Position numbers and translations under genes: made by a program
In this document: positions 1 through 64,000 of the stretch, in pieces
Layout: every line of letters starts with the position of its first letter
Numbering within the stretch: the first letter of the stretch is position 1
The notes under the pieces: model-generated
What the model was told of the DNA's origin: nothing
Databases searched by the model: none
Seen by the model: only the letters and a program-made list of their open reading frames with translations
Assembly: GCF_020524765.1 (NCBI RefSeq)
Contig: NZ_JAIVLR010000002.1
Location: 274,501-338,500 of the forward strand
Direction: 5' to 3'
Length of the DNA stretch: 64,000 bases
Origin: Qipengyuania gaetbuli
Lineage (GTDB): Bacteria > Pseudomonadota > Alphaproteobacteria > Sphingomonadales > Sphingomonadaceae

Positions 1-2054
1 AGTTCCAGGTACCAGTCGCAGAACCGGTCCCACACGAAGTGGTAGATCGTGTTCGCCGCGGCATCGAAGCGCAGGTCCGCCAGCGCCTTGTCGAGCGCGT
101 CCTTGGTCTCGACGACCTCGCCGATGATCCACTTGTTGACCGCCAGCGTGGCAGCGGGCGCGGCGATGCTCGTGCTCGCCCCGATGCCGTTCGACTGGCA
201 GAAGCGGGTCGCGTTCCACAGCTTGGTCGCGAAGTTGCGATACCCTTCGACGCGCTTCTCATCCATCTTGATGTCGCGGCCCTGGCTTTCCATCGCCGCC
301 ATGAAGAACCTGAGCGCGTCGGCACCATACTGGTCGATAAGGCCCAGCGGATCGACGACATTGCCCTTGGACTTGGACATCTTCGCCCCGTCGGCCGCGC
401 GTACGAGGCCGTGGAGATAGAGCCGCTTCCACGGCACATCGCCCATGAATTTCATGCCCTGCATCGCCATGCGCGCATCCCAGAAGAACAGGATATCGAA
501 GCCGGAAATCAGCAGGTCGTTGGGATAATGCTTCGCCAGAAGGTCGGTGTTCTCCGGCCAGCCGAGCGTGGCGAAGGGCCACAGCGCGGAAGAGAACCAC
601 GTGTCCAGCACGTCCTCGTCGCGGGTCAGTTCGACGCCGGCCCCTGCCTGCGCCTGCGCCTCGTCCTCGGTCATCGCGACATAGGCGTTGCCCTCGGCAT
701 CGTACCACGCGGGAATCCGGTGGCCCCACCACAGCTGGCGGCTGACGCACCAGGGCTGGATGTTTTCCATCCAGTTGAAGAAGGTCTTTTCCCAGCTTTT
801 CGGGACGATCTCGATCGCGCCCGAACGCACTGCCTCGATAGGGGCCTGCGCGAGCTTTTCGGCATCGACGTACCACTGGTCGGTCAGCCAGGGTTCGATC
901 ACCACGCCGCCGCGGTCGCCGAAGGGCGTCGCGATGGTACGCGGTTCGGCATCGTGTTCGGTCTCGTTGCCGTCCTTGTCCTTGGTGACGTGCGGGATCA
1001 GGAAGCCCAGCTCCTTCATCCGCGCGACAACCAATTCGCGCGCGCCATCGACACCGTCGCGGCGGAAGCGGTGCAGGCCGATGAACTCGTCGGGGACCAG
1101 ACCGTCGGCCGTCTGGCAGACGTTCGCTTCGGCATCGAGCATGTTGAGCATTTCGCCCGGGGCGAAGCCGGCGCGCTTGCCCACGTCGAAGTCGTTGAAG
1201 TCGTGCCCCGGCGTGATCTTCACACAGCCAGAACCGAGTTCGGGATCGGCATGTTCGTCGGCCACGACCTTGAAGCGCCGCCCGGTGATCGGCTGGAGAA
1301 TGTCCTTGCCCACCACCGACTTGTAGCGTTCGTCGTCGGGATGCACGGCGACGGCCATGTCGGCCAGCATCGTCTCGGGCCGGGTCGTCGCCACGACGAG
1401 GTAATCCTTGCCTTCCGACGTCGTGACGCCGTCAGCCAGCGGATAGCGGAAGTGCCAGAAGCTGCCCTTGACGTCCTGCGTCTCGACTTCGAGGTCTGAA
1501 ATCGCGGTCTTGAGCTTGGGGTCCCAGTTCACCAGACGCTTGTCGCGGTAGATCAGCCCGTCCCGATAAAGGTCAACGAAGACCTTGAGCACGGCCTCGG
1601 TGAAATGCGGATCCATGGTGAACTGTTCGCGGCTCCAGTCCATCGAACAGCCGAGGCGGCGCAGCTGGCGCGTGATCGTGCCGCCGCTTTCCTCTTTCCA
1701 TTCCCACACCTTGTCGACGAAATCCTCGCGCGAATAATTGGTGCGCTTGTCCTGTTTCGCCTCCATCTGGCGCTCGACCACCATCTGCGTGGCGATACCC
1801 GCATGGTCGGTCCCGACTACCCACAGCGCGTCCTTGCCGCGCAGGCGCTCGTAGCGGATCACCACGTCCTGCAGCGTGTTGTCGAGCGCGTGCCCGATAT
1901 GGAGCGAGCCGGTGACGTTCGGCGGCGGGTTCACGATGGTGAAGGGCTGCGCGTCCTTGCGCTCGGGCCGGAACAGGCCGTTGTCCTCCCAGTGCGCATA
2001 CCAGCGCTGCTCGATTTCGGCCGGGTCGAAAGTCTTGGATAGCTCGGTGCTCAT
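1..2054 (-). CDS. valS: Valyl-tRNA synthetase, 3' end cut by the window edge
   Basis: Cytoplasmic class I aminoacyl-tRNA synthetase that charges tRNA-Val. About 684 N-terminal codons are present; the C-terminal tRNA-binding part (roughly 200 residues in a typical ValRS) lies beyond base 1. The protein opens [19 protein letters not shown]. The class I signatures are intact: HIGH at residues 52-55 within [15 protein letters not shown], and [11 protein letters not shown] with the KMSKS-type loop starting near residue 559. The TDHAGIATQ stretch typical of the ValRS active site is also visible. The ATG at 2052-2054 is the only plausible start. It is transcribed divergently from the mla operon, with 116 bp between them. 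No frameshift seen. Family assignment is very secure. Confidence 0.97.
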
Positions 2055-2170
2055 GGGACCGGCCTTTGCCAGCCGTCATGCTGCGATGCAACGCCGGAGA
2101 CGGCATTGGGGCGCTGCGCATTGCTAACGTGCTTGTTTGATGCGGCAATTCCGCCCATACGCAGGGGTCA

Positions 2171-3280
2171 ATGACAGGGCTTGCCGAATATGAGGTCGTC
2201 GAAGGGGAGGGCGGCAGCACGCTGGTGCTGACCGGGCCCTATCTCGTATCGACCATCGGCGCAGCCGACGACGACCTGCGCGGCATCGACGGTGCGATCG
2301 CGCGGGTCGATATCTCGGGGGTGACCGAGATCGACACCACGGGCGCCTGGCTCGCCTGCACGATCTCCACCGAACACGACGCGGAAATCCACGGCGCGGA
2401 CGAACGCGCCCAGCGCCTGCTCGAAGCCATTTCCGGCCTTGGCGGCGAAGAGAAGCTGTCCGCGCCCCGCCTCCCGTTCTGGAGCCGCGTGCCCGAGGCG
2501 ATGGGCGAGAAGATGTTCAATGCCCGCACCGGTATCATCGGTGTCGTCAGTTTCCTCGGTGCGCTGCTGATCTCCTGCGGTTCGCTCCTGCGCAATCCCT
2601 CGCGCTTCCGCATGGTCGCGCTGGTCCGGCAGGTCGAATACGTCGGCGTTTCGGCGCTGCCCATCATCGGCTTGATGAGCTTCCTCATCGGTGTCGTGAT
2701 CGCCCAGCAGGGCGCGGTGCAGCTGGCACAGTTCGGGGCAGAGACGCTGACGGTGAACCTCGTCGGCCGCATCACCTTGCGCGAACTGGGCGTGCTGATG
2801 ACCGCGATCATGGTCGCAGGCCGGTCGGGCAGTGCCTTTGCCGCCGAAATCGGCACGATGAAGCTGACCGAGGAAATCGACGCCATGCGTACGATCGGCA
2901 TCTCCCCGATGGAAGCGCTGGTCATCCCGCGCATCATGGCGGCGGTCGTCATGATGCCGCTGCTCGGTTTCTACGCTTCCTGCATGGCGATCCTCGGCGG
3001 TGCGGTGATCGGCGAAACGATGCTCGGCATTCCGTTCTGGACGTTCCTGTCTCGCATCCAGGAAGTCGTGCCGACCTACGACTTGTGGGTCGGCCTCATC
3101 AAGGCGCCGGTCTTCGGCCTGATCGTCGGCCTTGCAGGCTGTTACAACGGGATGCAGGTGAAGGGTAATTCCGAAGAGGTCGGCAGGCGTACGACCATGT
3201 CGGTCGTTTCCGCCATCTTTGCGGTCATCGTGCTCGATGCCTTCTTCGCCGTGTTCTTCACCGAGCTGGGGTGGGGCTGA
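2171..3280 (+). CDS. mlaE: STAS-MlaE fusion, ABC lipid-transport permease
   Basis: Inner-membrane permease of an MCE/Mla-type ABC transporter that moves phospholipids or other lipids between outer and inner membrane. Of its 369 residues, about 1-100 form a STAS-like domain (VDISGVTEIDTTGAWLA), the role played by separate MlaB in enterobacteria. Residues about 115-369 are the MlaE permease with several hydrophobic helices and the family-typical stretch ELGVLMTAIMVAGRSGSAFA followed by EEIDAMRTIGISP. Its TGA overlaps the ATG of the ATPase gene by one base (TGATG), indicating translational coupling. MlaE family membership is clear; the actual lipid cargo is unknown. Confidence 0.93.
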   Translation: MTGLAEYEVVEGEGGSTLVLTGPYLVSTIGAADDDLRGIDGAIARVDISGVTEIDTTGAWLACTISTEHDAEIHGADERAQRLLEAISGLGGEEKLSAPRLPFWSRVPEAMGEKMFNARTGIIGVVSFLGALLISCGSLLRNPSRFRMVALVRQVEYVGVSALPIIGLMSFLIGVVIAQQGAVQLAQFGAETLTVNLVGRITLRELGVLMTAIMVAGRSGSAFAAEIGTMKLTEEIDAMRTIGISPMEALVIPRIMAAVVMMPLLGFYASCMAILGGAVIGETMLGIPFWTFLSRIQEVVPTYDLWVGLIKAPVFGLIVGLAGCYNGMQVKGNSEEVGRRTTMSVVSAIFAVIVLDAFFAVFFTELGWG

Positions 3281-4173
3281 TGAGCGATCCGCACAAGGCC
3301 CGCCGCCACGAGCGATACAAGGGCGAGTTCCCGATCGTGGTCGAGGGCCTCGAAAACCGGTTCGGCGAACACGTCGTCCACCAGAACCTCGACCTCAAGG
3401 TCCGGCGTGGCGAAATCATCGGCGTGGTCGGCGGATCGGGCACCGGCAAGTCGGTGCTCATGCGCTCGATCATCGGCCTCCAGCCGCCGACCGCGGGCGA
3501 TGTCCATGTCTTCGGCCGATCAATTATCGATGCCGAGCCGGACGAGGAAATCGGCGTGCGCGACCGCTGGGGCGTGCTGTTCCAGGGCGGCGCCCTCTTC
3601 TCGACGCTGACGGTGGGCGAAAACGTCGAAGTTCCGCTCAAGCAGTTCTATCCCGACATTTCGGACGAGCTGCGGCACGAGATCGCCCGCTACAAGGTCA
3701 TGCTTTCCGGTCTGCCGGAGAACGCCGTCAACAAGTACCCGAGTGAGCTTTCGGGCGGCATGAAAAAGCGCGCAGGCCTTGCCCGTGCCCTGTCGCTCGA
3801 TCCCGAACTGCTGTTCCTCGACGAACCGACCGCGGGTCTCGACCCGATCGGCGCGGCGGCATTCGACAACCTGACGCGCGAACTGAAGGAAACGCTGGGG
3901 CTGACGGTTTTCCTGATCACCCACGACCTCGATACGCTGCACGAGATTTGCGACCGGGTGGCGGTGCTGGCGGACAAGCGGGTTATCGCGGTCGATACCG
4001 TTCCGAACCTCATGGAACTCGATCATCCCTGGATACAGGAATACTTCAACGGCCCGCGCGGACGGGCAGCGCTGACCGCGCAGGCGCTCGACGAATTGCG
4101 CCGCCACATGGACATGCCGGTCGCCGCGCACGCGGTCAAAGCGTTGGACAAAGCCGAAAAAGGCAAGGCATAA
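3280..4173 (+). CDS. mlaF: ABC transporter ATPase, MlaF family
   Basis: Cytoplasmic ATPase powering the adjacent MlaE permease. From the ATG at 3280 it is 297 residues. Walker A GGSGTGKS is at 51-58, the ABC signature LSGGM at 157-161, Walker B LLFLDE at 177-182, and the switch histidine lies in LITHDLDTL. The MKKRAGLARALSLDPEL signature surroundings are typical of MlaF. A GTG nine bases upstream (3271) is in frame, but the ATG overlapping the mlaE stop is the better start. It is the second gene of the four-gene operon 2171-5730. Confidence 0.94.
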   Translation: MSDPHKARRHERYKGEFPIVVEGLENRFGEHVVHQNLDLKVRRGEIIGVVGGSGTGKSVLMRSIIGLQPPTAGDVHVFGRSIIDAEPDEEIGVRDRWGVLFQGGALFSTLTVGENVEVPLKQFYPDISDELRHEIARYKVMLSGLPENAVNKYPSELSGGMKKRAGLARALSLDPELLFLDEPTAGLDPIGAAAFDNLTRELKETLGLTVFLITHDLDTLHEICDRVAVLADKRVIAVDTVPNLMELDHPWIQEYFNGPRGRAALTAQALDELRRHMDMPVAAHAVKALDKAEKGKA

Positions 4174-4183
4174 GCGAGGATAG

Positions 4184-5131
4184 ATGGAAACGCGGGCAAA
4201 TTACATCTGGGTGGGGGCCGTCACGCTGGCTGTGCTGGCGGCGCTCGCGCTGTTCATCGTCTGGCTGGCTCGCTGGGGCGAAGGCGCCCAGAAGGAATAC
4301 GACATATTCTTCAAGCAGTCGGTGGCGGGCCTCGCCAACGGCAGCCAGGTGAGCTTTGCCGGCGTTCCTGTGGGCCAGGTCAGCCAGATCGTGTTGTGGG
4401 ACAAGGACCCCGAATTTGTCCGCGTGCGCATTTCCGTGAAGGAAGAAGTGCCGATCCTCGTCGGGACCACTGCCACCATCCAGGGCAGCTTCACCGGCGT
4501 TTCGACCATCCTGCTTGACGGTGCGCGCAGCGGCGCTCCGCCGATTTCCTGCGAGACGACGGCCTGCACCGAAGGCGTGCCGATCATCCCGCCGCAGGAC
4601 GGCGGGCTCAATGCGCTGTTGTCGAACGCCCCGCTGCTGCTGGAACGGCTGGCGACGCTGACCGAGCGCCTCACGCAATTGCTCGATGACGAGAACCAAG
4701 GCGAGATTGCCGGTATCCTCGCCAATACGAACGACATGACCCGCAGTCTTGCCGCCACCGCCCCGCAGATCGAGCGCACGATGGCCGAGCTGCAGGTTAC
4801 CTTGCGCGAGGCGAGCGAGGCGCTCGACGAATTCGAGAAGGTGACGGCCTCTACCGACCGCCTGATCAACACCGAAGGCGAACAGCTGGCTGCCGAACTG
4901 CGCAAGACGCTGGCGTCTGCCGGCGGCGCTGCAAGGGCGCTTGAACAGACGCTCGAGGAAGCGCGGCCTGCGACCAAGCAGCTCACCGAAAGCACGTTGC
5001 CCGCTGCCGAGGCGACGCTGCGCGACCTGCGTGCGACCAGCAAGGCACTGCGCAGCGTGACCGAGAAAATCGAAGAGAAGGGCGCGGGCTCGCTGCTTTC
5101 CAGCCAGCCGCTGCCCGAATACGAACCCTAA
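4184..5131 (+). CDS. mlaD: MCE-domain substrate-binding protein, MlaD family
   Basis: Periplasmic, membrane-anchored lipid-binding component of the Mla/MCE importer. Of 315 residues, an N-terminal transmembrane helix spans about residues 8-28 and the MCE domain about 38-115 (VAGLANGSQVSFAGVPVGQV). A region with two close cysteines follows (CETTAC), then a long Ala/Glu/Leu-rich helical stretch (about 145-305) that probably forms coiled coil. Starts 10 bp after mlaF with GAGGA upstream. A single MCE domain fits a hexameric ring of MlaD type rather than a long PqiB/YebT needle. No mlaC or mlaA homologue is nearby. Confidence 0.92.
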   Translation: METRANYIWVGAVTLAVLAALALFIVWLARWGEGAQKEYDIFFKQSVAGLANGSQVSFAGVPVGQVSQIVLWDKDPEFVRVRISVKEEVPILVGTTATIQGSFTGVSTILLDGARSGAPPISCETTACTEGVPIIPPQDGGLNALLSNAPLLLERLATLTERLTQLLDDENQGEIAGILANTNDMTRSLAATAPQIERTMAELQVTLREASEALDEFEKVTASTDRLINTEGEQLAAELRKTLASAGGAARALEQTLEEARPATKQLTESTLPAAEATLRDLRATSKALRSVTEKIEEKGAGSLLSSQPLPEYEP

Positions 5132-5145
5132 GAGGCGATACCGCG

Positions 5146-5730
5146 ATGAACCCGACCAAGACCCTCGCGATCCTCGCCCCCGCGCTCCTGCTGGGCGGCT
5201 GCATCAGCTTCGGCGCCGAACCGCCCGAAAGCCTGCTCACCCTGACGCCGAGCGCCAGTGCGCCTGCCGGAACCGGCGGCTCCAGCGCATCGGGCACGGC
5301 GATCGCACTCGTGGACTTCGATGCGCCCGCCGCGCTCGACGTGACCCGTGTGCCCGTCCAGGTGACCGCGACCGAGCTGGCCTATCTCAAGGATGCCGTC
5401 TGGGTCGAAAAGCCTGCCCGCCTGTTCCGCCGCCTTGTCGCCGAAACCATCCGTACCCAGTCGGGCCGCGTGGTAATCGACGGTGACGACCCGGGCGCGC
5501 TGGCAACCAACCGCCTGACCGGCACGCTGCGCCAGTTCGGCTATGACGCCACGACGTCGAGCGTGGTGGTGGTCTTCGATGCCGTGCGTCCCGGCGAGGG
5601 CCAGGCAGTCGAAACCCGCCGTTTCCAGGCGGTCGTGCCCGGCGTGACTCCCGACGTGCAGGGCGTCGGCCCCGCGCTCAACCGCGCCGCGAACGATGTC
5701 GCAGCACAGGTCGCGGAGTGGGTCGGCTAG
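5146..5730 (+). CDS. ABC-type transport auxiliary lipoprotein (PqiC/YmbA-like)
   Basis: Predicted periplasm-facing lipoprotein of 194 residues. The signal peptide ends in a lipobox (LLLGGC, Cys about residue 17). The rest fits the ABC_trans_aux fold seen in PqiC, with alternating beta/alpha segments such as TRVPVQVTATELAYLKDAVWVEKPARLF broken here into its typical parts: a 'conserved Y.....W.e.p' stretch followed by a C-terminal helix. It begins 14 bp after mlaD and is the last gene of the operon. It likely docks the MCE component to the outer membrane in place of MlaA/MlaC. Exact role inferred from family and position. Confidence 0.82.
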   Translation: MNPTKTLAILAPALLLGGCISFGAEPPESLLTLTPSASAPAGTGGSSASGTAIALVDFDAPAALDVTRVPVQVTATELAYLKDAVWVEKPARLFRRLVAETIRTQSGRVVIDGDDPGALATNRLTGTLRQFGYDATTSSVVVVFDAVRPGEGQAVETRRFQAVVPGVTPDVQGVGPALNRAANDVAAQVAEWVG

Positions 5731-5740
5731 TCTTGCTGCA

Positions 5741-5765
5741 GTCCGCCAACGATCCGAAAGCGGAC
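5741..5765. terminator. Possible weak hairpin between convergent genes
   Basis: Inverted repeat GTCCGC / GCGGAC with a 13-nt loop, lying between the lipoprotein stop (5730) and the stop of the minus-strand receiver gene (5806). There is no T tract, so a terminator role is only a guess. Confidence 0.25.
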
Positions 5766-5805
5766 ATTCCCACGCAAACGTAAAAGCGCGTTTGGAGCGG
5801 AAATC

Positions 5806-6243
5806 TCAGCCCGCCCTGAGACGTTTGTACAAGATGCGTGTCTCGAGCAGGTTGGCAATGCGAAGGCCGACCTCGATCACGTCGAAAGGCTTGGCGACGA
5901 AATCCTTCGCTCCCAGCGAAAGGGCTCGCCGCCGTGCCTGCAGGGTCGTGTCGGCCGTCAGGACGAGGATCGGTCGGAACTCTTCCGCCCGATCATGACG
6001 CGAGAAAGATTCGAGCAGTTCGAAGCCATCGATTTCAGGCATCATCAAATCCAGCAGGACGATATCCGGCTCGAGATCAATATAGGCCCGCATCGCCTTC
6101 TTGGGGTCGGTCAGGCAATGGATGTCCGTGTATCCTTCGCGTTCGAGCACGCTTCGCAGCAAGAGGACGTTGGCCTCTTCATCATCGATCGCAAGAATGC
6201 GGCAGGAGGTGATTTCGGCAGGCGCCACGAGTTGCATGGTCAT
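5806..6243 (-). CDS. Stand-alone response-regulator receiver protein
   Basis: CheY-like phosphoacceptor of 145 residues with no output domain. Acidic pocket D20/D21/E22, phosphoacceptor Asp65 (IVLLDLMMPEIDG), conserved Thr in LTAD and Lys in AKPFD are all present. Its ATG overlaps the TGA of the upstream histidine kinase by 4 bp (6240-6243), so the kinase is its obvious partner. It is the last gene of the four-gene signalling operon. Without an effector domain it must act by protein contact or as a phosphorelay shuttle. Confidence 0.93.
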   Translation of the reverse strand: MTMQLVAPAEITSCRILAIDDEEANVLLLRSVLEREGYTDIHCLTDPKKAMRAYIDLEPDIVLLDLMMPEIDGFELLESFSRHDRAEEFRPILVLTADTTLQARRRALSLGAKDFVAKPFDVIEVGLRIANLLETRILYKRLRAG

Positions 6244-8216
6244 GATCCTTGGGGAATTCTGGCGGCATCGTCGGCCTCGTCTTCCGGCGATGAACCCTCA
6301 AGAGGCAGGGAAAACCAGAAGCGCGCGCCAGACTGTGCGCCGGAGGCCGTCAGCGGTTGATACCCGATTTCGCCCTTCATGGATTCCACCAGGCTCTTCG
6401 AAAGCGCCAGTCCCAAGCCTGTACCTTCGGTGGCTGACCGGCTCTGCTCGCCCAATCGGTCGAATGCCGTGAAGAGCCGCGGGACGTTGTCAGGTTCGAT
6501 ACCGGGCCCGTCGTCTTCCACTTCGATTATCGCAGTCGAACCCTCGATGCGGCCGGACAGGCGTACGGTCTTTCCGGTGCGATTGTACTTTGCCGAATTG
6601 CCGATGAGGTTGAGGGCAACCTGTAAGGCGCGCCGTTTGTCGGCCAGCACGGTCACTTCTCCCTCTGGTACGTCGAGTGTGAAGGCAAGCCCGGCCTGTT
6701 CGACCAGCGGCAGGCCGATCGCGTGCGCTTCGGTCAGCAGTTCGCGCAGGCCGATCGGCTCGATTGCCAACTCGTTGGCACCTGCTTCGATGCTCGAGAT
6801 GTCGAGCAGGTCATTGATCAGCGATAGCAGGTGGCGCCCCGCCTTCATGATCTGCGTCACGGCGGAGCGGTGTTGCGTTGCGAGATGCTCCTCGTCGATC
6901 TCGAGCAATTGCCCGAAGCCGAGAATGGCGTTCATCGGGGTCCGCAATTCGTGGCTGGTTCGCGAAAGGAAGGCGGTCTTGGCGCGGCTGGCCGCGATGG
7001 CTTCCTCGCGGGCGCTGCGCAGTTCCTCTTCCGTGCGGCGGCGCTCGGACATGTCCCGCGTGACCTTGGCAAAGCCGCGCAAGGTGCCTTCTCCATCACG
7101 CAGGGCGGTGATGACCACATTGGCCCAGAAGCGCGTCCCGTCGCGGCGGACACGCCAGCCTTCGTCCTCGGCAGAGCCGTCCCGTATCGCGCGCTCTATC
7201 ATCCGCTGCGGCAGGAATTCGCGGGTCTCGGGCGGATAGAACGAGCTGAAATGGCGACCCAGAATTTCGCTTGCCCGCCACCCCTTGATACGCTCGGCGC
7301 CGAGGTTCCAGGTGGCTACGTTGCCCTCTGTATCGAGCGCGAAAATGCCGTAGTCGCTGACGCGGTCGACAACGAGACGGAAGCGTTCCTCACTCTCGCT
7401 CAGGTCCTTCTCCCGGGCGCGTAGCAGGGCGCTGGCACGCCCGAGCCGCTGCGCAAGCCGCCCGATCTCGTCGGCCTCTTCCGGCAGATCGTCCAGCTCT
7501 GCACCCTGCGCCAAGCGCTCGGCATTGCCTTCGAGGACCCGCACGCGCCGCACGATCCCGGTGGAGAAAAGATAGACCGCCGCGACGCTGCCAAGCAGGC
7601 CGAGCAGCGCACTGATGCCGGTCAATGCCAGAAAGCGTGAGCGCACGTCATCCACCCGCTCCCTGCGCTGGTCGAGCAGGACCGCCTCCTTGCGCTGGAT
7701 GACGTCGACCTGGTTCCCGAGGCGTTCGAGCACGTCGCGGTTTGCGTTCAGTTCTTGCTCCAGCGCTTGCCGGGACGAGGCAAGATCCGCGCCGCCCCGA
7801 GACACCCGCACAATGTCGCCCAGCCCCTGGCGTTTCGCATCGACCAGCTGTTCGAGGACGACGAATTCCTTCCGCACGCCGGGATCCTCGATCGCCTCGT
7901 CCAGCCGTTCCATGGTGGGGGGCAATTCCCGCTCCGCCACGGAGAACGGTTCGAGGAACCGGTCCTGCCCTGTCAGCGCATACCCACGAACCCCGGCCGC
8001 AGCCTGTGAAAGCAGCGCATGGACCTGATAGGTGTCGCGCTGGATCGCGAATGCCCGGCGGACGTCGGCCTCGGCCCTTTCTTCGGCAGTGCTCGCAAAA
8101 TAGAGCGAGGCGAGCGCACTGAACAGGATGGCGAGAGGGATGGCGATAAACACCAAGCCCTTGATCGCCAGAGGACGATCCGCCCAGAATCGCATGGGGG
8201 CTGTCTGTGGTCTCAC
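6240..8216 (-). CDS. Membrane sensor histidine kinase, CHASE3-HAMP-PAS-HisKA-HATPase
   Basis: Inner-membrane sensor kinase of 658 residues. TM helix 1 is at about 19-41, a CHASE3-like periplasmic domain at about 42-193, TM2 at about 196-222, a HAMP-like linker to about 270, PAS at about 275-395 (RLVVDRVSDYGIFALD), HisKA with phosphoacceptor His422 (SRTSHELRTPMN), and HATPase with N, G1 and G2 boxes (NLIGNSAKYN, VEDDGPGIEP, GTGLGLALS). The frame opens with GTG at 8216; an ATG at 8195 (MRFWAD) is an alternative and neither has a strong Shine-Dalgarno. It lies 12 bp after the NarL-like regulator and overlaps the receiver gene downstream. Ligand unknown. Confidence 0.92.
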   Translation of the reverse strand: MRPQTAPMRFWADRPLAIKGLVFIAIPLAILFSALASLYFASTAEERAEADVRRAFAIQRDTYQVHALLSQAAAGVRGYALTGQDRFLEPFSVAERELPPTMERLDEAIEDPGVRKEFVVLEQLVDAKRQGLGDIVRVSRGGADLASSRQALEQELNANRDVLERLGNQVDVIQRKEAVLLDQRRERVDDVRSRFLALTGISALLGLLGSVAAVYLFSTGIVRRVRVLEGNAERLAQGAELDDLPEEADEIGRLAQRLGRASALLRAREKDLSESEERFRLVVDRVSDYGIFALDTEGNVATWNLGAERIKGWRASEILGRHFSSFYPPETREFLPQRMIERAIRDGSAEDEGWRVRRDGTRFWANVVITALRDGEGTLRGFAKVTRDMSERRRTEEELRSAREEAIAASRAKTAFLSRTSHELRTPMNAILGFGQLLEIDEEHLATQHRSAVTQIMKAGRHLLSLINDLLDISSIEAGANELAIEPIGLRELLTEAHAIGLPLVEQAGLAFTLDVPEGEVTVLADKRRALQVALNLIGNSAKYNRTGKTVRLSGRIEGSTAIIEVEDDGPGIEPDNVPRLFTAFDRLGEQSRSATEGTGLGLALSKSLVESMKGEIGYQPLTASGAQSGARFWFSLPLEGSSPEDEADDAARIPQGS

Positions 8217-8228
8217 CGCCTGCCCAGC

Positions 8229-8876
8229 CTACCCGTCTTCGCGCCGCATCTGGGTTATCAGAACGGCAGCCTGCGTACGGTCGGCGACGCCGAGTTTGCC
8301 GATGATCCTCTCGACATGCACCTTCACGGTCGCCGGGCTGATTTCGAGCCGGCGACCGATTTCCTTGTTGGTCAGCCCTTCCGCGACCAGCGCCACTACA
8401 TCGCGCTCCCGGCCGGTCAGCATGCGGGAAAGGTCGGCTTCACGGCCCGGAAGTGGCGCCGCGCGCATCGCGGCGTTCACGAGGTCTAGCGATACGGCCG
8501 ACTGGCCCGCCCGAACCTGCGCGATAGCAGCCTTGAGTTCCGCAATTGCGGCGTCCTTGAGGATATAACCGGCTGCCCCTGCGGCCAGCGCTTCGCGAAC
8601 ATAGGCCGGCATTTCGTGCAAGGTCAGCATAAGCACGCGTGTTCCTAGGCCCAGCGCCACAATCTGCCGCGTCGCCTCCAGGCCATCGATTCCCGCACCC
8701 AGCCGGATGTCCATCAGGACGATTTCCGGCTGGTGCTGGCGCACCTGCTCCACCGCCTCTTCGCCGGTCGACGCCATGTCGACGATTTCGATGTCGGGAC
8801 CGGCGAGAACTGCCTTGAGACCTTCGCGGGCCAGCTGGTGGTCATCGACGATCAGGACGCGGGTTGCTGCAGTCAT
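8229..8876 (-). CDS. LuxR/NarL-family response regulator
   Basis: DNA-binding response regulator of 215 residues. The receiver domain is at about 5-120 with phosphoacceptor Asp56 (IVLMDIRLG), conserved Thr (LTLHE) and Lys (LKDAA). The C-terminal LuxR-type helix-turn-helix covers about 148-210 (LTGRERDVVALVAEGLTNK, then ISPATVKVHVERI). Start is the ATG at 8876, which overlaps the stop of the upstream kinase by 4 bp (ATGA); a longer in-frame extension upstream lies inside the kinase gene. It is cognate with the NarX-like kinase on operon logic. Targets not known. Confidence 0.94.
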   Translation of the reverse strand: MTAATRVLIVDDHQLAREGLKAVLAGPDIEIVDMASTGEEAVEQVRQHQPEIVLMDIRLGAGIDGLEATRQIVALGLGTRVLMLTLHEMPAYVREALAAGAAGYILKDAAIAELKAAIAQVRAGQSAVSLDLVNAAMRAAPLPGREADLSRMLTGRERDVVALVAEGLTNKEIGRRLEISPATVKVHVERIIGKLGVADRTQAAVLITQMRREDG

Positions 8877-9973
8877 GGAGCCGGCACCTCGGGGAGATAG
8901 GCAGTAACGACAACGCCTCCGCGTTCGCCTGCCCGCCAGTCGAGCCTGCCGCCGACGGCCGTCATGCGCTCCGACATGACCCCAATGCCGATGTGCTTGC
9001 CCGAATCTTCCTGGGGCAGGCAATCACCGGGCGGGCCGCGACCGGTATCCGCAATGCGCAAGAAGCCGCTGCGGCCCTCTTTTGGAAGTGCAAGCTCCAG
9101 CCCGACGGCGCAGGGCCCTCCGGCGTGCTTGCGGATGTTCGCGATTGCTTCCTGGGCGACGCGAAACAGGGCGGTTTCCAGGATCCTCGGGAGGCGATCG
9201 GCCGAGCCTGAAAGGCTGACCGAAACCCTGTAGCCTTCGTCTTCCAGACCATCGGCGAGGGCGCGTATGGCCGCTTCAAGCCCGAGATCGTCGAGCAGTG
9301 TCGGGCGCAAGCCGCCGATGACTGCCCTCAGCTCCCGCACCAGGCCTCGGGCGATATCAGCGAGCCGTGCCCGCTCTGCCGCTGGCAAGTCCGGAGCCTC
9401 CGAACCCGGCCCTTCGATCAGCCTCGCGAGGGCTGTCGCGGTTTGCGCGACGCCGTCGTGCAATTCCTGCGAAACGCGTAGGCGTTCGCTTTCCTGCGCC
9501 GAGAACATGCGTTCGACCAGCATTTCAAGCCGCTTTTCGCGATCCAGCAAGGTTTCGACAAGTCGCTGGCGCTCTCCGTCGCGCCGGTTGCGGTCGATGG
9601 CCGCGCCCATGAGCTCGAGATAGAGACGAAACGTCTCCCGGTCTTCCTCGTCCCGGATGTCCCGTTCGCCAGCAAGGCCTTCAATAGCGATAAAGCCGAG
9701 CGGCTGATCGCTGCCGACCGCGCGGATCGCGATCCCCGATCCCTCGCCGCCAGGGGTGAAGCGCGCGCTGCGATATCCAAGAAAGAAAGCCAGCCTCTCC
9801 GCGCATTGGTCGAGCACCTCGCTCAAGGCTTCGGGGCTGGCTTCGGACAGGGTCTTCGCGACGCTCGACAGCAAACGCATACGTGCGGCACGCGCCTCTG
9901 CTGCGCGATATAGTTCGCGCAGTTCCGCAACCGTTTCGAGCGGTGGGGGAGAGGAGGGCACCTGCTGCCGCAT
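8873..9973 (-). CDS. Soluble NarX/DegS-type sensor histidine kinase with GAF-like domain
   Basis: Histidine kinase of the HisKA_3 group that phosphorylates NarL-type regulators. From the ATG at 9973 it is 366 residues. There is no transmembrane segment. A GAF-like sensory region spans about 30-130, a coiled-coil linker about 130-165, then HisKA_3 with phosphoacceptor His172 (SQELHDGVAQ) and a C-terminal HATPase (EAIANIRKHAGG, IADTGRGPP). An alternative ATG at 10015 would add 14 residues; neither site has a strong Shine-Dalgarno. First gene of the operon running to 5806. A cytoplasmic signal is inferred from the lack of membrane helices. Confidence 0.9.
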   Translation of the reverse strand: MRQQVPSSPPPLETVAELRELYRAAEARAARMRLLSSVAKTLSEASPEALSEVLDQCAERLAFFLGYRSARFTPGGEGSGIAIRAVGSDQPLGFIAIEGLAGERDIRDEEDRETFRLYLELMGAAIDRNRRDGERQRLVETLLDREKRLEMLVERMFSAQESERLRVSQELHDGVAQTATALARLIEGPGSEAPDLPAAERARLADIARGLVRELRAVIGGLRPTLLDDLGLEAAIRALADGLEDEGYRVSVSLSGSADRLPRILETALFRVAQEAIANIRKHAGGPCAVGLELALPKEGRSGFLRIADTGRGPPGDCLPQEDSGKHIGIGVMSERMTAVGGRLDWRAGERGGVVVTAYLPEVPAP

Positions 9974-10153
9974 TCGTCGATCTTTAGAGGAATTGGCGCA
10001 AAGCGCATAGGCCATCCGGCCTACGCCGCGCGGTTAGCCGCCCGGCAGATTTGGACCGTGTCCCGTCCGCCTAGATGAGCTCCGTCGGGTTGATCCCCGC
10101 AAACGGTTCAGCGCCATCGCAAGAAGATCGCGCAGGCTAACAGGAGACGAAAC

Positions 10154-10756
10154 ATGAAGCTTACCCGTATCAAGGCCCTCGGCCTCGCCGCCGCCCTTCC
10201 GCTCGCTGCCATCGCTGCACCTGTCGCAGCACATGACCATGGTGCCAAGAAGACCGTATCGACCGCAACCTACGCACCGATCACGGAAGCCGAAGTCATT
10301 GCCGCGCAGCAGGCCTGGGGCAACGCTCTGGTCGCCATCGCAACCGAATACGACAACAAGGGCCACGCAGCCGCCAAGAAGCTGGCAGGCGAGATCATCG
10401 ACAGCGCTTACGGCTACAATCTCGGCCCCGTGCTGTTCAAGCCGACCCTTGCCAACGGCGAAGGCGAACAGACCTTCCGTACGTCGCGTGACGGCGCTGT
10501 GTCCTACTTCGTGGGCGGCGATCCGAAGTTCGCCCAGGACGGCGGCTTCGCGCTCAAGGGCTGGCGTTCGTTCGAAATCGACAATGCCGGCATCCTCATC
10601 ACTGGCAACTCGGCCACTTCGATGGGCCACGTGACGGTGATCGACGCCAAGGGCAATCGCACCACGGTCGACAAGACCTGGGGCTATGTCCGCGGTCCGG
10701 ACGGCAAGCTGCGCATCGTGGTCCACCACTCCTCGCTGCCGTATTCGGCTGACTAA
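10154..10756 (+). CDS. Exported NTF2/SnoaL-like protein (His-containing N terminus)
   Basis: Predicted periplasmic protein of 200 residues with a clear Sec signal peptide ending ...APVAAHDHG, so the mature N terminus begins with a His-Asp-His cluster that could bind metal. The rest resembles the SnoaL/CaMKII-association-domain fold: an N-terminal helix (EAEVIAAQQAWGNALVAIA), a central TLYGY-like stretch (IDSAYGYN) and a C-terminal conserved VVHHSSLPYS. From memory, relatives are sometimes database-labelled phosphoribosyl-AMP cyclohydrolase; nothing here supports that activity. AGGAGA lies upstream of the ATG. Function unknown; no enzyme motif recognised. Confidence 0.8.
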   Translation: MKLTRIKALGLAAALPLAAIAAPVAAHDHGAKKTVSTATYAPITEAEVIAAQQAWGNALVAIATEYDNKGHAAAKKLAGEIIDSAYGYNLGPVLFKPTLANGEGEQTFRTSRDGAVSYFVGGDPKFAQDGGFALKGWRSFEIDNAGILITGNSATSMGHVTVIDAKGNRTTVDKTWGYVRGPDGKLRIVVHHSSLPYSAD

Positions 10757-10772
10757 GCGAGCCAACCCGGCT

Positions 10773-10810
10773 CCGGCGCGCGCTAACTCCCCTCCCCAAG
10801 GGCGCGCCGG
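10773..10810 (+). terminator. GC-rich hairpin after the NTF2-like gene
   Basis: Inverted repeat CCGGCGCGC / GCGCGCCGG with a 20-nt loop, 17 bp past the stop of the NTF2-like gene. The long perfect stem suggests a terminator or RNA-stabilising end, but no U tract follows. Confidence 0.45.
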
Positions 10811-10891
10811 GGCCACCCCCCCAAGCAAGAGAGCCAGGGCCCCATCCGCACAGCTCGCGGATCGGGCAAAGGCCGCATCAGGACCTCCCCC

Positions 10892-11566
10892 ATGTTCAAG
10901 ACCCGTTACCTTCTCGCATGCGCCGCAGTTGCGCTGCCTTTCGCAACGCCTGCCGCCGCTCAGGAAGCCGGCGATATCCAGATCAAGGGTTTCGTCACGG
11001 GCGTTCTGCCCGATGGTGCCATCACCGAGGTCGAGACCGACCTCATCGGCTTGCCCGCGGATTCGCAGACCGAAGCTTCGGATTCGGTCGTGCCGACCGT
11101 CGCGATCGAGTACTTCGTGTCGCCCAACTTCTCGCTCGAGACGATCTGCTGCGTCACGCCGCACGACGTCACCGGGGCGGGCGCTCTGGAAGGCGCGGAA
11201 CTGATCGACGATGCGATCATCCTGCCTGCAAGCCTGACGGCGAAGTATCACTTCAACCTCGGCGGCGGGATCAAGCCCTACCTCGGCGCCGGCGCCACCT
11301 ACTTCATGATCTTTTCGGAAGATGTCGGCGCTGACGCTGCTGCACTCGGCGCGACCGATGTCGACCTGTCGGACGAATTCGGCTTCCTGCTGCAGGGCGG
11401 TGTCGACATCGCGCTGAACGATCGCGGACTCGGCCTCTCGCTCGACGCCAAGCGCTACTTCGTCGGCACGACAGCCACTTTCAGTGCGGGTCAGACCGTT
11501 GCGCTGCAGAGCGAACACGATCTTGATCCGTGGGTTCTCAGTGCCGGCCTCGCCTATCGCTTCTGA
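10892..11566 (+). CDS. OmpW-family outer-membrane protein
   Basis: Small eight-stranded beta-barrel of the OmpW family, 224 residues. The signal peptide ends at about AAAQ (residue 24). OmpW hallmarks seen: TVAIEYFVSPNFSLE near the middle, the AKYHFN / YLGAGATYFM strand pair, a periplasm-facing helix region and a C-terminal aromatic strand (SAGLAYRF, ending in Phe as barrel proteins do). A Cys-Cys pair (ETICCVTP) follows the second strand. OmpW barrels pass small hydrophobic compounds; the substrate here is not known. Transcribed with its own upstream gap of 135 bp and closed by a hairpin at 11586. Confidence 0.9.
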   Translation: MFKTRYLLACAAVALPFATPAAAQEAGDIQIKGFVTGVLPDGAITEVETDLIGLPADSQTEASDSVVPTVAIEYFVSPNFSLETICCVTPHDVTGAGALEGAELIDDAIILPASLTAKYHFNLGGGIKPYLGAGATYFMIFSEDVGADAAALGATDVDLSDEFGFLLQGGVDIALNDRGLGLSLDAKRYFVGTTATFSAGQTVALQSEHDLDPWVLSAGLAYRF

Positions 11567-11585
11567 CAATCTTAATCCTCCCGAC

Positions 11586-11618
11586 AAGGACACCGTGCAA
11601 ATCCGCGCGGTGTCCTTT
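11586..11618 (+). terminator. Rho-independent terminator after ompW-like gene
   Basis: Perfect 10-bp stem AAGGACACCG / CGGTGTCCTT with a 12-nt loop, starting 20 bp after the OmpW stop; the stem runs into a short T stretch (CCTTTCG). Confidence 0.65.
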
Positions 11619-11670
11619 CGGTCCTCGGCCTTAGCGCCTTCCAGTCATCGAGCCGGGGCCATCTCCCAAC

Positions 11671-12735
11671 ATGTTCGAAACAATTACCTTCCTTGTCGTC
11701 GGCCTGGCCGGATTGCTGATCGGGGGCGAACTGCTCGTGCGCGGCGCTGTCCGGCTCGCCGAAAAAGCAGGTGTAACGCCGCTCATTGTGGGGCTGGTGA
11801 TTGTCGGGTTCGGCACCTCGACGCCCGAATTGATGACCAGCGTGGAAGCGGCCATGGCAGGCTCGCCCGCAATTGCGTGGGGCAACATCGTGGGCTCGAA
11901 TATCGTCAACGTACTGGTGATATTGGGCTTTGCGGCCCTGATTACCCCAATCTTCTTGCGCGGCGGGAACCTGCTTCGCGATACCGGCGTGTGTGTCGCG
12001 GCATCGCTGGGGCTTCTGGGTCTGGCTGCGACCGGTTGGCACGGGGCATGGATCGGCCTTGCAATGGTGGCCGGCCTCTTCGTCTATATCGTGCGCTGCT
12101 ACCGCGACGAGCGTGTGGTGCCAGCCGACGCCGTCCACTCGGCGGCTTTCGACCGCCAGCAGGCGCTGGAAATCACCGATACTGCCCTGCACCAGAAGGG
12201 GGAAAGCTGGTGGAAGGCCGCTCTGCTCCTACTGGCCGGACTGGCTCTGCTGATGCTGGGTGCGCGCTTCCTGGTGAGCGGAGCGATCGACCTGGCCCGG
12301 ATCGCCGGCCTCAGCGAGGCGGTGATCGGCCTCACGATAGTGGCGATCGGAACCTCGCTCCCGGAACTCGTTACCTCGGTCGTAGCTGCGCGCAGAGGCG
12401 AAGCCGAAATCGCTTTCGGAAACGTTGTCGGTTCCTGCATCTACAATATTCTCGGGATCGGGGGCGTCACGATGGTTGTTAGTCCGGCTGCCATTCCGGC
12501 GACGCTCTTTCCCTTCGATCTCGGCGTAATGGCAGCGACTGCGATCGCGGTCCTGGTCGTGAGCCTCACCTGGAAGCGTTTCGGCCGGCCGGCCGGTATC
12601 GTCCTGATCGTGGGGTACGCGGCCTATGTCGCAGCATTGCTTGCCGCTCCTGCGGTTCACGACCCCATCAAAACGCAGGCGCCGCTGCCGGCGTCGCAAG
12701 CCTCACAGCATCTCCTGATCCCGACCCAAGCATAA
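11671..12735 (+). CDS. Calcium/sodium antiporter, YrbG/CaCA family
   Basis: Inner-membrane cation/Ca2+ exchanger of 354 residues with about ten hydrophobic helices in two inverted halves. Both signature alpha-repeats are present: GFGTSTPELMTSVEAA with GNIVGSNIVNV in the first half (about residues 49-84) and AIGTSLPELVTSVVAA with GNVVGSCIYNI in the second (about 225-262). The E of each TPELMTS/LPELVTS motif is the ion-binding acid. A cytosolic linker separates the halves. The C terminus ends in a short Gln/Pro-rich tail. Probably exports Ca2+ using Na+ or H+; ion preference cannot be read from sequence. Confidence 0.93.
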   Translation: MFETITFLVVGLAGLLIGGELLVRGAVRLAEKAGVTPLIVGLVIVGFGTSTPELMTSVEAAMAGSPAIAWGNIVGSNIVNVLVILGFAALITPIFLRGGNLLRDTGVCVAASLGLLGLAATGWHGAWIGLAMVAGLFVYIVRCYRDERVVPADAVHSAAFDRQQALEITDTALHQKGESWWKAALLLLAGLALLMLGARFLVSGAIDLARIAGLSEAVIGLTIVAIGTSLPELVTSVVAARRGEAEIAFGNVVGSCIYNILGIGGVTMVVSPAAIPATLFPFDLGVMAATAIAVLVVSLTWKRFGRPAGIVLIVGYAAYVAALLAAPAVHDPIKTQAPLPASQASQHLLIPTQA

Positions 12736-12751
12736 TCGAAGGATACCCAAG

Positions 12752-13408
12752 GTGAGAAAACAAGGCATTATGCTTGCATCGGTGGCATTGGCGGCAACCC
12801 CGTCGACCGCTTACGCCAGCGATGACGCCGCGGAACTATGGCTCAACCCTTCGGTCGAAGTCGGACTGGATAACGACACGGCTTTCGAGCTCGAAACCGC
12901 CCAGCGCTTCCGTTCGGAAGGCGACGGCCGGGTGGACACTTACTTCTTCCGCGGCTGGGTCAAGCAGGACATTGCCGACAACGCCACCCTGGCCGGTGCG
13001 GTCGAGTACCGCATCAACGACGGCGGATCGAACGAAGTTCGCACGATGCAGCAGCTTTCCACCAGTCACGGCATCCTGAAGACACGGCTACGACTGGAGC
13101 AGCGCTTCGTCGACGGAGCCGATCGGATGGGCTTGCGCCTTCGGCCCCGGCTTGGCGTGGGGTTCGACCTGACCGCCGACGGCCGCTGGTCCGCAGGAGC
13201 CGATGCCGAACTCTTCTGGGTACTGCGGGGCAACAATGTCGATAGCGATACGGGCATCACGGGCCTGCGTACGACAGTCGGCGTGGAGTACGAGGTCAAC
13301 GAGAACCTTACGCTCGGCCTGTCGTACTTGCGCCAACAGGATTTCGAGGATGAAGGGCCGGATGAAATCGGCCATGCGCCCCTGATCGGCATTGAATACA
13401 CATTCTAG
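12752..13408 (+). CDS. DUF2490-like outer-membrane beta-barrel protein
   Basis: Predicted exported barrel protein of 218 residues. The GTG start at 12752 is preceded by GAAGGA. The signal peptide ends ...STAYAS. The body is a run of alternating amphipathic strands (VEVGLDNDTAFELETAQRF; TTVGVEYEVNENLTLGLSY) finishing with the terminal aromatic strand GIEYTF expected of outer-membrane proteins. This matches the DUF2490 family pattern, whose function is not established. Lies 16 bp after the Ca2+/Na+ antiporter and may be co-transcribed with it. Confidence 0.75.
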   Translation: MRKQGIMLASVALAATPSTAYASDDAAELWLNPSVEVGLDNDTAFELETAQRFRSEGDGRVDTYFFRGWVKQDIADNATLAGAVEYRINDGGSNEVRTMQQLSTSHGILKTRLRLEQRFVDGADRMGLRLRPRLGVGFDLTADGRWSAGADAELFWVLRGNNVDSDTGITGLRTTVGVEYEVNENLTLGLSYLRQQDFEDEGPDEIGHAPLIGIEYTF

Positions 13409-13535
13409 CGAGCAGATCGGCGCGCCGATGCTGGCGGGTGGGCTCGAGCTTCCGTCGAAGGTGCAGGGCCGGGGCGGCCTTCACGCGGATGCTAGGTTGA
13501 CCGGTCGGAATGGCCGCAAGCCGGGTCGGCAAGCC

Positions 13536-14228
13536 TCAGCCAGCGACCCGCGCAAACTCGACAGCGGCCAGGAAATCGCGCTTCCGCTTGGCGCGGCGCT
13601 TTTCCGCTTCTTCTTCGCGGCCCCATAAATCTGCCTGCCATTCTTCTTCGAGATTGGCGGCGGCCCACAGCGCTTCCGCATCCGAGTTCCCCTCGAGCGC
13701 GCCGAGCCCGATGAAGAGCGAGGCCGCAAGAGAGGTAAGCTGTTCAAGTGCGGCAAGATCGAACGCGCCGAGCCCTGCCAGTCGTTCGCGCAGCCGTGCC
13801 AGCGAAGCTGCAGCCTGCGGCTTGTGCAGCACGCCGCTGACGCGATGCAAGGTCACTCCCTCGCGCGCCTCGAAAGCGGTCAGCAGCGGCTCCCAGATTT
13901 CCTGCTGCCGGTGGTAGAGCGGGTCTTCCGGATCGGCGCGGTAGCAAAGCGTATCGGTTTCCGCATAGCCGAGCAGCTTCTCGACCACCGGTTGGGGATC
14001 GCTTGCCACCACGTCGAGCGCATAGTCCGCCATATCGCGGAACGGGAAAGTCGAGGGATCGATCGTCTCGCCCTGCGAACGCCATTCGGCTGCGAGCATT
14101 TCCGCCAAGGTCTCGCTTGGCAGAACCTGCGGCTTGCCGCCCTGCGTCTTGATCGGTCGGCCATCCAGTTGGACCGTCCAGCCAAGGTCAGTCCGGACGA
14201 CGGTCACGTCCTTGTAGAAGCGTTTCAT
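13536..14228 (-). CDS. ATP12-family F1-ATPase assembly chaperone
   Basis: Homologue of mitochondrial Atp12, the chaperone that protects the F1 alpha subunit during ATP synthase assembly; found in alphaproteobacteria. 230 residues. N-terminal beta domain (VQLDGRPIKTQGG), then the helical domain with the family stretch LAAEWRSQGETIDPSTFP and a lone RADPEDPLYHRQQEIW block. The helix-rich C terminus ends in a basic tail. Last gene of a six-gene overlapping operon beginning with crcB at 17231; its ATG overlaps the preceding small membrane protein by 4 bp. Confidence 0.92.
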   Translation of the reverse strand: MKRFYKDVTVVRTDLGWTVQLDGRPIKTQGGKPQVLPSETLAEMLAAEWRSQGETIDPSTFPFRDMADYALDVVASDPQPVVEKLLGYAETDTLCYRADPEDPLYHRQQEIWEPLLTAFEAREGVTLHRVSGVLHKPQAAASLARLRERLAGLGAFDLAALEQLTSLAASLFIGLGALEGNSDAEALWAAANLEEEWQADLWGREEEAEKRRAKRKRDFLAAVEFARVAG

Positions 14229-14434
14229 CCGTGCTGCTTCCAGTGCTTGGCAAGGAGGACCGGAATGAAGAAGAAGTCCACTGCGCCGCCCACCAGCAGC
14301 ACCACACCGACCATCTGCGGCCAGGGCAGTGCGCCTGCGATGGCCATTACGCCAAGCAGGACCATCACGGCGCCCGACAGGCGGATGATTTGAAGCAGCC
14401 AGAACCGCTGCGCGGCCTTGTCTTCGTCACTCAC
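14225..14434 (-). CDS. Small two-helix membrane protein
   Basis: 69 residues, two hydrophobic helices (about 17-36 and 39-60) and charged ends. No recognised family; it resembles small sphingomonad membrane proteins of unknown function. Its start lies inside the 3' end of the HAD gene (8-bp overlap) and its stop overlaps the ATP12 start by 4 bp. Such overlaps on both sides make it a real translated gene. A role linked to membrane energetics is suggested only by its ATP12 neighbour. Confidence 0.75.
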   Translation of the reverse strand: MSDEDKAAQRFWLLQIIRLSGAVMVLLGVMAIAGALPWPQMVGVVLLVGGAVDFFFIPVLLAKHWKQHG

Positions 14435-15080
14435 GGATCAGTTTCTCCAGTTCGTCCATGGTCTGCGCGACGCCAACGGCGCCTGCCCCGAGCAACTCCT
14501 CGGCGTCGTGATAGCCCCAGTCGACCCCTATGGCGCGCACGCCGATATCGCAGGCCATGTGGATGTCGAAGACCGTGTCGCCGATCATCACCGCATCGCC
14601 CGCATCGACACCCGTTTCAGCGAGCGCGGCCTCCAGCATGGCGGGATGCGGCTTGGAGGGATAGCGGTCCGCGCCGTGCAGCGTGGCGAAGCGGTGCTTG
14701 ATGCCGTGGGTATCGAGGCAGGAATGCAGGCCACGGTCGCTCTTTCCCGTGGCTACACCGAGCAGCCAGCCATCTGCGTGTAGCCGCTCGAGCAGGTCGG
14801 CCATGCCGTCGAACAGCGGTTCGTGCAGGGCGCCCGAAAGGCGCGTTTCGCGGAACAGCCGCTTGTACGCCTCGACCACCTGCAGCCGGTCGACCTCGCG
14901 ACCGTCCATCATCAGCTGGCGTACGGCGAGGGGCAGGCTGAGGCCGACGGTGCGCCGGATGGCGTTGCGGTCGGGAGGCGGCGCGCCGATCGCCCCGAAG
15001 GCACGCTCCATCGTCTCGCACACGGCGGCCTGGCCGTCGACCAGCGTGCCATCACAATCGAAGACGGCAAGCCGCGTCAT
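14427..15080 (-). CDS. HAD-IA phosphatase, phosphoglycolate-phosphatase-like
   Basis: Cytoplasmic HAD-superfamily hydrolase of 217 residues. Motif I DCDGTLVDG (nucleophile Asp8, acid/base Asp10), helical cap at about 15-85, motif II Thr in GVATGKSDRG, motif III Lys in YPSKPHP, motif IV GDTVFDIHM. Length and cap class fit subfamily IA (Gph-like), so phosphoglycolate or a similar small phosphoester is likely. Substrate not proven by sequence. Its start overlaps the upstream PaiB-like stop by 4 bp. Confidence 0.9.
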   Translation of the reverse strand: MTRLAVFDCDGTLVDGQAAVCETMERAFGAIGAPPPDRNAIRRTVGLSLPLAVRQLMMDGREVDRLQVVEAYKRLFRETRLSGALHEPLFDGMADLLERLHADGWLLGVATGKSDRGLHSCLDTHGIKHRFATLHGADRYPSKPHPAMLEAALAETGVDAGDAVMIGDTVFDIHMACDIGVRAIGVDWGYHDAEELLGAGAVGVAQTMDELEKLIRE

Positions 15081-15676
15081 GCCGCAAAGCTCCGCATCAG
15101 CTGGGCAAGGTTGGGGCTGCCGCTCGTTTCAAGGCCCGTGGCAATCCGTTCGCGCTCGGCCGGAGTGCGTTTTTGCGACAGCTTCAAGGTCGGGCGCCAG
15201 GCGAGAACTTCCATTTCGAAGCCCACGATGCCCTTGAACAGGCGCGACCATGTGGTCTCGCTCGATTCGTCCGCCGACCAGCCTTCGCCATCAAGCCGTC
15301 CCTCGAATTTCTGGATGACAGCGTGGAGCAGGGCTTCGAGGCCCTCGTCGTCCATGCGCCGCACGCGGCCTTCCATTTCCAGCGCGACGTAATCCCAGGT
15401 GGGGACGGTGTCGCGCTCGTCATACCAGCGCGGGCTGATGTAGGCATCGGGGCCGTTGACGGTAACCAGCGCGGTCGCCTGGTCGAGGTGGCGGGTAAGC
15501 GCATTGCCGCGCGCGAGGTGGAACTGCACCGCGCCGTCGCCGGTGGACAGCAGCGGGACATGCGCCACGCGCGGCCCGTCCGGAGTGGTGTGGAAGACCA
15601 TGCCGAACCCGATTTCGTCGATCAGCGCCTCGAACAGGGCCCTGTCCTCGCTCCGGAACAGCGGGTTTGGATGCAT
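15077..15676 (-). CDS. PaiB-like FMN-binding domain protein
   Basis: 199-residue protein of the FMN-binding negative transcriptional regulator family (PaiB-type split-barrel). Visible features are the N-terminal MHPNPLFR, VPLL segment, a LARGNALTRHL loop, DAYISPRWY (strongly conserved in the family), VPTWDYVALEMEGRV and the C-terminal LKLSQKRTPAERERIATGL. Family members bind FMN; a true repressor role is known only for B. subtilis PaiB, so a flavin-dependent function here is open. Start overlaps the RluA-type stop by one base (TGATG). Confidence 0.88.
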   Translation of the reverse strand: MHPNPLFRSEDRALFEALIDEIGFGMVFHTTPDGPRVAHVPLLSTGDGAVQFHLARGNALTRHLDQATALVTVNGPDAYISPRWYDERDTVPTWDYVALEMEGRVRRMDDEGLEALLHAVIQKFEGRLDGEGWSADESSETTWSRLFKGIVGFEMEVLAWRPTLKLSQKRTPAERERIATGLETSGSPNLAQLMRSFAA

Positions 15677-16824
15677 CAGCGCTTGCCCTTGGGCGGTTTG
15701 GCCGGCTTCGCCCGCGGCTTGGGCTTGCTGGCCGTAGCGGCGCCGCGTCCGCGCCGCTCGCCCTTGCGCGCCTTGCGATAGTTCTTGGCGTGCTGGCGGG
15801 CCTGCTGCTTCTTTTCCTCGCGCGACTTGGGCGGCGGGTCGTCGCGCATCGGCGTCGCGTCGCTGGCTTTCTCGTCGAAGCCGATCTGCTCCATGCTGGC
15901 GGCGAAATGTTCGGGCAGTTCCGCCGTCACGTCCAGCTTTCCGCCGTCGGGACTGTCGATGATCAGGCGGCGGGCGTGGAGGTGCATCTTGCGGCTGATC
16001 GAGCCGGTCAGGAAGGCCTCCTTGCCGCCGTACTTGCCGTCGCCGACGATCGGGTGGCCCATCGCCGCACAGTGGACGCGCAGCTGATGGGTGCGGCCCG
16101 TCATCGGCTGCAATTCGAGCCACGCGGCCTTCTTGCCCGCGCTCTCGACCACGCGGTACTTGGTCTTGGCAGGCGCACCGCCTTCGTGGTCGACATGCAT
16201 CTTCTCGCCGCCCGATCCGGGCTGCTTGGCAAGCGGGGCCTCGATCACGCCTTCGCGGATGTCCGGCACGCCGACCACCAGCGCCCAGTAGATCTTCTTG
16301 GCGCTGCGACCGGAGAACCGCTTGGAAAAGAATGCCGCGCTGCCGGGCGTGCGCGCCACCAGCAGGACGCCGGACGTATCCTTGTCGAGCCGGTGGACGA
16401 GGCGCGGCCGCTGGTCGTCGCCATCTTCCATATAGGCGTCGAGCAGGCCGTCGATGTGGTTGAAGGTGTTGGTGCCGCCCTGCGTGGCAAGGCCCGGCGG
16501 CTTGTTCAGGACGAGCGCCGACTTGGTCTTCTCGATCACCATTTCCGCCGCCTGTTCGATCTCGGCGGGCTTGAGTTCGCGGCGCGCCTTTGCCTTCTTG
16601 TGCGGTGCATTGCCGCCCGGAGGGACGCGGATCTGCTGACCCTGTTCGAGCCGGTCGTCGGGCTTCACGCGTTTGCCGTCGACGCGGATCTGGCCGGTGC
16701 GCGCCCACTTGCTGACCGTGCCGAAGCCGATCTGCGGCAGGTGGCGCTTGAACCAGCGGTCCACGCGGATGCCGTCATCGTCGGGTGCGACAGTGAACTG
16801 GCGAACTTCGTCGGCGGTATTCAT
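15676..16824 (-). CDS. RluA-family 23S rRNA pseudouridine synthase
   Basis: Isomerises uridine to pseudouridine in large-subunit rRNA (RluC/RluD type). 382 residues from the ATG at 16824. S4 RNA-binding domain is at about 15-70, the catalytic domain follows with Asp147 in HRLDKDTSGVLLVART, and LQPMTGRTHQLRVH is a second family motif. The C-terminal 50 residues form a Lys/Arg-rich, low-complexity tail that is longer than in E. coli RluC and probably contacts RNA. The start overlaps the crcB stop by 4 bp. Exact target uridines unknown; RluC-like by architecture. Confidence 0.92.
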   Translation of the reverse strand: MNTADEVRQFTVAPDDDGIRVDRWFKRHLPQIGFGTVSKWARTGQIRVDGKRVKPDDRLEQGQQIRVPPGGNAPHKKAKARRELKPAEIEQAAEMVIEKTKSALVLNKPPGLATQGGTNTFNHIDGLLDAYMEDGDDQRPRLVHRLDKDTSGVLLVARTPGSAAFFSKRFSGRSAKKIYWALVVGVPDIREGVIEAPLAKQPGSGGEKMHVDHEGGAPAKTKYRVVESAGKKAAWLELQPMTGRTHQLRVHCAAMGHPIVGDGKYGGKEAFLTGSISRKMHLHARRLIIDSPDGGKLDVTAELPEHFAASMEQIGFDEKASDATPMRDDPPPKSREEKKQQARQHAKNYRKARKGERRGRGAATASKPKPRAKPAKPPKGKR

Positions 16825-17231
16825 GCCGTCATCCTCATTAGCGCAAGGCCTACCATCAGGCCGGAAATGCCGAGCGCAAAGGACAGGACGGCATAGAGCG
16901 TTGCGAACAGGTACTGGCCGCGCTCGATCAAAAGGACCATCTCGAGGCTGAAGGCGCTGAAGGTGGTGAAACCGCCCAGCACGCCCACGCCGAGCAGCAG
17001 GCGGGCCTGTTCGCTCATCGCGCCGCCGCTCCTGACCAGCCAGCCGGCCAGCAGGCCCATCAGGAGGCTGCCGACTGCGTTCACGGCGAGGGTGGCGAAG
17101 GGGAAGGCGCCCATGATCGGCGCGCCGAGCCACTGCGTCATGGCGCGGCCGGTCTGGTAACGCAGCGCGGCACCGACTCCGCCGCCTAGGGCGACGTAGA
17201 GCGTGGCGATGGATGGGGAGAGGGTCGACAT
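16821..17231 (-). CDS. crcB: Fluoride ion channel CrcB/Fluc
   Basis: Small dual-topology membrane channel that exports toxic fluoride. 136 residues from the ATG at 17231, four hydrophobic helices. Hallmarks are GGGVGAALRYQTGR near the N terminus, FPFATLAVNAVGSLLMGLL and GVLGGFTTFSAFSLE (the FTTFS polar track of Fluc channels). First gene of the six-gene operon on the minus strand; no fluoride-riboswitch fold was recognised upstream. Divergent from rpsU with about 200 bp between. Confidence 0.95.
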   Translation of the reverse strand: MSTLSPSIATLYVALGGGVGAALRYQTGRAMTQWLGAPIMGAFPFATLAVNAVGSLLMGLLAGWLVRSGGAMSEQARLLLGVGVLGGFTTFSAFSLEMVLLIERGQYLFATLYAVLSFALGISGLMVGLALMRMTA

Positions 17232-17283
17232 TGCGCGCAGCCCTAGCGCCTCGCGCGGGTTTGCGAAAGGCGGCACTGCAGGC

Positions 17284-17312
17284 TTGCCATTTGTAGGAAG
17301 AATCCGTATGTG
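17284..17312 (+). promoter_or_regulatory. Candidate sigma-70 promoter for rpsU
   Basis: TTGCCA, 17-bp spacer, TATGTG. Lies about 125 bp upstream of rpsU. Pattern match only. Confidence 0.3.
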
Positions 17313-17435
17313 CGCGCCGTTCGAGCCGGTCCGAAAGGGATTCGGCGCGCTTTTCGTTGAAAGAGCGAAACCCTATTCAAGGAGGCAAACCCCGCAAATG
17401 CGGGCTCTGGCCCGATAGTCGAGGTATTGAAGTTT

Positions 17436-17642
17436 ATGCAGATCATGGTTCGCGATAACAATGTCGACCAGGCCCTCCGCGCGCTCAAGAAGAAGCTGCA
17501 GCGTGAAGGCGTGTATCGCGAAATGAAGCTGCGTCGCCACTACGAAAAGCCGAGCGAAAAGCGCGCCCGCGAAAAGGCTGCTGCCGTTCGCCGCGCCCGC
17601 AAGCTCGAGCGCAAGCGCATGGAGCGTGACGGCATCAAGTAA
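17436..17642 (+). CDS. rpsU: 30S ribosomal protein S21
   Basis: Small basic ribosomal protein of 68 residues from the ATG at 17436 ([20 protein letters not shown]). The whole length matches S21 of sphingomonads, including the arginine-rich C-terminal tail ending [13 protein letters not shown] about 9 bases upstream supports this start over the TTG at 17427 and the inner ATG at 17445. A short perfect hairpin CCCGC-AAAT-GCGGG lies at about 17392-17405 in the leader. Followed by a strong terminator at 17675. Confidence 0.97.
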
Positions 17643-17674
17643 GCCGTTGCCTTAGCTTCCAAGCCAAGCCATGA

Positions 17675-17700
17675 GGGCGCGGAGAAATCCGCGCCCTTTG
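17675..17700 (+). terminator. Rho-independent terminator after rpsU
   Basis: Perfect stem AGGGCGCGGA / TCCGCGCCCT with GAAA tetraloop, followed by TTT; 33 bp past the rpsU stop. Confidence 0.8.
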
Positions 17701-17720
17701 CGTATCAGGACGAATTTTCC

Positions 17721-18284
17721 ATGACCGAGATCACCCGCGTTCCCCTCCAGCCCATCGCCAAGGGCTCGCTCACCAAGCTGTGGCTGGGCGTCATCGTGGC
17801 CATACTGATCGGCGGCGGCCTTGCCTGGGCCGCTATGCCCAAGGGTCTCGATGTGGAAGTGATTACCGAAGGCACCGGTCCTTCGCCGCAGATCGGCGAC
17901 GTGGTCTTCGCGAAATATGTCGGCACGCTGACCGACGGCACCGAATTCGATCGGTCGCAGCCCAGCCCGTTCCCGCCGGGCGTGTTCCCTGACGGTACGC
18001 CGTTCCCGCTCGAGGAAAATGGCGGCCTGATCCAGGGCTTCGTCGACGGACTGCTGCAGACCAAGGAAGGCGGCAAGTACCGCATCGAGATCCCGGCCGA
18101 CCAGGCCTACGGCGCGAATCCCCCCGCGGGATCGCCGATTCCGCCGGATGCCGACCTCGTGTTCGAAGTCGAAATCATCGACATCATGCCGCTGCCCGAA
18201 GCGCAGCAGCGCCTGATGCAGCTCCAGCAGCAGATGCAGGCACAGCAGGGCCAGGCCGCTCCCGAGGGTGCGCCCGTCGAATAA
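17721..18284 (+). CDS. Membrane-anchored FKBP-type peptidyl-prolyl isomerase
   Basis: Catalyses proline cis/trans isomerisation, probably on the periplasmic face. 187 residues: an N-terminal uncleaved TM helix (about 20-38), then one FKBP domain at about 45-158 with the signatures VGTLTDGTEFDRS, GLIQGFVDGLLQTKEGGKY and IPADQAYG. An inserted Pro-rich loop (PSPFPPGVFPDGTPFPLEE) sits where the FKBP flap would be. The C-terminal 30 residues are Gln-rich low complexity. Located between rpsU and gatC with its own short leader. Confidence 0.9.
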   Translation: MTEITRVPLQPIAKGSLTKLWLGVIVAILIGGGLAWAAMPKGLDVEVITEGTGPSPQIGDVVFAKYVGTLTDGTEFDRSQPSPFPPGVFPDGTPFPLEENGGLIQGFVDGLLQTKEGGKYRIEIPADQAYGANPPAGSPIPPDADLVFEVEIIDIMPLPEAQQRLMQLQQQMQAQQGQAAPEGAPVE

Positions 18285-18334
18285 GGGCACATTGGCCGCT
18301 TGAAGCGCGCCGCTCTCGCGGCTAACGCGCGGCC

Positions 18335-18637
18335 ATGTCCGTTACCCGAGAAGAAGTGGCGAAAATCGCCTCGCTGGCACGCATTCGCATGGCGGATGCG
18401 GAGCTCGATCGCATGGTCCCCGAACTCAACGGCATTCTCGACTGGGTCGAGCAGCTGGGCGAGGTCGATACTGCAGGCGTGGAGCCGATGACCGCGGTCA
18501 TCCCCAACACGCTGCGCCTGCGCGACGACGTGGTCGATGCCGACCCGCACACTGCCGGCGGTCGCCGCGACGACGTGCTGGCCAATGCCCCTGCCGCCGA
18601 ACACGGTTTCTTCGGCGTGCCCAAGGTGATCGAATAA
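18335..18637 (+). CDS. gatC: Asp-tRNA(Asn)/Glu-tRNA(Gln) amidotransferase subunit C
   Basis: Small subunit of the GatCAB amidotransferase, wrapping the GatA-GatB interface. 100 residues with the family pattern [35 protein letters not shown] near the middle, and FFGVPKVIE at the C terminus. Its TAA shares one base with the gatA ATG (TAATG), so the genes are translationally coupled in the order gatC-gatA-gatB. Confidence 0.96.
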
Positions 18638-20118
18638 TGACCGATTTTACGCAGCTTGGCGTCAAGCAGATCCGCGACGGCGTGGCCGGCGGCGACTTCA
18701 CCGCGCGCGAAGTAGCCGAAGCCTTCAACGCGGCCGTGGCCGAAGCGGCCGAACTCAACGCCTTCATCGTTACCACGCCCGACCACGCGCTGGCTGCTGC
18801 CGACGCGACCGACGCGAAGCGTGCGAAGGGCGAAGAGCTGGGCAAGATGGGCGGCGTGCCGATCGGCATGAAGGACCTGTTCGCCACCAAGGGCGTCCAG
18901 ACCACCGCGGCCAGCCACATCCTCGAAGGGTTCGAGCCCGAGTATGAAAGCACCGTCTCGCAGAACCTGTGGGACGCAGGCGCTGGCATGCTGGGCAAGC
19001 TCAACCTCGACCAGTTCGCCATGGGTTCGTCCAACGAGACGAGCTATTTCGGCAACGTCAATTCGCCGTGGAAGAAAGATGGCACCAATGCCGCGATGAG
19101 CCCGGGCGGCTCCTCGGGCGGTTCGTCCTCCGCGGTCGCCGCGCGCATTGCGCCGGCTGCCACCGGCACCGATACCGGCGGTTCGATCCGCCAGCCCGCC
19201 GCTTTCACCGGCATCTGCGGCATCAAGCCGACCTACGGCCGCTGCAGCCGCTGGGGCGTCGTCGCCTTCGCGAGCTCGCTCGACCAGGCCGGCCCAATGG
19301 CCCGCAGCGTCGAGGATTGCGCGATCATGCTCGAAGCCATGGCCGGTTTCGACCCGAAGGACGCGACCAGCCTCGACATGCCCGTGCCCAATTGGGAAGC
19401 CGCGCTGTCGGCGGACCTCAAGGGCAAGAAGGTCGGCATCCCGCGCGAATACCGCATGGACGGCACCGACGAGGAAATCCTCAAGAGCTGGGAACAGGGC
19501 AAGGAATGGCTACGCGATGCAGGCGCCGAGATCGTCGACGTCTCGCTGCCGCATACCAAGTATGCGCTGCCCGCCTATTACATCGTCGCCCCGGCAGAAG
19601 CCTCGTCGAACCTCGCGCGCTATGACGGCGTGCGCTACGGCCTGCGCGAACTGCCCGAGGGTGCAGGCCTGCAGGACATGTATGCCGCCACCCGCGCCGC
19701 CGGTTTCGGCGACGAGGTGAAGCGCCGCATCCTCATCGGTACCTATGTGCTCAGCGCCGGTTTCTACGACGCCTATTACACGCAGGCCCAGAAGATCCGC
19801 ACGCTGGTCGCCCGCGATTTCGAGCAGGGGTTCACCCAGTGCGACGTGATCCTCGCGCCGACCACGCCGACCGCCAGCTTCCCGCTGGGTTCGCTCAACG
19901 AAGACCCGCTGACGATGTACCTGAACGACGTCTTCGCGGTGCCGGCCTCGCTTGCAGGCCTCCCGGCGATGAGCGTGCCCGCCATGCTCAATTCCGATGG
20001 CTTGCCGCTCGGCCTCCAGCTGGTCGGCAAGCCGTTCGACGAACAGGGCGTGCTGAACGCAGGTCTTGCGATCCAGAACCGCGCAAACTTCAACGCTCAG
20101 CCGGAGAAATGGTGGTGA
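18637..20118 (+). CDS. gatA: Asp-tRNA(Asn)/Glu-tRNA(Gln) amidotransferase subunit A
   Basis: Amidase subunit that releases ammonia from glutamine for transamidation of mischarged tRNA. 493 residues. The amidase-signature triad is complete: Lys79 (GMKDLF), cis-Ser159 (SPGGSSGG) and nucleophile Ser183 ([11 protein letters not shown]). Length is normal. The presence of gatCAB implies that the cell makes Gln-tRNA and/or Asn-tRNA by the indirect route, as usual in alphaproteobacteria. Its stop overlaps the gatB start. Confidence 0.97.
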
Positions 20119-21614
20119 GCACTTACCGTATCCAGGGCGCAACCGGCGAATGGGAGGTCGTGATCGGCCTCGAAGTCCACGCGCAGGTCACTTCGAACGC
20201 CAAGCTGTTTTCGGGCGCAAGCACCGCCTTCGGTGCCGAGCCGAATACGCAGGTCAGCCTCGTCGACGCGGCGATGCCGGGCATGCTGCCCGTGCCGAAC
20301 CGCGAATGCATCCGCCAGGCGGTGCGCACGGGCATGGCGATCGAGGCGCAGATCAACAAGTGGTCGCGTTTCGATCGCAAGAACTACTTCTACGCCGACC
20401 TGCCGCAGGGCTACCAGATCAGCCAGCTCTACCACCCGCTGGTGGGCGAGGGCTCGCTGCTGATCGAGGCAGACGAGAAGGCCGGCATTCCCGAAGACAA
20501 GGTCATCGGCATCGAGCGCATCCACGTCGAACAGGACGCGGGCAAGCTGATGCACGACCAGCATCCGACCATGTCCTATGTCGACCTCAATCGCGTCGGC
20601 ATCGCGCTGATGGAAATCGTGTCGAAGCCCGACATGCGCAGCCCTGCCGAAGCGGGCGCCTATGTCCGCAAGCTGCGCTCGATCCTGCGTTATGTCGGTT
20701 CCTGCGACGGCAACATGGAAGAAGGCTCCATGCGCGCCGACGTGAACGTGTCGGTCCGCCGCCCGGGCGAGGAATTCGGCACGCGCACCGAGACCAAGAA
20801 CGTGAACTCGGTCCGCTTCGTGATGCAGGTCATCGAATACGAGGCGAACCGCCAGGTCGACGTGATCGAGAACGGCGGCACGGTCGACCAGGAAACGCGC
20901 CTGTTCGACCCGAACACCGGCACCACGCGGACCATGCGTTCCAAGGAAGATGCGCATGACTACCGCTACTTCCCCGATCCGGACCTGCTTCCGCTCGAAC
21001 TGGAAGACAGCTTCCTCGAGGAATGCCGCGCTTCGCTGCCCGAGCTACCGGATGCCAAGCGCACCCGCTACGAAAACGATCTGGGCCTGACGCCCTACAA
21101 TGCCCGCGAACTGACCGCAGAGGTCGAAACCTTCGCGCGCTTCGAAACGCTGCTGGCCGAAACCGCCAAGCAGATCGGCAAGCCCGAGGCCAAGGTCGCT
21201 ACGCAGGTCGCCAACTGGGCGCTCTCGGTCGCACCCGGCGTCCTGAAATCGCTGGGCGACGAAGCCGATCCGGCCAACGCCACCGCCGAAGCGCAGGCCA
21301 AGATCCTCGCCATGCAGGACAAAGGCGACATCTCCGGCGGCCAGGCCAAGGAGATCTACGAGATCGTCCTCAAGACCGGGGGCGATCCGGAGACGATTGC
21401 CGACGAGAAGGGCCTAAAGCAGGTCAGCGACACCGGCGCCATCGAGGCGGCGATCGACGCGATCATCGCGGCCAATGGCGACAAGGTGGACGAATACCGC
21501 GGCGGCAAGGATAAGCTGTTCGGCTTCTTCGTCGGCCAGACGATGAAGGCGATGCAGGGCAAGGCCAATCCGGCGGTGGTGAACCAGATCCTGAAGGACA
21601 AGCTCGACGGTTGA
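20115..21614 (+). CDS. gatB: Asp-tRNA(Asn)/Glu-tRNA(Gln) amidotransferase subunit B
   Basis: Kinase/transamidase and tRNA-binding subunit of GatCAB. 499 residues from GTG 20115. Family blocks include [42 protein letters not shown] and [16 protein letters not shown]. The C-terminal YqeY-like tail domain ends [13 protein letters not shown] 20115 forms a GTGA overlap with the gatA stop and has GGAGA about 7 bases upstream. An ATG at 20109 is possible but is too close to that Shine-Dalgarno. Confidence 0.95.
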
Positions 21615-21624
21615 GCGCAAGGCG

Positions 21625-22083
21625 ATGACCTCCATCGTCCTCGTCCAGCCCGAGATACCCGGCAACACCGGGGCGGTGGGGCGCACTTGCGTCGCGCTCG
21701 ACATGGAACTGATCCTGATCCACCCGCTCGGCTTCGAGATTTCGGACAAGCGGGTGAAGCGCTCCGGCCTCGACTACTGGCCGCATATCCGGCTGGTCGA
21801 ATTCGGCAGCTGGTCGGACTTCATTGCCGAACGGGCTCCGCGCAGCGACCAGATGTTCCTGTTCGAGGAATATGCCCCGCGCAATTTCTACGAACCGGAT
21901 TACCCCGATGATGCCTATCTCGTCTTCGGGCGCGAGACGAAGGGCATTCCGGGCGAAATCGTCGAGGCGCACCGCGACCAGATGGTCAGCCTGCCGATGC
22001 GCTCGGACAAGGTCCGTTCGCTCAATCTGGCCAATACCGTTGCTGCAGCGGCCTACCAGGCGGTGCGCAAGCACATCATTTGA
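21625..22083 (+). CDS. trmL: tRNA (cytidine(34)-2'-O)-methyltransferase
   Basis: SPOUT-class, SAM-dependent methyltransferase acting on the wobble base of tRNA-Leu isoacceptors. 152 residues. SpoU-type motif 1 QPEIPGNTGAVGRTC, motif 2 LVFGRETKGIP and motif 3 MRSDKVRSLNLANTVA form the trefoil knot. Length typical of TrmL. Starts 10 bp after gatB and is likely in the same transcript, linking two tRNA-maturation functions. Confidence 0.94.
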   Translation: MTSIVLVQPEIPGNTGAVGRTCVALDMELILIHPLGFEISDKRVKRSGLDYWPHIRLVEFGSWSDFIAERAPRSDQMFLFEEYAPRNFYEPDYPDDAYLVFGRETKGIPGEIVEAHRDQMVSLPMRSDKVRSLNLANTVAAAAYQAVRKHII

Positions 22084-22213
22084 TGCGCCGCCGCCCGTTC
22101 GTCGGGCGCATATGTCATTCGGCGAGCCCGCGCTTGCTCCAAGCCTCTGGAAAGCATAGCCCCTTTGCCGTTCTTGCGCCGTTCGTGCGCACAATTGAGG
22201 GGACTGTAACTAC

Positions 22214-24376
22214 ATGCGTAAGACCGCAACGATTGCGGCGCTGCTTGCCTGCACCGCAACCGCACCGCTTGCCGCCAAGGAAGGGATGTTCACGCCCGGC
22301 CAGCTGCCCGAAATCGCCAAGGACCTGAAGGAAACGGGTCTGGAAATCGATCCCGAAGCCCTGTCGGACCTGACCGGCTTCCCCATGGGCGCGATCGTGT
22401 CGCTCGGCGGCTGCTCGGCCAGCTTCGTCTCGCCGCAAGGCCTCGTCGTCACCAACCACCACTGCGCGCGCGGTTCGGTGCAGTACAATTCGACGGCCGA
22501 GAACAACTATCTCGAAAACGGCTTCCTTGCGAAGGCGTTCAAGGATGAACTGCCTGCCGCTCCCGGCTCGCGCATCTACGTGACGACCGAGATCACCGAC
22601 GTGACCGGCCGCATGCGCGACGGCGTCGACGCCATGTCCGCGACCGAGCGTTACGAGACGCTCGAGCAGCGGATGAAGGACATCACCGCCGAATGCGAGG
22701 CCGAGGCCGGCTATCGCTGCCAGGTCGCTAGCTTCTACGGCGGTGCGGAATACACGCTGATCAAGCGCCTCGAAGTGCGCGACGTGCGCCTCGTCTACGC
22801 TCCGGCGGATTCGATCGGCAAGTACGGCGGCGACATCGACAACTGGATGTGGCCGCGCCACACGGGCGACTTCGCCTTCTACCGCGCCTATGTCGCGCCC
22901 GACGGTTCGGCGGCCGACTATTCCGAAAACAACGTGCCCTACGCGCCGGAGCATCACCTGAAGGTGAGCGCTGCCGGGCTCGAGGACGGCGATTTCGTCA
23001 TGGCTGCGGGCTACCCCGGCTCAACCCAGCGCTATGCGACGCTGGCCGAGGTGGAGAACACCTTCGACTGGTCCTACCCGACCTTCGTCACGCTGCTGAA
23101 CGACTGGATCGACACGATCGAGGAAGCCGCACCCGAAGGGTCGGACGCGCGCGTGAAGTACGAATCGCGCCTCGCCGGTCTCAACAACAGCGAGAAGAAC
23201 CTGCGCGGCCAGATCGAAGGTGCGCGCCGTGTCGGCCTCGTCGATCGCCGCCGCGAGCGTGAGGAAGCGCTGGCTGCATGGATTGCCGCCGACAAGTCGC
23301 GCGCCGGTTACGGCGAGGCGATCTCGGGCCTTCAGGCTCTCACGGTCGAAAGCGCTGCCGAAGCGCGCAAGAGCTTCTGGTACAACAACGCCACGCGTCC
23401 TGCGCTGCTGTCGGCAGCCCAGCGTCTCTATCGCCTGTCGAAGGAACGCGAGAAGGAAAACGCCCTGCGCGATCCGGGCTACCAGGACCGCGACATGACC
23501 TTCTTCCGCCAGGGCCTGCAGGCGCTCGATCGCCGCTACGAGGCCTCGGTCGACAAGGCGGAATGGCTGATGTTCCTGAGCACCTACATCAAGCAGCCCG
23601 AGGAAAACCGTGTGGCTGTCTTCGACAAGGCGCTCGGCCTGACGCCGGGCATGACCACGCAGCAGCTGTCGGACAAGCTGGACGCCTATTACGCCGGCAC
23701 CACGCTGGACGAGACGGCAACCCGCCTGTCGCTGATGGAAGCCGATGCGGCGACCTTCGAGGCCAGCAACGATCCCTTCGTCAAGCTGGCCGTAGCGCTC
23801 TATCCATACGAGCGCGCCAAGGAAGCCGAGGGCGAGGAGCGTGCAGGCCGTGCACAGGCGCTGCGTCCGGCCTACATGGACGCGATCATGCAGTGGCAGC
23901 GTTCGCAGGGCATCACGACCTATCCCGATGCCAACTCCACCCTGCGCGTCACCTACGGCACCGTGCTCGGCGGTTCGCCGCGTGACGGCATGGCCTACCT
24001 GCCGTTCACCACGCTGGAAGGCATCCTCGAAAAGGACACGGGCATCGATCCCTTCAACGCTCCGGAAAAGCAGCTGAAGGAAATCCGCGAGAAGGATTAC
24101 GGCAAGTACAAGCTCGACAGTATCGGTTCGGTGCCGGTCAACTTCCTGTCCGATCTCGACAGCACCGGTGGCAACAGCGGCTCGGCCACGCTCAACGCGC
24201 GCGCAGAGCTGGTCGGCCTGCTGTTCGACGGCACCTTCGAAAGCGTCAATTCCGACTGGGACTTCGATCCGCGCACCACGCGCACGATCCATGTCGACAC
24301 CCGCTACATGCTGTGGGTGATGGACAAGGTCGACGGTGCGCAGGGCCTGATCGAGGAAATGGACATCGTCGACTAA
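22214..24376 (+). CDS. S46-family dipeptidyl-peptidase (DPP7/DPP11 type)
   Basis: Periplasmic serine exopeptidase that releases dipeptides from oligopeptides. 720 residues with an N-terminal signal peptide (ends about LAAKEG). Chymotrypsin-like fold split by a helical domain: catalytic His83 in VVTNHHCARG, Asp in YGGDIDNWMWPRHTGDF, and nucleophile Ser655 in GGNSGSATL. The C-terminal FDPRTTRTIHVDTRYMLW is diagnostic of S46. Whether it prefers acidic (DPP11) or hydrophobic/basic (DPP7) P1 residues is not decided here. With the nearby M16 and HExxH proteases it suggests growth on peptides. Confidence 0.94.
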   Translation: MRKTATIAALLACTATAPLAAKEGMFTPGQLPEIAKDLKETGLEIDPEALSDLTGFPMGAIVSLGGCSASFVSPQGLVVTNHHCARGSVQYNSTAENNYLENGFLAKAFKDELPAAPGSRIYVTTEITDVTGRMRDGVDAMSATERYETLEQRMKDITAECEAEAGYRCQVASFYGGAEYTLIKRLEVRDVRLVYAPADSIGKYGGDIDNWMWPRHTGDFAFYRAYVAPDGSAADYSENNVPYAPEHHLKVSAAGLEDGDFVMAAGYPGSTQRYATLAEVENTFDWSYPTFVTLLNDWIDTIEEAAPEGSDARVKYESRLAGLNNSEKNLRGQIEGARRVGLVDRRREREEALAAWIAADKSRAGYGEAISGLQALTVESAAEARKSFWYNNATRPALLSAAQRLYRLSKEREKENALRDPGYQDRDMTFFRQGLQALDRRYEASVDKAEWLMFLSTYIKQPEENRVAVFDKALGLTPGMTTQQLSDKLDAYYAGTTLDETATRLSLMEADAATFEASNDPFVKLAVALYPYERAKEAEGEERAGRAQALRPAYMDAIMQWQRSQGITTYPDANSTLRVTYGTVLGGSPRDGMAYLPFTTLEGILEKDTGIDPFNAPEKQLKEIREKDYGKYKLDSIGSVPVNFLSDLDSTGGNSGSATLNARAELVGLLFDGTFESVNSDWDFDPRTTRTIHVDTRYMLWVMDKVDGAQGLIEEMDIVD

Positions 24377-24401
24377 CGACCGTCCTTCCGTAAACGACAG
24401 A

Positions 24402-24431
24402 GGCCCGCCGGAGCGATCCGGCGGGCCTTTT
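24402..24431 (+). terminator. Strong Rho-independent terminator after S46 peptidase
   Basis: Perfect 11-bp stem GGCCCGCCGGA / TCCGGCGGGCC, GCGA loop, then TTTT. Starts 25 bp after the stop codon. Confidence 0.9.
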
Positions 24432-24482
24432 CATTGCTGCGCGAATGACATAGCTTCATGCCACTTCGGGGAGGGCGGTTTC

Positions 24483-24719
24483 ATGAAGTGGGTCTTCATC
24501 GTTTTCGTGGTGCTTTACGTGGTGGCGCTGTTCCTGCTGGCGGTCGGCACCTTCGGCTGGTTCGGGCAGGAGCAGGATCCGCTTTCGGGTGTCTTCCTGA
24601 TGCCGCTGGGGCTGCCGTGGAATATCCTCGGCGACAAGATCGGGCTGACCGGCGCATGGCTCGCCATCCTCGCCCCGGCGATCAACGCCGCGATCCTGTA
24701 CTGGCTCTGGAAACGCTGA
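24483..24719 (+). CDS. Small hydrophobic protein, two to three helices
   Basis: 78 residues; N-terminal helix (about 4-26), a middle region with Trp/Gly, and a C-terminal helix (about 55-75) ending in WKR. No recognised domain. Isolated between the S46 terminator and the convergent lipoprotein cluster; only 6 bp separate its stop from the stop of the minus-strand gene at 24726. Codon use matches the neighbours, so it looks like a real gene, function unknown. Confidence 0.65.
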   Translation: MKWVFIVFVVLYVVALFLLAVGTFGWFGQEQDPLSGVFLMPLGLPWNILGDKIGLTGAWLAILAPAINAAILYWLWKR

Positions 24720-24725
24720 GGATTG

Positions 24726-25277
24726 TCAGCCGCCTTCGGGCGGCTCCACTCGGCTGACAGGTGCAGCCTTGCCGAGCGCGCGCATATGCTCGTCCGCTTC
24801 GCGCAAGATGCCCATGAAATCCTGGTAATCGTCGTCGAGACAGCCTTCGTTCCACGCGATCTCGGTCGTGGTGGCTCCGCGCGTCAGGCGTAGCGTGCCA
24901 TAGGCCATGTCGTTCATACGATTGTCGCAGTCGTTGAAATCGGGTGCCGGGCTCGGGAGCTTGCGCAGGATTGACTCCAGCTTGATGTAATTGGCCGCCT
25001 CGGGCTCGATCTCGTGCCAGGCCTGCGAAGCGGGCGCGGTCGGTGGCTGACCTTCGGGACGGATAGCCTCGGTCCAGCTGCCCCCGCCATTGGGCAGGAT
25101 ACGCCACGATGTGATCGGACCGCCCCAGCTCTTCACCTCGAAGACGACGAAATCCCAGTCGGGCGCAGGTGGCGGCGAAGGGCTTTCCGCACGCGCCTGG
25201 GTGCAGGATGCAAGGAAGAGGGCGGATACCGCCAGCACGGTGGCATGTCTGGTTCGCATCCGCCCTCTGTTCTTCAT
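24726..25277 (-). CDS. Putative lipoprotein, unknown function
   Basis: 183 residues. An N-terminal signal with lipobox (LFLASC, Cys about residue 25) is followed by a Pro/Ser-rich linker and a globular part containing W..V..VKSWGGPI, a YIKLESILRKL helix and a Cys pair (DFNDCDNRM ... NEGCLDDDYQ) that may form a disulfide. No family recognised. An inner ATG at 25259 (MRTRHA) gives a tighter signal peptide and is an alternative start. Last of six minus-strand exported-protein genes from 28020. Confidence 0.72.
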   Translation of the reverse strand: MKNRGRMRTRHATVLAVSALFLASCTQARAESPSPPPAPDWDFVVFEVKSWGGPITSWRILPNGGGSWTEAIRPEGQPPTAPASQAWHEIEPEAANYIKLESILRKLPSPAPDFNDCDNRMNDMAYGTLRLTRGATTTEIAWNEGCLDDDYQDFMGILREADEHMRALGKAAPVSRVEPPEGG

Positions 25278-25282
25278 AGCCG

Positions 25283-25732
25283 TCAGTTTCGCTCGAAAGC
25301 GTAAACGATCCGCGCAGTGCGGATCACGAGGCCTCGCCCGTCGGGCGTCAGCGTGTAGGCGCTGGAACTCGGCAGATCCGCAGCCAGCGCTTCCCCGAAT
25401 GTCGGGTCAGGGCAGAAAGCGCGGGTCGCGGCGACCTGCGAGATGCTGATCGAACCGTTATAGGTCTGGGGCAGCGTAGCCTCCCAACTGGCCGACCCGC
25501 GGTTGCAATCCAATTGCATATTCACCCTTCCGCCGCGCTCGAACGTCAGCGTGTGGCGTGCCTGGAGCTCCGGGTTGAGGCGCGTGGACGTGCCCGAAGT
25601 TTCAACATCGACGAGACGCCATGTCGTGCCGTTCAACGGGTGGTAGACATTACCCGGCAAGGATTCGCAGCCGGCAAGGGCCAGCCCAGCCGCCCCGAGC
25701 GCTGCCATGCGGTAAAGATGCGAATGCGTCAT
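25283..25732 (-). CDS. META-domain (HslJ-like) lipoprotein
   Basis: 149-residue lipoprotein: signal peptide with lipobox LALAGC (Cys about residue 22), then a short META-type domain with LNGTTWRLVDVE, TLTFERGGRVNMQLDCNRGSA and the C-terminal strand. META domains occur in HslJ and related envelope proteins with roles in stress or antibiotic tolerance; biochemical function is generally unknown. The pair of cysteines (LDCNRG, RAFCPDP) matches the conserved 'D.GCN...' position of META proteins. Follows the next gene upstream by 3 bp and is probably coupled. Confidence 0.82.
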   Translation of the reverse strand: MTHSHLYRMAALGAAGLALAGCESLPGNVYHPLNGTTWRLVDVETSGTSTRLNPELQARHTLTFERGGRVNMQLDCNRGSASWEATLPQTYNGSISISQVAATRAFCPDPTFGEALAADLPSSSAYTLTPDGRGLVIRTARIVYAFERN

Positions 25733-25735
25733 CGC

Positions 25736-26050
25736 TCATCCTTCCTTCGATTTTGCGAGTTCGGCCATGACCTTTTCGCAGGCCGCTGCACTGTTGGCGA
25801 CTTCTTCGCCTTCCGGAATTTCGGTCTTGCCCGAAACGTCCATGGCAGCCTTGTTGAGCACCTCGTCTAGCTGCTCTGGCGTCAGATAGCCGAGTTCCTG
25901 TGCCGCCTGGGCGGTCGAGCATATCCCTGTGGCGATTCCAACGCCTGCGCCAACTCCGGCCATCGTTCCTCCAACCAGCGGCGCGGCGAGAAAGACGCCA
26001 CCCAGGATGCCCACTATGAAGGCGATAATTCCGACTACAGTCTTGCTCAT
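25736..26050 (-). CDS. Small membrane-anchored exported protein, unknown
   Basis: 104 residues. The N-terminal hydrophobic, Gly-rich segment (about 5-45; VGILGGVFLAAPLVGG) looks like one or two helices with a glycine-zipper flavour. A soluble C-terminal helical part follows, with Cys44 and Cys91. No family recognised. Sits 3 bp upstream of the META lipoprotein gene in the same minus-strand series. Confidence 0.65.
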   Translation of the reverse strand: MSKTVVGIIAFIVGILGGVFLAAPLVGGTMAGVGAGVGIATGICSTAQAAQELGYLTPEQLDEVLNKAAMDVSGKTEIPEGEEVANSAAACEKVMAELAKSKEG

Positions 26051-26070
26051 GATTTCCTCCGCTTGGTCGC

Positions 26071-26541
26071 TTATCCGCCCGTCACCATCGCATCGACGAG
26101 CACGTAGGTTTCCGGCCCGAACTTGACCGTCACCATGTCTCCGTCACGCGTGGTTGCGAAGTCCCATCCGGCCGAACCGTCCGCTTGCGCGCTGTCTGCG
26201 CCATAGGGTTCGGTGCCGCGCAGGAAGATCGCCCGCTTGAAACCGTCGGGCTTCGACACCTCGATCAGGTGCTGGCCTTCCTCGCCCCAGTTGCGCTTGA
26301 TGCCCGCCTCGCAGGTCTGCTCGGGCGCGGCATTGTCGAAGCCGCACTTGAGGAGGGTGGTGGCATTGTAATCGGTCCCGGCGACGAGCGCATCGCCTTC
26401 GCCATAGGCCGGCTGCGCAGCTTCGCTGCCGGCGTCCGCAGCGATCTCGGTCTCCGCCGGGGCTGCATCTTCCGTTTCTGCCGCGCCTCCGCATGCGGCC
26501 AGCACAATGGCAAGCGCGCCGGTTACGATGAATCTACGCAT
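26071..26541 (-). CDS. Putative lipoprotein, unknown function
   Basis: 156 residues with lipobox IVLAAC (Cys about 17), an acidic Ala/Glu/Thr linker (about 18-48) and a compact domain with a Cys pair (LKCGFD ... EQTCEAG), GTEPYG and a C-terminal TVKFGPETYVLVD strand. The linker plus small Cys-bridged domain resembles outer-membrane lipoproteins that bind envelope targets, but no named family is recognised. Part of the minus-strand cluster; shares the ACGGAAE mature start with the next gene, suggesting related origin of the signal region. Confidence 0.7.
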   Translation of the reverse strand: MRRFIVTGALAIVLAACGGAAETEDAAPAETEIAADAGSEAAQPAYGEGDALVAGTDYNATTLLKCGFDNAAPEQTCEAGIKRNWGEEGQHLIEVSKPDGFKRAIFLRGTEPYGADSAQADGSAGWDFATTRDGDMVTVKFGPETYVLVDAMVTGG

Positions 26542-26600
26542 GGTTTCCCTCCGCTGGGCCGGGGCGGGGTGCGTAAACCGCCCGCCGCCCCGTCACCCGA

Positions 26601-27218
26601 TTACATGGCGCCTTCGCTGCCCGTGTACATGATGTCGCCGATCGTCCCGTCGCGATAGGCGAGGCATTGCCACGGCGCTTCGCCGCCCTGCACGTTGATG
26701 TAGATGGCGATGGCCGCTTCCGATTCCTCGATCCGGTTGGTCCCGATCACGGGCGCACCCGTTTCGCGGCCGACCTTGGCAGCGCACTTGCTTTCGAGGC
26801 TGTTCGCGCCGCGGATCTTGACCTCGGCAGCCTTGGCCGGAGCAGGCGCTTCCGCGGGGCCGTTTTCACCGACCGGTGACACCATGCCAGCATTGGCATC
26901 GCCCATCGGTACGCTGACCAGCCTCACGCCTTCGACATTGCCGACGATTTCCCCGCCCACGGCTTCCGCCGCCGCTTCGCTGGGGCAGCCGACGAGGACG
27001 GCGCTGTCGTCGAGATAGTTCGAGGTCGCTTCGCTTTCGCCCAGTCGGACGCAAGGATCGCCCGGGTTGGGATACCCGTCGCCGAAGGGGGCGAGGGTTT
27101 CGGGGATCACCGCGAGCTCTTCGGCCGGCGCTTCGGCTTCGGAAGTGTCTTCGGCCGCGCCGCCACAAGCGGAGAGGGCGAGCGCCGAAGCGCCCGCCAC
27201 GATGAATGCATACCGCAT
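26601..27218 (-). CDS. Putative lipoprotein, unknown function
   Basis: 205 residues; lipobox ALSAC (Cys about 18) followed by GGAAED and an acidic linker, then two regions each with a cysteine pair (DPCVRLG ... LVGCPSE; LESKCAAKVG ... PWQCLAYR). An Ala/Pro-rich hinge (APAPAKAAE) separates them. The C-terminal part, with AAIAIYINVQGGEAPWQC, reads like a small beta-domain. No database family recognised. Its mature N terminus matches that of the downstream lipoprotein at 26071. Confidence 0.7.
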   Translation of the reverse strand: MRYAFIVAGASALALSACGGAAEDTSEAEAPAEELAVIPETLAPFGDGYPNPGDPCVRLGESEATSNYLDDSAVLVGCPSEAAAEAVGGEIVGNVEGVRLVSVPMGDANAGMVSPVGENGPAEAPAPAKAAEVKIRGANSLESKCAAKVGRETGAPVIGTNRIEESEAAIAIYINVQGGEAPWQCLAYRDGTIGDIMYTGSEGAM

Positions 27219-27237
27219 CGTCTGCTCTCCCGTCAGA

Positions 27238-28020
27238 TCAGCGGCACTGCGGATGGCGGCCGATGTCGCGCAGGTCGTAGAAGTGACCGTCGGCGATCGT
27301 CACCTGCACGCACTGGCGCGTGTCGCGGTTCCACTGGATCGAATAGCGCGTGTTGCCGCTGGTGAAATTGTCCACCTGGCGGAAACCGCGCCGCTCCAGC
27401 GTGTCCATGCCGCCTGCCGCGCGTGCGCCCTGCAGGTCATCGAAACGCGCGGTCTGGACATAGCCCCCACGGTTATAGTGGTGGCTCAAGTTAGCTTCGC
27501 GTTCCTCGACACCCTTCGAGTAACCGTGGGAGTAGGCGTCGTTGCGGTTATAATTGTGGTACGCGCCGTTGTAGAGGCCGTCCTTGTAGCCGCGCTCGAA
27601 TTCGGGCGTCTGTGTCTCGTCGTACTGCTTGCCTTCGCGGTGGTGCGACTTGTGGCTCAGCAGGGCGCCTAGGATCGCAGCTCCTGCCACGGCGGCAACG
27701 GCAGCACCGGCATCGCTACCCTTATGATGGCCGCAATCCTGATCGGTCGCGTCGTTCACGGTCATGACCTGGCCGTCGCGCGATTCGACAACCACGCAGT
27801 TGTCGCCGCGTTCGTTCCACCAGTAGCTGTTGACGAAGCCCCCAGAGCCCCTGTGGCTGGAGATGTTCTTGAACCCGAGACTTCTCAGTTCGTTTTCGGC
27901 ATTCGCAGCGGGTGCGCCATTGAGCCCGACCAGGGCGCTTGCCTTTTGGGCCAGAACCGGCGTGGCCACGAGCGCCGTGCTTGCTGCCAATGCGACAGCT
28001 GTCGCGATACGGGTTTTCAT
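27238..28020 (-). CDS. Exported protein with two copies of a ~67-residue Cys domain around a His/Tyr-rich linker
   Basis: 260 residues, Sec signal peptide ending VLAQ (residue 25). Residues about 30-96 and 191-259 are recognisable copies of one domain. They share the pattern L.GA.AA....L...GF, then WN.....CV.V...DG, ending in a Cys (Cys75/Cys96 against Cys237/Cys259). Between them lies a Gly/Ala hydrophobic segment (about 104-122, possible membrane or glycine-zipper helix) and a Tyr/Asn/His-rich stretch (about 140-182) with repeated GYK/GYS steps. No family recognised. CAGGAGA lies upstream of the ATG. First gene of the minus-strand cluster, divergent from the AraC regulator. Confidence 0.78.
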   Translation of the reverse strand: MKTRIATAVALAASTALVATPVLAQKASALVGLNGAPAANAENELRSLGFKNISSHRGSGGFVNSYWWNERGDNCVVVESRDGQVMTVNDATDQDCGHHKGSDAGAAVAAVAGAAILGALLSHKSHHREGKQYDETQTPEFERGYKDGLYNGAYHNYNRNDAYSHGYSKGVEEREANLSHHYNRGGYVQTARFDDLQGARAAGGMDTLERRGFRQVDNFTSGNTRYSIQWNRDTRQCVQVTIADGHFYDLRDIGRHPQCR

Positions 28021-28141
28021 AACGATCTCCTGAGTTTCTTTTTTTGCGATCCGAAGGGCTCGTGAGACGTAAAATTTCCCTGTCTTTTTCTAACCCTTTC
28101 CGAGTCTTGCGCAGCGTATCAGAGGTTTTTCCGACTTCCTA

Positions 28142-28183
28142 TTGACCCTTCCTGCCAATCGATTGACATTTTCTGCCATTGCG
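28142..28183. promoter_or_regulatory. Phased direct repeat, candidate AraC-type operator
   Basis: Two 21-bp units in tandem (28142-28162 and 28163-28183). Both start TTGAC and carry CTGCCA at the same offset; 14 of the first 18 bases match. A 21-bp period (two helical turns) is the spacing used by AraC-family half-sites. The site lies between the AraC-like gene (start 28218) and the divergent exported-protein cluster (start 28020). Confidence 0.5.
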
Positions 28184-28217
28184 GCACTCTCTTATTCCTG
28201 ACGAGGGAAGGGGGACG

Positions 28218-29315
28218 ATGAACCGGTTGCAGGAGTCGATCGAAAGGCTGGAGACGCTGCGGCCCGATCTTGCGGCCGCTCCCGTGCCGGTCGGCCTTAC
28301 CCGCTATTGGGCAGCGAGCTTCGGCTGGCCCGAAGACTTGTGGCGCGGGACGAGCCTGACCGCGGAGACCTATTCGACGGAAAATGTATCGGTCGCCGAC
28401 GACCTGCGGATGGTCGGCAATTTGATGGAATTACACGGCGAGGAAGCGCTCATCCGCAAATTCCTCGACTGGCCTTACGTTCCGCACGAGACGGTTGTGT
28501 TCAGCGCTCCGGACCTGGGTGCTGCGCTCGAAGCCGTTGCGCGGATCATCAATCGCACCAATCCGCAGCTCGACCTGCAACTCGTCGACGACGGGACGTG
28601 GTGCGATTTCGTCATTTCGGCCGATCCTGCGCTCGGGCAGTTCCGAGGTTTCGTCGAAGTCATGACGACGCTGTTCGTGCTGCGCATTGCCGATTCCTTT
28701 GCGCGCTTCGGACCGCCCGGTGAGGGCCTGGCAAGCTCGCCCTATGTGGAAGCGGTGCATGTGGACCCGCTCTTGCTGCAAGCCGTCAACGGGCTGCTTC
28801 CTGTCACCATCAGCAGAGGGGCGGACAGAACATTCGTCCGGCTGGAAGCGCAGACCCTCAGGCTGGCGAACCCTGGGTACCGCGCGTCGACTTGGCAGAA
28901 CCTGATGCGCGACCTCGGCGGTAACGCAGCGGGGGCGAACCGGCAGGGCGGCAATCTCGAGGGCGAGATTACCACGCTTGTGCTGGCGTCGTTGCGCGAA
29001 CGCGGCCGCGCACCGCAGATGACGGAACTTGCGAAGGCGCGAGGGACCTCGGTCCGGTCGCTTGCCCGGCAATTGGCTGCCGACGGAATATCCCTGCGCG
29101 ACCTGTCGGGCCACGCGCTGGTGCAGGTGGCGGCGGAAAAGCTGCGCTCGACCGACCTTCCGGTATCCGAGATCGCGCTGGGCCTTGGTTATTCGGAGCC
29201 GTCCAGCTTCGTTCGGGCCTTCCGCAAGGTGGCAGGTATGACGCCGGGCAAGTGGCGTGCGCTGGCTTATGCGGCCGGGGACCAAGATGCCTCGCCCTTG
29301 CGGCGGGCGGGGTAG
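28218..29315 (+). CDS. AraC-family transcriptional regulator
   Basis: 365 residues from the ATG at 28218, preceded by GAAGGGGG. The N-terminal part (about 5-190) matches the 'arabinose-binding domain of AraC regulator, N-term' type of effector domain. The C-terminal 100 residues hold two helix-turn-helices, ending in the AraC signature (SEIALGLGYSEPSSFVRAF, then GMTPGKWR). An upstream ATG at 28179 is in frame but lacks a Shine-Dalgarno. Likely controls itself and/or the divergent cluster 24726-28020 through the direct repeat at 28142. Effector unknown. Confidence 0.9.
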   Translation: MNRLQESIERLETLRPDLAAAPVPVGLTRYWAASFGWPEDLWRGTSLTAETYSTENVSVADDLRMVGNLMELHGEEALIRKFLDWPYVPHETVVFSAPDLGAALEAVARIINRTNPQLDLQLVDDGTWCDFVISADPALGQFRGFVEVMTTLFVLRIADSFARFGPPGEGLASSPYVEAVHVDPLLLQAVNGLLPVTISRGADRTFVRLEAQTLRLANPGYRASTWQNLMRDLGGNAAGANRQGGNLEGEITTLVLASLRERGRAPQMTELAKARGTSVRSLARQLAADGISLRDLSGHALVQVAAEKLRSTDLPVSEIALGLGYSEPSSFVRAFRKVAGMTPGKWRALAYAAGDQDASPLRRAG

Positions 29316-29329
29316 GCCGAAAAGGAAAA

Positions 29330-29358
29330 GGGCCGCCGGATCGCTCCGACGGCCCCTT
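29330..29358. terminator. Bidirectional terminator between AraC gene and 29382 gene
   Basis: 11-bp stem GGGCCGCCGGA / TCCGACGGCCC with one mismatch and TCGC loop. It is followed by CTTTC on the plus strand and by CTTTTCCTTTTC on the minus strand, so it can end both convergent transcripts. Confidence 0.75.
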
Positions 29359-29381
29359 TCGAAAGCAATTGCCTGAGGGGA

Positions 29382-29687
29382 TCAGCCCTGGCGCTCGCCG
29401 GTCAGCGGCATGTCGCCGAATGCGCCGGCGTTGACCTTGCCGGTCAGCTGGCTGCCGTCCACCGTGGCGGTGCAGGTCAGCGTCATCGGCATGGGCACGG
29501 TCATGTCCATCTTCCAGTTCAGCGTGTTGCCGTCGATGGTGCCGTCCTTGACGTCCATCGAGCCCATGCCGCCGGCCATCGAGCCGGTGAAGCTGGAGCC
29601 ATCGTCACCCGGAACGACGGTGAAGGTGCCCTTCTGGTCGCCCATCGGGCTCTTGACGATGGTGTCATAGGTACCGGCTACGGACAT
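29382..29687 (-). CDS. Small beta-rich protein, unknown function
   Basis: 101 residues from the ATG at 29687, which has GAGGAG upstream; a longer frame to 29717 lacks support. Composition is dominated by Gly/Thr/Val/Met with alternating strands (GTFTVVPGDDGSSFTG; GTIDGNTLNWKMDMTVPMP; GSQLTGKVNAG), as expected for a small antiparallel barrel or lipocalin-like fold. No signal peptide, so probably cytoplasmic. From memory, similar short proteins are widespread in Erythrobacteraceae without known function. Convergent with the AraC gene. Confidence 0.75.
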   Translation of the reverse strand: MSVAGTYDTIVKSPMGDQKGTFTVVPGDDGSSFTGSMAGGMGSMDVKDGTIDGNTLNWKMDMTVPMPMTLTCTATVDGSQLTGKVNAGAFGDMPLTGERQG

Positions 29688-29776
29688 GCGTATTCTCCTC
29701 AATTGGCTGGCCCGCACCTGCGGACCGAAACGGTGGTGGTGACATCGGCGCTACTTACACCGATGTCAACAAGGGC

Positions 29777-32674
29777 TTACTCCTGCGGCTCGATGACTTC
29801 GACCTTGAGGCCGAGGCTTTCGAGCTGCGGTTCGACGACCTTGGCGTCACCGACCACGATATAGACCATGTCGCCTTCGTCCAGGTTCCGGCGCGCTTCT
29901 GCATCGAGTTCGGCAGCGGTCAGCTTGCTGAAGAACTGCGCCCGGGTCTCGTAGTAATTGTCCGGACGGTTGTAGCGCACGATGTTCACGAGGCCGCCGA
30001 GCACGTCGCCCGCCGTCTCGAACTGGCCGGGCAGCTCGCGCATGTTGGAGTTCACGATCCGCTCCAGCTCGTTCGGCTGCACACCGCGGGCATCGACGAA
30101 TTCGTTGATCTCCTTGCGGATCTCGCTGATCGAATCGCCGGTCCTGTCCGACTGCACCGGTGCACGCACGCCGTAATAGACGCGGTCGAAGGCGTTGCCG
30201 ACGCCGCTGCCGGCGCCATAGGACCAGCCCTTGGCTTCGCGCAGGTTCATGTTGATGCGGGCCAGGAAGCCGCCGCCCAGCGCCTCGTTCGCAGCCGACA
30301 GGAGCGTGATGTCCTGGTCACGGCCGCGCAGGTCGAGGACCTGTGCGCCGTAGATCACCGACTGCGGCGAATTGGGGCGGTTGACCAGCACGATGCGCTG
30401 TTCCGGTGCCGGAATGGCAACGTTGTAGAGCCGCTCCGGCTTGGCCGTAGCCGGCGCTTTCCAGTCCCCGAAGCTCGCTTCGAGCAGGCGGGTCACTTCG
30501 GCCAGCGAGGTGTCGCCCACCACGTAGATGCGGGCATTGTCGGGACGCAGCCAGGTCGCGTGGAACTGGCGCAGGTCGGCTTCGGTCAGCGCCTTAAGGC
30601 GATCGGCAGAGCCGAGACCCGATGCCGGCAGGCCGTAGGGGTGCGAACCGAAGACCACCTGCCGCGCGGTGCGGTCGGCGATCGAGTTCGGATCCTTCAG
30701 TTCCGACGACAGGCCGTTGAGCAGGCGGGCCCGCTCGCGCTCGATCACATTGGCACGCAGGCCCGGCGAACGGATAGTTTCCGCCAGCAGTTCGAGCGAG
30801 GGAGCCAGGTTCGGAGCCAGCGCGGCGACACCGAAATTGGTGAAGTCGGCATCGAAGCCTTCGTAGATCGAGGCACCGAGGCGTTCCTGCGCAATGGCAT
30901 ATTCGGTCGCGTCGAGACGCTCCGTGCCTTCGCCCATCACCGCCAGCAGCAGGCGCTGCGTGCCGAGCGTGGCAGCGGTTTCGGCTGCACGACCGGCATC
31001 AAACTCGACTTGGACCTGCACGGTCGGGACTGCATCGCGGTGGGCGAAATAGACTTCCATCCCGTTCGACAGCGTGGCGCGTTCGATATCGGGGAAGTCG
31101 AGACCGGCCAGCGGTGCCAGTTCGGGCAGCGTGTCGCGATCGGCCTGCATCGTGGTGGCGATGCCCGACAGTTCGCAGCTTTCCTCGGCACAGTAATTGG
31201 CCTGCGCGATGTCGGCCAGCGAATCCGGACCGGTGATCGCGCCGCCGCGGTTTTCGCCGCCTTCGGTGCGCTCGCCCGGGTTGTAGACGAGGTTGAAGAC
31301 CGGGCGGGTCAGCCACTTCTGCATCAGGCCCTGGACCACTTCGGGAGTGGTGGCGGCCATCTGCTCCAGCTGCTTCTCGACATAGCCCGCGTCGTTCATG
31401 AACAGTTCGCCCGAGGCTAGCTGCGGGGCCTTGCCGCCGAAGCCGCCGACCGATTCAAGGCCGCGGATGACGCCCGCCATGGTCGAGACCTTGGCACGCT
31501 CCAGTTCGTCGGCCGTCGGGCCGGTGGCGATGTAGCTGGCGATCTGCGCATCGAGCTTTGCAGCCACTTCCGCCGGATCGACACCCGGCTTCACGTCGGC
31601 TTGGACAATGAAGACGCCGGCATCTTCGAGCGTGAAGTTGAAGCTGCTGACCGACACGGCGACCGGGTCTTCACGGACCAGCGCATTGTCGAGACGCGAG
31701 CTCGACAGGCCGCCGAGCACGGAGGAGGCGAGGTTCATCGGAACCGATTCAGCCGAGTTCGAACCCGGCACCGTCCACATGCGATAAAGGCGCGTGGTCG
31801 AAATCTGGTCGGTGACCGTTTTGGTTTTCGATTCCGCCAGAGTGGGGACAGTGACGGTCGGATGGCTCACTTCGGGGCCGCGCTCGATATCGCCGAACCA
31901 CTTTTCGACCTTGGCGCGGGCGGTCGCTGTGTCGATGTCGCCGGCCAGCACGAGGACGGCGTTGTTCGGGCCGTAGTGGTCGGTGAACCAGCTGCGCACG
32001 TCATCCATGGACGCGGCATCGAGGTCACCCATCGAACCGATGGTCGAGTGGTGGTAGCGGTGGCCCTTGGGGAAGAGGTTCTCGAAGATTTCGTAACGCA
32101 GCAGGCCGAAGGGGTTGTTGTCGCCCTGGCGCTTTTCGTTCTGGACGACGCCGCGCTGGTTATCGAGCTTCTCCTGCGTGACCGCGCCAAGCAGGTGGCC
32201 CATGCGGTCGCTTTCGAGCATCAGCACGCGGTCGAGCGCGCCGGTCGGTACGGTCTGGAAATAGTTGGTGCGGTCGGGGTTCGTGGTCCCGTTCACATCG
32301 GTGCCACCCATCTGCTGGATGTATTCGAACCAGTCGGCGGGCGCGTTTTCGGTGCCGTTGAACATGAGGTGTTCGAACAGGTGGGCAAAGCCGGTCTTGC
32401 CGGCCGGTTCGTGCTTCGAACCGACGTCGTACCACACCGATACGCCGACCAGCGGCGCCTTGCGGTCTTCATGGACGATGACGGTCAGGCCATTGTCGAG
32501 GACGAACTTTTCGTACGGAAGGTCGACTTCCGCGACCAGCGCCGACAGCGGGGCCGGCTCGAAGGCAGCGGCTTCTGCTGCGGGAGCGGCCGCCGATTCC
32601 ACGGCCGTGTCCGAATAGGTCGAGCAGGCCGATACGGCGAGCGCGATGATGCTGGTCGAAATAACGCGTTTCAT
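29777..32674 (-). CDS. M16-family zinc metallopeptidase (pitrilysin type), lipoprotein
   Basis: 965-residue two-half peptidase with lipobox AVSAC (Cys about 17), thus likely anchored in the envelope. The N-terminal half has the inverted zinc motif His98-x-x-Glu101-His102 (HLFEHLMF). The second half (from about 520) repeats the fold without the zinc motif and contains FDAGRAAET and the R/Y-type substrate-closing region (SYGAGSGVGNAFDRVYYG). Full length resembles tandem M16 proteases of sphingomonads that degrade peptides in the periplasm. AGGGGA precedes the ATG. Upstream of it and co-directional is the Ntn acylase. Confidence 0.93.
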   Translation of the reverse strand: MKRVISTSIIALAVSACSTYSDTAVESAAAPAAEAAAFEPAPLSALVAEVDLPYEKFVLDNGLTVIVHEDRKAPLVGVSVWYDVGSKHEPAGKTGFAHLFEHLMFNGTENAPADWFEYIQQMGGTDVNGTTNPDRTNYFQTVPTGALDRVLMLESDRMGHLLGAVTQEKLDNQRGVVQNEKRQGDNNPFGLLRYEIFENLFPKGHRYHHSTIGSMGDLDAASMDDVRSWFTDHYGPNNAVLVLAGDIDTATARAKVEKWFGDIERGPEVSHPTVTVPTLAESKTKTVTDQISTTRLYRMWTVPGSNSAESVPMNLASSVLGGLSSSRLDNALVREDPVAVSVSSFNFTLEDAGVFIVQADVKPGVDPAEVAAKLDAQIASYIATGPTADELERAKVSTMAGVIRGLESVGGFGGKAPQLASGELFMNDAGYVEKQLEQMAATTPEVVQGLMQKWLTRPVFNLVYNPGERTEGGENRGGAITGPDSLADIAQANYCAEESCELSGIATTMQADRDTLPELAPLAGLDFPDIERATLSNGMEVYFAHRDAVPTVQVQVEFDAGRAAETAATLGTQRLLLAVMGEGTERLDATEYAIAQERLGASIYEGFDADFTNFGVAALAPNLAPSLELLAETIRSPGLRANVIERERARLLNGLSSELKDPNSIADRTARQVVFGSHPYGLPASGLGSADRLKALTEADLRQFHATWLRPDNARIYVVGDTSLAEVTRLLEASFGDWKAPATAKPERLYNVAIPAPEQRIVLVNRPNSPQSVIYGAQVLDLRGRDQDITLLSAANEALGGGFLARINMNLREAKGWSYGAGSGVGNAFDRVYYGVRAPVQSDRTGDSISEIRKEINEFVDARGVQPNELERIVNSNMRELPGQFETAGDVLGGLVNIVRYNRPDNYYETRAQFFSKLTAAELDAEARRNLDEGDMVYIVVGDAKVVEPQLESLGLKVEVIEPQE

Positions 32675-32713
32675 GTTGCAGTCCCCTGGAAATTCCTAAG
32701 TGTTCGTAATCTA

Positions 32714-34909
32714 TTAGCGGCGATTAGTCACCGTCTTGCGACTCTTGGCATTTTGCAACACGTCCTCGCGCCAGAAGTGCACCGGCTTCAAGCGGTGCTG
32801 GACGAACAGCGTAGATTGGTCTGCGTAATGCGGTGAGAGAGGGCGCGTGGTTGCCGCGCCATAGGGCTGGATGGAGCGGGAGCGGACCCGCTTGCCCGGT
32901 TCCCATTCGACCCATTGGATGAAACTGTCGCCGTGCTTAACCGACAGGCGCCCGTCCTCCTCCACGTTCCACAGCGTCGAGGCACGCAGCGTGTCCGAAC
33001 CCCCGTCGAGCGGCAGGTCGACTTCGCCCTGTCGCAGCCGCAGCACTTCGCCCATCGGCGGGTCGATCCGCCCGAAATGGGTGGTGAGGTGGGCAACCGC
33101 CTCTTCCAGTTCGGCGCGGACATCGGGCCACGGCTTGTTCTGGTAGGACGAGGACATGAATTCGCGGATTATCAGCAGCGCCAGCGCATCGGCGCGGCCC
33201 ACGTTGTCGGCGGTGAAGTCCCATTGCATCAGCAGGGCACGCGCACGCGCCAGCGCGGGATCGCCCGACAGGTCGAGCTCTTCCAGGTCGTCCCACAGCC
33301 GCGCGACGTAATCCTCGCGGGCATAACCGGTGTCGTACTTGATCCGCTCCAGATTGGCGCGGTCTAGCACGTCTGCCTCGCTCAGCAGCTTCCATGCCCG
33401 GCGCGAACGGTTGGTCTGTTTCAGTTCCACGCCCAGTTCGGGCGCGAAGTCGCCGGGCGACAGGTCGCTGCCGGGGCCCGCAGCGGTGAAGGGCGCGTTG
33501 TTCGCATTGTAGAGCCAGCCCGACGCAGGGTTCACAAGCCGCGGCAGCTCCTCGTAATCGACAGGGCCGTCCCACAGGAGCTCGGGATCGTCGCCTGCCA
33601 GGATGCCGCGCCAGTTCGGTCCAGGCCGGCGGTCGGGCAGGGCGGCGTTATAGACATAGGCGATATTGCCTTCGCGATCGGCGTAGATGAAGTTGGTCGA
33701 GGGGATGTCCATCCGTGCAAGGATGCTCTCCCATTCGGCAAGGTCCTTCGCCTTGTTTAGCCGGTAATAGGCGTCCAGCTGGCCGAGATTGTCGATCCCG
33801 CCATAGCGGAAGGCAAAGGCGCCGTTCTCGTTCTTGATCACCGGCCCGTGGATCGAGCGGAACACCTCGCGCTGGATCGGCAGGACAATCGGGCCGAGGC
33901 GGACAGGCAGGGTGACCGTGCGGCTTTCAAGGTCGCGCCATGCGCCGGCGAAGCGGTAGCGCGTGCCGGTCTCGTCGAGTTCAAGCCGGTAGACGTCGAC
34001 CATGTCAGGCGTGTTGACCGTGTTGGTCCAGCCGAGGTCCTCGTTATGACCAAGGAACGGGAAGGGCGAGCCGGGGAAATTGGCCCCGGCATAGTGCCAG
34101 CCTTCCTCGCTCTCCACGACCAGTTCGTACCAGGCGACGCCGCCGCGCCAAGGCTGGTGGCTGTTGGAGATCAGCGTGGTGGGGCCACCGGATTTTGCGG
34201 GCGTGACGGCAAAGGCATTGGAGCCGTTGTGCGCGCCGTCGGGACCGAAGGGAGAATAGGCGACCTTGTCGGCGCTTTCCTCGGCCTGCTGGTCCGTCGA
34301 CCCCCGCGGGAAACCGGGAATGTCGGGGCCGAATTCGGGACGCAGGTCGTCGCCTGCCACCAGCGGCTCGATCACGCCGTTGAGACCGAAGAAGAACGGC
34401 TGGCGCAGCGCAAAGCCCGCAGCCACGTCCATGCCCGCAACCGGGAAGAGATTGCCGAGCTTGATCTCGTCGGGGTTCTGCTCGGCATAGTCGTTGAGGC
34501 CCGCGGCATAGGCTTCGAACAGCGCCCGCGTATCGGCGGGCAGTTCGGGATAGCGGCGTTCTGCCGTGCCGCGCGCGTCGAGCAGGTGGTAGACGTAGTC
34601 GACCGCCGCGCCTTCCTGTCCCGCAATCGCGCCGTAGCGGCCGCGCGCCATCGCGATCACGTCCTGTAGGGTCGAGAAATCATCTTCCGAATGGGCGATG
34701 GCGACACCATAGGCCACGTCGCGGTCGCGCTTGCCGTAGATGTGCGGCACGCCGAACTCGCTGCGAATGATTTCCGCCGTGTAGACCTCGTCCGGCGGGT
34801 CGACTTCGGCCCCGCGTGCCCAGAACGGCTCCCAGGTCGCCAGCGTGATGAATACGGCGACGACGATGAACAGAAGGGCAAATCCGATCCGCCCGACCCA
34901 TTTGGCCAT
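32714..34909 (-). CDS. Penicillin/acylhomoserine-lactone acylase family Ntn hydrolase
   Basis: 731 residues from the ATG at 34909 (MAKWVGRIGF). An N-terminal hydrophobic signal/anchor (about 7-25) is followed by the alpha-chain, a spacer and the autocleavage site at Gly229-Ser230 (HNGSNAFAVTP), where Ser230 becomes the N-terminal nucleophile of the beta-chain. HQPWRGG, FPGSPFPFLGHNEDLGWTNT and the downstream NFIYADREGNIAYVYNA blocks match the family. The likely substrate class is amide-linked acyl chains (AHL, or acylated amino acids/lipids). The reading frame stays open antisense through the next gene, but the family start is at 34909. Confidence 0.92.
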   Translation of the reverse strand: MAKWVGRIGFALLFIVVAVFITLATWEPFWARGAEVDPPDEVYTAEIIRSEFGVPHIYGKRDRDVAYGVAIAHSEDDFSTLQDVIAMARGRYGAIAGQEGAAVDYVYHLLDARGTAERRYPELPADTRALFEAYAAGLNDYAEQNPDEIKLGNLFPVAGMDVAAGFALRQPFFFGLNGVIEPLVAGDDLRPEFGPDIPGFPRGSTDQQAEESADKVAYSPFGPDGAHNGSNAFAVTPAKSGGPTTLISNSHQPWRGGVAWYELVVESEEGWHYAGANFPGSPFPFLGHNEDLGWTNTVNTPDMVDVYRLELDETGTRYRFAGAWRDLESRTVTLPVRLGPIVLPIQREVFRSIHGPVIKNENGAFAFRYGGIDNLGQLDAYYRLNKAKDLAEWESILARMDIPSTNFIYADREGNIAYVYNAALPDRRPGPNWRGILAGDDPELLWDGPVDYEELPRLVNPASGWLYNANNAPFTAAGPGSDLSPGDFAPELGVELKQTNRSRRAWKLLSEADVLDRANLERIKYDTGYAREDYVARLWDDLEELDLSGDPALARARALLMQWDFTADNVGRADALALLIIREFMSSSYQNKPWPDVRAELEEAVAHLTTHFGRIDPPMGEVLRLRQGEVDLPLDGGSDTLRASTLWNVEEDGRLSVKHGDSFIQWVEWEPGKRVRSRSIQPYGAATTRPLSPHYADQSTLFVQHRLKPVHFWREDVLQNAKSRKTVTNRR

Positions 34910-35029
34910 GAATGACAATCCTCTCTCGGCCCTTCGCCTAGCGGCCTGCGACGAACGGTGCAATCTCGCTGGGCAAAACCGCCGCGCGGCTATTTCGTTA
35001 ACGGGATTCGGCTGGCTAGCCAGAGCCTT

Positions 35030-36478
35030 GTGACCACCAGCATCACCATCGGCCATGAATCGTCCGGCAAGCCGGTCCTCTTCGATATCGAGGAGCTGCT
35101 TGCCACGCGCCTGCTCGTCCAGGGCAATTCCGGCAGCGGCAAGTCGCACCTGCTGCGCCGCCTGCTCGAGGAAAGCGCCGGCATGGTGCAGCAGGTCGTG
35201 ATCGACCCGGAAGGCGACTTTCCCTCGCTCGCGGAAGAATTCGGCCACGTGGTCATCGACGGCTCGGCCTATTCGCCCGCAGAGATCGAGGCGCTTGCCC
35301 GCCGCATCCGCGAACACCGCGCCAGCGTGGTGCTCGACCTCGACGGGCTGGAGGTTGAACAGCAGATCCGCTGCGCCGCCCAGTTCCTGACCGCGCTGTT
35401 CGATGCCCCGCGCGAGCATTGGTATCCGGTGCTGGTGGTGGTGGACGAAGCGCAGATGTTCGCGCCTGCCGTGGCGGGCGAGATCGCCGAGGACACGCGC
35501 CGCATGACGCTGTCTGCCATGACCAACCTCATGTGCCGCGGGCGCAAGCGCGGTCTGGCCGGCGTGGTGGCGACGCAGCGGCTGGCGAAGCTGGCGAAGA
35601 ACGTCGCGGCCGAAGCGTCGAACTTCCTCATGGGGCGCACCTTCCTCGATATCGACATGGTCCGAGCCGCCGACCTGCTCGGGATGGAACGGCGGCAGGC
35701 GGAACGCATCCGCGAGCTGGAGCGCGGGCATTTCCTCGCGCTCGGCCCGGCGATCACTCGCCTGCCGGTGGCGGTGAAGATCGGACCGGTGAAAACGGGG
35801 CTGAAGGCCCGCGCCGAAGGGCTGATGGCGCTGCCCGACACGGCCCCTGCCGACATGGCCGACCTCCTCACCCGCGACCTTGCCAGCGATGTCGCCAAGG
35901 CGCCGCCACCTCCCGCACCGCCGCCCGCGCCGCGCGTGGAGGAGATGGAGGACAGCATCGCCCGTGCTGAGGAGCGCCAGCTGGATGCTCCTAAACCGAG
36001 AGTAGACACTTCGGCGGTCGTCTCGCGCATAGCGGAGATCATCGCCGAACTGGCCGCAGAGGAAGGCATCGCCTTCCAGTCCGCCAGCGCGCAGTACCAG
36101 ACCTTTCTGACCCGCTGCCGCCGCGAGCGGCTGATCGGCCCGATGCCCGACATGCAGGCCTTCCGCCGCAAGTTCGCGGTTGCAGGGGCAGGGCTGGCCG
36201 AACTGGACGAAGCGACACAGGCGCAGATCATGCACCTGTCGGGCATGGTCGACGACGATTTGCTCGGTCCCTTCCTCGTCATCGCCAAGGCCGCCCATGC
36301 GGGCGAGACCGAAGTGGACGAGGACGCGCTTGCCCGCGCCTATGGCACCAGCTCGCCGGGCCGCATCCGCCGCCTGCTCGACCATCTCGAGCGCCAGGGC
36401 CTGATCGTGGTGCGCGAGGATTTCGGCGGCAGCCGCACCGTCATGGTGCCGGGGCTGGAAGGCCAGCCGGCGGAATAA
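35030..36478 (+). CDS. HerA-like/DUF87 P-loop ATPase
   Basis: Predicted cytoplasmic DNA-translocase-type ATPase of 482 residues from GTG 35030. Walker A is in LVQGNSGSGKSHLL (residues 32-39), Walker B in VLVVVDEAQMF, an arginine-finger-like region in MCRGRKRGLAGVVATQRL. The C-terminal 200 residues are a Pro-rich linker (PPPPAPPPAPR) and a helical winged-helix-like tail (LARAYGTSSPGRIRRLLDHL). HerA partners with NurA in archaea; no nurA lies nearby. Start is uncertain because no clear Shine-Dalgarno is visible. Divergent from the acylase gene. Confidence 0.85.
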   Translation: MTTSITIGHESSGKPVLFDIEELLATRLLVQGNSGSGKSHLLRRLLEESAGMVQQVVIDPEGDFPSLAEEFGHVVIDGSAYSPAEIEALARRIREHRASVVLDLDGLEVEQQIRCAAQFLTALFDAPREHWYPVLVVVDEAQMFAPAVAGEIAEDTRRMTLSAMTNLMCRGRKRGLAGVVATQRLAKLAKNVAAEASNFLMGRTFLDIDMVRAADLLGMERRQAERIRELERGHFLALGPAITRLPVAVKIGPVKTGLKARAEGLMALPDTAPADMADLLTRDLASDVAKAPPPPAPPPAPRVEEMEDSIARAEERQLDAPKPRVDTSAVVSRIAEIIAELAAEEGIAFQSASAQYQTFLTRCRRERLIGPMPDMQAFRRKFAVAGAGLAELDEATQAQIMHLSGMVDDDLLGPFLVIAKAAHAGETEVDEDALARAYGTSSPGRIRRLLDHLERQGLIVVREDFGGSRTVMVPGLEGQPAE

Positions 36479-36556
36479 TTTTCGCCTTGCCTCTCGCCAA
36501 GCGAAGAGGCACCCCTATATTCGAGTAACACACCTCGTGATTTTTGCGGGGGAGGG

Positions 36557-36584
36557 CTTGTGTTGCATAATCGCAACACCATAT
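36557..36584 (+). promoter_or_regulatory. Sigma-32 (RpoH) heat-shock promoter of clpB
   Basis: CTTGTGT, 13-bp spacer, CACCATAT. This matches the RpoH consensus CTTGAAA-N13-15-CCCCATNT at nearly every conserved base. It sits 30 bp upstream of the clpB ATG, leaving a short leader with GAGGGA at 36604-36609. Confidence 0.75.
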
Positions 36585-36614
36585 TCGAGCGGTAATTCTT
36601 ACTGAGGGACCAGC

Positions 36615-39191
36615 ATGAATCTCGAGAAGTTCACCGATCGCGCCAAGGGTTTCCTTCAAAGCGCGCAGACCGTGGCCATCCGCATGAGCCACCAGCGCAT
36701 CTCGCCGCTGCACCTGCTGAAGGCTCTGCTGGAAGACAGCGAGGGCATGGCTGCGCAGCTGATCCAGCGCGCCGGCGGCAACCCCGGCGTGGCCATCACC
36801 GAAGTCGACACCGCGCTCGGCAAGGTGCCGTCCGTGTCGGGCGGCGGGGCGCAGCAGACGCCCGGCCTCGACAATGATGCCGTGCGGGTGCTCGACCAGG
36901 CCGAACAGCTGGCCGAGAAGGCCGGTGACAGCTTCGTGCCCGTGCAACGCCTGCTGCAGGCGCTTGCGCTGGCGGACAATGATGCCGGCCGCGCGCTGAA
37001 GTCGGCGGGTGTGGATGCCAAGTCGCTCGAAGCGGCCATCCAAGAAGCGACCAAGGGCCGCGCCGCGCACAGCGCCAGCGCCGAAGAAAGCTATGACGCG
37101 ATGAAGAAGTACGCGCGCGACCTCACGCAGGCGGCGCGCGACGGCAAGCTCGATCCGGTGATCGGCCGTGACGAGGAAATCCGCCGCACGGTGCAGATCC
37201 TCGCCCGCCGGACCAAGAATAACCCCGCTCTCATCGGCGAACCCGGCACCGGCAAGACCGCGATTGCCGAAGGCCTCGCGCTGCGCATCGCAAATGGCGA
37301 CGTACCCGACAGCCTCAAGGGCCGCACGCTGATGGCGCTGGACATGGGCGCGCTGATTGCAGGCGCGAAGTATCGCGGCGAGTTCGAGGAACGCCTCAAG
37401 GCGGTGCTCGATGAGGTGAAGGGCGCCGAAGGCCAGATCATCCTGTTCATCGACGAGATGCACACGCTGATTGGCGCGGGCGCGTCCGAAGGTAGCATGG
37501 ATGCAGGCAATTTGCTCAAGCCCGCCCTGTCGCGCGGCGAACTCCACTGCATCGGCGCGACCACGCTCGACGAATACCAGAAGTATGTCGAGAAGGACCC
37601 GGCACTGCAGCGGCGCTTCCAGCCCGTCTATATCGACGAGCCCACGGTCGAGGACACGATCTCGATCCTGCGCGGCATCAAGGACAAGTACGAGCTGCAC
37701 CACGGCGTGCGCATCACCGACGGTGCGATTGTCGCGGCGGCGCAGCTGTCGAACCGCTACATCCAGAACCGCTTCCTGCCCGACAAGGCCATCGACCTGA
37801 TGGACGAGGCGGCCTCGCGCATCCGCATGGAAGTGGAGAGCAAGCCCGAGGAAATCGAGGGCCTCGATCGCCGCATCATCCAGCTGCGGATCGAAGAGCA
37901 GGCGCTGCAGAAGGAGACCGACAGCGCCTCCAAGGATCGCCTCGAGGCGCTGCGCAAGGAGCTGTCCGAACTCGAACAGCAGTCCTCGGAACTCACCACC
38001 CGCTGGCAGAACGAGCGCGACAAGATCCACGCCGAGGCGCGGGTCAAGGAAGAGCTCGACCAAGCACGGCTGGAACTGGAACAGGCACAACGCGCGGGCG
38101 ATCTCGCCAAGGCGGGCGAGCTCCAATACGGCCGCATTCCCGAGCTCGAGAAGAAGCTAGAGGAGGCAAGCGGCCACACCGACAACGCCCTGCTCAAGGA
38201 AGAAGTCACCGAAGACGACATCGCGGGTGTGGTGTCGCGCTGGACCGGCATTCCGGTCGACCGGATGATGGAAGGCGAGCGCGAGAAGCTGCTCGACATG
38301 GAAAACATCCTCGGCAAGCGCGTCATCGGCCAGAGCCAGGCGATCGATGCCGTGTCCAAGGCAGTGCGCCGTGCGCGCGCCGGCCTGCAGGACCCGGGCC
38401 GTCCGCTGGGCAGCTTCCTGTTCCTGGGCCCCACCGGCGTCGGCAAGACCGAACTGACCAAGGCGCTAGCCGGCTTCCTGTTCGACGACGACAGCGCGAT
38501 GGTGCGCATCGACATGAGCGAATTCATGGAGAAGCACGCGGTCGCCCGCCTGATCGGCGCTCCTCCGGGTTATGTCGGTTACGAGGAAGGCGGCGTGCTG
38601 ACCGAGGCAGTGCGGCGCAGGCCTTACCAGGTGGTGCTGTTCGACGAGGTCGAGAAGGCCCACACCGACGTCTTCAACGTGCTGTTGCAGGTGCTCGATG
38701 ACGGGCGGCTGACCGACGGGCAAGGCAGGGTGGTGGATTTCAGCAACACGCTGATCATCCTCACCTCCAACCTCGGCAGCCAGTACCTCGCCAATCTCGA
38801 CGATGGCCAGAAGGTCGAGGATGTCGAGCCGCAGGTCATGGACGTGGTGCGCGGTCATTTCCGGCCCGAATTCCTCAACCGGCTGGACGAGATAATCCTG
38901 TTCCATCGCCTTGCGCAGGAGCACATGGCGCCGATCGTCGACATCCAGGTCGCGCGGGTGCAGAAGCTGCTCAAGGACCGCAAGATCGTGCTCGACCTGA
39001 CGGACGGCGCGAAGAAGTGGCTGGGCCGCGTCGGCTACGACCCGGTCTACGGCGCAAGGCCGCTCAAGCGGGCCGTTCAGCGCTATGTTCAGGACCCGCT
39101 GGCCGACATGATCCTGTCGGGCAAGGTGCCCGATGGATCGATAGTCCGGATCGACGAGGGTGACGGCCAGCTGGACATGAAGGTGAGCTGA
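36615..39191 (+). CDS. clpB: ATP-dependent disaggregase ClpB
   Basis: Hsp100 AAA+ hexameric unfoldase that, with DnaK, rescues aggregated proteins. 858 residues: Clp N domain about 1-145, NBD1 Walker A GEPGTGKT at 208-215, middle coiled coil (M domain) at about 400-525 (Glu/Lys/Leu-rich heptads), NBD2 Walker A GPTGVGKT at 605-612, and sensor-2/[16 protein letters not shown] near the C terminus. The M domain separates ClpB from ClpA. Normal length. Expected to be heat-induced via the promoter at 36557. Confidence 0.98.
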
Positions 39192-39197
39192 TTTCGA

Positions 39198-39223
39198 GGG
39201 GCGGGGCGCACCAGTCCCGCCCC
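39198..39223 (+). terminator. Possible terminator after clpB
   Basis: GGGGCGGG / CCCGCCCC stem with a 10-nt loop, 6 bp after the stop; the downstream sequence lacks a T tract, so efficiency is doubtful. Confidence 0.4.
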
Positions 39224-39422
39224 GTCATGAAGCTGCAAAATCCGCAGTGATTCGCGGCTTTTGCTCAATTCGCGAAAACCGGCTGCACTCTCTCACGAAA
39301 GAAAATTCCAGATCAGTTGCAATAATTAGACTGATAATTGCGCATAGGTTTGCACGGTTTCCCCTGACCGCCAGATTAATGTGGGATTTACGCAACATCC
39401 GCCCCAAATCCGCGTGGGCGCT

Positions 39423-39451
39423 TTGACACTTGCGGGGCGTTCACGCAGAAC
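39423..39451 (+). promoter_or_regulatory. Candidate promoter of the TonB receptor gene
   Basis: Perfect -35 box TTGACA (39423-39428), 17-bp spacer and weak -10 CAGAAC. Gives a leader of about 130 nt. Confidence 0.35.
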
Positions 39452-39503
39452 CACCCTTAGTTGGGACTGGGGGCTTTCAAAGTCCCGGGCATGATCATGA
39501 CGG

Positions 39504-39536
39504 AACCGGACGCCACTAGGGGTGTGTCCGGTTTTG
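39504..39536 (+). promoter_or_regulatory. Terminator-like hairpin in the receptor leader
   Basis: 8-bp perfect stem AACCGGAC / GTCCGGTT running into TTTTGTTG, placed about 50 bp before the ATG of the receptor. It could attenuate receptor transcription; a second stem GGGACT / AGTCCC lies just upstream (39463-39486). Confidence 0.45.
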
Positions 39537-39587
39537 TTGTCCGGGGACACGGGGGCGCAGTTCCAGTTGTCGCGACTGGAGTATTCA

Positions 39588-42500
39588 ATGCGAAAAATTC
39601 ACACGAAAACCATCAAGGGTCTCGCCTTCTCGGCGTCGGCAATTGCGCTGACCGTCGGAAGCCAGGCTTTCGCTCAGGACGCCGATTGTCCTGAAGGCCA
39701 GGAAGAAGTGGGTGGCGAATGCGTCGCCGAAACCGTCGACGTAACCGACGCCAGCACGGAAGCCGTGCCGGGCGCGATCGTCGTTACCGGTTCGCGCATT
39801 CAGCGCAACGACACCTACAACAGCATCTCGCCGCTGCAGGTTCTCGAAACCGAAACGCTGCAGGACACCGGCCAGTTCGATACCGCCGCGATCCTCCAGC
39901 AGAGCGAATCCGCTGCCGGTATCCAGATCGATGCCACCTTCCAGGGCTTCGTGCTCAACAACGGCCCGGGCTCGCAGACCCTCGACCTTCGTGGTCTTGG
40001 TGCCGACCGCACCCTGCTGCTCGTCAACGGCCGCCGTCTTGCACCGGCCGGTGTCGAAGGCGCACCGAGCAACCCGTCGATCAACCTCATCCCGTCGTCG
40101 CTCGTGGCGCGTTACGACCTGCTGCTCGACGGTGCATCGTCGGTCTACGGTTCGGACGCAGTTGCCGGCGTGGGTAACATCGTCCTGCGCAAGGACTTCG
40201 ACGGCCTCGAACTGTTTGCCAGCGGCGACGTGAACGAACAGGGCGCGGGCAACGATTACCGCATCAGCGCTGCCTGGGGTAAGTACGGCAGCAACTGGAA
40301 CTTCGGTATCGGCTTCGAATACCAGAAGCGCGACGAGATCAAGATCGGCGACCGCGACTTCCTGTCGGGTTGTAACACCCACTACGAAATCACCGACAGC
40401 GGTGAAATCCGTACGCTGGGCATCTCGGACAATGCCAACACGCTGGCCGACAGCAACGGCACGATCGGTGAAATCCCGACCGAATGTACGATCGACGCAG
40501 CGGTCCGCCGCATCATCCCGAACAGCCCGCTGTTCTTCAGCTCGATCTACTACGACGAGACCGTTTACCCGACCACCGGCCAGGCCGGTAACACGGGTAT
40601 CCCGTTCTTCAGCGACGCCTTCGACGCATTCGGCAACCCTGTCGACCGCAACGGCGACGGCCTGCTGGACGTCAACTTCGCCGAAGTGACGCGTAACGGT
40701 ACCGACCTCAGCCCCTCGTTCGTGAGCCCGCAGGACACGTACAACGTGATGGCTTACGGTGAGTACAGCTTCGGCGGCGACTACAACATCACGCCGTACT
40801 TCGAAGCGAACTACAGCCGCGCAGAAGTGACTGCACGCAGCACCCAGCCGCAGCTGTTCCCTTACGTTCAGGGCAGCAACCCGTTCAACCCGTGTAACAT
40901 CGCCAACAACGACTGCGGCGACGACAACAACACCTTCGACGGTCTCTACACCTTCGCTGGTGGTGCTTTCGCTCGTCCGACCGGCCGTTCCTACACGGTC
41001 CGCCCGGTTGTCGGCGTGGACGGCGACCGCAACGTGGTCGAGACGGTGCAGGAGCAGTATCGCGGTGTCTTCGGCATCCGCGGCGACCTGCCCTTCATCA
41101 ACTTCGGCCCGGGCAACGACTGGACCTTCGACATCTCGGGTGTGTACTCGCGTTCGGAAGGTACCTCGTCGCGCGCCGGTATCCGTCAGGACCGCCTGGC
41201 CCTGGCCCTCGGCCTCGACCCGACGGTCGACAGCGCGGTTCGCTTCGCGACCCCGCCGGTCCTCTCGAGCGGTGCTTGCGGTACCACGGGCTTCCGTAAC
41301 CCCGACAATCTCCGCGACGATGTGGTTGCAGGCTGTGTGCCCGTGAACCTCTTCGCGCCGAGCCTTTACCAGACCGCGGTTGGCGACTTCGCCACCCAGG
41401 CCGAACGCGACTACCTGTTCGACACGCGTGACTTCGACACGACCTACGAACAGACCATCGTCTCGGCTTACCTGCAGGGTAGCGTTTTCGAACTGCCCGG
41501 CGGCACCGCGAAGATGGTGATCGGTGGTGAATACCGTAACGACTCGCTCGCCTCGATCCCCGACGAAGTTGCTTCGGAAGGCCTGTTCTTCGGCTTCTTC
41601 GCCGACCAGGGCGCGACCGGCAGCAAGGAAATCTGGGAAGCCTTCGGCGAAATCGATCTTCCGCTCATGTCGGGTGAAACGCTGGTCGAAGACCTGCGCG
41701 TCAACCTGTCGGGCCGTGTGACCGAAGACGAGTTCTACGGCACCAACGGTACCTACTCGCTGAAGTTCGGCTGGCGTCCGATCGAGCAGCTGCTCGTGAA
41801 GTTCTCCTACGGTACGTCGTTCCGTTCGCCGAACCTGCGCGAACTGTTCCTGGCCGGTCAGTCGGGCTTCGGTGGCATCACCGACCCCTGCGCCGTCCCG
41901 GCGAACGCCTACGCACCGCTGGCTGGTGGCTATCAGCCGGGCAACGACACGCGTGATGCTTCGGTTCTCGACAACTGCCGCCGTGAAGGCCGCGATCCGA
42001 CCCGCGTCGGTACCGACGGTGCGAACACGGTCACCGTGCCGAGCGTCGAAATCACCTCGGGTGGTAGCTTCGCGCTGGATCCGGAAACCTCGACCTCGAT
42101 CACGACCGGCTTCGCTTTCGAAGAGTCGTTCGGCCCGATCGATTTCGGCTTCAACTTCAACTACTACGACATCAACGTGAAGGGTGCGATCGCAGAACCG
42201 ACCGGCCAGTTCATCGTCAACCAGTGCTTCCTGCGCGACGATGGCCAGCGTTCGAACTTCTGTGACTTCATCCAGTACGACACCGACCCGGCTTCGCGTC
42301 AGCTGATCACGGACGTCTTCGCAGGCTTCGTGAACATCAACGAAGAAGCGGTCCGCGGTATCGACCTGAACGCCAACTTCGGTGCTGATGTCGCTGCCTT
42401 CGGCAAGGACATCCGTCTCGGCCTGAACCTGCGTGCCAACCACCTGATCCAGCGTGACTCGGTCTTCCTGACCGACACCGGTGAACCGACGGTGGACAGC

Positions 42501-42998
42501 GACGCCGGTGAGTTCGGCTTCCCGTCCTGGACGGGTCGCGCGATCTTCAGCGCCCAGGTCGACAACGTGACCTTCACCTGGCAAACCCGCTACATCGGCG
42601 AGACCGAGCAGCAGGAAGACGGTATCGACCCGCTGTCGGATGCCTTCGGACGTGGTCCGGACGGCCAGCCGACCGGCTTCATCGGTAACACCTGCCTTGG
42701 TAACGGTTCGGGCAGCAACGATCCGGTCACCGGCGCGTTCATCCCCGACGGCATCGTCGCGGGTGACGGCGTGTTCTGCCGCGACATCGGCTACGCCGAC
42801 GATTACTTCGTCAGCAACGCCTCGCTGCGCTTCGACTTCGACAGCTTCGACATCCGCGTGGGTGTTTCGAACATCTTCGACAAGAAGCCGCCGCTGGTGG
42901 ACACCAACGAAGTGCTCGGCATCTCGAACACTCCGATCGGTAACGGTTACGACCTCAACGGTCGTGAGTACTTCGCCTCGATCGGCGTGAAGTTCTAA
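39588..42998 (+). CDS. TonB-dependent outer-membrane receptor, cysteine-rich
   Basis: 1136 residues from the ATG at 39588. Signal peptide ends ...QAFAQ (residue 30). A short N-terminal stretch with Cys34 and Cys45 precedes the TonB-box-like AIVVTGSRI (about 64-72). The plug follows, with LDLRGLGADRTLLLVNGRR and DGASSVYGSDAVAG. The large 22-strand barrel ends ...REYFASIGVKF with a C-terminal Phe. Fourteen cysteines occur mostly as close pairs in predicted loops. Substrate unknown; barrels of this type in sphingomonads often import peptides, glycans or siderophores. Codon use is richer in CGT/GGT than neighbours, suggesting high expression. Upstream in-frame codons from 39522 lack a signal sequence. 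Confidence 0.93.
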   Translation: MRKIHTKTIKGLAFSASAIALTVGSQAFAQDADCPEGQEEVGGECVAETVDVTDASTEAVPGAIVVTGSRIQRNDTYNSISPLQVLETETLQDTGQFDTAAILQQSESAAGIQIDATFQGFVLNNGPGSQTLDLRGLGADRTLLLVNGRRLAPAGVEGAPSNPSINLIPSSLVARYDLLLDGASSVYGSDAVAGVGNIVLRKDFDGLELFASGDVNEQGAGNDYRISAAWGKYGSNWNFGIGFEYQKRDEIKIGDRDFLSGCNTHYEITDSGEIRTLGISDNANTLADSNGTIGEIPTECTIDAAVRRIIPNSPLFFSSIYYDETVYPTTGQAGNTGIPFFSDAFDAFGNPVDRNGDGLLDVNFAEVTRNGTDLSPSFVSPQDTYNVMAYGEYSFGGDYNITPYFEANYSRAEVTARSTQPQLFPYVQGSNPFNPCNIANNDCGDDNNTFDGLYTFAGGAFARPTGRSYTVRPVVGVDGDRNVVETVQEQYRGVFGIRGDLPFINFGPGNDWTFDISGVYSRSEGTSSRAGIRQDRLALALGLDPTVDSAVRFATPPVLSSGACGTTGFRNPDNLRDDVVAGCVPVNLFAPSLYQTAVGDFATQAERDYLFDTRDFDTTYEQTIVSAYLQGSVFELPGGTAKMVIGGEYRNDSLASIPDEVASEGLFFGFFADQGATGSKEIWEAFGEIDLPLMSGETLVEDLRVNLSGRVTEDEFYGTNGTYSLKFGWRPIEQLLVKFSYGTSFRSPNLRELFLAGQSGFGGITDPCAVPANAYAPLAGGYQPGNDTRDASVLDNCRREGRDPTRVGTDGANTVTVPSVEITSGGSFALDPETSTSITTGFAFEESFGPIDFGFNFNYYDINVKGAIAEPTGQFIVNQCFLRDDGQRSNFCDFIQYDTDPASRQLITDVFAGFVNINEEAVRGIDLNANFGADVAAFGKDIRLGLNLRANHLIQRDSVFLTDTGEPTVDSDAGEFGFPSWTGRAIFSAQVDNVTFTWQTRYIGETEQQEDGIDPLSDAFGRGPDGQPTGFIGNTCLGNGSGSNDPVTGAFIPDGIVAGDGVFCRDIGYADDYFVSNASLRFDFDSFDIRVGVSNIFDKKPPLVDTNEVLGISNTPIGNGYDLNGREYFASIGVKF

Positions 42999-43026
42999 TC
43001 CGATCTGGCCGGTAACGGCCGACAGG

Positions 43027-43058
43027 ACGGCCCCGTACTTCGGTACGGGGCCGTTTTT
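43027..43058 (+). terminator. Strong Rho-independent terminator of the plus-strand receptor
   Basis: Perfect 12-bp stem ACGGCCCCGTAC / GTACGGGGCCGT with TTCG tetraloop, followed by TTTT; starts 28 bp after the stop. Confidence 0.92.
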
Positions 43059-43803
43059 GTATCTGACGCCCACGTGGACGGCGACGCTGGTTCGCGCGGT
43101 GGCGAGGCAGGCAGTGACTGCCTCGTGATCGAGCGCTGCGGAATGTTTGCTGGATGTGAGTGAGACCGCCAGCAGGACCATGGGCAGAAAACTCGCCTCC
43201 CCGATGCCGCGCCCTTGCGGCCAGACCGAACCTGTCACCTCGGCGAGCAGACAGGTCCCGCTTGGCCGCCGGGCCGAGCGTGCGCGGCACACATTCCCGG
43301 CAGGCCAATTCACGAACTGTGCTGCGCGAGCCGGTGCCGGAGTGACTTGCCTCAGGGGATTGCCCTAGCGCGCTCTGAAGCGCGAAGGTGAAGGCTATCA
43401 GGGACCCGCGGCCGCATTCGTCGCCGAAGTCCGGTGCGGCACGGCTCGCGATCTGCGTTACGATGCCTGTTTCAGCACCTTGTGGGCGGTCTGAGCCTCA
43501 ATCATCGGCTCCGAGGGGGGGGGGGAGACAGTGGTGCACCGCCTTGCTGGCGAGGCTCTACCCATTGGGACGGTCCGGACCTGGCGTCGGACACCAAGGG
43601 GACACGCACTCCAGCGGCGCCCTATCCAGAGCAGCGGTCTGCCACGACGGATCGCAAAAGCCGAAGCCGCGCATTGCCCAGCAGGGAGCTGACGCACGTG
43701 AGGAAGCGGGGAGGGCGGCGTGCGAAGGGGCGGGTACCAGGGGTGGGAGCGGCGCAGGGTCTCCCGGGTCCGAACCACCACCCATCGCCCATCTGCAGCA
43801 GGC
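43059..43803. other. Unexplained 0.75-kb region between the two receptor terminators
   Basis: Bounded by the terminators of two convergent receptors, so neither receptor transcript should cross it. It holds a hairpin GAGGCAG / CTGCCTC (43104-43124) and a run of eleven G (43515-43525). Several open frames are present but none has a credible start plus codon bias. One short stretch (about 43363-43493) reads as plausible protein (EGYQGPAAAFVAEVRCG) but lacks an ATG and ends at TGA. No known RNA was recognised. Could be a gene remnant or an unannotated RNA. Confidence 0.5.
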
Positions 43804-43836
43804 AAAGAAAAAGCCGCGGACCTTTCGGTCCGCGGC
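43804..43836 (-). terminator. Strong terminator of the minus-strand receptor
   Basis: On the minus strand, perfect 10-bp stem GCCGCGGACC / GGTCCGCGGC with GAAA loop followed by TTTTTCTTT; 25 bp after the stop of the 43861-46872 receptor. Confidence 0.9.
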
Positions 43837-43860
43837 TCCTTCGTAGCGTTTAGCTTCTTC

Positions 43861-46800
43861 TTATTCGCCGAAACGGATGTTCAGGCCTGCGAAGAAGGTC
43901 CGACCGGTGTCGTAGATGGTCGGATAGGTGTTACCGTTACCCAGCGGCGGGCCCGACGATGCACTGACCGGCGGGTTTGCGTTGAGGATGTTGTTCACAC
44001 CGAAGCGCAGGGTGATCGACTCCGTCACGTCGTAGAACATCGACAGGTCGACGTAGTTACGAGCGGGCAGGTTGTCGTCGATCAGCGACTCGTTCGGACC
44101 CACATCTTCACCACCGAAGGCATCGACTTCGCTGTAGTGACGCCACGCGACGGTAGCATCCAGGTTGAAGTCGCTTTCCCAGGTGACAGCGAGACGGTGA
44201 CGGTACTGCGCGTTAACGGGCTGGAGACAGCCGTTATCCGAGTAACCGGCACAAACGATCGGATCACCACCCGGGAACGGGATGAAGTCAGCCGTATCGA
44301 GATAGGTCGCTGCGTAGTTGAAGTTCAGGCCGCCCAGGCTACCGAGGTTGGTACGGTAGCTGATCTGGCCGTCGATGCCCGACGTGGTCAGTTCTGCGAT
44401 GTTGATGTTGGTCTGCTGGAAGCCGACGCCCTGCGGACCAGCTGCAAGCGTACCGCCCGGACCACGGGTGATCAGGTCACAGAACGTCGGATCGCCCGTT
44501 GCAAGGCAGTTATCCAGCGAAACCTGAGCCGCGATACCGGCACTGATGTAATCTTCGACGGTGATGTCGAAGTAGTCCACCGAGATCGACAGACCCGGGA
44601 CGAAGGTCGGTTCGAAAACCGCACCGAAGGTCCAGGTGTCCGAGCTTTCCGGCTGCAGCTGCGGGTTACCACCCGTTAGTGCCTGGGTCTGGCCCGAGAT
44701 CACGTCGAGGATGGTGCCGTACTGTGCTGCAGTCACGCCGGTGTTGGCGCAAGCTGCGAGCGAAGCAATCGGAGCGCTGGTGGCGCAGGGGTCATAGACC
44801 TGCACGCCGTTGCTGTTGGTGCCGGCAACGTTCAGGTTCGGCAGACCGGTGTTCTGGCCCGTGTAGAGCTCGATAACGTTCGGTGCGCGAACTGCACGCT
44901 GGAAGTTGGCACGCAGCGTCAGGCTGTCGACCGGCGACCAGCTCAGCTGGGCGCCGAAAGCGTCCGTGCCGAAGCTGTTCGTGGTGTCGTTACCCGAAGC
45001 TTCATACTCCGAGTGACGGTACTGACCGGCGAGGACCAGTTCGTTGAAGAACGGACGATCGGTGATCAGCGGGATCTGGAGTTCGCTGTAGAACTCGTGG
45101 ACGTCCACACGACCCGAAACCGGCAGGGTTGCACCGCCGACGCCCGTGAAGCCGCCGCCCGGAACCTGGCTGATTTCGTCAGGGATCGCGTTCAGCTTGT
45201 CCTGGCGATATTCCACACCCACGAGGAAGGCGACGCCTTCTTCGGAGAGCGGCGACTTGAAGCCGTAATCACCAAGGTCTGCCTGCAGGTTGGCGCCGAG
45301 CACCAGCTGCGAGGTTTCACCGATGACGATGCCGACACCCTGGATGAAGTTGTACTGGTCCGGGGTGATGGCGGTGGTGCCATCGGGGTTACGCTGGAAC
45401 GGGTTGTAGGGAACACAGCCGCCCGACGGATCGACGCAGACCACGTTGCCGTTTGCATCGGTCGTTGCGAAGAACGCCTGCTGCAGCTTGGAAACGACGA
45501 AGTCGTTGGTCGAGGTCGAGGTGTCGGAGGTTTCGGCGTACTGACCGAAAGCTTCCCAGTCCCAGATGTCGCCGAACGTGCCGCGGAAACCGCCCACGAT
45601 ACGGAACGCCGAGTTTTCGAGGCGCGAGTTACGCGGACCACCTTCGACGTTACGGTGCGAAGCGGTGATGCCGCTCACGATCGTGCCGTCGATGATGTCC
45701 TGAGCCGAACAGCCGAAGATGTCGGTCAGCTGGAGGCCGGGCGTGTTCTGGATGTACGGGTTGTCGCAGTTGATCGAGTACGAACCGATACCGAACGAAG
45801 CGGTTTCTGCGATCTGTGCATCCGAGAAGTTGTCGACATAGCTGATGTCGGCGAAAGCTTCGACGTTGTCGGAGATTTCGTAATACGCCTTACCGTAAAG
45901 CGTGAAACGCTCCGACGGACGCTGGAAGAAGTTGCGCTGGCCGAAGTTGTAGGTCTGCTGCGGGCCACCAGCGTAGGGGATGATGGTGCCGTTTTCCTGC
46001 TGGAAAGCGAAGCCACCCGGGCCACCGAACAGGCGGAAGTTACCCGAACCGACGCAGCCGACGCCTTCGAAGCCACGGCTCGAGGGGCCTACCGTACAGG
46101 CAGAGAATGCGCGGTTGTTCTGGGTAACGGCTTCACGCTTTTCGTAGTTGGCGTAAATGGTGACGTTACCACGGCCGTCGGCAGTGTTCGTGCCGAAGAT
46201 GCCGGTGAAGGCATATTCTGCGCCGTCCACGATCGGACCCGGCTTCGGCTGGCTGGCGCTGTCAAGGACGCCTTCCCAGAAGTCGATGTCGTTGCCGTGC
46301 TGCTGGAAGCCGCCCTGGAAGTCCAGTTCGACGCCTTCGAAGTCACGCTTGAGGATGAAGTTGGCAACACCGCCGACTGCGTCCGAACCGTAAACTGCCG
46401 ATGCACCACCCGTCAGGATGTCGACGCGCTCGATCAGCTGGGTCGGGATAAGGTCGAGGTTGGCCGACGAGATCTGCGACGAACCGTAGGGCAGGCGACG
46501 ACCGTCGATCAGGACGAGCGTACGGACCGAGCCGAGGCCGCGAAGGTCGAGGGTTGCAGTACCCGAAGCGCCGTTCGAGACTTCACCGGCCTGGCCGGCG
46601 AAAACCTGCGGCAGCTGGTTCACGAGGTCTTCGATACGAACCGTACCGGTCGACTGGATCTGCTCGCTCGAAACCGAGAGGACGGGAGCAGCGCTCTCGA
46701 GGTTCGGGTTTGCGTTGAGGCGCGTACCCGTCACGATAATGGCCGGTGCGGCTTCTTCCGAGGCTGCGGTGTCGGTGACATCCGCATCCTGGGCGAAGGC

Positions 46801-46872
46801 CGGAGCCGCCACCATGGCCAGAGCGACGGACAGCGATCCGGCGCTAAGGCGAAGTTGCGTAGATTTTTTCAT
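43861..46872 (-). CDS. TonB-dependent outer-membrane receptor
   Basis: 1003 residues. Signal peptide ends PAFAQ (about residue 28), TonB-box-like AIIVTGTRL (about 44-52), plug with TLDLRGLGSVRTLVLIDGRR and TGGASAVYGSDAVGGVANF, and a 22-strand barrel ending FFAGLNIRFGE. Twelve cysteines fall into six close pairs in predicted loops (for example VVCVDPSGGC and DNCLATGDPTFC). It resembles its convergent neighbour in architecture but not closely in sequence, so it is a separate receptor rather than a recent duplicate. CGT/GGT codons are frequent as in the other receptor. Substrate unknown. Confidence 0.93.
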   Translation of the reverse strand: MKKSTQLRLSAGSLSVALAMVAAPAFAQDADVTDTAASEEAAPAIIVTGTRLNANPNLESAAPVLSVSSEQIQSTGTVRIEDLVNQLPQVFAGQAGEVSNGASGTATLDLRGLGSVRTLVLIDGRRLPYGSSQISSANLDLIPTQLIERVDILTGGASAVYGSDAVGGVANFILKRDFEGVELDFQGGFQQHGNDIDFWEGVLDSASQPKPGPIVDGAEYAFTGIFGTNTADGRGNVTIYANYEKREAVTQNNRAFSACTVGPSSRGFEGVGCVGSGNFRLFGGPGGFAFQQENGTIIPYAGGPQQTYNFGQRNFFQRPSERFTLYGKAYYEISDNVEAFADISYVDNFSDAQIAETASFGIGSYSINCDNPYIQNTPGLQLTDIFGCSAQDIIDGTIVSGITASHRNVEGGPRNSRLENSAFRIVGGFRGTFGDIWDWEAFGQYAETSDTSTSTNDFVVSKLQQAFFATTDANGNVVCVDPSGGCVPYNPFQRNPDGTTAITPDQYNFIQGVGIVIGETSQLVLGANLQADLGDYGFKSPLSEEGVAFLVGVEYRQDKLNAIPDEISQVPGGGFTGVGGATLPVSGRVDVHEFYSELQIPLITDRPFFNELVLAGQYRHSEYEASGNDTTNSFGTDAFGAQLSWSPVDSLTLRANFQRAVRAPNVIELYTGQNTGLPNLNVAGTNSNGVQVYDPCATSAPIASLAACANTGVTAAQYGTILDVISGQTQALTGGNPQLQPESSDTWTFGAVFEPTFVPGLSISVDYFDITVEDYISAGIAAQVSLDNCLATGDPTFCDLITRGPGGTLAAGPQGVGFQQTNINIAELTTSGIDGQISYRTNLGSLGGLNFNYAATYLDTADFIPFPGGDPIVCAGYSDNGCLQPVNAQYRHRLAVTWESDFNLDATVAWRHYSEVDAFGGEDVGPNESLIDDNLPARNYVDLSMFYDVTESITLRFGVNNILNANPPVSASSGPPLGNGNTYPTIYDTGRTFFAGLNIRFGE

Positions 46873-46886
46873 CTGGTTTCATACCC

Positions 46887-47018
46887 TTATGAAGTGCCCG
46901 CACCGCCGAAGCGGCGAAGGCGTTGCAGGTTGGGTAGCCCAGACGCCGTGCCGAAGCGCAGCCCATGGTCCCCCAACCAAATGCGGTGGGTGAAGGCCTT
47001 GGAGCCACTGGTCTTCAT
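46887..47018 (-). CDS. Possible 43-residue leader peptide before the receptor gene
   Basis: ATG at 47018 with GAGGGGAGA eight bases upstream, encoding 43 residues (begins MKTSGSKAFTHRIW, Arg/Gly-rich) and stopping 14 bp before the receptor ATG. The Shine-Dalgarno is better than that of the receptor itself, so translational coupling is possible. No homologue recognised; may be non-coding. Confidence 0.35.
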   Translation of the reverse strand: MKTSGSKAFTHRIWLGDHGLRFGTASGLPNLQRLRRFGGAGTS

Positions 47019-47229
47019 GCCAGATTCTCCCCTCGTCCATTCCCTGCGCGACGGACTACGCCTTATGACGGTTTGATGAAAAGGACTGCGCACCCATGCG
47101 GGCAATTTGCATCCTATGGTGTATCATTGCTGCAACACCGTTTTTTTGGCCGTTTTCCGCGATTTTCGGGTGATAACGTTCTTTTGTCGCAACCATGCAA
47201 CGCACACCCGCACCCGCCGCTTTTCGCAG

Positions 47230-47258
47230 TTGACGTAAACGGAAAGCGATCCTAGCCC
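47230..47258 (+). promoter_or_regulatory. Candidate promoter of the thiolase operon
   Basis: TTGACG, 17-bp spacer, TAGCCC; 37 bp upstream of the thiolase ATG, which has GGAGAGA as ribosome site. Confidence 0.35.
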
Positions 47259-47294
47259 GTAGCAAATCGAAACCAACTTTTACCGGAGAGAGCA

Positions 47295-48467
47295 ATGCCC
47301 GAAGCCTATATCGTCGAAGCCGTCCGTACTGCCGGGGGCCGTCGCGGAGGGCGCCTTGCCGGAATCCACCCCGTCGACCTCGCTGCAAGGTCGCTCGATG
47401 CGATCATGGAACGTTCGGGGCTCGAGGCGAAAGCGATCGACGATGTGGTGATGGGCTGTGTCAGCCAGGGCGGCGAACAGGCCATGCAGGTCGGCCGCAA
47501 TGCCGTGCTGGCAGCCAAGCGCCTCGGCGAAGGCGTGCCGGCCGTCACCATCGATCGCCAGTGCGGTTCCTCGCAGCAGGCGATCCAGTTCGCCGCGCAG
47601 GCCGTGATGAGCGGAACGCAGGACGTGGTGATCGCCAGCGGCGTCGAAAGCATGACCCGCGTGCCGATGGGCTCGACCGCCATGTTCCACATGAAAGAGG
47701 GGCTGGGGAACTACAAGTCGCCCGGGCTCGAGGAGAAATACCCCGGTATCCAGTGGTCGCAGTTCATGGGCGCCGAGATGATCGTCAAGAAGCACGGCTT
47801 CACCAAGGACGATCTCGACCGTTTCGCCCTGTCGAGCCACCAGAAGGCGATCGAGGCGACCCGTTCGGGCGCATTCAATGCCGAGATCGTGCCGGTCGAG
47901 GTGGAAACGCCCGAAGGCACCGAAATGCACACGGTCGATGAAGGCATCCGCTTCGATGCGACGCTGGAATCGATTTCCTCGGTCAAGCTGCTCAGCCCCG
48001 AAGGCACCATCACCGCAGCCACCAGCAGCCAGATCTGCGACGGGTCGAGCGCGGTGCTGGTCGTCAGCGAGAAGGCGCTGAAGGAATACGGCCTCACCCC
48101 GATGGCGCGCATCCACAACCTGACCGTCACGGCAGGCGATCCGGTGATCATGCTGGAAGAACCGCTGTTCGCCACCGACCGTGCGCTGCAGCGCGCCGGC
48201 ATGAAGATCGAGGACATCGACCTGTTCGAGGTCAACGAGGCCTTCGCCCCGGTCCCGCTCGCCTGGCTCAAGCACACCGGTGCCGATCCCGACCGCCTCA
48301 ACGTCAACGGCGGCGCGATTGCGCTCGGCCACCCGCTTGGTGCAAGCGGCACCAAGCTGATGGCAACGCTCGTCCATGCGCTGAAGGCGCGCGGCAAGAA
48401 ATACGGCCTGCAGACGATGTGCGAAGGCGGCGGCGTTGCCAATGTCACCATCGTTGAATCGCTCTAA
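47295..48467 (+). CDS. Acetyl-CoA C-acyltransferase (thiolase)
   Basis: Condensing/cleaving thiolase of fatty-acid beta-oxidation or related pathways, 390 residues. Nucleophile Cys in DRQCGSSQQAI (about residue 90), catalytic His in GGAIALGHPLGASG and second Cys in MCEGGGVANVT. The substrate-loop NEAFAPVPLAW departs slightly from E. coli FadA, suggesting a different acyl range. First gene of a cluster with an SDR dehydrogenase and enoyl-CoA hydratase, which together could supply three beta-oxidation steps. Confidence 0.94.
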   Translation: MPEAYIVEAVRTAGGRRGGRLAGIHPVDLAARSLDAIMERSGLEAKAIDDVVMGCVSQGGEQAMQVGRNAVLAAKRLGEGVPAVTIDRQCGSSQQAIQFAAQAVMSGTQDVVIASGVESMTRVPMGSTAMFHMKEGLGNYKSPGLEEKYPGIQWSQFMGAEMIVKKHGFTKDDLDRFALSSHQKAIEATRSGAFNAEIVPVEVETPEGTEMHTVDEGIRFDATLESISSVKLLSPEGTITAATSSQICDGSSAVLVVSEKALKEYGLTPMARIHNLTVTAGDPVIMLEEPLFATDRALQRAGMKIEDIDLFEVNEAFAPVPLAWLKHTGADPDRLNVNGGAIALGHPLGASGTKLMATLVHALKARGKKYGLQTMCEGGGVANVTIVESL

Positions 48468-48493
48468 TCACCCCCATTTGGAGAGGACATTCC

Positions 48494-49279
48494 ATGCAAG
48501 TTTCAGCCAATACCCCCGCAGTCGTCACCGGCGGCGCATCGGGCCTCGGTGAAGCCACCGCCCGCGCGCTCGCGGCCAAGGGCGCCAAGGTCGCCATCTT
48601 CGACATGAACGAACAGAAGGGCGAAGCGGTCGCCAAGGACATCGGCGGCATCTTCTGCAAGGTCAACGTCATGAGCGACGAAGATGTCGATGCCGGTTTC
48701 GCCAAGGCCCGCGCAGCCCACGGCCAGGAACGCATCCTCGTCAACTGCGCCGGTATCGGCAATGCGATGAAGACCGCCAGCCGCGACAAGCAGACGGGCG
48801 AGATCAAGCACTTCCCGCTGTCCGCCTTCGAGTTCATCATCCAGGTGAACCTCATCGGCACCTTCCGCTGCATCGCCAAGTCGGCTGCCGGCATGATGAC
48901 GCTCGACCCGCTGTCGGAAGACGGCGATCGCGGCGCGATCGTCAACACGGCATCGGTTGCCGGTGAAGACGGCCAGATCGGCCAGGCCGCCTATTCCGCC
49001 TCGAAGGGCGGCGTCATCGGCATGACCCTGCCGATCGCACGCGACCTGATGCAGGAAGGCATCCGGGTGAACACCATCCTGCCGGGTATCTTCAACACCC
49101 CGCTGATGAACGCCGCCCCGCCGCAGGTGAAGGAAGCGCTGGCCGCTTCGGTCCCGTTCCCCAAGCGTCTCGGCAACCCGGAAGAATACGCCATGCTTGC
49201 CATGACCATGATCGAGTGCGGCTATTTCAACGGCGAGGACGTGCGCCTCGACGGTGCGATCCGCATGGCGCCGCGCTAA
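48494..49279 (+). CDS. SDR-family 3-hydroxyacyl-CoA dehydrogenase-like oxidoreductase
   Basis: Short-chain dehydrogenase of 261 residues resembling type-2 (HSD17B10-like) 3-hydroxyacyl-CoA dehydrogenase. NAD-binding motif TGGASGLG (13-20), acidic Asp at the end of strand beta-2 (FDMNEQ) favouring NAD(H), NCAGIG, catalytic Ser (VNTASVAGEDG), and Tyr-x-x-x-Lys in AYSASKGG. The EDVRLDGAIRMAPR C terminus is typical. 26 bp after the thiolase, so likely the same transcript and the dehydrogenation step of the pathway. Confidence 0.9.
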   Translation: MQVSANTPAVVTGGASGLGEATARALAAKGAKVAIFDMNEQKGEAVAKDIGGIFCKVNVMSDEDVDAGFAKARAAHGQERILVNCAGIGNAMKTASRDKQTGEIKHFPLSAFEFIIQVNLIGTFRCIAKSAAGMMTLDPLSEDGDRGAIVNTASVAGEDGQIGQAAYSASKGGVIGMTLPIARDLMQEGIRVNTILPGIFNTPLMNAAPPQVKEALAASVPFPKRLGNPEEYAMLAMTMIECGYFNGEDVRLDGAIRMAPR

Positions 49280-49435
49280 GCGCGTTTCCGGTCACAGGCC
49301 GCATCCAGTGCCGCTCGTCCCGCAAGGGGCGGGCGGCACTTGCTTTTCAGGGGATGGCCGCGCCGTCTAATCGCTTGCTTTTTCTTCGCGAAAGGCGATC
49401 ACTTCGCGCCGGGACTCGGCACGAGGGGGATTTCG

Positions 49436-51997
49436 ATGAAGAAGGCATTTCTGTTCCTGGGCACTGCCCTGCTTGCAACCGGTACGGCACAGGCCAAGGA
49501 CAAGGACGAAGCCAAGGAAAAAGGCGGCGAAGAAGCGGCCAAGACGCTCGCCCAGTTCGTCGAAGGTTTCCGCAAGACCGACGGCCTCTTCCCGCTTTAT
49601 CGCGACCCCAAGACCGGCGAGGTCTATCTCGAACTCGATGCCGACCAACTGGGCAGCGAGTTCATCTATTTCACCTACACCGAAAACGGCCCGGTCGAGG
49701 CCAACCATTTCCGCGGCAATTTCCGCGACAACCGGATCGTCACCTTCAACAAGAAGTACGACCGCGTCGAAGTGGAAGCGGTCAACACGAGCTTCTATTT
49801 CGATCCCGACAGCGCGCTCGCCCGCGCTTCGGAAGCGAACATCGCCCGCGCGCCCATCGGCAACGTCAAGATTGCCGCCACCAGCGAAGATGGCCGCAAG
49901 TTCCTGATTTCCGCCGACGCGCTGCTGGAAAAGGAAGCGCTCTCGCAGATCAGGCCGTGGCAATCGCCCGACGACAAGCCCGGCTCCGCCTTCGCGCTGG
50001 GCGAATTGTCCGAAGACAAGACGCAGATTTCCACCTTCGCCAACTTCCCCGACAACACCGATATCCGCGTCGAATACGTCTTCGACAATCCCAAGCCGTT
50101 CCATTTCGGCGGAGCAGACATCACCGATGCGCGGTCGGTCGCGATCCTGGTGCAGCATTCCTTCCTCAAGATGCCTGCCCCCGGTTTCGAACCGCGCGCC
50201 GACGATTTCCGCGTGGGCTATTTCACCAACCAAAAGACCGATCTGACATCGATCGAGCATGCGCCCTACCGCGACGTGATCAACCGCTGGCGGCTGGAAA
50301 AGAAGGATCCGTCTGCGGCGGTGTCCGACCCGGTCAAGCCGATCACCTTCTGGATCGAGAATACCACGCCGATGGAGCTGCGCGGCACGATCCGCGACGC
50401 GACGCTGGCTTGGAACGAGGCGTTCGAGGCAGCCGGCATCTCCAACGCGATCGAGGTGCAGATCCAGCCCGACGATGCCAGCTGGGACGCAGGCGATGTC
50501 CGCTACAACGTGATGCGCTGGACGTCTTCGCCCACGCCCCCCTTCGGCGGATACGGCCCCAGCTTCACCAATCCGCGCACTGGCGAGATCATCGGCGCGG
50601 ATATCATGCTGGAATTCATCTATCTGAAGAGCCGGATATGGCAGTCGGAAATTTTCGATACGGCGGGCCTGCCTTCCTACGGCAAGCCCCTTGCGGGCAT
50701 GGGACGTCATGCCGCCAACTGCACGCTGGCCGCCGATTTGCAGACCAAGATGATGGCCGCACGTTCAGTCTTCGCGGCGCGCGGGGCGACCGATGACCAA
50801 CTGGACGAGCTGCTGAGGCAGGAACTGGCCTATCTCGTCCTGCACGAGGTCGGCCACACGCTGGGCCTGACGCACAACATGCGCTCCTCGCATTCGGTGC
50901 CGCTGTCCTCGCTTGGATCGGGCTCGGCGCTGCCGACCAATTCGGTGATGGATTATACCGAGATCAACATCGCGCCTTCGGGCCAGCCGCAGGGCCAGTT
51001 CGCCATCGCGCGGCCCGGCCCCTACGACGTCTGGGCCATCCAGTACGGCTATACGCCCGAAGAAAGCCTGCTGCCCGGCATCGTGGCGCGCTCGACCGAA
51101 CCGGCGCTGGTCTATGGCAATGATGCCGACGACATGCGCTCGCCCGGAACCCATATCGATCCGCGCGTGATGATCGACGATCTGTCGGACGATCCGATCG
51201 GCTGGGCAACGCAGCGCGCCGCGCTGGTCGACCAGACGCTCGCCGTGCTCGCCGACCGCGTGGTCGACAGCGGCGATACCTACCAGGCGCTGGTGAACAG
51301 CTATTACGGCCTGACGGGCCAGAAGGCGCGCGCGGCGAATATCGCCTCGCGCTGGATCGCGGGCGTCTACAACAACCGTTCGGTTGTCGGTCAGCCGGGC
51401 GCCCAGCAGCCGCTGGTGCCCGTGTCCGTGGCCGAACAGCGCCGCGCGCTCGGCGTGGTCAGCAAACTTGCGTTCGCGCCCGATGCCTTTTCGGCTGGCG
51501 AGAGCCTGCTGAACCGCCTGCAGGTCGAACGCCGCGGCTTCGACATGTACGGCACCAATGTGGATCCGCGCCCGCACGCCCGGGCGCTGCAGGTCCAGCA
51601 GTCGCTGCTCGACCATCTGCTGCATCCCAATGTGCTTGCGCGCCTTACCGATACGCGCCGCTATGGCGGGGCCTATCCGGTCAGCACCTACATGGCGGAA
51701 CTGACCGGCGTGATGTTCGACGCTGACCGCGTCGGCGCGGTGAACACCTATCGCCAGAACCTTCAGGTGGAATATCTCACCCGCCTGATCGGCATCGCTT
51801 CGGGTGCTGGCGGCGGGATGGAGCCGACCCCCATGGGACCGCGGCCATTGCCGACCTACGACTATGTCTCGCGCTCTGCTGCATTGGCAGGGATCGCGCG
51901 GATCAAGGCGATAGCGGCAGGACCTGCGGCGGATGCGGAAACGCGCGCCCACCGCGCCCACCTTGCCTCGCTGATCGCGGCGTTCGAGCGGCGGTGA
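49436..51997 (+). CDS. Exported zinc metalloprotease with HExxHxxGxxH motif (DUF5117/DUF4953 type)
   Basis: 853 residues from the ATG at 49436, which has GAGGGGGA upstream; earlier in-frame codons do not encode a signal. Signal peptide ends GTAQA. An N-terminal DUF5117-like domain (about 30-200; FPLYRDPKTGEVYLE, EFIYFTYTENGP) and a central region lead to the metzincin-type zinc motif His470-Glu471-x-x-His474-x-x-Gly-x-x-His480 (LHEVGHTLGLTH). The C-terminal domain is helical. Substrate unknown, probably periplasmic or surface protein. Sits inside the acyl-CoA cluster. Confidence 0.9.
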   Translation: MKKAFLFLGTALLATGTAQAKDKDEAKEKGGEEAAKTLAQFVEGFRKTDGLFPLYRDPKTGEVYLELDADQLGSEFIYFTYTENGPVEANHFRGNFRDNRIVTFNKKYDRVEVEAVNTSFYFDPDSALARASEANIARAPIGNVKIAATSEDGRKFLISADALLEKEALSQIRPWQSPDDKPGSAFALGELSEDKTQISTFANFPDNTDIRVEYVFDNPKPFHFGGADITDARSVAILVQHSFLKMPAPGFEPRADDFRVGYFTNQKTDLTSIEHAPYRDVINRWRLEKKDPSAAVSDPVKPITFWIENTTPMELRGTIRDATLAWNEAFEAAGISNAIEVQIQPDDASWDAGDVRYNVMRWTSSPTPPFGGYGPSFTNPRTGEIIGADIMLEFIYLKSRIWQSEIFDTAGLPSYGKPLAGMGRHAANCTLAADLQTKMMAARSVFAARGATDDQLDELLRQELAYLVLHEVGHTLGLTHNMRSSHSVPLSSLGSGSALPTNSVMDYTEINIAPSGQPQGQFAIARPGPYDVWAIQYGYTPEESLLPGIVARSTEPALVYGNDADDMRSPGTHIDPRVMIDDLSDDPIGWATQRAALVDQTLAVLADRVVDSGDTYQALVNSYYGLTGQKARAANIASRWIAGVYNNRSVVGQPGAQQPLVPVSVAEQRRALGVVSKLAFAPDAFSAGESLLNRLQVERRGFDMYGTNVDPRPHARALQVQQSLLDHLLHPNVLARLTDTRRYGGAYPVSTYMAELTGVMFDADRVGAVNTYRQNLQVEYLTRLIGIASGAGGGMEPTPMGPRPLPTYDYVSRSAALAGIARIKAIAAGPAADAETRAHRAHLASLIAAFERR

Positions 51998-52164
51998 GGT
52001 AAGGGCACGCTTTCCTACCACTTGTCTTCGCAGCTAGGCGTGGTGCATGGAAAGCAGCGAGAAAAAGCGCCTCGGAACCCGGCTGGGCGGGAGGGGAAGT
52101 ATTTCCTCCCAGGACCCTGTTCCATGTGTTCCATCCTGTAGGCGCTAAAGGAGAGGGAATCCGA

Positions 52165-53037
52165 ATGAGCGCCTACACGCAGATCAAGCTCGACATCGCC
52201 GATGGCGTGGCCATCGTCACGCTGCACCGGCCGGAGAAGATGAACGCCTTCACCCGCGTGATGATGGACGAGTTCATCGATGCGCTCGACGTGACCGATG
52301 CCGATGACAGCGTGCGCGCAGTGATCGTAACGGGGCATGGCGACCGCGCGTTCTGCGCCGGGGCCGACCTCACGCCGGAGGGCGGGGGGCACGTCTTCTC
52401 CGATCCCAACCCGGTGGACAGCCTGTCCGACGAACGCGTGCGCGATGGCGGCGGGCGGCTGACGCTGCGCCTGTTCAACTCGCAGAAGCCGCTGATCGGC
52501 GCTTGCAACGGCGTGGCCGTGGGCGTGGGCGCGACCATGCAGCTGCCCTTCGATATCCGGTTGGCGAGCGACAATGCGCGGTTCGGCTTCGTCTTCGCGC
52601 GGCGCGGGATCACGCCGGAAGCGGCCTCGAGCTGGTTCCTGCCCCGCCTCGTCGGGATGCAAACCGCGCTCGAATGGTGCATGACGGGCCGCGTGTTCGA
52701 CGCGCAGGAAGCGCTCGATCGCGGTCTGGTCCGCTCGCTCCACCCGCAAGCAGAGCTGATGGATGCCGCCATGGGTATCGCGCGCGAGATTGCCGACAAC
52801 ACCTCGGCCGTGTCGGTCGCCATGACCCGCGCGATGCTGTGGCGTCTCTCGCCGCTCGAACATCCGATGATGGCGCACCGCGTGGACAGCCGTGCGATCT
52901 ACCGCCTCAGCCGCAGTGCGGATGCGAAGGAGGGCATCGCCAGCTTCCTCGAGAAGCGTGCGCCTGCCTATCCCGACACGGTCAGCGGCAACATGCCCGA
53001 CTTCTACCCCTGGTGGGACGAACCGGGGTACGAATAG
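52165..53037 (+). CDS. Enoyl-CoA hydratase/isomerase family protein
   Basis: Crotonase-fold enzyme of 290 residues from the ATG at 52165 (AAAGGAGAGGG upstream). CoA-binding/oxyanion segment AFCAGADLTPEGGG and the second oxyanion loop GVAVGVGATMQLPFDIRLAS are present. The catalytic-Glu position falls in RRGITPEAASSWFLPRLVG, where the Glu of PEAAS is retained. It would hydrate 2-enoyl-CoA in the pathway with the adjacent thiolase and SDR. Stop at 53035-53037 abuts the palindrome before marR. Confidence 0.92.
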   Translation: MSAYTQIKLDIADGVAIVTLHRPEKMNAFTRVMMDEFIDALDVTDADDSVRAVIVTGHGDRAFCAGADLTPEGGGHVFSDPNPVDSLSDERVRDGGGRLTLRLFNSQKPLIGACNGVAVGVGATMQLPFDIRLASDNARFGFVFARRGITPEAASSWFLPRLVGMQTALEWCMTGRVFDAQEALDRGLVRSLHPQAELMDAAMGIAREIADNTSAVSVAMTRAMLWRLSPLEHPMMAHRVDSRAIYRLSRSADAKEGIASFLEKRAPAYPDTVSGNMPDFYPWWDEPGYE

Positions 53038-53065
53038 TAACGCTTGTGACGGTTACAAACGCAAC
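53037..53065. promoter_or_regulatory. Imperfect 29-bp palindrome, candidate MarR operator
   Basis: Arms GTAACGCTTGT and ACAAACGCAAC match at 8 of 11 positions around centre 53051, 40 bp upstream of the MarR-type gene. MarR proteins typically bind such palindromes at their own promoters. Confidence 0.5.
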
Positions 53066-53104
53066 GGCCTTGCCAAGGCGCGCCGCCTTCGCAAGGGTGG
53101 CGTC

Positions 53105-53575
53105 ATGTCGAAACGCCAACCTGCCAAGCGCCTAGCGGACTTCCTGCCGTACCAGCTGTCGGTCGCCTCCAACGCGGTCTCGACCCGCATTGCGGAGCAG
53201 TATCGCAAGCGGTTCGCGCTCAAGACTACCGAATGGCGCATCATGGCGGTGCTCGGCGACAGCGGGCCGCTGACCCAGCGCGAGCTTTCGCAGCTCACGC
53301 TGATGGACAAGGTGCCGGTCAATCGCGCCTGCAAGACGCTGGAAAGCCGGGGGCTGGCCGAACGCACGCCCAATGCCAAGGATGGGCGCTCGCACCTGCT
53401 GGCGCTGACGGCGGAGGGCAGGGCGGTTCATGCCGGCATCATGCCGCTGGCCCTGACGATCGAGCGGGAGATGTTCTCGGTGCTCGACGAGAGCGAGCAG
53501 GCGGCGCTGCGCGACATGCTCGCCCGTGTGCGCGACAATGCGGGGGACTTCGATGCAGAAAGCCTGGCCGACTAG
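53105..53575 (+). CDS. MarR-family transcriptional regulator
   Basis: 156-residue winged-helix dimer protein. Start ATG 53105 (MSKRQPAKRL). DNA-recognition region LTQRELSQLTLMDKVPVNRACKTLESRG, wing with NAKDGRSHLLALT and a C-terminal dimer helix. In this setting it probably controls the upstream acyl-CoA genes and itself, sensing an aromatic or fatty-acyl ligand. Longer in-frame extension upstream overlaps the hydratase and is ignored. Its stop lies in a hairpin. Confidence 0.92.
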   Translation: MSKRQPAKRLADFLPYQLSVASNAVSTRIAEQYRKRFALKTTEWRIMAVLGDSGPLTQRELSQLTLMDKVPVNRACKTLESRGLAERTPNAKDGRSHLLALTAEGRAVHAGIMPLALTIEREMFSVLDESEQAALRDMLARVRDNAGDFDAESLAD

Positions 53576-53590
53576 GTAGTCGACCAGGCT
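53561..53590 (+). terminator. Hairpin spanning the marR stop codon
   Basis: 30-nt nearly perfect inverted repeat: AGCCTGG-C-CGACTA, GG loop, TAGTCG-A-CCAGGCT. It covers the TAG stop at 53573-53575. No direct T tract follows, though CTTTTC lies about 25 bp later. Confidence 0.5.
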
Positions 53591-53626
53591 CTCGATAACG
53601 ACCCGCTTTTCTGCCGGGTAGCCGGG

Positions 53627-54625
53627 TTATCCGATACCGCCACTGAAGGCGTCGGAGATCGAACAGGCTGCCGGGCCGAGAATGACGATGAACAGCACCG
53701 GCAGGATGAACATGATCAGCGGCACGGTCATGATCGCCGGAAGGCGCGCGGCCTTCTCTTCGGCGCGCATCATGCGCTCGTTGCGGAATTCCGCCGACAG
53801 CACGCGCAGCGCACTGGCGAGCGGCGTACCGTAGCGTTCGGTCTGGATCATGGTGGTGACCACGCCCTGCACCGCTTCCAGGTTCACGCGATAGGCAAGG
53901 TGGTCGAAGGCCTGCTTGCGCTCGTTGAGGAAGGACAGCTCGATCGCGGTCAGGGCGAATTCGTCGCCCAGTTCCGGATAGGCGCGGCCCAGTTCCTTGG
54001 CGACGCGGTTGAAAGCGGCGTCGACGGTCAGACCGGCTTCGGCGCAGATGACCAGGAGGTCGAGCGCGTCGGGCAGGCCCTTGCGGATCGCGTCGGTGCG
54101 CTTGGTGGCCTTGTTCTTGAGGACGATTTCCGGGCCCTTGTAGCCAAGGAAGGTCGCCAGTGCGAGCGCGGCCACGCGCTTGAACTGCCAGTCGGGATAG
54201 ATCTCGACGCCGTAGAGCAGGATCGCGGCAATGCCGCCGAGAAGGATCGGCAGCACCATCCGCAGGCCGATGAGTAGGACCGCGACTTCCTTGTTGCGGT
54301 GACCGGCCCAGGCCAGCTTCTGCTGCATGTCCTCGACCTGGCTCTGCTGCAGCACCTTGAGGTTGCCGAGCGTGTCCTTGACCTTGTCCGCCGTGTCATT
54401 CTTGCGCACGAGGCTCTGGCGCTTCTTGGCGCTGGTCGTGATCAGGCCGAGCTTGAGCTCTTCACGGCGGCCTTCGAGCGCTTTCACGCGCTTGGCCATC
54501 GGGTCCTTGATCGTGACGGCCGAATAGATCGCCACGAACACCGCCAGTGCCGCGATCCCGGCAAGGATCGAGCCGACGAGGATGACGTCGAAGCCGAGGA
54601 GGGTGGGGCCGCTTGCGGGTTCCAT
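53627..54625 (-). CDS. tadC: Tad pilus inner-membrane platform protein TadC
   Basis: Type II secretion F-family platform protein of 332 residues from the ATG at 54625. TM helix near the N terminus (about 10-32), GspF-like domain with LPDALDLLVICAEAGLTVDAA and RYGTPLASALRVLSAEFRNERM, and C-terminal helices (PLIMFILPVLFIVILG). Works with TadB as the ring on which the pilus motor turns. Last gene of the minus-strand locus, convergent with marR. Alternative longer frame to 54700 is rejected for lack of a ribosome site. Confidence 0.92.
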   Translation of the reverse strand: MEPASGPTLLGFDVILVGSILAGIAALAVFVAIYSAVTIKDPMAKRVKALEGRREELKLGLITTSAKKRQSLVRKNDTADKVKDTLGNLKVLQQSQVEDMQQKLAWAGHRNKEVAVLLIGLRMVLPILLGGIAAILLYGVEIYPDWQFKRVAALALATFLGYKGPEIVLKNKATKRTDAIRKGLPDALDLLVICAEAGLTVDAAFNRVAKELGRAYPELGDEFALTAIELSFLNERKQAFDHLAYRVNLEAVQGVVTTMIQTERYGTPLASALRVLSAEFRNERMMRAEEKAARLPAIMTVPLIMFILPVLFIVILGPAACSISDAFSGGIG

Positions 54626-54645
54626 GATTGCTCTTCCCTGCTTCC

Positions 54646-55617
54646 TTAGATTTCGAAACTGACCATCTTGGCCATGATGAAGCCGCCGATGCTCATCCAC
54701 ACGAGGCCGCCGAGGCCGGCCACGATCAGGCGGTCATCTTCGAAGAAGGCGCCGATGTAGCTCGGGTTGATCCACCAGATCATGCCGAACACGATGAAGG
54801 GCAGGGCGCCGACGATATAGGCCGAGGCCTTCGATTCCGAGCTCATCGCCCTGATCTTGAGCTTCATCTGCGCACGCTTGCGAAGCACATCCGAAAGGTT
54901 GGACAGCGTTTCAGCGAGGTTACCGCCCGTTTCGCGCTGGATGGCCAGCGTGATGCAGAAGAAGTTGAATTCGGGAATGCCCAGGCGATCGGCAGTCTGC
55001 TGGAGGGCATCCTCCATGGTCCGGCCGATCTTGATGCGCTCGACGATGCCCTTGAATTCCGCGCCCACGGGGCCCGGTACTTCCTGGGCGACGACGGCCA
55101 GCGTCTCGGTCACGGGAAGACCCGAGCGAAGGCCGCGAACGAGCAGTTCGATGGCGTCGGGAAACTTCACGTTGAACTGGTTGGTACGCTTCTTGATCGC
55201 GCGGCCGACGATGAAATGCGGGATGCCTGCACCTGCGAACAGGCCGACACCGATCGAGAGGAGGAACGCGCCGCTCTTCAAGAAGATGAGCAGCGTGAGG
55301 ACCAGCGCGATGCCGAGCGAGGCATAGGCATACTGGCTCAGCGTCCAGCCCTTGCCCGTCCGGTCGAGCCGGATGGCGAGAGCTTCCACGCGCGAGCCGG
55401 ATCCGGCCTGCTTGAACTGCTTGGGCTTGCGGGCAGCGATCGCCTTTTTCAGCTGCGATTCCACCTTGGCATCGGTGCTTTCCGAATGCCGGAAGCGGAG
55501 CTGCTGCAGGCGGCGCTGGCTGTTCTTGCCGGCGTCGGGACCTGCGAAAGCCACGTAACCGAGCACGAGCAGCGTGAAGAGCCCGCCGGTAACCAGCAAG
55601 AGCTGGATCAAGTTCAT
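54646..55617 (-). CDS. tadB: Tad pilus inner-membrane platform protein TadB
   Basis: Type II secretion F-family protein of 323 residues: N-terminal TM helix, a basic cytoplasmic stretch, GspF-like domain (FPDAIELLVRGLRSGLPVTET, then QRETGGNLAETLSNLSDVLR), and C-terminal helices. Paralogue and partner of TadC, 20 bp upstream of it. Separated from cpaE by only 80 bp, so the motor ATPase gene that normally sits between them is missing. Confidence 0.92.
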   Translation of the reverse strand: MNLIQLLLVTGGLFTLLVLGYVAFAGPDAGKNSQRRLQQLRFRHSESTDAKVESQLKKAIAARKPKQFKQAGSGSRVEALAIRLDRTGKGWTLSQYAYASLGIALVLTLLIFLKSGAFLLSIGVGLFAGAGIPHFIVGRAIKKRTNQFNVKFPDAIELLVRGLRSGLPVTETLAVVAQEVPGPVGAEFKGIVERIKIGRTMEDALQQTADRLGIPEFNFFCITLAIQRETGGNLAETLSNLSDVLRKRAQMKLKIRAMSSESKASAYIVGALPFIVFGMIWWINPSYIGAFFEDDRLIVAGLGGLVWMSIGGFIMAKMVSFEI

Positions 55618-55658
55618 CGTGTCTCTCCGTCCCGTCCCGTGATTACTAGGTCAGTCCG

Positions 55659-55690
55659 GGAGGCGGGGGCGCTGGGGCCAACCCGCCTCC
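55659..55690 (-). repeat. Inverted repeat between cpaE and tadB
   Basis: 9-bp perfect arms GGAGGCGGG / CCCGCCTCC separated by 14 nt, exactly where cpaF would be expected. Could be a terminator stem or a deletion scar; no T tract. Confidence 0.5.
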
Positions 55691-55697
55691 GGGATAG

Positions 55698-56987
55698 TTA
55701 TTCGCCCGCGTTCTCGAACTGGGCCTTGTCCTTCTTGGCCAGCAGCGACTTGATGTCGAAGCTGCCCAGCAGCGACTTCTTGTTGCCGCCGACGTCCAGC
55801 GCCTCGTCGCTTTCCTCGTCGCCGAGGCCGATGATGCGCGAGGACAGCTGCTTGATCGCGCCGGTCGCCTTGCTCGAGCCGTTCGCATCCACGAAGGTCT
55901 TGCCAAGCTTGGCGGCGTTCACTGCGGCCTTCGCATCGTACGGGATCGAGACGTCGATCGAGCGTTCGATGGAAGCCTCGAAGTCGGCCTTGCTGATTTC
56001 CTGCATGCCCGGCTGGACCTTGTTGGCCACGATCACCGGAGTGGCATGCGCGGCATTGGTCTTGAGCCAGGACAGGATGCGGATCGTGTCGCGCGCCGAG
56101 GCGAGCGTCATTTCCGTGACCAGCGTCACGACATTCACGTCGTTCAGCAGGTGCGGGAAGTTGATCAGCATGTTGCGCGGCATGTCGACGAGCGTCATCT
56201 CGAAGGCGTGACGGAACTCTTCCTGCAGCTGCAGGAAGGCCGAGCCATCGGTCATCAGCGGCGAGTTGATCGGCGCTTCTGCCGACAGGATCGCCAGGTT
56301 GTCGTTGGCGCGGATCATGGCGCGTTCGATGAACAGGCCGTCGATGCGGCTCGGGTTGTCGATCGCGTCGGTCAGGCCGCGGCCCGGCTCGAGGTCGAGC
56401 GTGAGTGCGCCGACACCGAAGTGCACGTCGAGGTCGAGCAGCGCGGTCGGCATGTGCTTTTCCGCGTAGATCCAGGCGAGCGAGGTCGCGAGGGTCGAGG
56501 CACCGACGCCGCCACGCGTACCCACGACCGCAGTCGAGATATGACGCTTGACCTGGTCGGCCTCGCCGCCGCGCGGGGCCATGAAGACCGCCTGTGCAGC
56601 GTTGAGCGAATCGCGCAGGACCGAGGCCGAGAGCGGCTTCAGCAGGTAGTCGTGGATGCCGCTCGCAAGCAGGTCGCGATAAAGGCGCACGTCGTTGACC
56701 TGGCCGATCGCGATCACCACCGTGCCGGGTTCGCATACCTCGGCGAGGGCGTTGATGTCGTTCAGCGGGTCACCGCTTTCCGACAGGTCGACCATCAGGA
56801 TGTTCGGGCTGGCCGACACCGACAGCGACTGGATCGCGTTGCGCAGGCCGCCCTTGTTGCACTTTTCAGGCTGCCAACCGAGCTCGATCACCACCGGGCG
56901 CAGGACATCCAGCGCGGTTTCGTCGCAGATGAAAGCTGCAAACGGATCGCGATTTCCGGGCATTCCGGATTTCCAGGAAGCGCTCAT
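55698..56987 (-). CDS. cpaE: Tad pilus localisation ATPase CpaE/TadZ
   Basis: 429 residues. N-terminal receiver-like domain (about 15-135) with VDLSESGDP in place of a phosphorylatable pocket, then a MinD/ParA-type ATPase with the atypical P-loop TRGGVGAST (157-165; Ala at the usual Lys position as often in TadZ), ALLDLDVHFGVGAL and a C-terminal region ending ...AQFENAGE. Targets the pilus machine to the pole. Starts 3 bp after cpaD. Confidence 0.92.
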   Translation of the reverse strand: MSASWKSGMPGNRDPFAAFICDETALDVLRPVVIELGWQPEKCNKGGLRNAIQSLSVSASPNILMVDLSESGDPLNDINALAEVCEPGTVVIAIGQVNDVRLYRDLLASGIHDYLLKPLSASVLRDSLNAAQAVFMAPRGGEADQVKRHISTAVVGTRGGVGASTLATSLAWIYAEKHMPTALLDLDVHFGVGALTLDLEPGRGLTDAIDNPSRIDGLFIERAMIRANDNLAILSAEAPINSPLMTDGSAFLQLQEEFRHAFEMTLVDMPRNMLINFPHLLNDVNVVTLVTEMTLASARDTIRILSWLKTNAAHATPVIVANKVQPGMQEISKADFEASIERSIDVSIPYDAKAAVNAAKLGKTFVDANGSSKATGAIKQLSSRIIGLGDEESDEALDVGGNKKSLLGSFDIKSLLAKKDKAQFENAGE

Positions 56988-56990
56988 GAA

Positions 56991-57641
56991 TTAATCCCCT
57001 TCAGTGGTGCTGACTTCGGGCAGGCCGCCCTTTCCGGTCGGCTCCATCTCGCGATAGGCCTTGATGGCCTTGGTCGAAGTGGTGACGACGGTTTCACCGC
57101 TGCCCTGCTGGCCGCGGATCAGATCTTCGGGATTGGCGACCATCGCGGCGAGGTTGCCGTTGATGGCGCAGCCGTAGTTCGGGTTGGTCGCATTGCTGCT
57201 ATTGCCCTCGGCCGTGTGCGACCAGTCCGGGCAACCCGGGACCGATGCAGTCGAACGGGTGATGACCACGCGTGCCTGGCCGGGCTGGGCGTATCCGGCA
57301 GTGACCGGCACACCTTCGGCGAGCAGCAGGCCATAGCGGCCGGCGAGCACGGCGACGTCTTCGCGGACAGCGGCCGAACCGGTCGCGTCCTCGATGGCGA
57401 CGCGGTCACCGTAGCGCAGGTCCATGCTTTCGAACCATTCGGCCAGGCGCTGCTGTTCGGACACGGGCAGGCCGTCGGCATTCGTGTTCACGTCCAGCAC
57501 GAAGTTGGAGCGTTCCACCACCGGCTGCTTCACGCTGTAAAGCGTCCGGTTTTCCATGTTCGAGCTGCCGCAGGCGCCCAGTGCGAGGGCGAGCGAGGCT
57601 GCGATCGAAGCGGTAAGCTTGCGGTTGATTGCGTTAGTCAC
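56991..57641 (-). CDS. cpaD: Tad pilus assembly lipoprotein CpaD
   Basis: 216 residues. Lipobox ALALGAC (Cys about 24) after a signal peptide. The mature part matches CpaD: VVERSNFVLDVNTNADGLP, SMDLRYGDRVAIED, VTAGYAQPGQARVVITRS, then CPDWSHTAEGNSSNATNPNYGC and LAAMVANPEDLIRGQ; the two Cys likely form a disulfide. GTG 57641 has GAGGGG upstream; ATG 57656, overlapping the cpaC stop, is an alternative. Supports the secretin in the outer membrane. Confidence 0.9.
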   Translation of the reverse strand: MTNAINRKLTASIAASLALALGACGSSNMENRTLYSVKQPVVERSNFVLDVNTNADGLPVSEQQRLAEWFESMDLRYGDRVAIEDATGSAAVREDVAVLAGRYGLLLAEGVPVTAGYAQPGQARVVITRSTASVPGCPDWSHTAEGNSSNATNPNYGCAINGNLAAMVANPEDLIRGQQGSGETVVTTSTKAIKAYREMEPTGKGGLPEVSTTEGD

Positions 57642-57652
57642 GTCTCGTCCCC

Positions 57653-59227
57653 TCATTCAAAGCTGAAGCCGGGCTTTGCAGCGGCGGTCTTCTCTTCGCG
57701 GCGGGCTTCGCCCTTGTTTGCCACGCGCTTGTTATCGCCCGAGGTCTCGTAGGAGATCTGCGGATCGGCGCTGCCTGCATCGCGCACGGTCGGAACCGGG
57801 CGGGCGGGGCCTTCGCTGTTGCTGTCGCCTTCGCGGAAGCCCAGCAGGCGCTGGAATTCTGTCGGCTTCTGATAGCCGTCGGTCGGCAGGCGAATGTCGT
57901 TCGCATTGACCGGCTTCACCAGGTACGGCGTAATCACGATGACCAGCTCGGTCTCGCCGCGACGATAGTCGGTCGATCGGAACAGGTTGCCGAGGATCGG
58001 GATGTCACCGAGACCCGGTGCCTTCTCGATCTGGTTGGACTGGTTGTTCGACAGCAGGCCGGCGATCATGAAGCTCTGGCCGGAGCCGAGTTCCACGGTC
58101 GTTTCCGCACGGCGCGTGATAAGCGCGGGGATACGGAAGCCTTCGAACTCGATCGCGCCCTGGGCCGACAGTTCCGATACTTCCGGACGCACGCGGATCG
58201 AGATCCGGCCGTTCGAAAGCACTGTCGGGGTGTAGGCGAGGCTGACGCCGTAGTTCTTGTATTCGATGGTTGTGTTGCCGAGGCCCTGGTTGAGCGGGAT
58301 CGGGAATTCGCCACCGGCGAGGAATTCTGCCGTTTCGCCCGAAAGGGCGGTCAGGTTCGGCTGCGACAGCGTGGTTACCAGGCCCTGCGTTTCCGCAAGG
58401 TCGAGCGCGCCGCCGATGTCGAGGCCGAGGAACTTGCCGGCAAAGCCGAGCGTGCTGCCAAGGTCGGCACCCATGATCGAGGTCGCCGGAACGATGACGT
58501 CTTCACCGGTGATCGGGTTGGTGCCGACATCGTTGGTGCGGGCGTTCATGCCGAGCGACTGGCCGGGTGCGAACAGCGTGGCCGGACGACCCTGGCCGAT
58601 GCCGATCTTGAAGCCGCTGGAGCTGTCGATCGACTGGAGGTTCACGCCCAGCGTGCGAACCAGCGAACGGCTGACTTCCGCGATGCGGACCTGCAGGTTG
58701 ACCTGCAGCGGGGTCGCCATGCGCAGGCGGCTGATGACATTGGTGTCTTCACCCACGAAGGCTTCCACGAGGGCCTGTGCCTCTGCCGCGTCTTCCGGAG
58801 CTGCCACCGTGCCGGTCAGGAGAACCACGTTGGTGCCCATGGTCGCCACGTTGATCTGCGCTTCGGGCATCGCCAGGGCGAGCATCTGGTCGATGCTGCC
58901 GATGTTCGAACCAACGCGGACGTTGGCCGACCAGATGATGTCGCCTGCCGCGTTGCTGGCATAGACCGTGGTCTCGCCGCCGGACTTGCCGAACAGGTAG
59001 AGCTGGCGCTGCGACTTGACCTGCACATCCGCGACGTTCTCGTTCGAGATGAACACGTCGGTCATTGCGCCGGGCACGTTGACCAGTTCGCCGCGACCGA
59101 TCGAGAGGACGATGTCCTGGCTCGGGCGGACAACCGACTGGGCCGTGGCCGTAGTCGTCGGTGCGGCTGCCAGCGGCGCCATCGCCAGGCCGGCAAGCAG
59201 CAGTTTGGTGGAAAGACGACGTTTCAT
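57653..59227 (-). CDS. cpaC: Tad pilus secretin CpaC/RcpA
   Basis: Outer-membrane secretin of 524 residues. Signal peptide to about 30; N-terminal pilus-assembly domain (LSIGRGELVNVPGAMTDVF), BON-like stretch (VVLLTGTVAAPEDAAEAQ), and the C-terminal secretin core (TLSQPNLTALSGETAEFLAGG; GVSLAYTPTVLSNGRISIRV; TELVIVITPYLVKP). The tail of about 65 residues after the core is low complexity. Forms the pore for the Flp pilus. Between cpaB and cpaD with a 4-bp overlap to the alternative cpaD start. Confidence 0.95.
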   Translation of the reverse strand: MKRRLSTKLLLAGLAMAPLAAAPTTTATAQSVVRPSQDIVLSIGRGELVNVPGAMTDVFISNENVADVQVKSQRQLYLFGKSGGETTVYASNAAGDIIWSANVRVGSNIGSIDQMLALAMPEAQINVATMGTNVVLLTGTVAAPEDAAEAQALVEAFVGEDTNVISRLRMATPLQVNLQVRIAEVSRSLVRTLGVNLQSIDSSSGFKIGIGQGRPATLFAPGQSLGMNARTNDVGTNPITGEDVIVPATSIMGADLGSTLGFAGKFLGLDIGGALDLAETQGLVTTLSQPNLTALSGETAEFLAGGEFPIPLNQGLGNTTIEYKNYGVSLAYTPTVLSNGRISIRVRPEVSELSAQGAIEFEGFRIPALITRRAETTVELGSGQSFMIAGLLSNNQSNQIEKAPGLGDIPILGNLFRSTDYRRGETELVIVITPYLVKPVNANDIRLPTDGYQKPTEFQRLLGFREGDSNSEGPARPVPTVRDAGSADPQISYETSGDNKRVANKGEARREEKTAAAKPGFSFE

Positions 59228-59266
59228 GGAATTGCCCCCTGAATGGCTTCCTGAGCTTGTTTGATC

Positions 59267-60385
59267 TTAGCGAAGGGTCTTGAGCGCGACCGGAACAGTG
59301 TCCGCTGCCTTGCCCGCACCGTCGCCAATGGCCTTGTTCATGCTGTGGATCGAACCCTGCATCGCGACCGGAACGGCCTCGGTGCTCTTGCCACGGGTCA
59401 CGCGGACCATCGGACCACGCACGACCGGAGCCGACGGGGCCGAACTGCGCGGCGAAGTGTTGGAGAACGTACCATCTTCATTGTCCGAGGTGCGGCCACG
59501 CGATCCCTGCGGCGGCATCGTGGTGCGCTGGAAGCGCGAGACGTCACCGCCCGTCACATAGGTGCCGCGGGCATCGTCCGGACGGCTCATGGCCGTGCGC
59601 AGGATACGCTCTTCCTCTTCGGGCGTGGCATCGTCGGGGATGCTCACGTCGCCCGAGGCGAGGGCACGTTCGAGTTCGCCTTCGCTGTCGGCGATGGCGC
59701 GCAGCGCGAGGCTGAGCGTGCCGATCGTCTGGGCGACGGCCACCTTCTCGGCGATCACCGGGGTCACTTCGAGCGTAACCGTACGGAACGCCTTGACCTG
59801 GGTAACGCCATCGATGGTTTCCTGCGTGGTCGACTGGTCGGTCGCCAGCACACGAAGGTTACGAAGGATGGTTTCCGATGCTTTCAGCGCCATGCCGTCA
59901 TTGCCGGTCACCGTCTGGGTGAGGACCATGTCGACGCGGTCGCCCGGGAAGACGAAGCCGGCAACGCCGCTCTTCGCATCGACCGGAACCGTGATGGCGC
60001 GCATGCCCGGAGTAAGAGCTGCGGCAAGGAAGCCGCGGTCGCCGGGGCTCACGAGCGAACCCTGGGTCACCGGCTCGCCGGCCGTGATCGGATGACGCAC
60101 GACAGTGCCGATCAGCTTGCTGATGTCGGCCTCGCCGTCGAGGAAGTAGGCATCCTGCACCAGCTCTTCCGGCCACAGCTGGTAGCCGATGGCGTCAGCA
60201 GTGATGATGGTGCCGGTGGGCAGGGCACGCTGCGCGACCAGGACCTTGGGTCCGGCGGCTTCGACCTGCGCTGCGGCGTTGGCATCCGGAGCCGCGGCTC
60301 CTGCGAACATGCTGCGGGCAACAAGTGCCGTGCCGATCGCAACGACCAGCGCACCAACCAGCAGAACCAGCTTCTTCCTATCCAT
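59267..60385 (-). CDS. cpaB: Tad pilus assembly protein CpaB/RcpC
   Basis: 372 residues: N-terminal membrane helix (about 5-28), then a SAF-type domain (VLVAQRALPTGTIITADAIG; GTVVRHPITAGEPVTQGSLV) and the RcpC domain (MRAITVPVDAKSGVAGFVFPGDRVDMVL). The C-terminal 110 residues are Ser/Pro/Arg-rich and probably disordered. It may act as a periplasmic scaffold for the secretin. Follows cpaA after 91 bp that contain hairpins. Confidence 0.93.
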   Translation of the reverse strand: MDRKKLVLLVGALVVAIGTALVARSMFAGAAAPDANAAAQVEAAGPKVLVAQRALPTGTIITADAIGYQLWPEELVQDAYFLDGEADISKLIGTVVRHPITAGEPVTQGSLVSPGDRGFLAAALTPGMRAITVPVDAKSGVAGFVFPGDRVDMVLTQTVTGNDGMALKASETILRNLRVLATDQSTTQETIDGVTQVKAFRTVTLEVTPVIAEKVAVAQTIGTLSLALRAIADSEGELERALASGDVSIPDDATPEEEERILRTAMSRPDDARGTYVTGGDVSRFQRTTMPPQGSRGRTSDNEDGTFSNTSPRSSAPSAPVVRGPMVRVTRGKSTEAVPVAMQGSIHSMNKAIGDGAGKAADTVPVALKTLR

Positions 60386-60407
60386 GGCTTTTAAGCCCCC
60401 TCATAAG

Positions 60408-60430
60408 GCCCGCGTGAATCGATGGCGGGC
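60408..60430 (-). terminator. Hairpin between cpaA and cpaB
   Basis: GCCCGC / GCGGGC with an 11-nt loop, followed on the minus strand by CTTAT. A second small hairpin CCGATT / AATCGG lies at 60455-60472. They may lower read-through from cpaA or mark a processing site. Confidence 0.35.
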
Positions 60431-60476
60431 TGCTATGGTTTCCGTCTCTACGATCCGATTGGTTAAAATCGGGTTG

Positions 60477-61190
60477 TCAGCCCAAAGAGGTCTGAGAAAA
60501 GTCTGCAACGAGATCACCGCCCGCGACCCACAGGCCGGCGATTGCGATGGCGAGTCCGTAAGGAATGCGCGGCTGCTGGTCGTGCCGGCGGATGATCCGG
60601 ATCGAGGCCAGCGTAACGAACGAAAGAATGGCAACCGGCACCAGCGCGACCAGGATCGACGCGGCCCCGTTCGAGGCCAGCGGTTCCATGATCGCATCGG
60701 GCAGGGCCAGCTTGGGACCACCCAGGACGGCGCTGGCGAAATTCGCCGCGACCAGCGTGCAGGCACCCAGCAGCAGCGTATCGCGGACAGGACGTCCGCC
60801 CACGACGCGCGAATGCGCAACGCCCCACATGCCCATGGCCAGGGTCAGTACCCAGCCGGCCATGGCCATGATGATGACCAGCACCATGAAGTTGGTCGGC
60901 GGGAACCACAGCGCCAGCGCGGTCAGCAGCTTTACGTCGCCGCCGCCCATCTGGCGGATGGCGAAGAACAGACAGCAGACCGCGAAGGTCACGACTGCGA
61001 TAACGAGTTGAATGGCAACGCCGGGCCACAGCGAAAGTCCGCTGGCCCACCAGAACAGCGGCGCGCCGGCGGCGATCGCCAGGTTAAGGCGATTGCCGAT
61101 GGTGCGGCTCTTGAGATCGGTCACCGCTGCCCACAGCAGGCCGATTGCCAAGGCGGCAAGCAAAACGTAGGTGAAAATCTGGTCGTGCAT
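60477..61190 (-). CDS. cpaA: Prepilin peptidase CpaA/TadV (A24)
   Basis: Inner-membrane aspartyl protease that matures Flp-type prepilins, 237 residues from the ATG at 61190. Seven or so hydrophobic helices. Catalytic Asp pair: DLKSRTIGNRLN after the first helix and the GxGD motif in MGGGDVKLLTAL. A GTG one codon upstream is possible; GGGGGC precedes. First gene of the minus-strand tad/cpa locus. Its pilin substrate gene is not in this window. Confidence 0.94.
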   Translation of the reverse strand: MHDQIFTYVLLAALAIGLLWAAVTDLKSRTIGNRLNLAIAAGAPLFWWASGLSLWPGVAIQLVIAVVTFAVCCLFFAIRQMGGGDVKLLTALALWFPPTNFMVLVIIMAMAGWVLTLAMGMWGVAHSRVVGGRPVRDTLLLGACTLVAANFASAVLGGPKLALPDAIMEPLASNGAASILVALVPVAILSFVTLASIRIIRRHDQQPRIPYGLAIAIAGLWVAGGDLVADFSQTSLG

Positions 61191-61252
61191 CACGCCCCCG
61201 GAACTGATCTCAGGGGGTGGTGCTACCGAAACATGCTTACCAAATAGTAACC

Positions 61253-62260
61253 ATGCCATCGACGCGCATGCCGGAGGACATCATTCCCGACGCCACCGAA
61301 AAAACCGCCCGGACAGCAATCGATCGCCGCGCCATCCCGGCCCATGCGAGCGAGGGCGTGTGGATGGCCGCAGACGGCCATGCGTTGCGCCGGATCGACT
61401 GGCCGGGCGCGCAGGGCTCGCCGCGCGGCTCGATCCTGTTCCTGCCGGGGCGCGGCGACTTCTACGAGAAATACCTCGAGACGCTTGAGGAATGGCATCG
61501 GGCAGGCTGGGGGGTGACCGCGGCCGACTGGCGCGGTCAGGCAGGCTCGGGCCGTTTGGGCGACGATGCGATCACCGGCCATGTCGGCGACTTCTCCGAC
61601 TGGGTGGACGATCTTGCGCACCTGTGGCGCGAGTGGGCGGCACAGACCCCGGGCCCGCATGTCCTCGCCGCGCATTCCATGGGCGGGCATATCGTCATGC
61701 GCGCCCTCGTGGACGGTGCCGTATCGCCCGATGCGGTGGTCCTGTCCGCTCCGATGCTCGGCATGAGCGGCCCGCCTCTGCCGCTGCCGCTGCTTCACGG
61801 CGTCGCCAAGGTCATGACCAAGGTCGGCGAACCGACGCGGCCTGCGTGGAAGTGGAGCGAGAAGCCCGGCGAAATCCCTGCACGCCGCCGCGACCTGCTC
61901 ACTCATGACGGTGAACGCTATGCCGATGAACTCTGGTGGCGCGAGAAGCGCCCGGAGCTGGTCATGGGCCCGGGCAGCTGGGGCTGGGTCGAGCGTGCCT
62001 ATGCCTCGACCCGCGCGATCGAGGCTGCGGGCGCGATGGAGGGAATCGACGTGCCAGTGCTGATCGTCTCCACCACGAACGACAAGCTGGTCAGCCACGC
62101 TGCGGCCAAACGCGCGGCCGAACGCCTGCCGCACGGCGAGCTGGTCGAGTTCGGCGCGGAAGCCCATCACGAGATTTTCCGCGAGGTGCCAGCCGTACGT
62201 AATCGCGCACTAGGCGCCGTGACCGATTTCCTTGACCGGGTGGCACCCGCCGCATCGTGA
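61253..62260 (+). CDS. Alpha/beta hydrolase, monoglyceride-lipase-like (serine aminopeptidase S33 fold)
   Basis: 335 residues. Nucleophile elbow AAHSMGGH (Ser142), catalytic Asp in STTNDKLVS and His in EAHHEIFRE. The LPGRGDFYEKY oxyanion stretch and ADWRGQAGSGR are typical of bacterial monoacylglycerol lipase/lysophospholipase YtpA/PldB types. No signal peptide. Starts proposed at ATG 61253; ATG 61268 is an alternative. Its stop overlaps the next gene's GTG (GTGA). Divergent from the tad locus. Substrate inferred. Confidence 0.88.
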   Translation: MPSTRMPEDIIPDATEKTARTAIDRRAIPAHASEGVWMAADGHALRRIDWPGAQGSPRGSILFLPGRGDFYEKYLETLEEWHRAGWGVTAADWRGQAGSGRLGDDAITGHVGDFSDWVDDLAHLWREWAAQTPGPHVLAAHSMGGHIVMRALVDGAVSPDAVVLSAPMLGMSGPPLPLPLLHGVAKVMTKVGEPTRPAWKWSEKPGEIPARRRDLLTHDGERYADELWWREKRPELVMGPGSWGWVERAYASTRAIEAAGAMEGIDVPVLIVSTTNDKLVSHAAAKRAAERLPHGELVEFGAEAHHEIFREVPAVRNRALGAVTDFLDRVAPAAS

Positions 62261-63354
62261 CGACATACGATTTTGCCATTGTCGGGGCCGGTATCGCCGG
62301 AGCCAGCCTTGCCGCCGAACTAGCAGAGGCCGGTTCGAGCGTGCTTGTGCTCGAGGCGGAGGACCAGCCGGGCTACCATTCGACGGGCAGGTCCGCCGCT
62401 TTCTGGGAGGAATGCTACGGCGGACCCGAGATCGTCCCGCTGACGATCGCATCGGGTGCATACCTGCGGGAGCACGGCTTTCTGACTCCGCGCGGCGCGC
62501 TGTATATCGGGCGGGAAAGCGACGCCGGTGAACTCGACGCCTTCATGTCCCGCTTCGCCGATAGCGGCGCGACGATCGAACGCATCGGCCGGGACGAGCT
62601 GGAGGGCCGTGTCCCAGGCCTGCGCGAAAGCTGGACCTCGGCCATCTGGGAACCTGCCTGTGCCGACATCGACGTGGCAGGGCTCCATGCGCATTATCTC
62701 GGCCGTGCTCGCCAGCTTGGCGTAGGCATCGCGTGCCGCGCGCGGCTGGCTGCCGCTTCCCGCACCGACGGTGTGTGGACGCTGGCGGACACGAAGGGCG
62801 AAACCTATCGCGCCACAGTGCTGGTCAATGCTGCGGGTGCCTGGGCGGACGACGTGGCAAGGCTTGCCGGGGTAAAGGCCCTGGGCATCCAGCCTTATCG
62901 GCGCACCGTTGCCCAATTGCGCACCGATCCTGCACCGGACGCGGACCTGCCGCTCGTGCTCGACATCGCGGGGAGCTTCTACTTCAAGCCGGAGACGGGC
63001 CGGGTGTGGCTCAGCCCGCATGACGAGGATCCGGTCGAGGCCTGCGATGCCGCGCCGGAGGAACTGGCAGTCGCCGAAGCGATCGACCGGTTCGAACAGG
63101 TCGTCGACTGGAAGGTGCTTGCGCTGGAGCGAAAGTGGGCGGGACTCAGGAGCTTCGCGCCGGACCGGTTGCCGGTCTACGGCTTCGATCCGCAGGTCGA
63201 GGGATTTGCCTGGTTCGCGGGGCAGGGGGGCTTCGGCATCCAGACGTCACCGGCGGCGGCGCGGCTTGCAGCACAGCTGCTGACAGGCGCCGCAAGCGAT
63301 GAAATGACCCGCACAATTGATGCAACCCTCTATTCGCCGGCCCGCTTCCCCTAG
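62257..63354 (+). CDS. FAD-dependent oxidoreductase, D-arginine dehydrogenase (DauA)-like
   Basis: 365-residue DAO-fold flavoprotein starting at GTG 62257. Dinucleotide-binding motif GAGIAGASLA (8-17), acidic EAED at the end of beta-2, then QPGYHSTGRSAAFW, which closely recalls the DauA/DadH group. C-terminal DRLPVYGFDP and GQGGFGIQTSPAAARLAAQ form the FAD/substrate end. The reaction is probably oxidation of a D-amino acid or similar amine to an imine with a non-oxygen acceptor; exact substrate not set. Overlaps the hydrolase gene by 4 bp. Confidence 0.86.
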   Translation: MTTYDFAIVGAGIAGASLAAELAEAGSSVLVLEAEDQPGYHSTGRSAAFWEECYGGPEIVPLTIASGAYLREHGFLTPRGALYIGRESDAGELDAFMSRFADSGATIERIGRDELEGRVPGLRESWTSAIWEPACADIDVAGLHAHYLGRARQLGVGIACRARLAAASRTDGVWTLADTKGETYRATVLVNAAGAWADDVARLAGVKALGIQPYRRTVAQLRTDPAPDADLPLVLDIAGSFYFKPETGRVWLSPHDEDPVEACDAAPEELAVAEAIDRFEQVVDWKVLALERKWAGLRSFAPDRLPVYGFDPQVEGFAWFAGQGGFGIQTSPAAARLAAQLLTGAASDEMTRTIDATLYSPARFP

Positions 63355-63414
63355 CCAAGCGCATATCATTTGTTAGTGTGGGGCATCCGAAGCCGCAAAA
63401 ACGGGAGAAAATCG

Positions 63415-63591
63415 ATGGCTCACCATTTCAAGATCAAGAAGAACAAGGCCGGCGAGTTCGTCGCCTACTTCATGTACAATTCGGAAGCGATCTTCTGGAC
63501 CGAGGGTTACAGCTCGAAGGCCAGCGCCAAGAACGCGATTGAATCGATCAAGAAGAACGGCCCGGGCGCCGAAACGGTCGACGAAAGCTGA
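63415..63591 (+). CDS. YegP-family (DUF1508) small protein
   Basis: 58 residues: one DUF1508 repeat with HHFKIKKNKAGEFVAYF, then GYSSKASAKNAIESIKKN. E. coli YegP has two such repeats; single-copy forms are common. Role unknown, sometimes linked to stress. ATG 63415 is preceded by GGGAGA. Convergent with rnhA, with only 2 bp between their stops. Confidence 0.85.
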   Translation: MAHHFKIKKNKAGEFVAYFMYNSEAIFWTEGYSSKASAKNAIESIKKNGPGAETVDES

Positions 63592-63593
63592 CC

Positions 63594-64000
63594 CTATGAT
63601 CCCTCGCCGACCGCCGCCCTGTCGGCGGCCTGGTTGGCGAGGGCATCCACCCGTTCGTTTTCCGGGTGGCCCGAATGGCCGCGGACCCAGTGCCATTCGA
63701 CATGATGACGCGCCGTCACCTCGATGAGGTCGTGCCACAGTTCGGCATTCATGACGGGCTTCTTGCTGGCATTGACCCAGCCGCGCTTCTTCCAGCCGTG
63801 CACCCACTTGGTAATGCCGTCGATCAGGTACTTGCTGTCGGTATAGATATCGACCTTGCAGGGCTCGATCAGGGCGGACAGGCCGCGGATCGCTGCGGTC
63901 ATTTCCATCCGGTTGTTGGTCGTGTGAGGCTCGCCCCCCGACATTTCCTTTTCGTGGCGTCCCATGCGCAGCAGCGCGGCCCAGCCGCCGGGGCCCGGGT
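63594..64000 (-). CDS. rnhA: Ribonuclease HI, 5' end beyond the window
   Basis: Degrades RNA in RNA-DNA hybrids. The last 135 codons are present; the first catalytic Asp lies beyond base 64000. The retained 5' end reads [11 protein letters not shown] then the conserved [19 protein letters not shown] (catalytic Glu), [12 protein letters not shown] (catalytic Asp), and [19 protein letters not shown] (His and last Asp). The basic handle region [13 protein letters not shown] identifies a type 1 (HI) enzyme. Short Ala/Glu C-terminal tail. Confidence 0.95.

Follow-up and report, generated by a model that had tools for sequence, protein, structure and literature searches.

The tad/cpa locus in this 64-kb window of the Qipengyuania gaetbuli genome is best explained as the trunk of a Tad (type IVc) pilus system, complete though dispersed, the motor of which is a stand-alone CpaF and the operonic motor copy of which has been lost; we put the probability of this reading at about 0.88. 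It is built on the observed gene content, gene positions, trees and co-occurrence, from which we infer that the stand-alone CpaF physically powers the platform encoded in the window. By window we mean the whole stretch that was analysed (64,000 nucleotides, C2:274501-338500), which belongs to a 2.8 Mb genome in four contigs that is 99.99% complete. The locus and its flanks are composed of the following features.

52892-53575, plus strand: MarR-type gene; overlaps an enoyl-CoA hydratase frame at that frame's end
53627-54700, minus strand: tadC/cpaH, inner-membrane platform (PF00482, 68.3 bits)
54646-55617, minus strand: tadB/cpaG, inner-membrane platform (PF00482, 95.1 bits)
55618-55697, minus strand: cpaE-tadB junction of 80 bp, the site of cpaF in sister families
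55655-55694, minus strand: stem-loop just past the cpaE stop (arms 55694-55681 and 55668-55655), without a following T-run
55698-56987, minus strand: cpaE/tadZ, MinD-like ATPase (CbiA/ParA matches just under the Pfam cut-offs; operon place; matched in relatives, best 80 of 246)
56991-57656, minus strand: cpaD (PF09476, 154.7 bits)
57653-59227, minus strand: cpaC, secretin (PF00263 and PF13629)
59267-60385, minus strand: cpaB/rcpC (PF16976, 114 bits)
60477-61259, minus strand: cpaA, prepilin peptidase (PF01478, 54.4 bits)
61217-62260, plus strand: alpha/beta hydrolase, flanking the cpaA side

The Pfam matches bear out the original prediction of a minus-strand run cpaA-cpaB-cpaC-cpaD-cpaE-tadB-tadC (61259-53627), flanked by the MarR-type gene and the alpha/beta hydrolase, and the seven reading frames are all open. 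CpaE was named from MinD/ParA-type Pfam and MinD/CpaE-type NCBIfam matches, all of which are below their cut-offs, and from its position in the operon. With this proviso for CpaE, the trunk parts of a Tad system are present, namely the secretin, CpaB, CpaD, CpaE, TadB, TadC and the prepilin peptidase. According to whole-genome searches, this genome encodes three T2SSE-type ATPases and four Flp pilins, all of them outside the window, and a six-frame scan of the window's 64 kb for the Flp motif gave zero matches. The absence of cpaF and of an Flp pilin from the locus was therefore predicted correctly.

The spacing of 80 bp between cpaE and tadB is likewise as claimed, and the locus was compared with that of close relatives, as had been proposed. 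The nearest named relatives by CpaE are Qipengyuania species, with best segments 93-94% identical in the top three (among the best 80 of 246 relatives). One of these 80 loci stops short of tadB, and in the remaining 79 of 79 tadB directly follows cpaE after a gap of 29-177 bp. The same arrangement is found in 33 of 33 further family loci that have tadB in reach and cpaF elsewhere. Tblastn searches of the 80 loci with both CpaF proteins of this genome found no cpaF, and searches with three pilins, together with a scan for the Flp motif, found no pilin. CpaD and CpaE were matched in all 80 loci, CpaC and TadB in 79, TadC in 77, CpaB in 76 and CpaA in 75, and the missing matches fall in loci that are cut short. 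A collapse of the assembly at 55.6 kb that dropped cpaF from the contig, which had been put forward as one possibility, has nothing in its favour except the absence of cpaF itself. As the junction is the same in all 79 named relatives and all 33 further loci, a local misassembly has a negligible chance of being the explanation and we reject it.

A search of the whole genome for T2SSE-family proteins returned three: the stand-alone CpaF, a second CpaF located in another tad locus, and a VirB11, which sits in a locus with a VirB4-like gene. Searches for the Flp and TadE families completed the picture. The features outside the window, listed without strand, are as follows.

C1:522262-523782: stand-alone CpaF, 507 aa (T2SSE family search)
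C1:1.542-1.553 Mb (L008:5178-16192): second tad locus, divergent (domain scan, ten ORFs)
C1:1545031-1546218: second-locus CpaF (T2SSE search)
C1:150235 and 150533: Flp pilin pair (Flp family search)
C2:771424: Flp pilin (Flp family search)
C2:931-932 kb: TadG-like gene, then TadE-type genes (TadE search)
C2:573 kb: TadE-type cassette (TadE search)

The genome has four Flp pilins, three of which, at two places beyond the window, exceed the cut-off, while the fourth, in the second tad locus, is below it. TadE matches over the cut-off number six, two of them in the second tad locus. The latter also contains cpaB, a secretin, a TadG-like gene, a CpaE-like gene, the CpaF, two T2SSF genes and a TPR gene, and neither cpaA nor cpaD was found in the ten ORFs scanned. 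Leaving this second locus aside, the parts away from the window locus are cpaF, the pilins (at two places) and the TadE-type genes (likewise at two). The usual single-locus Tad arrangement, which does not define the system, is not found here, and the complete Tad part list is present and dispersed over the genome. Of the explanations that the original prediction had offered, a split locus, with cpaF and the pilins elsewhere in the same genome, is the one that these searches support.

The stand-alone CpaF has the features of a Tad motor. In the 25 aligned family copies, the motif that we take to be Walker A is identical in all 25, the presumed Walker B has two forms, and the presumed His-box has three forms that are 1-2 residues apart. 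Residues 29-505 of the query match the solved Caulobacter CpaF (9e24) with an E value of 7e-144. The protein scores under the cut-off of NCBIfam TIGR03819 (TadA), 332 vs 373 bits; as the second-locus CpaF misses it too (352 vs 373 bits), this cut-off was not taken as defining in this group. An AlphaFold3 model, described in the available part of PMC12019362, predicts that CpaF touches the platform with alpha5, loop 8 and the extended pore loop. Mapped through alignment to the solved Caulobacter CpaF, all three stretches are recognisable in the stand-alone and in the operonic CpaF clades, with differences between the clades.

The original prediction had also considered that the same gap might occur in all relatives with cpaF at a fixed second locus. 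The gap does recur, and the place of the stand-alone gene is largely, not strictly, fixed. In 14 of 26 family contexts (L118-L121, L123-L125, L127-L132 and L205), atpC of the F1 ATP synthase is found 0.1-2.2 kb upstream in the same direction, and in 6 of 26 an HD-domain gene, which is presumably dGTPase-like, is located within about 5.4 kb. One context, L205, has both, so that 19 of 26 have at least one of these neighbours and 7 have neither. The window genome and its congener (L113) have the HD-domain gene near cpaF and no atpC. These two neighbours, at least one of which occurs in each of the 19 contexts, suggest that the place is largely inherited and was later rearranged. A scan of 27 contexts for the Flp motif found no pilin beside the stand-alone cpaF. 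In the window genome we also observed an IS3-like transposase (rve, HTH_21; L009:4823-5713 on C1), which precedes the stand-alone cpaF by about 550 bp and has no match in the congener's context.

The distribution of the two proteins was surveyed in 119 genomes of the family, and all counts in this paragraph and the next refer to the matches listed. Some CpaE match exists in 111 genomes. With window-type CpaE defined as 53% identity or more, 97 of the 119 genomes have both window-type CpaE and the stand-alone CpaF (an operonic cpaF is also present in four), three have window-type CpaE with operonic cpaF only (G012, G022 and G052), one has the stand-alone CpaF without window-type CpaE (G070, a genome in about 200 contigs) and 18 have neither. 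The association is strong (Fisher p 3e-17, uncorrected for kinship). In 75 of the 97 co-occurrence genomes the stand-alone CpaF is the sole CpaF-type protein, and all 100 genomes with window-type CpaE have a stand-alone or an operonic CpaF. In 93 of these 100, cpaF is away from the locus and none is in it.

A few genomes require comment. G013, G030 and G113 (CpaE 32-35%) were not counted as window-type, nor was G007, the CpaE of which is in pieces of 47-59% in a genome that is 86% complete with 7% contamination; its cpaF lies in two pieces right after CpaE, and if counted, it would be a fourth operonic-only genome. The absence of the stand-alone copy is weak evidence in the incomplete genomes G022 (67% complete) and G012 (91%) and better in G052 (97% complete, 2 contigs). 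Of the 111 genomes with some CpaE match, 104 (best row at least 32%) were used to pair CpaE with CpaF, second-locus CpaF rows being left out. The two were found within 3 kb of each other in 9 genomes, whereas in 93 they were either separated by more than 11 kb (55 genomes) or on different contigs (38 genomes). No CpaF was paired in the remaining 2, one being G007 with its cpaF after CpaE. In the sister families, cpaF directly precedes tadB in 28 of 28 testable genomes among the matches listed, these being the genomes that, among 41 TadB rows from other families, also have a CpaF row (in one of them, G130, a fragment of 41 residues). An Flp pilin is located upstream in three of the four sister-family loci read; the fourth is cut just before cpaA.

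A motor borrowed from another kind of system, as the original prediction had suggested, finds little support, because the T2SSE search yielded only the two CpaF-type proteins and VirB11 and because, of the 97 genomes that combine window-type CpaE with the stand-alone CpaF, 75 have no further CpaF-type protein listed. A T2SS or type IVa pilus motor is rejected on the same search. A closer competitor is the second-locus CpaF, in which case the stand-alone protein would have another job. A CpaF of this second-locus type occurs in 23 of the 119 family genomes, among the matches listed. Each of the two proteins is an intact ATPase of the CpaF type, they share 52% identity over 396 residues, and the second-locus protein could serve the window platform in this genome, at least partly. 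The co-occurrence data for the 119 genomes (among the matches listed) nevertheless disfavour it as the sole motor. Neither it nor an operonic CpaF is listed in 75 of the 97 co-occurrence genomes, it shows no association with the stand-alone CpaF (p 0.55), and all five genomes that have it without window-type CpaE also lack the stand-alone CpaF. We regard this alternative as improbable.

Even less probable, and in our view very unlikely, is a decaying locus in which cpaF was simply deleted and the other genes are relics. The operonic cpaF has truly been lost, as such a scenario would have it. However, the seven frames are open in the window and matched across the 80 named relatives (best 80 of 246), every one of the 100 genomes with window-type CpaE keeps a stand-alone or operonic CpaF (among the matches listed), and Sphingopyxis expresses these genes under joint regulation, according to the available part of PMC6472365. 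Hence, the preferred explanation remains a dispersed pilus system driven by the stand-alone CpaF.

The history of the motor genes was reconstructed from two trees. In the tree of 57 CpaF proteins, 31 rows form a stand-alone clade (100/100), inside which the 25 family copies are one clade (100/99); the other six are CpaF copies from other families. Five of the latter genomes (G120, G132, G139, G140 and G142) also have a CpaF of the operonic clade in the tree, and G130 has only a fragment of the operonic one, before its tadB. Operonic copies make up a separate group of 23 rows (97/95), and the CpaF proteins of G013 and G030 fall outside both groups. The tree is rooted on the second-locus CpaF, the long branch of which makes the root unsure. 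On this phylogeny, the stand-alone clade appears to be older than the family. G139 (L203) and G140 (L204), from other families, have long-branched CpaF proteins of the stand-alone clade, and no TadB or CpaE match was found in the 12-13 kb read around them.

In the tree of concatenated CpaE and TadB (50 rows), 38 split loci form one clade (100/100), outside which the family's operonic and double loci branch. Both kinds of CpaF are carried by G085, G040, G056 and G005, and a further split locus, that of G099, is placed beside G005, a member of the same genus in which both copies persist. Judged by this topology, there were at least two losses of the operonic cpaF. G052 took the opposite route and lacks the stand-alone copy; the same holds, with less certainty, for G012 and G022. 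Loss in either direction, together with not a single genome without CpaF among the 100 with window-type CpaE (among the matches listed), is what redundancy of the two copies predicts. Furthermore, the distances of the stand-alone CpaF agree with those of CpaE and TadB in 20 genomes (Mantel r 0.75, permutation p 0.0002; r 0.72 when G045 is left out), as is expected under joint inheritance. The genome left out, G045 (L125 / L189), has a stand-alone CpaF 89% identical to that of the window genome and a CpaE only 55% identical; its tad locus is either unusually fast-evolving or exchanged.

These results are best read as an exchange of motors, the two being redundant paralogues. The duplicate of CpaF that lies outside the operon would predate the family, and for some time both copies would have been present and redundant. 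The operonic cpaF would then have disappeared where the main family clade began and a second time in a side lineage, so that tadB came to adjoin cpaE. The suggestion that cpaF was deleted therefore holds as history for the operonic copy and fails for the motor as such, an older stand-alone copy having been kept. With somewhat better than even confidence, we propose that the ancient stand-alone CpaF replaced the operon motor through this stage with both present, and that a compact, transferable Tad island thereby became a dispersed core with a separately regulated motor.

In the present-day cell, the stand-alone CpaF would form the usual hexamer and dock on the platform that tadB and tadC of the window encode. 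It would drive extension and retraction of a pilus built from the distant Flp pilins (the pair at C1:150 kb and the one at C2:771 kb), with TadG/TadE-type minor pilins from C2:931-932 kb and/or C2:573 kb assisting. Its working would be that of any Tad motor, the gene merely being located elsewhere.

The former cpaF site contains a stem-loop just past the cpaE stop. The 9-bp inverted repeat that had been predicted in the gap is real and turned out to be longer than described, the best arms spanning 14 bases each (coordinates listed above). Compared with 500 dinucleotide shuffles, the window stem ranks in the top 5%, whereas a cruder test with single-base shuffles gives a z of only -1.0; across 80 loci the latter test is weak (median z -1.6, 33 of 80 below -2). 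With dinucleotide shuffles, a significant stem (top 5%) is found in 32 of the 78 gaps between cpaE and tadB that were tested in named relatives (median z 1.8), one of the 79 gaps being left out as shorter than 30 or longer than 250 bases, vs 0 of 67 control cpaA-cpaB gaps (median z 0.4; loci without both hits or with gaps outside 30-250 bases left out). The 78 rows come from related sequences and hence are not independent. The best stem begins within 20 bases of the cpaE stop in 65 of the 78, and the recurrent stem-loops differ in sequence among the gaps of the Erythrobacter group (the window and L013-L092). Outside this group, a significant stem is rarer (6 of 27 gaps, those below 30 or above 200 bases left out), so that its presence is not diagnostic of the split itself, and without a T-run the window stem is not a classical terminator. 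As a guess, it may help to process the mRNA or to adjust how much trunk protein is made relative to platform protein. If the motor replacement is true, the stem-loop after cpaE could in the Erythrobacter group be part of a new uncoupling of trunk and platform genes.

The published Tad systems provide a frame for these findings, each source being cited here for its available part. The Caulobacter-type locus, pilA-cpaABCDEF-tadBC (cpaGH) (PMC10934763), has the same genes in the same order as the window, save cpaF and the pilin; unlike there, cpaF, pilins and minor pilins are here each at other places of the genome. In Sinorhizobium meliloti there are, as here, two tad clusters and an orphan pilin gene, but flp-1 and flp-2 each keep their own cpaF, unlike the window locus (PMC10934763). 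The same split is tabulated for Sphingopyxis granuli TFA, where RNA-seq lists cpaABCDEtadBC, the Flp pilin, tadGE1E2 and cpaF in four separate gene-number ranges, which probably correspond to separate places, and all are repressed without oxygen (cpaABCDEtadBC -4 to -13, Flp pilin -9, tadGE1E2 -4 to -5, cpaF -5; PMC6472365). This joint repression is independent support for the dispersed genes working as one system. Since the table already gives separate ranges, the split itself is in print; the available part of that paper makes no remark on the split, its age or the origin of the cpaF paralogue. The split is not shown in the available parts of PMC6668835, PMC10934763, PMC12019362 and PMC6374434, and in the open-licence literature we found no description of its family-wide extent or of the paralogue replacement.

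According to the available part of the survey by Denise et al. 2019, Tad systems are almost exclusively single-locus and multi-locus ones very rare, a rule that the survey ties to frequent horizontal transfer (PMC6668835). The surveyed systems have the same components as here (motor ATPase, two platform proteins, TadZ, secretin and pilin; PMC6668835). Unlike in them, cpaF is outside the locus in the 93 of 100 family genomes given above (window-type CpaE, among the matches listed). The family is a family-scale exception to the published single-locus Tad rule, and locus-based genome tools that expect clustered Tad genes may call such systems incomplete. With operonic, stand-alone or both motors on related platforms, the family is also a natural test of motor exchange.
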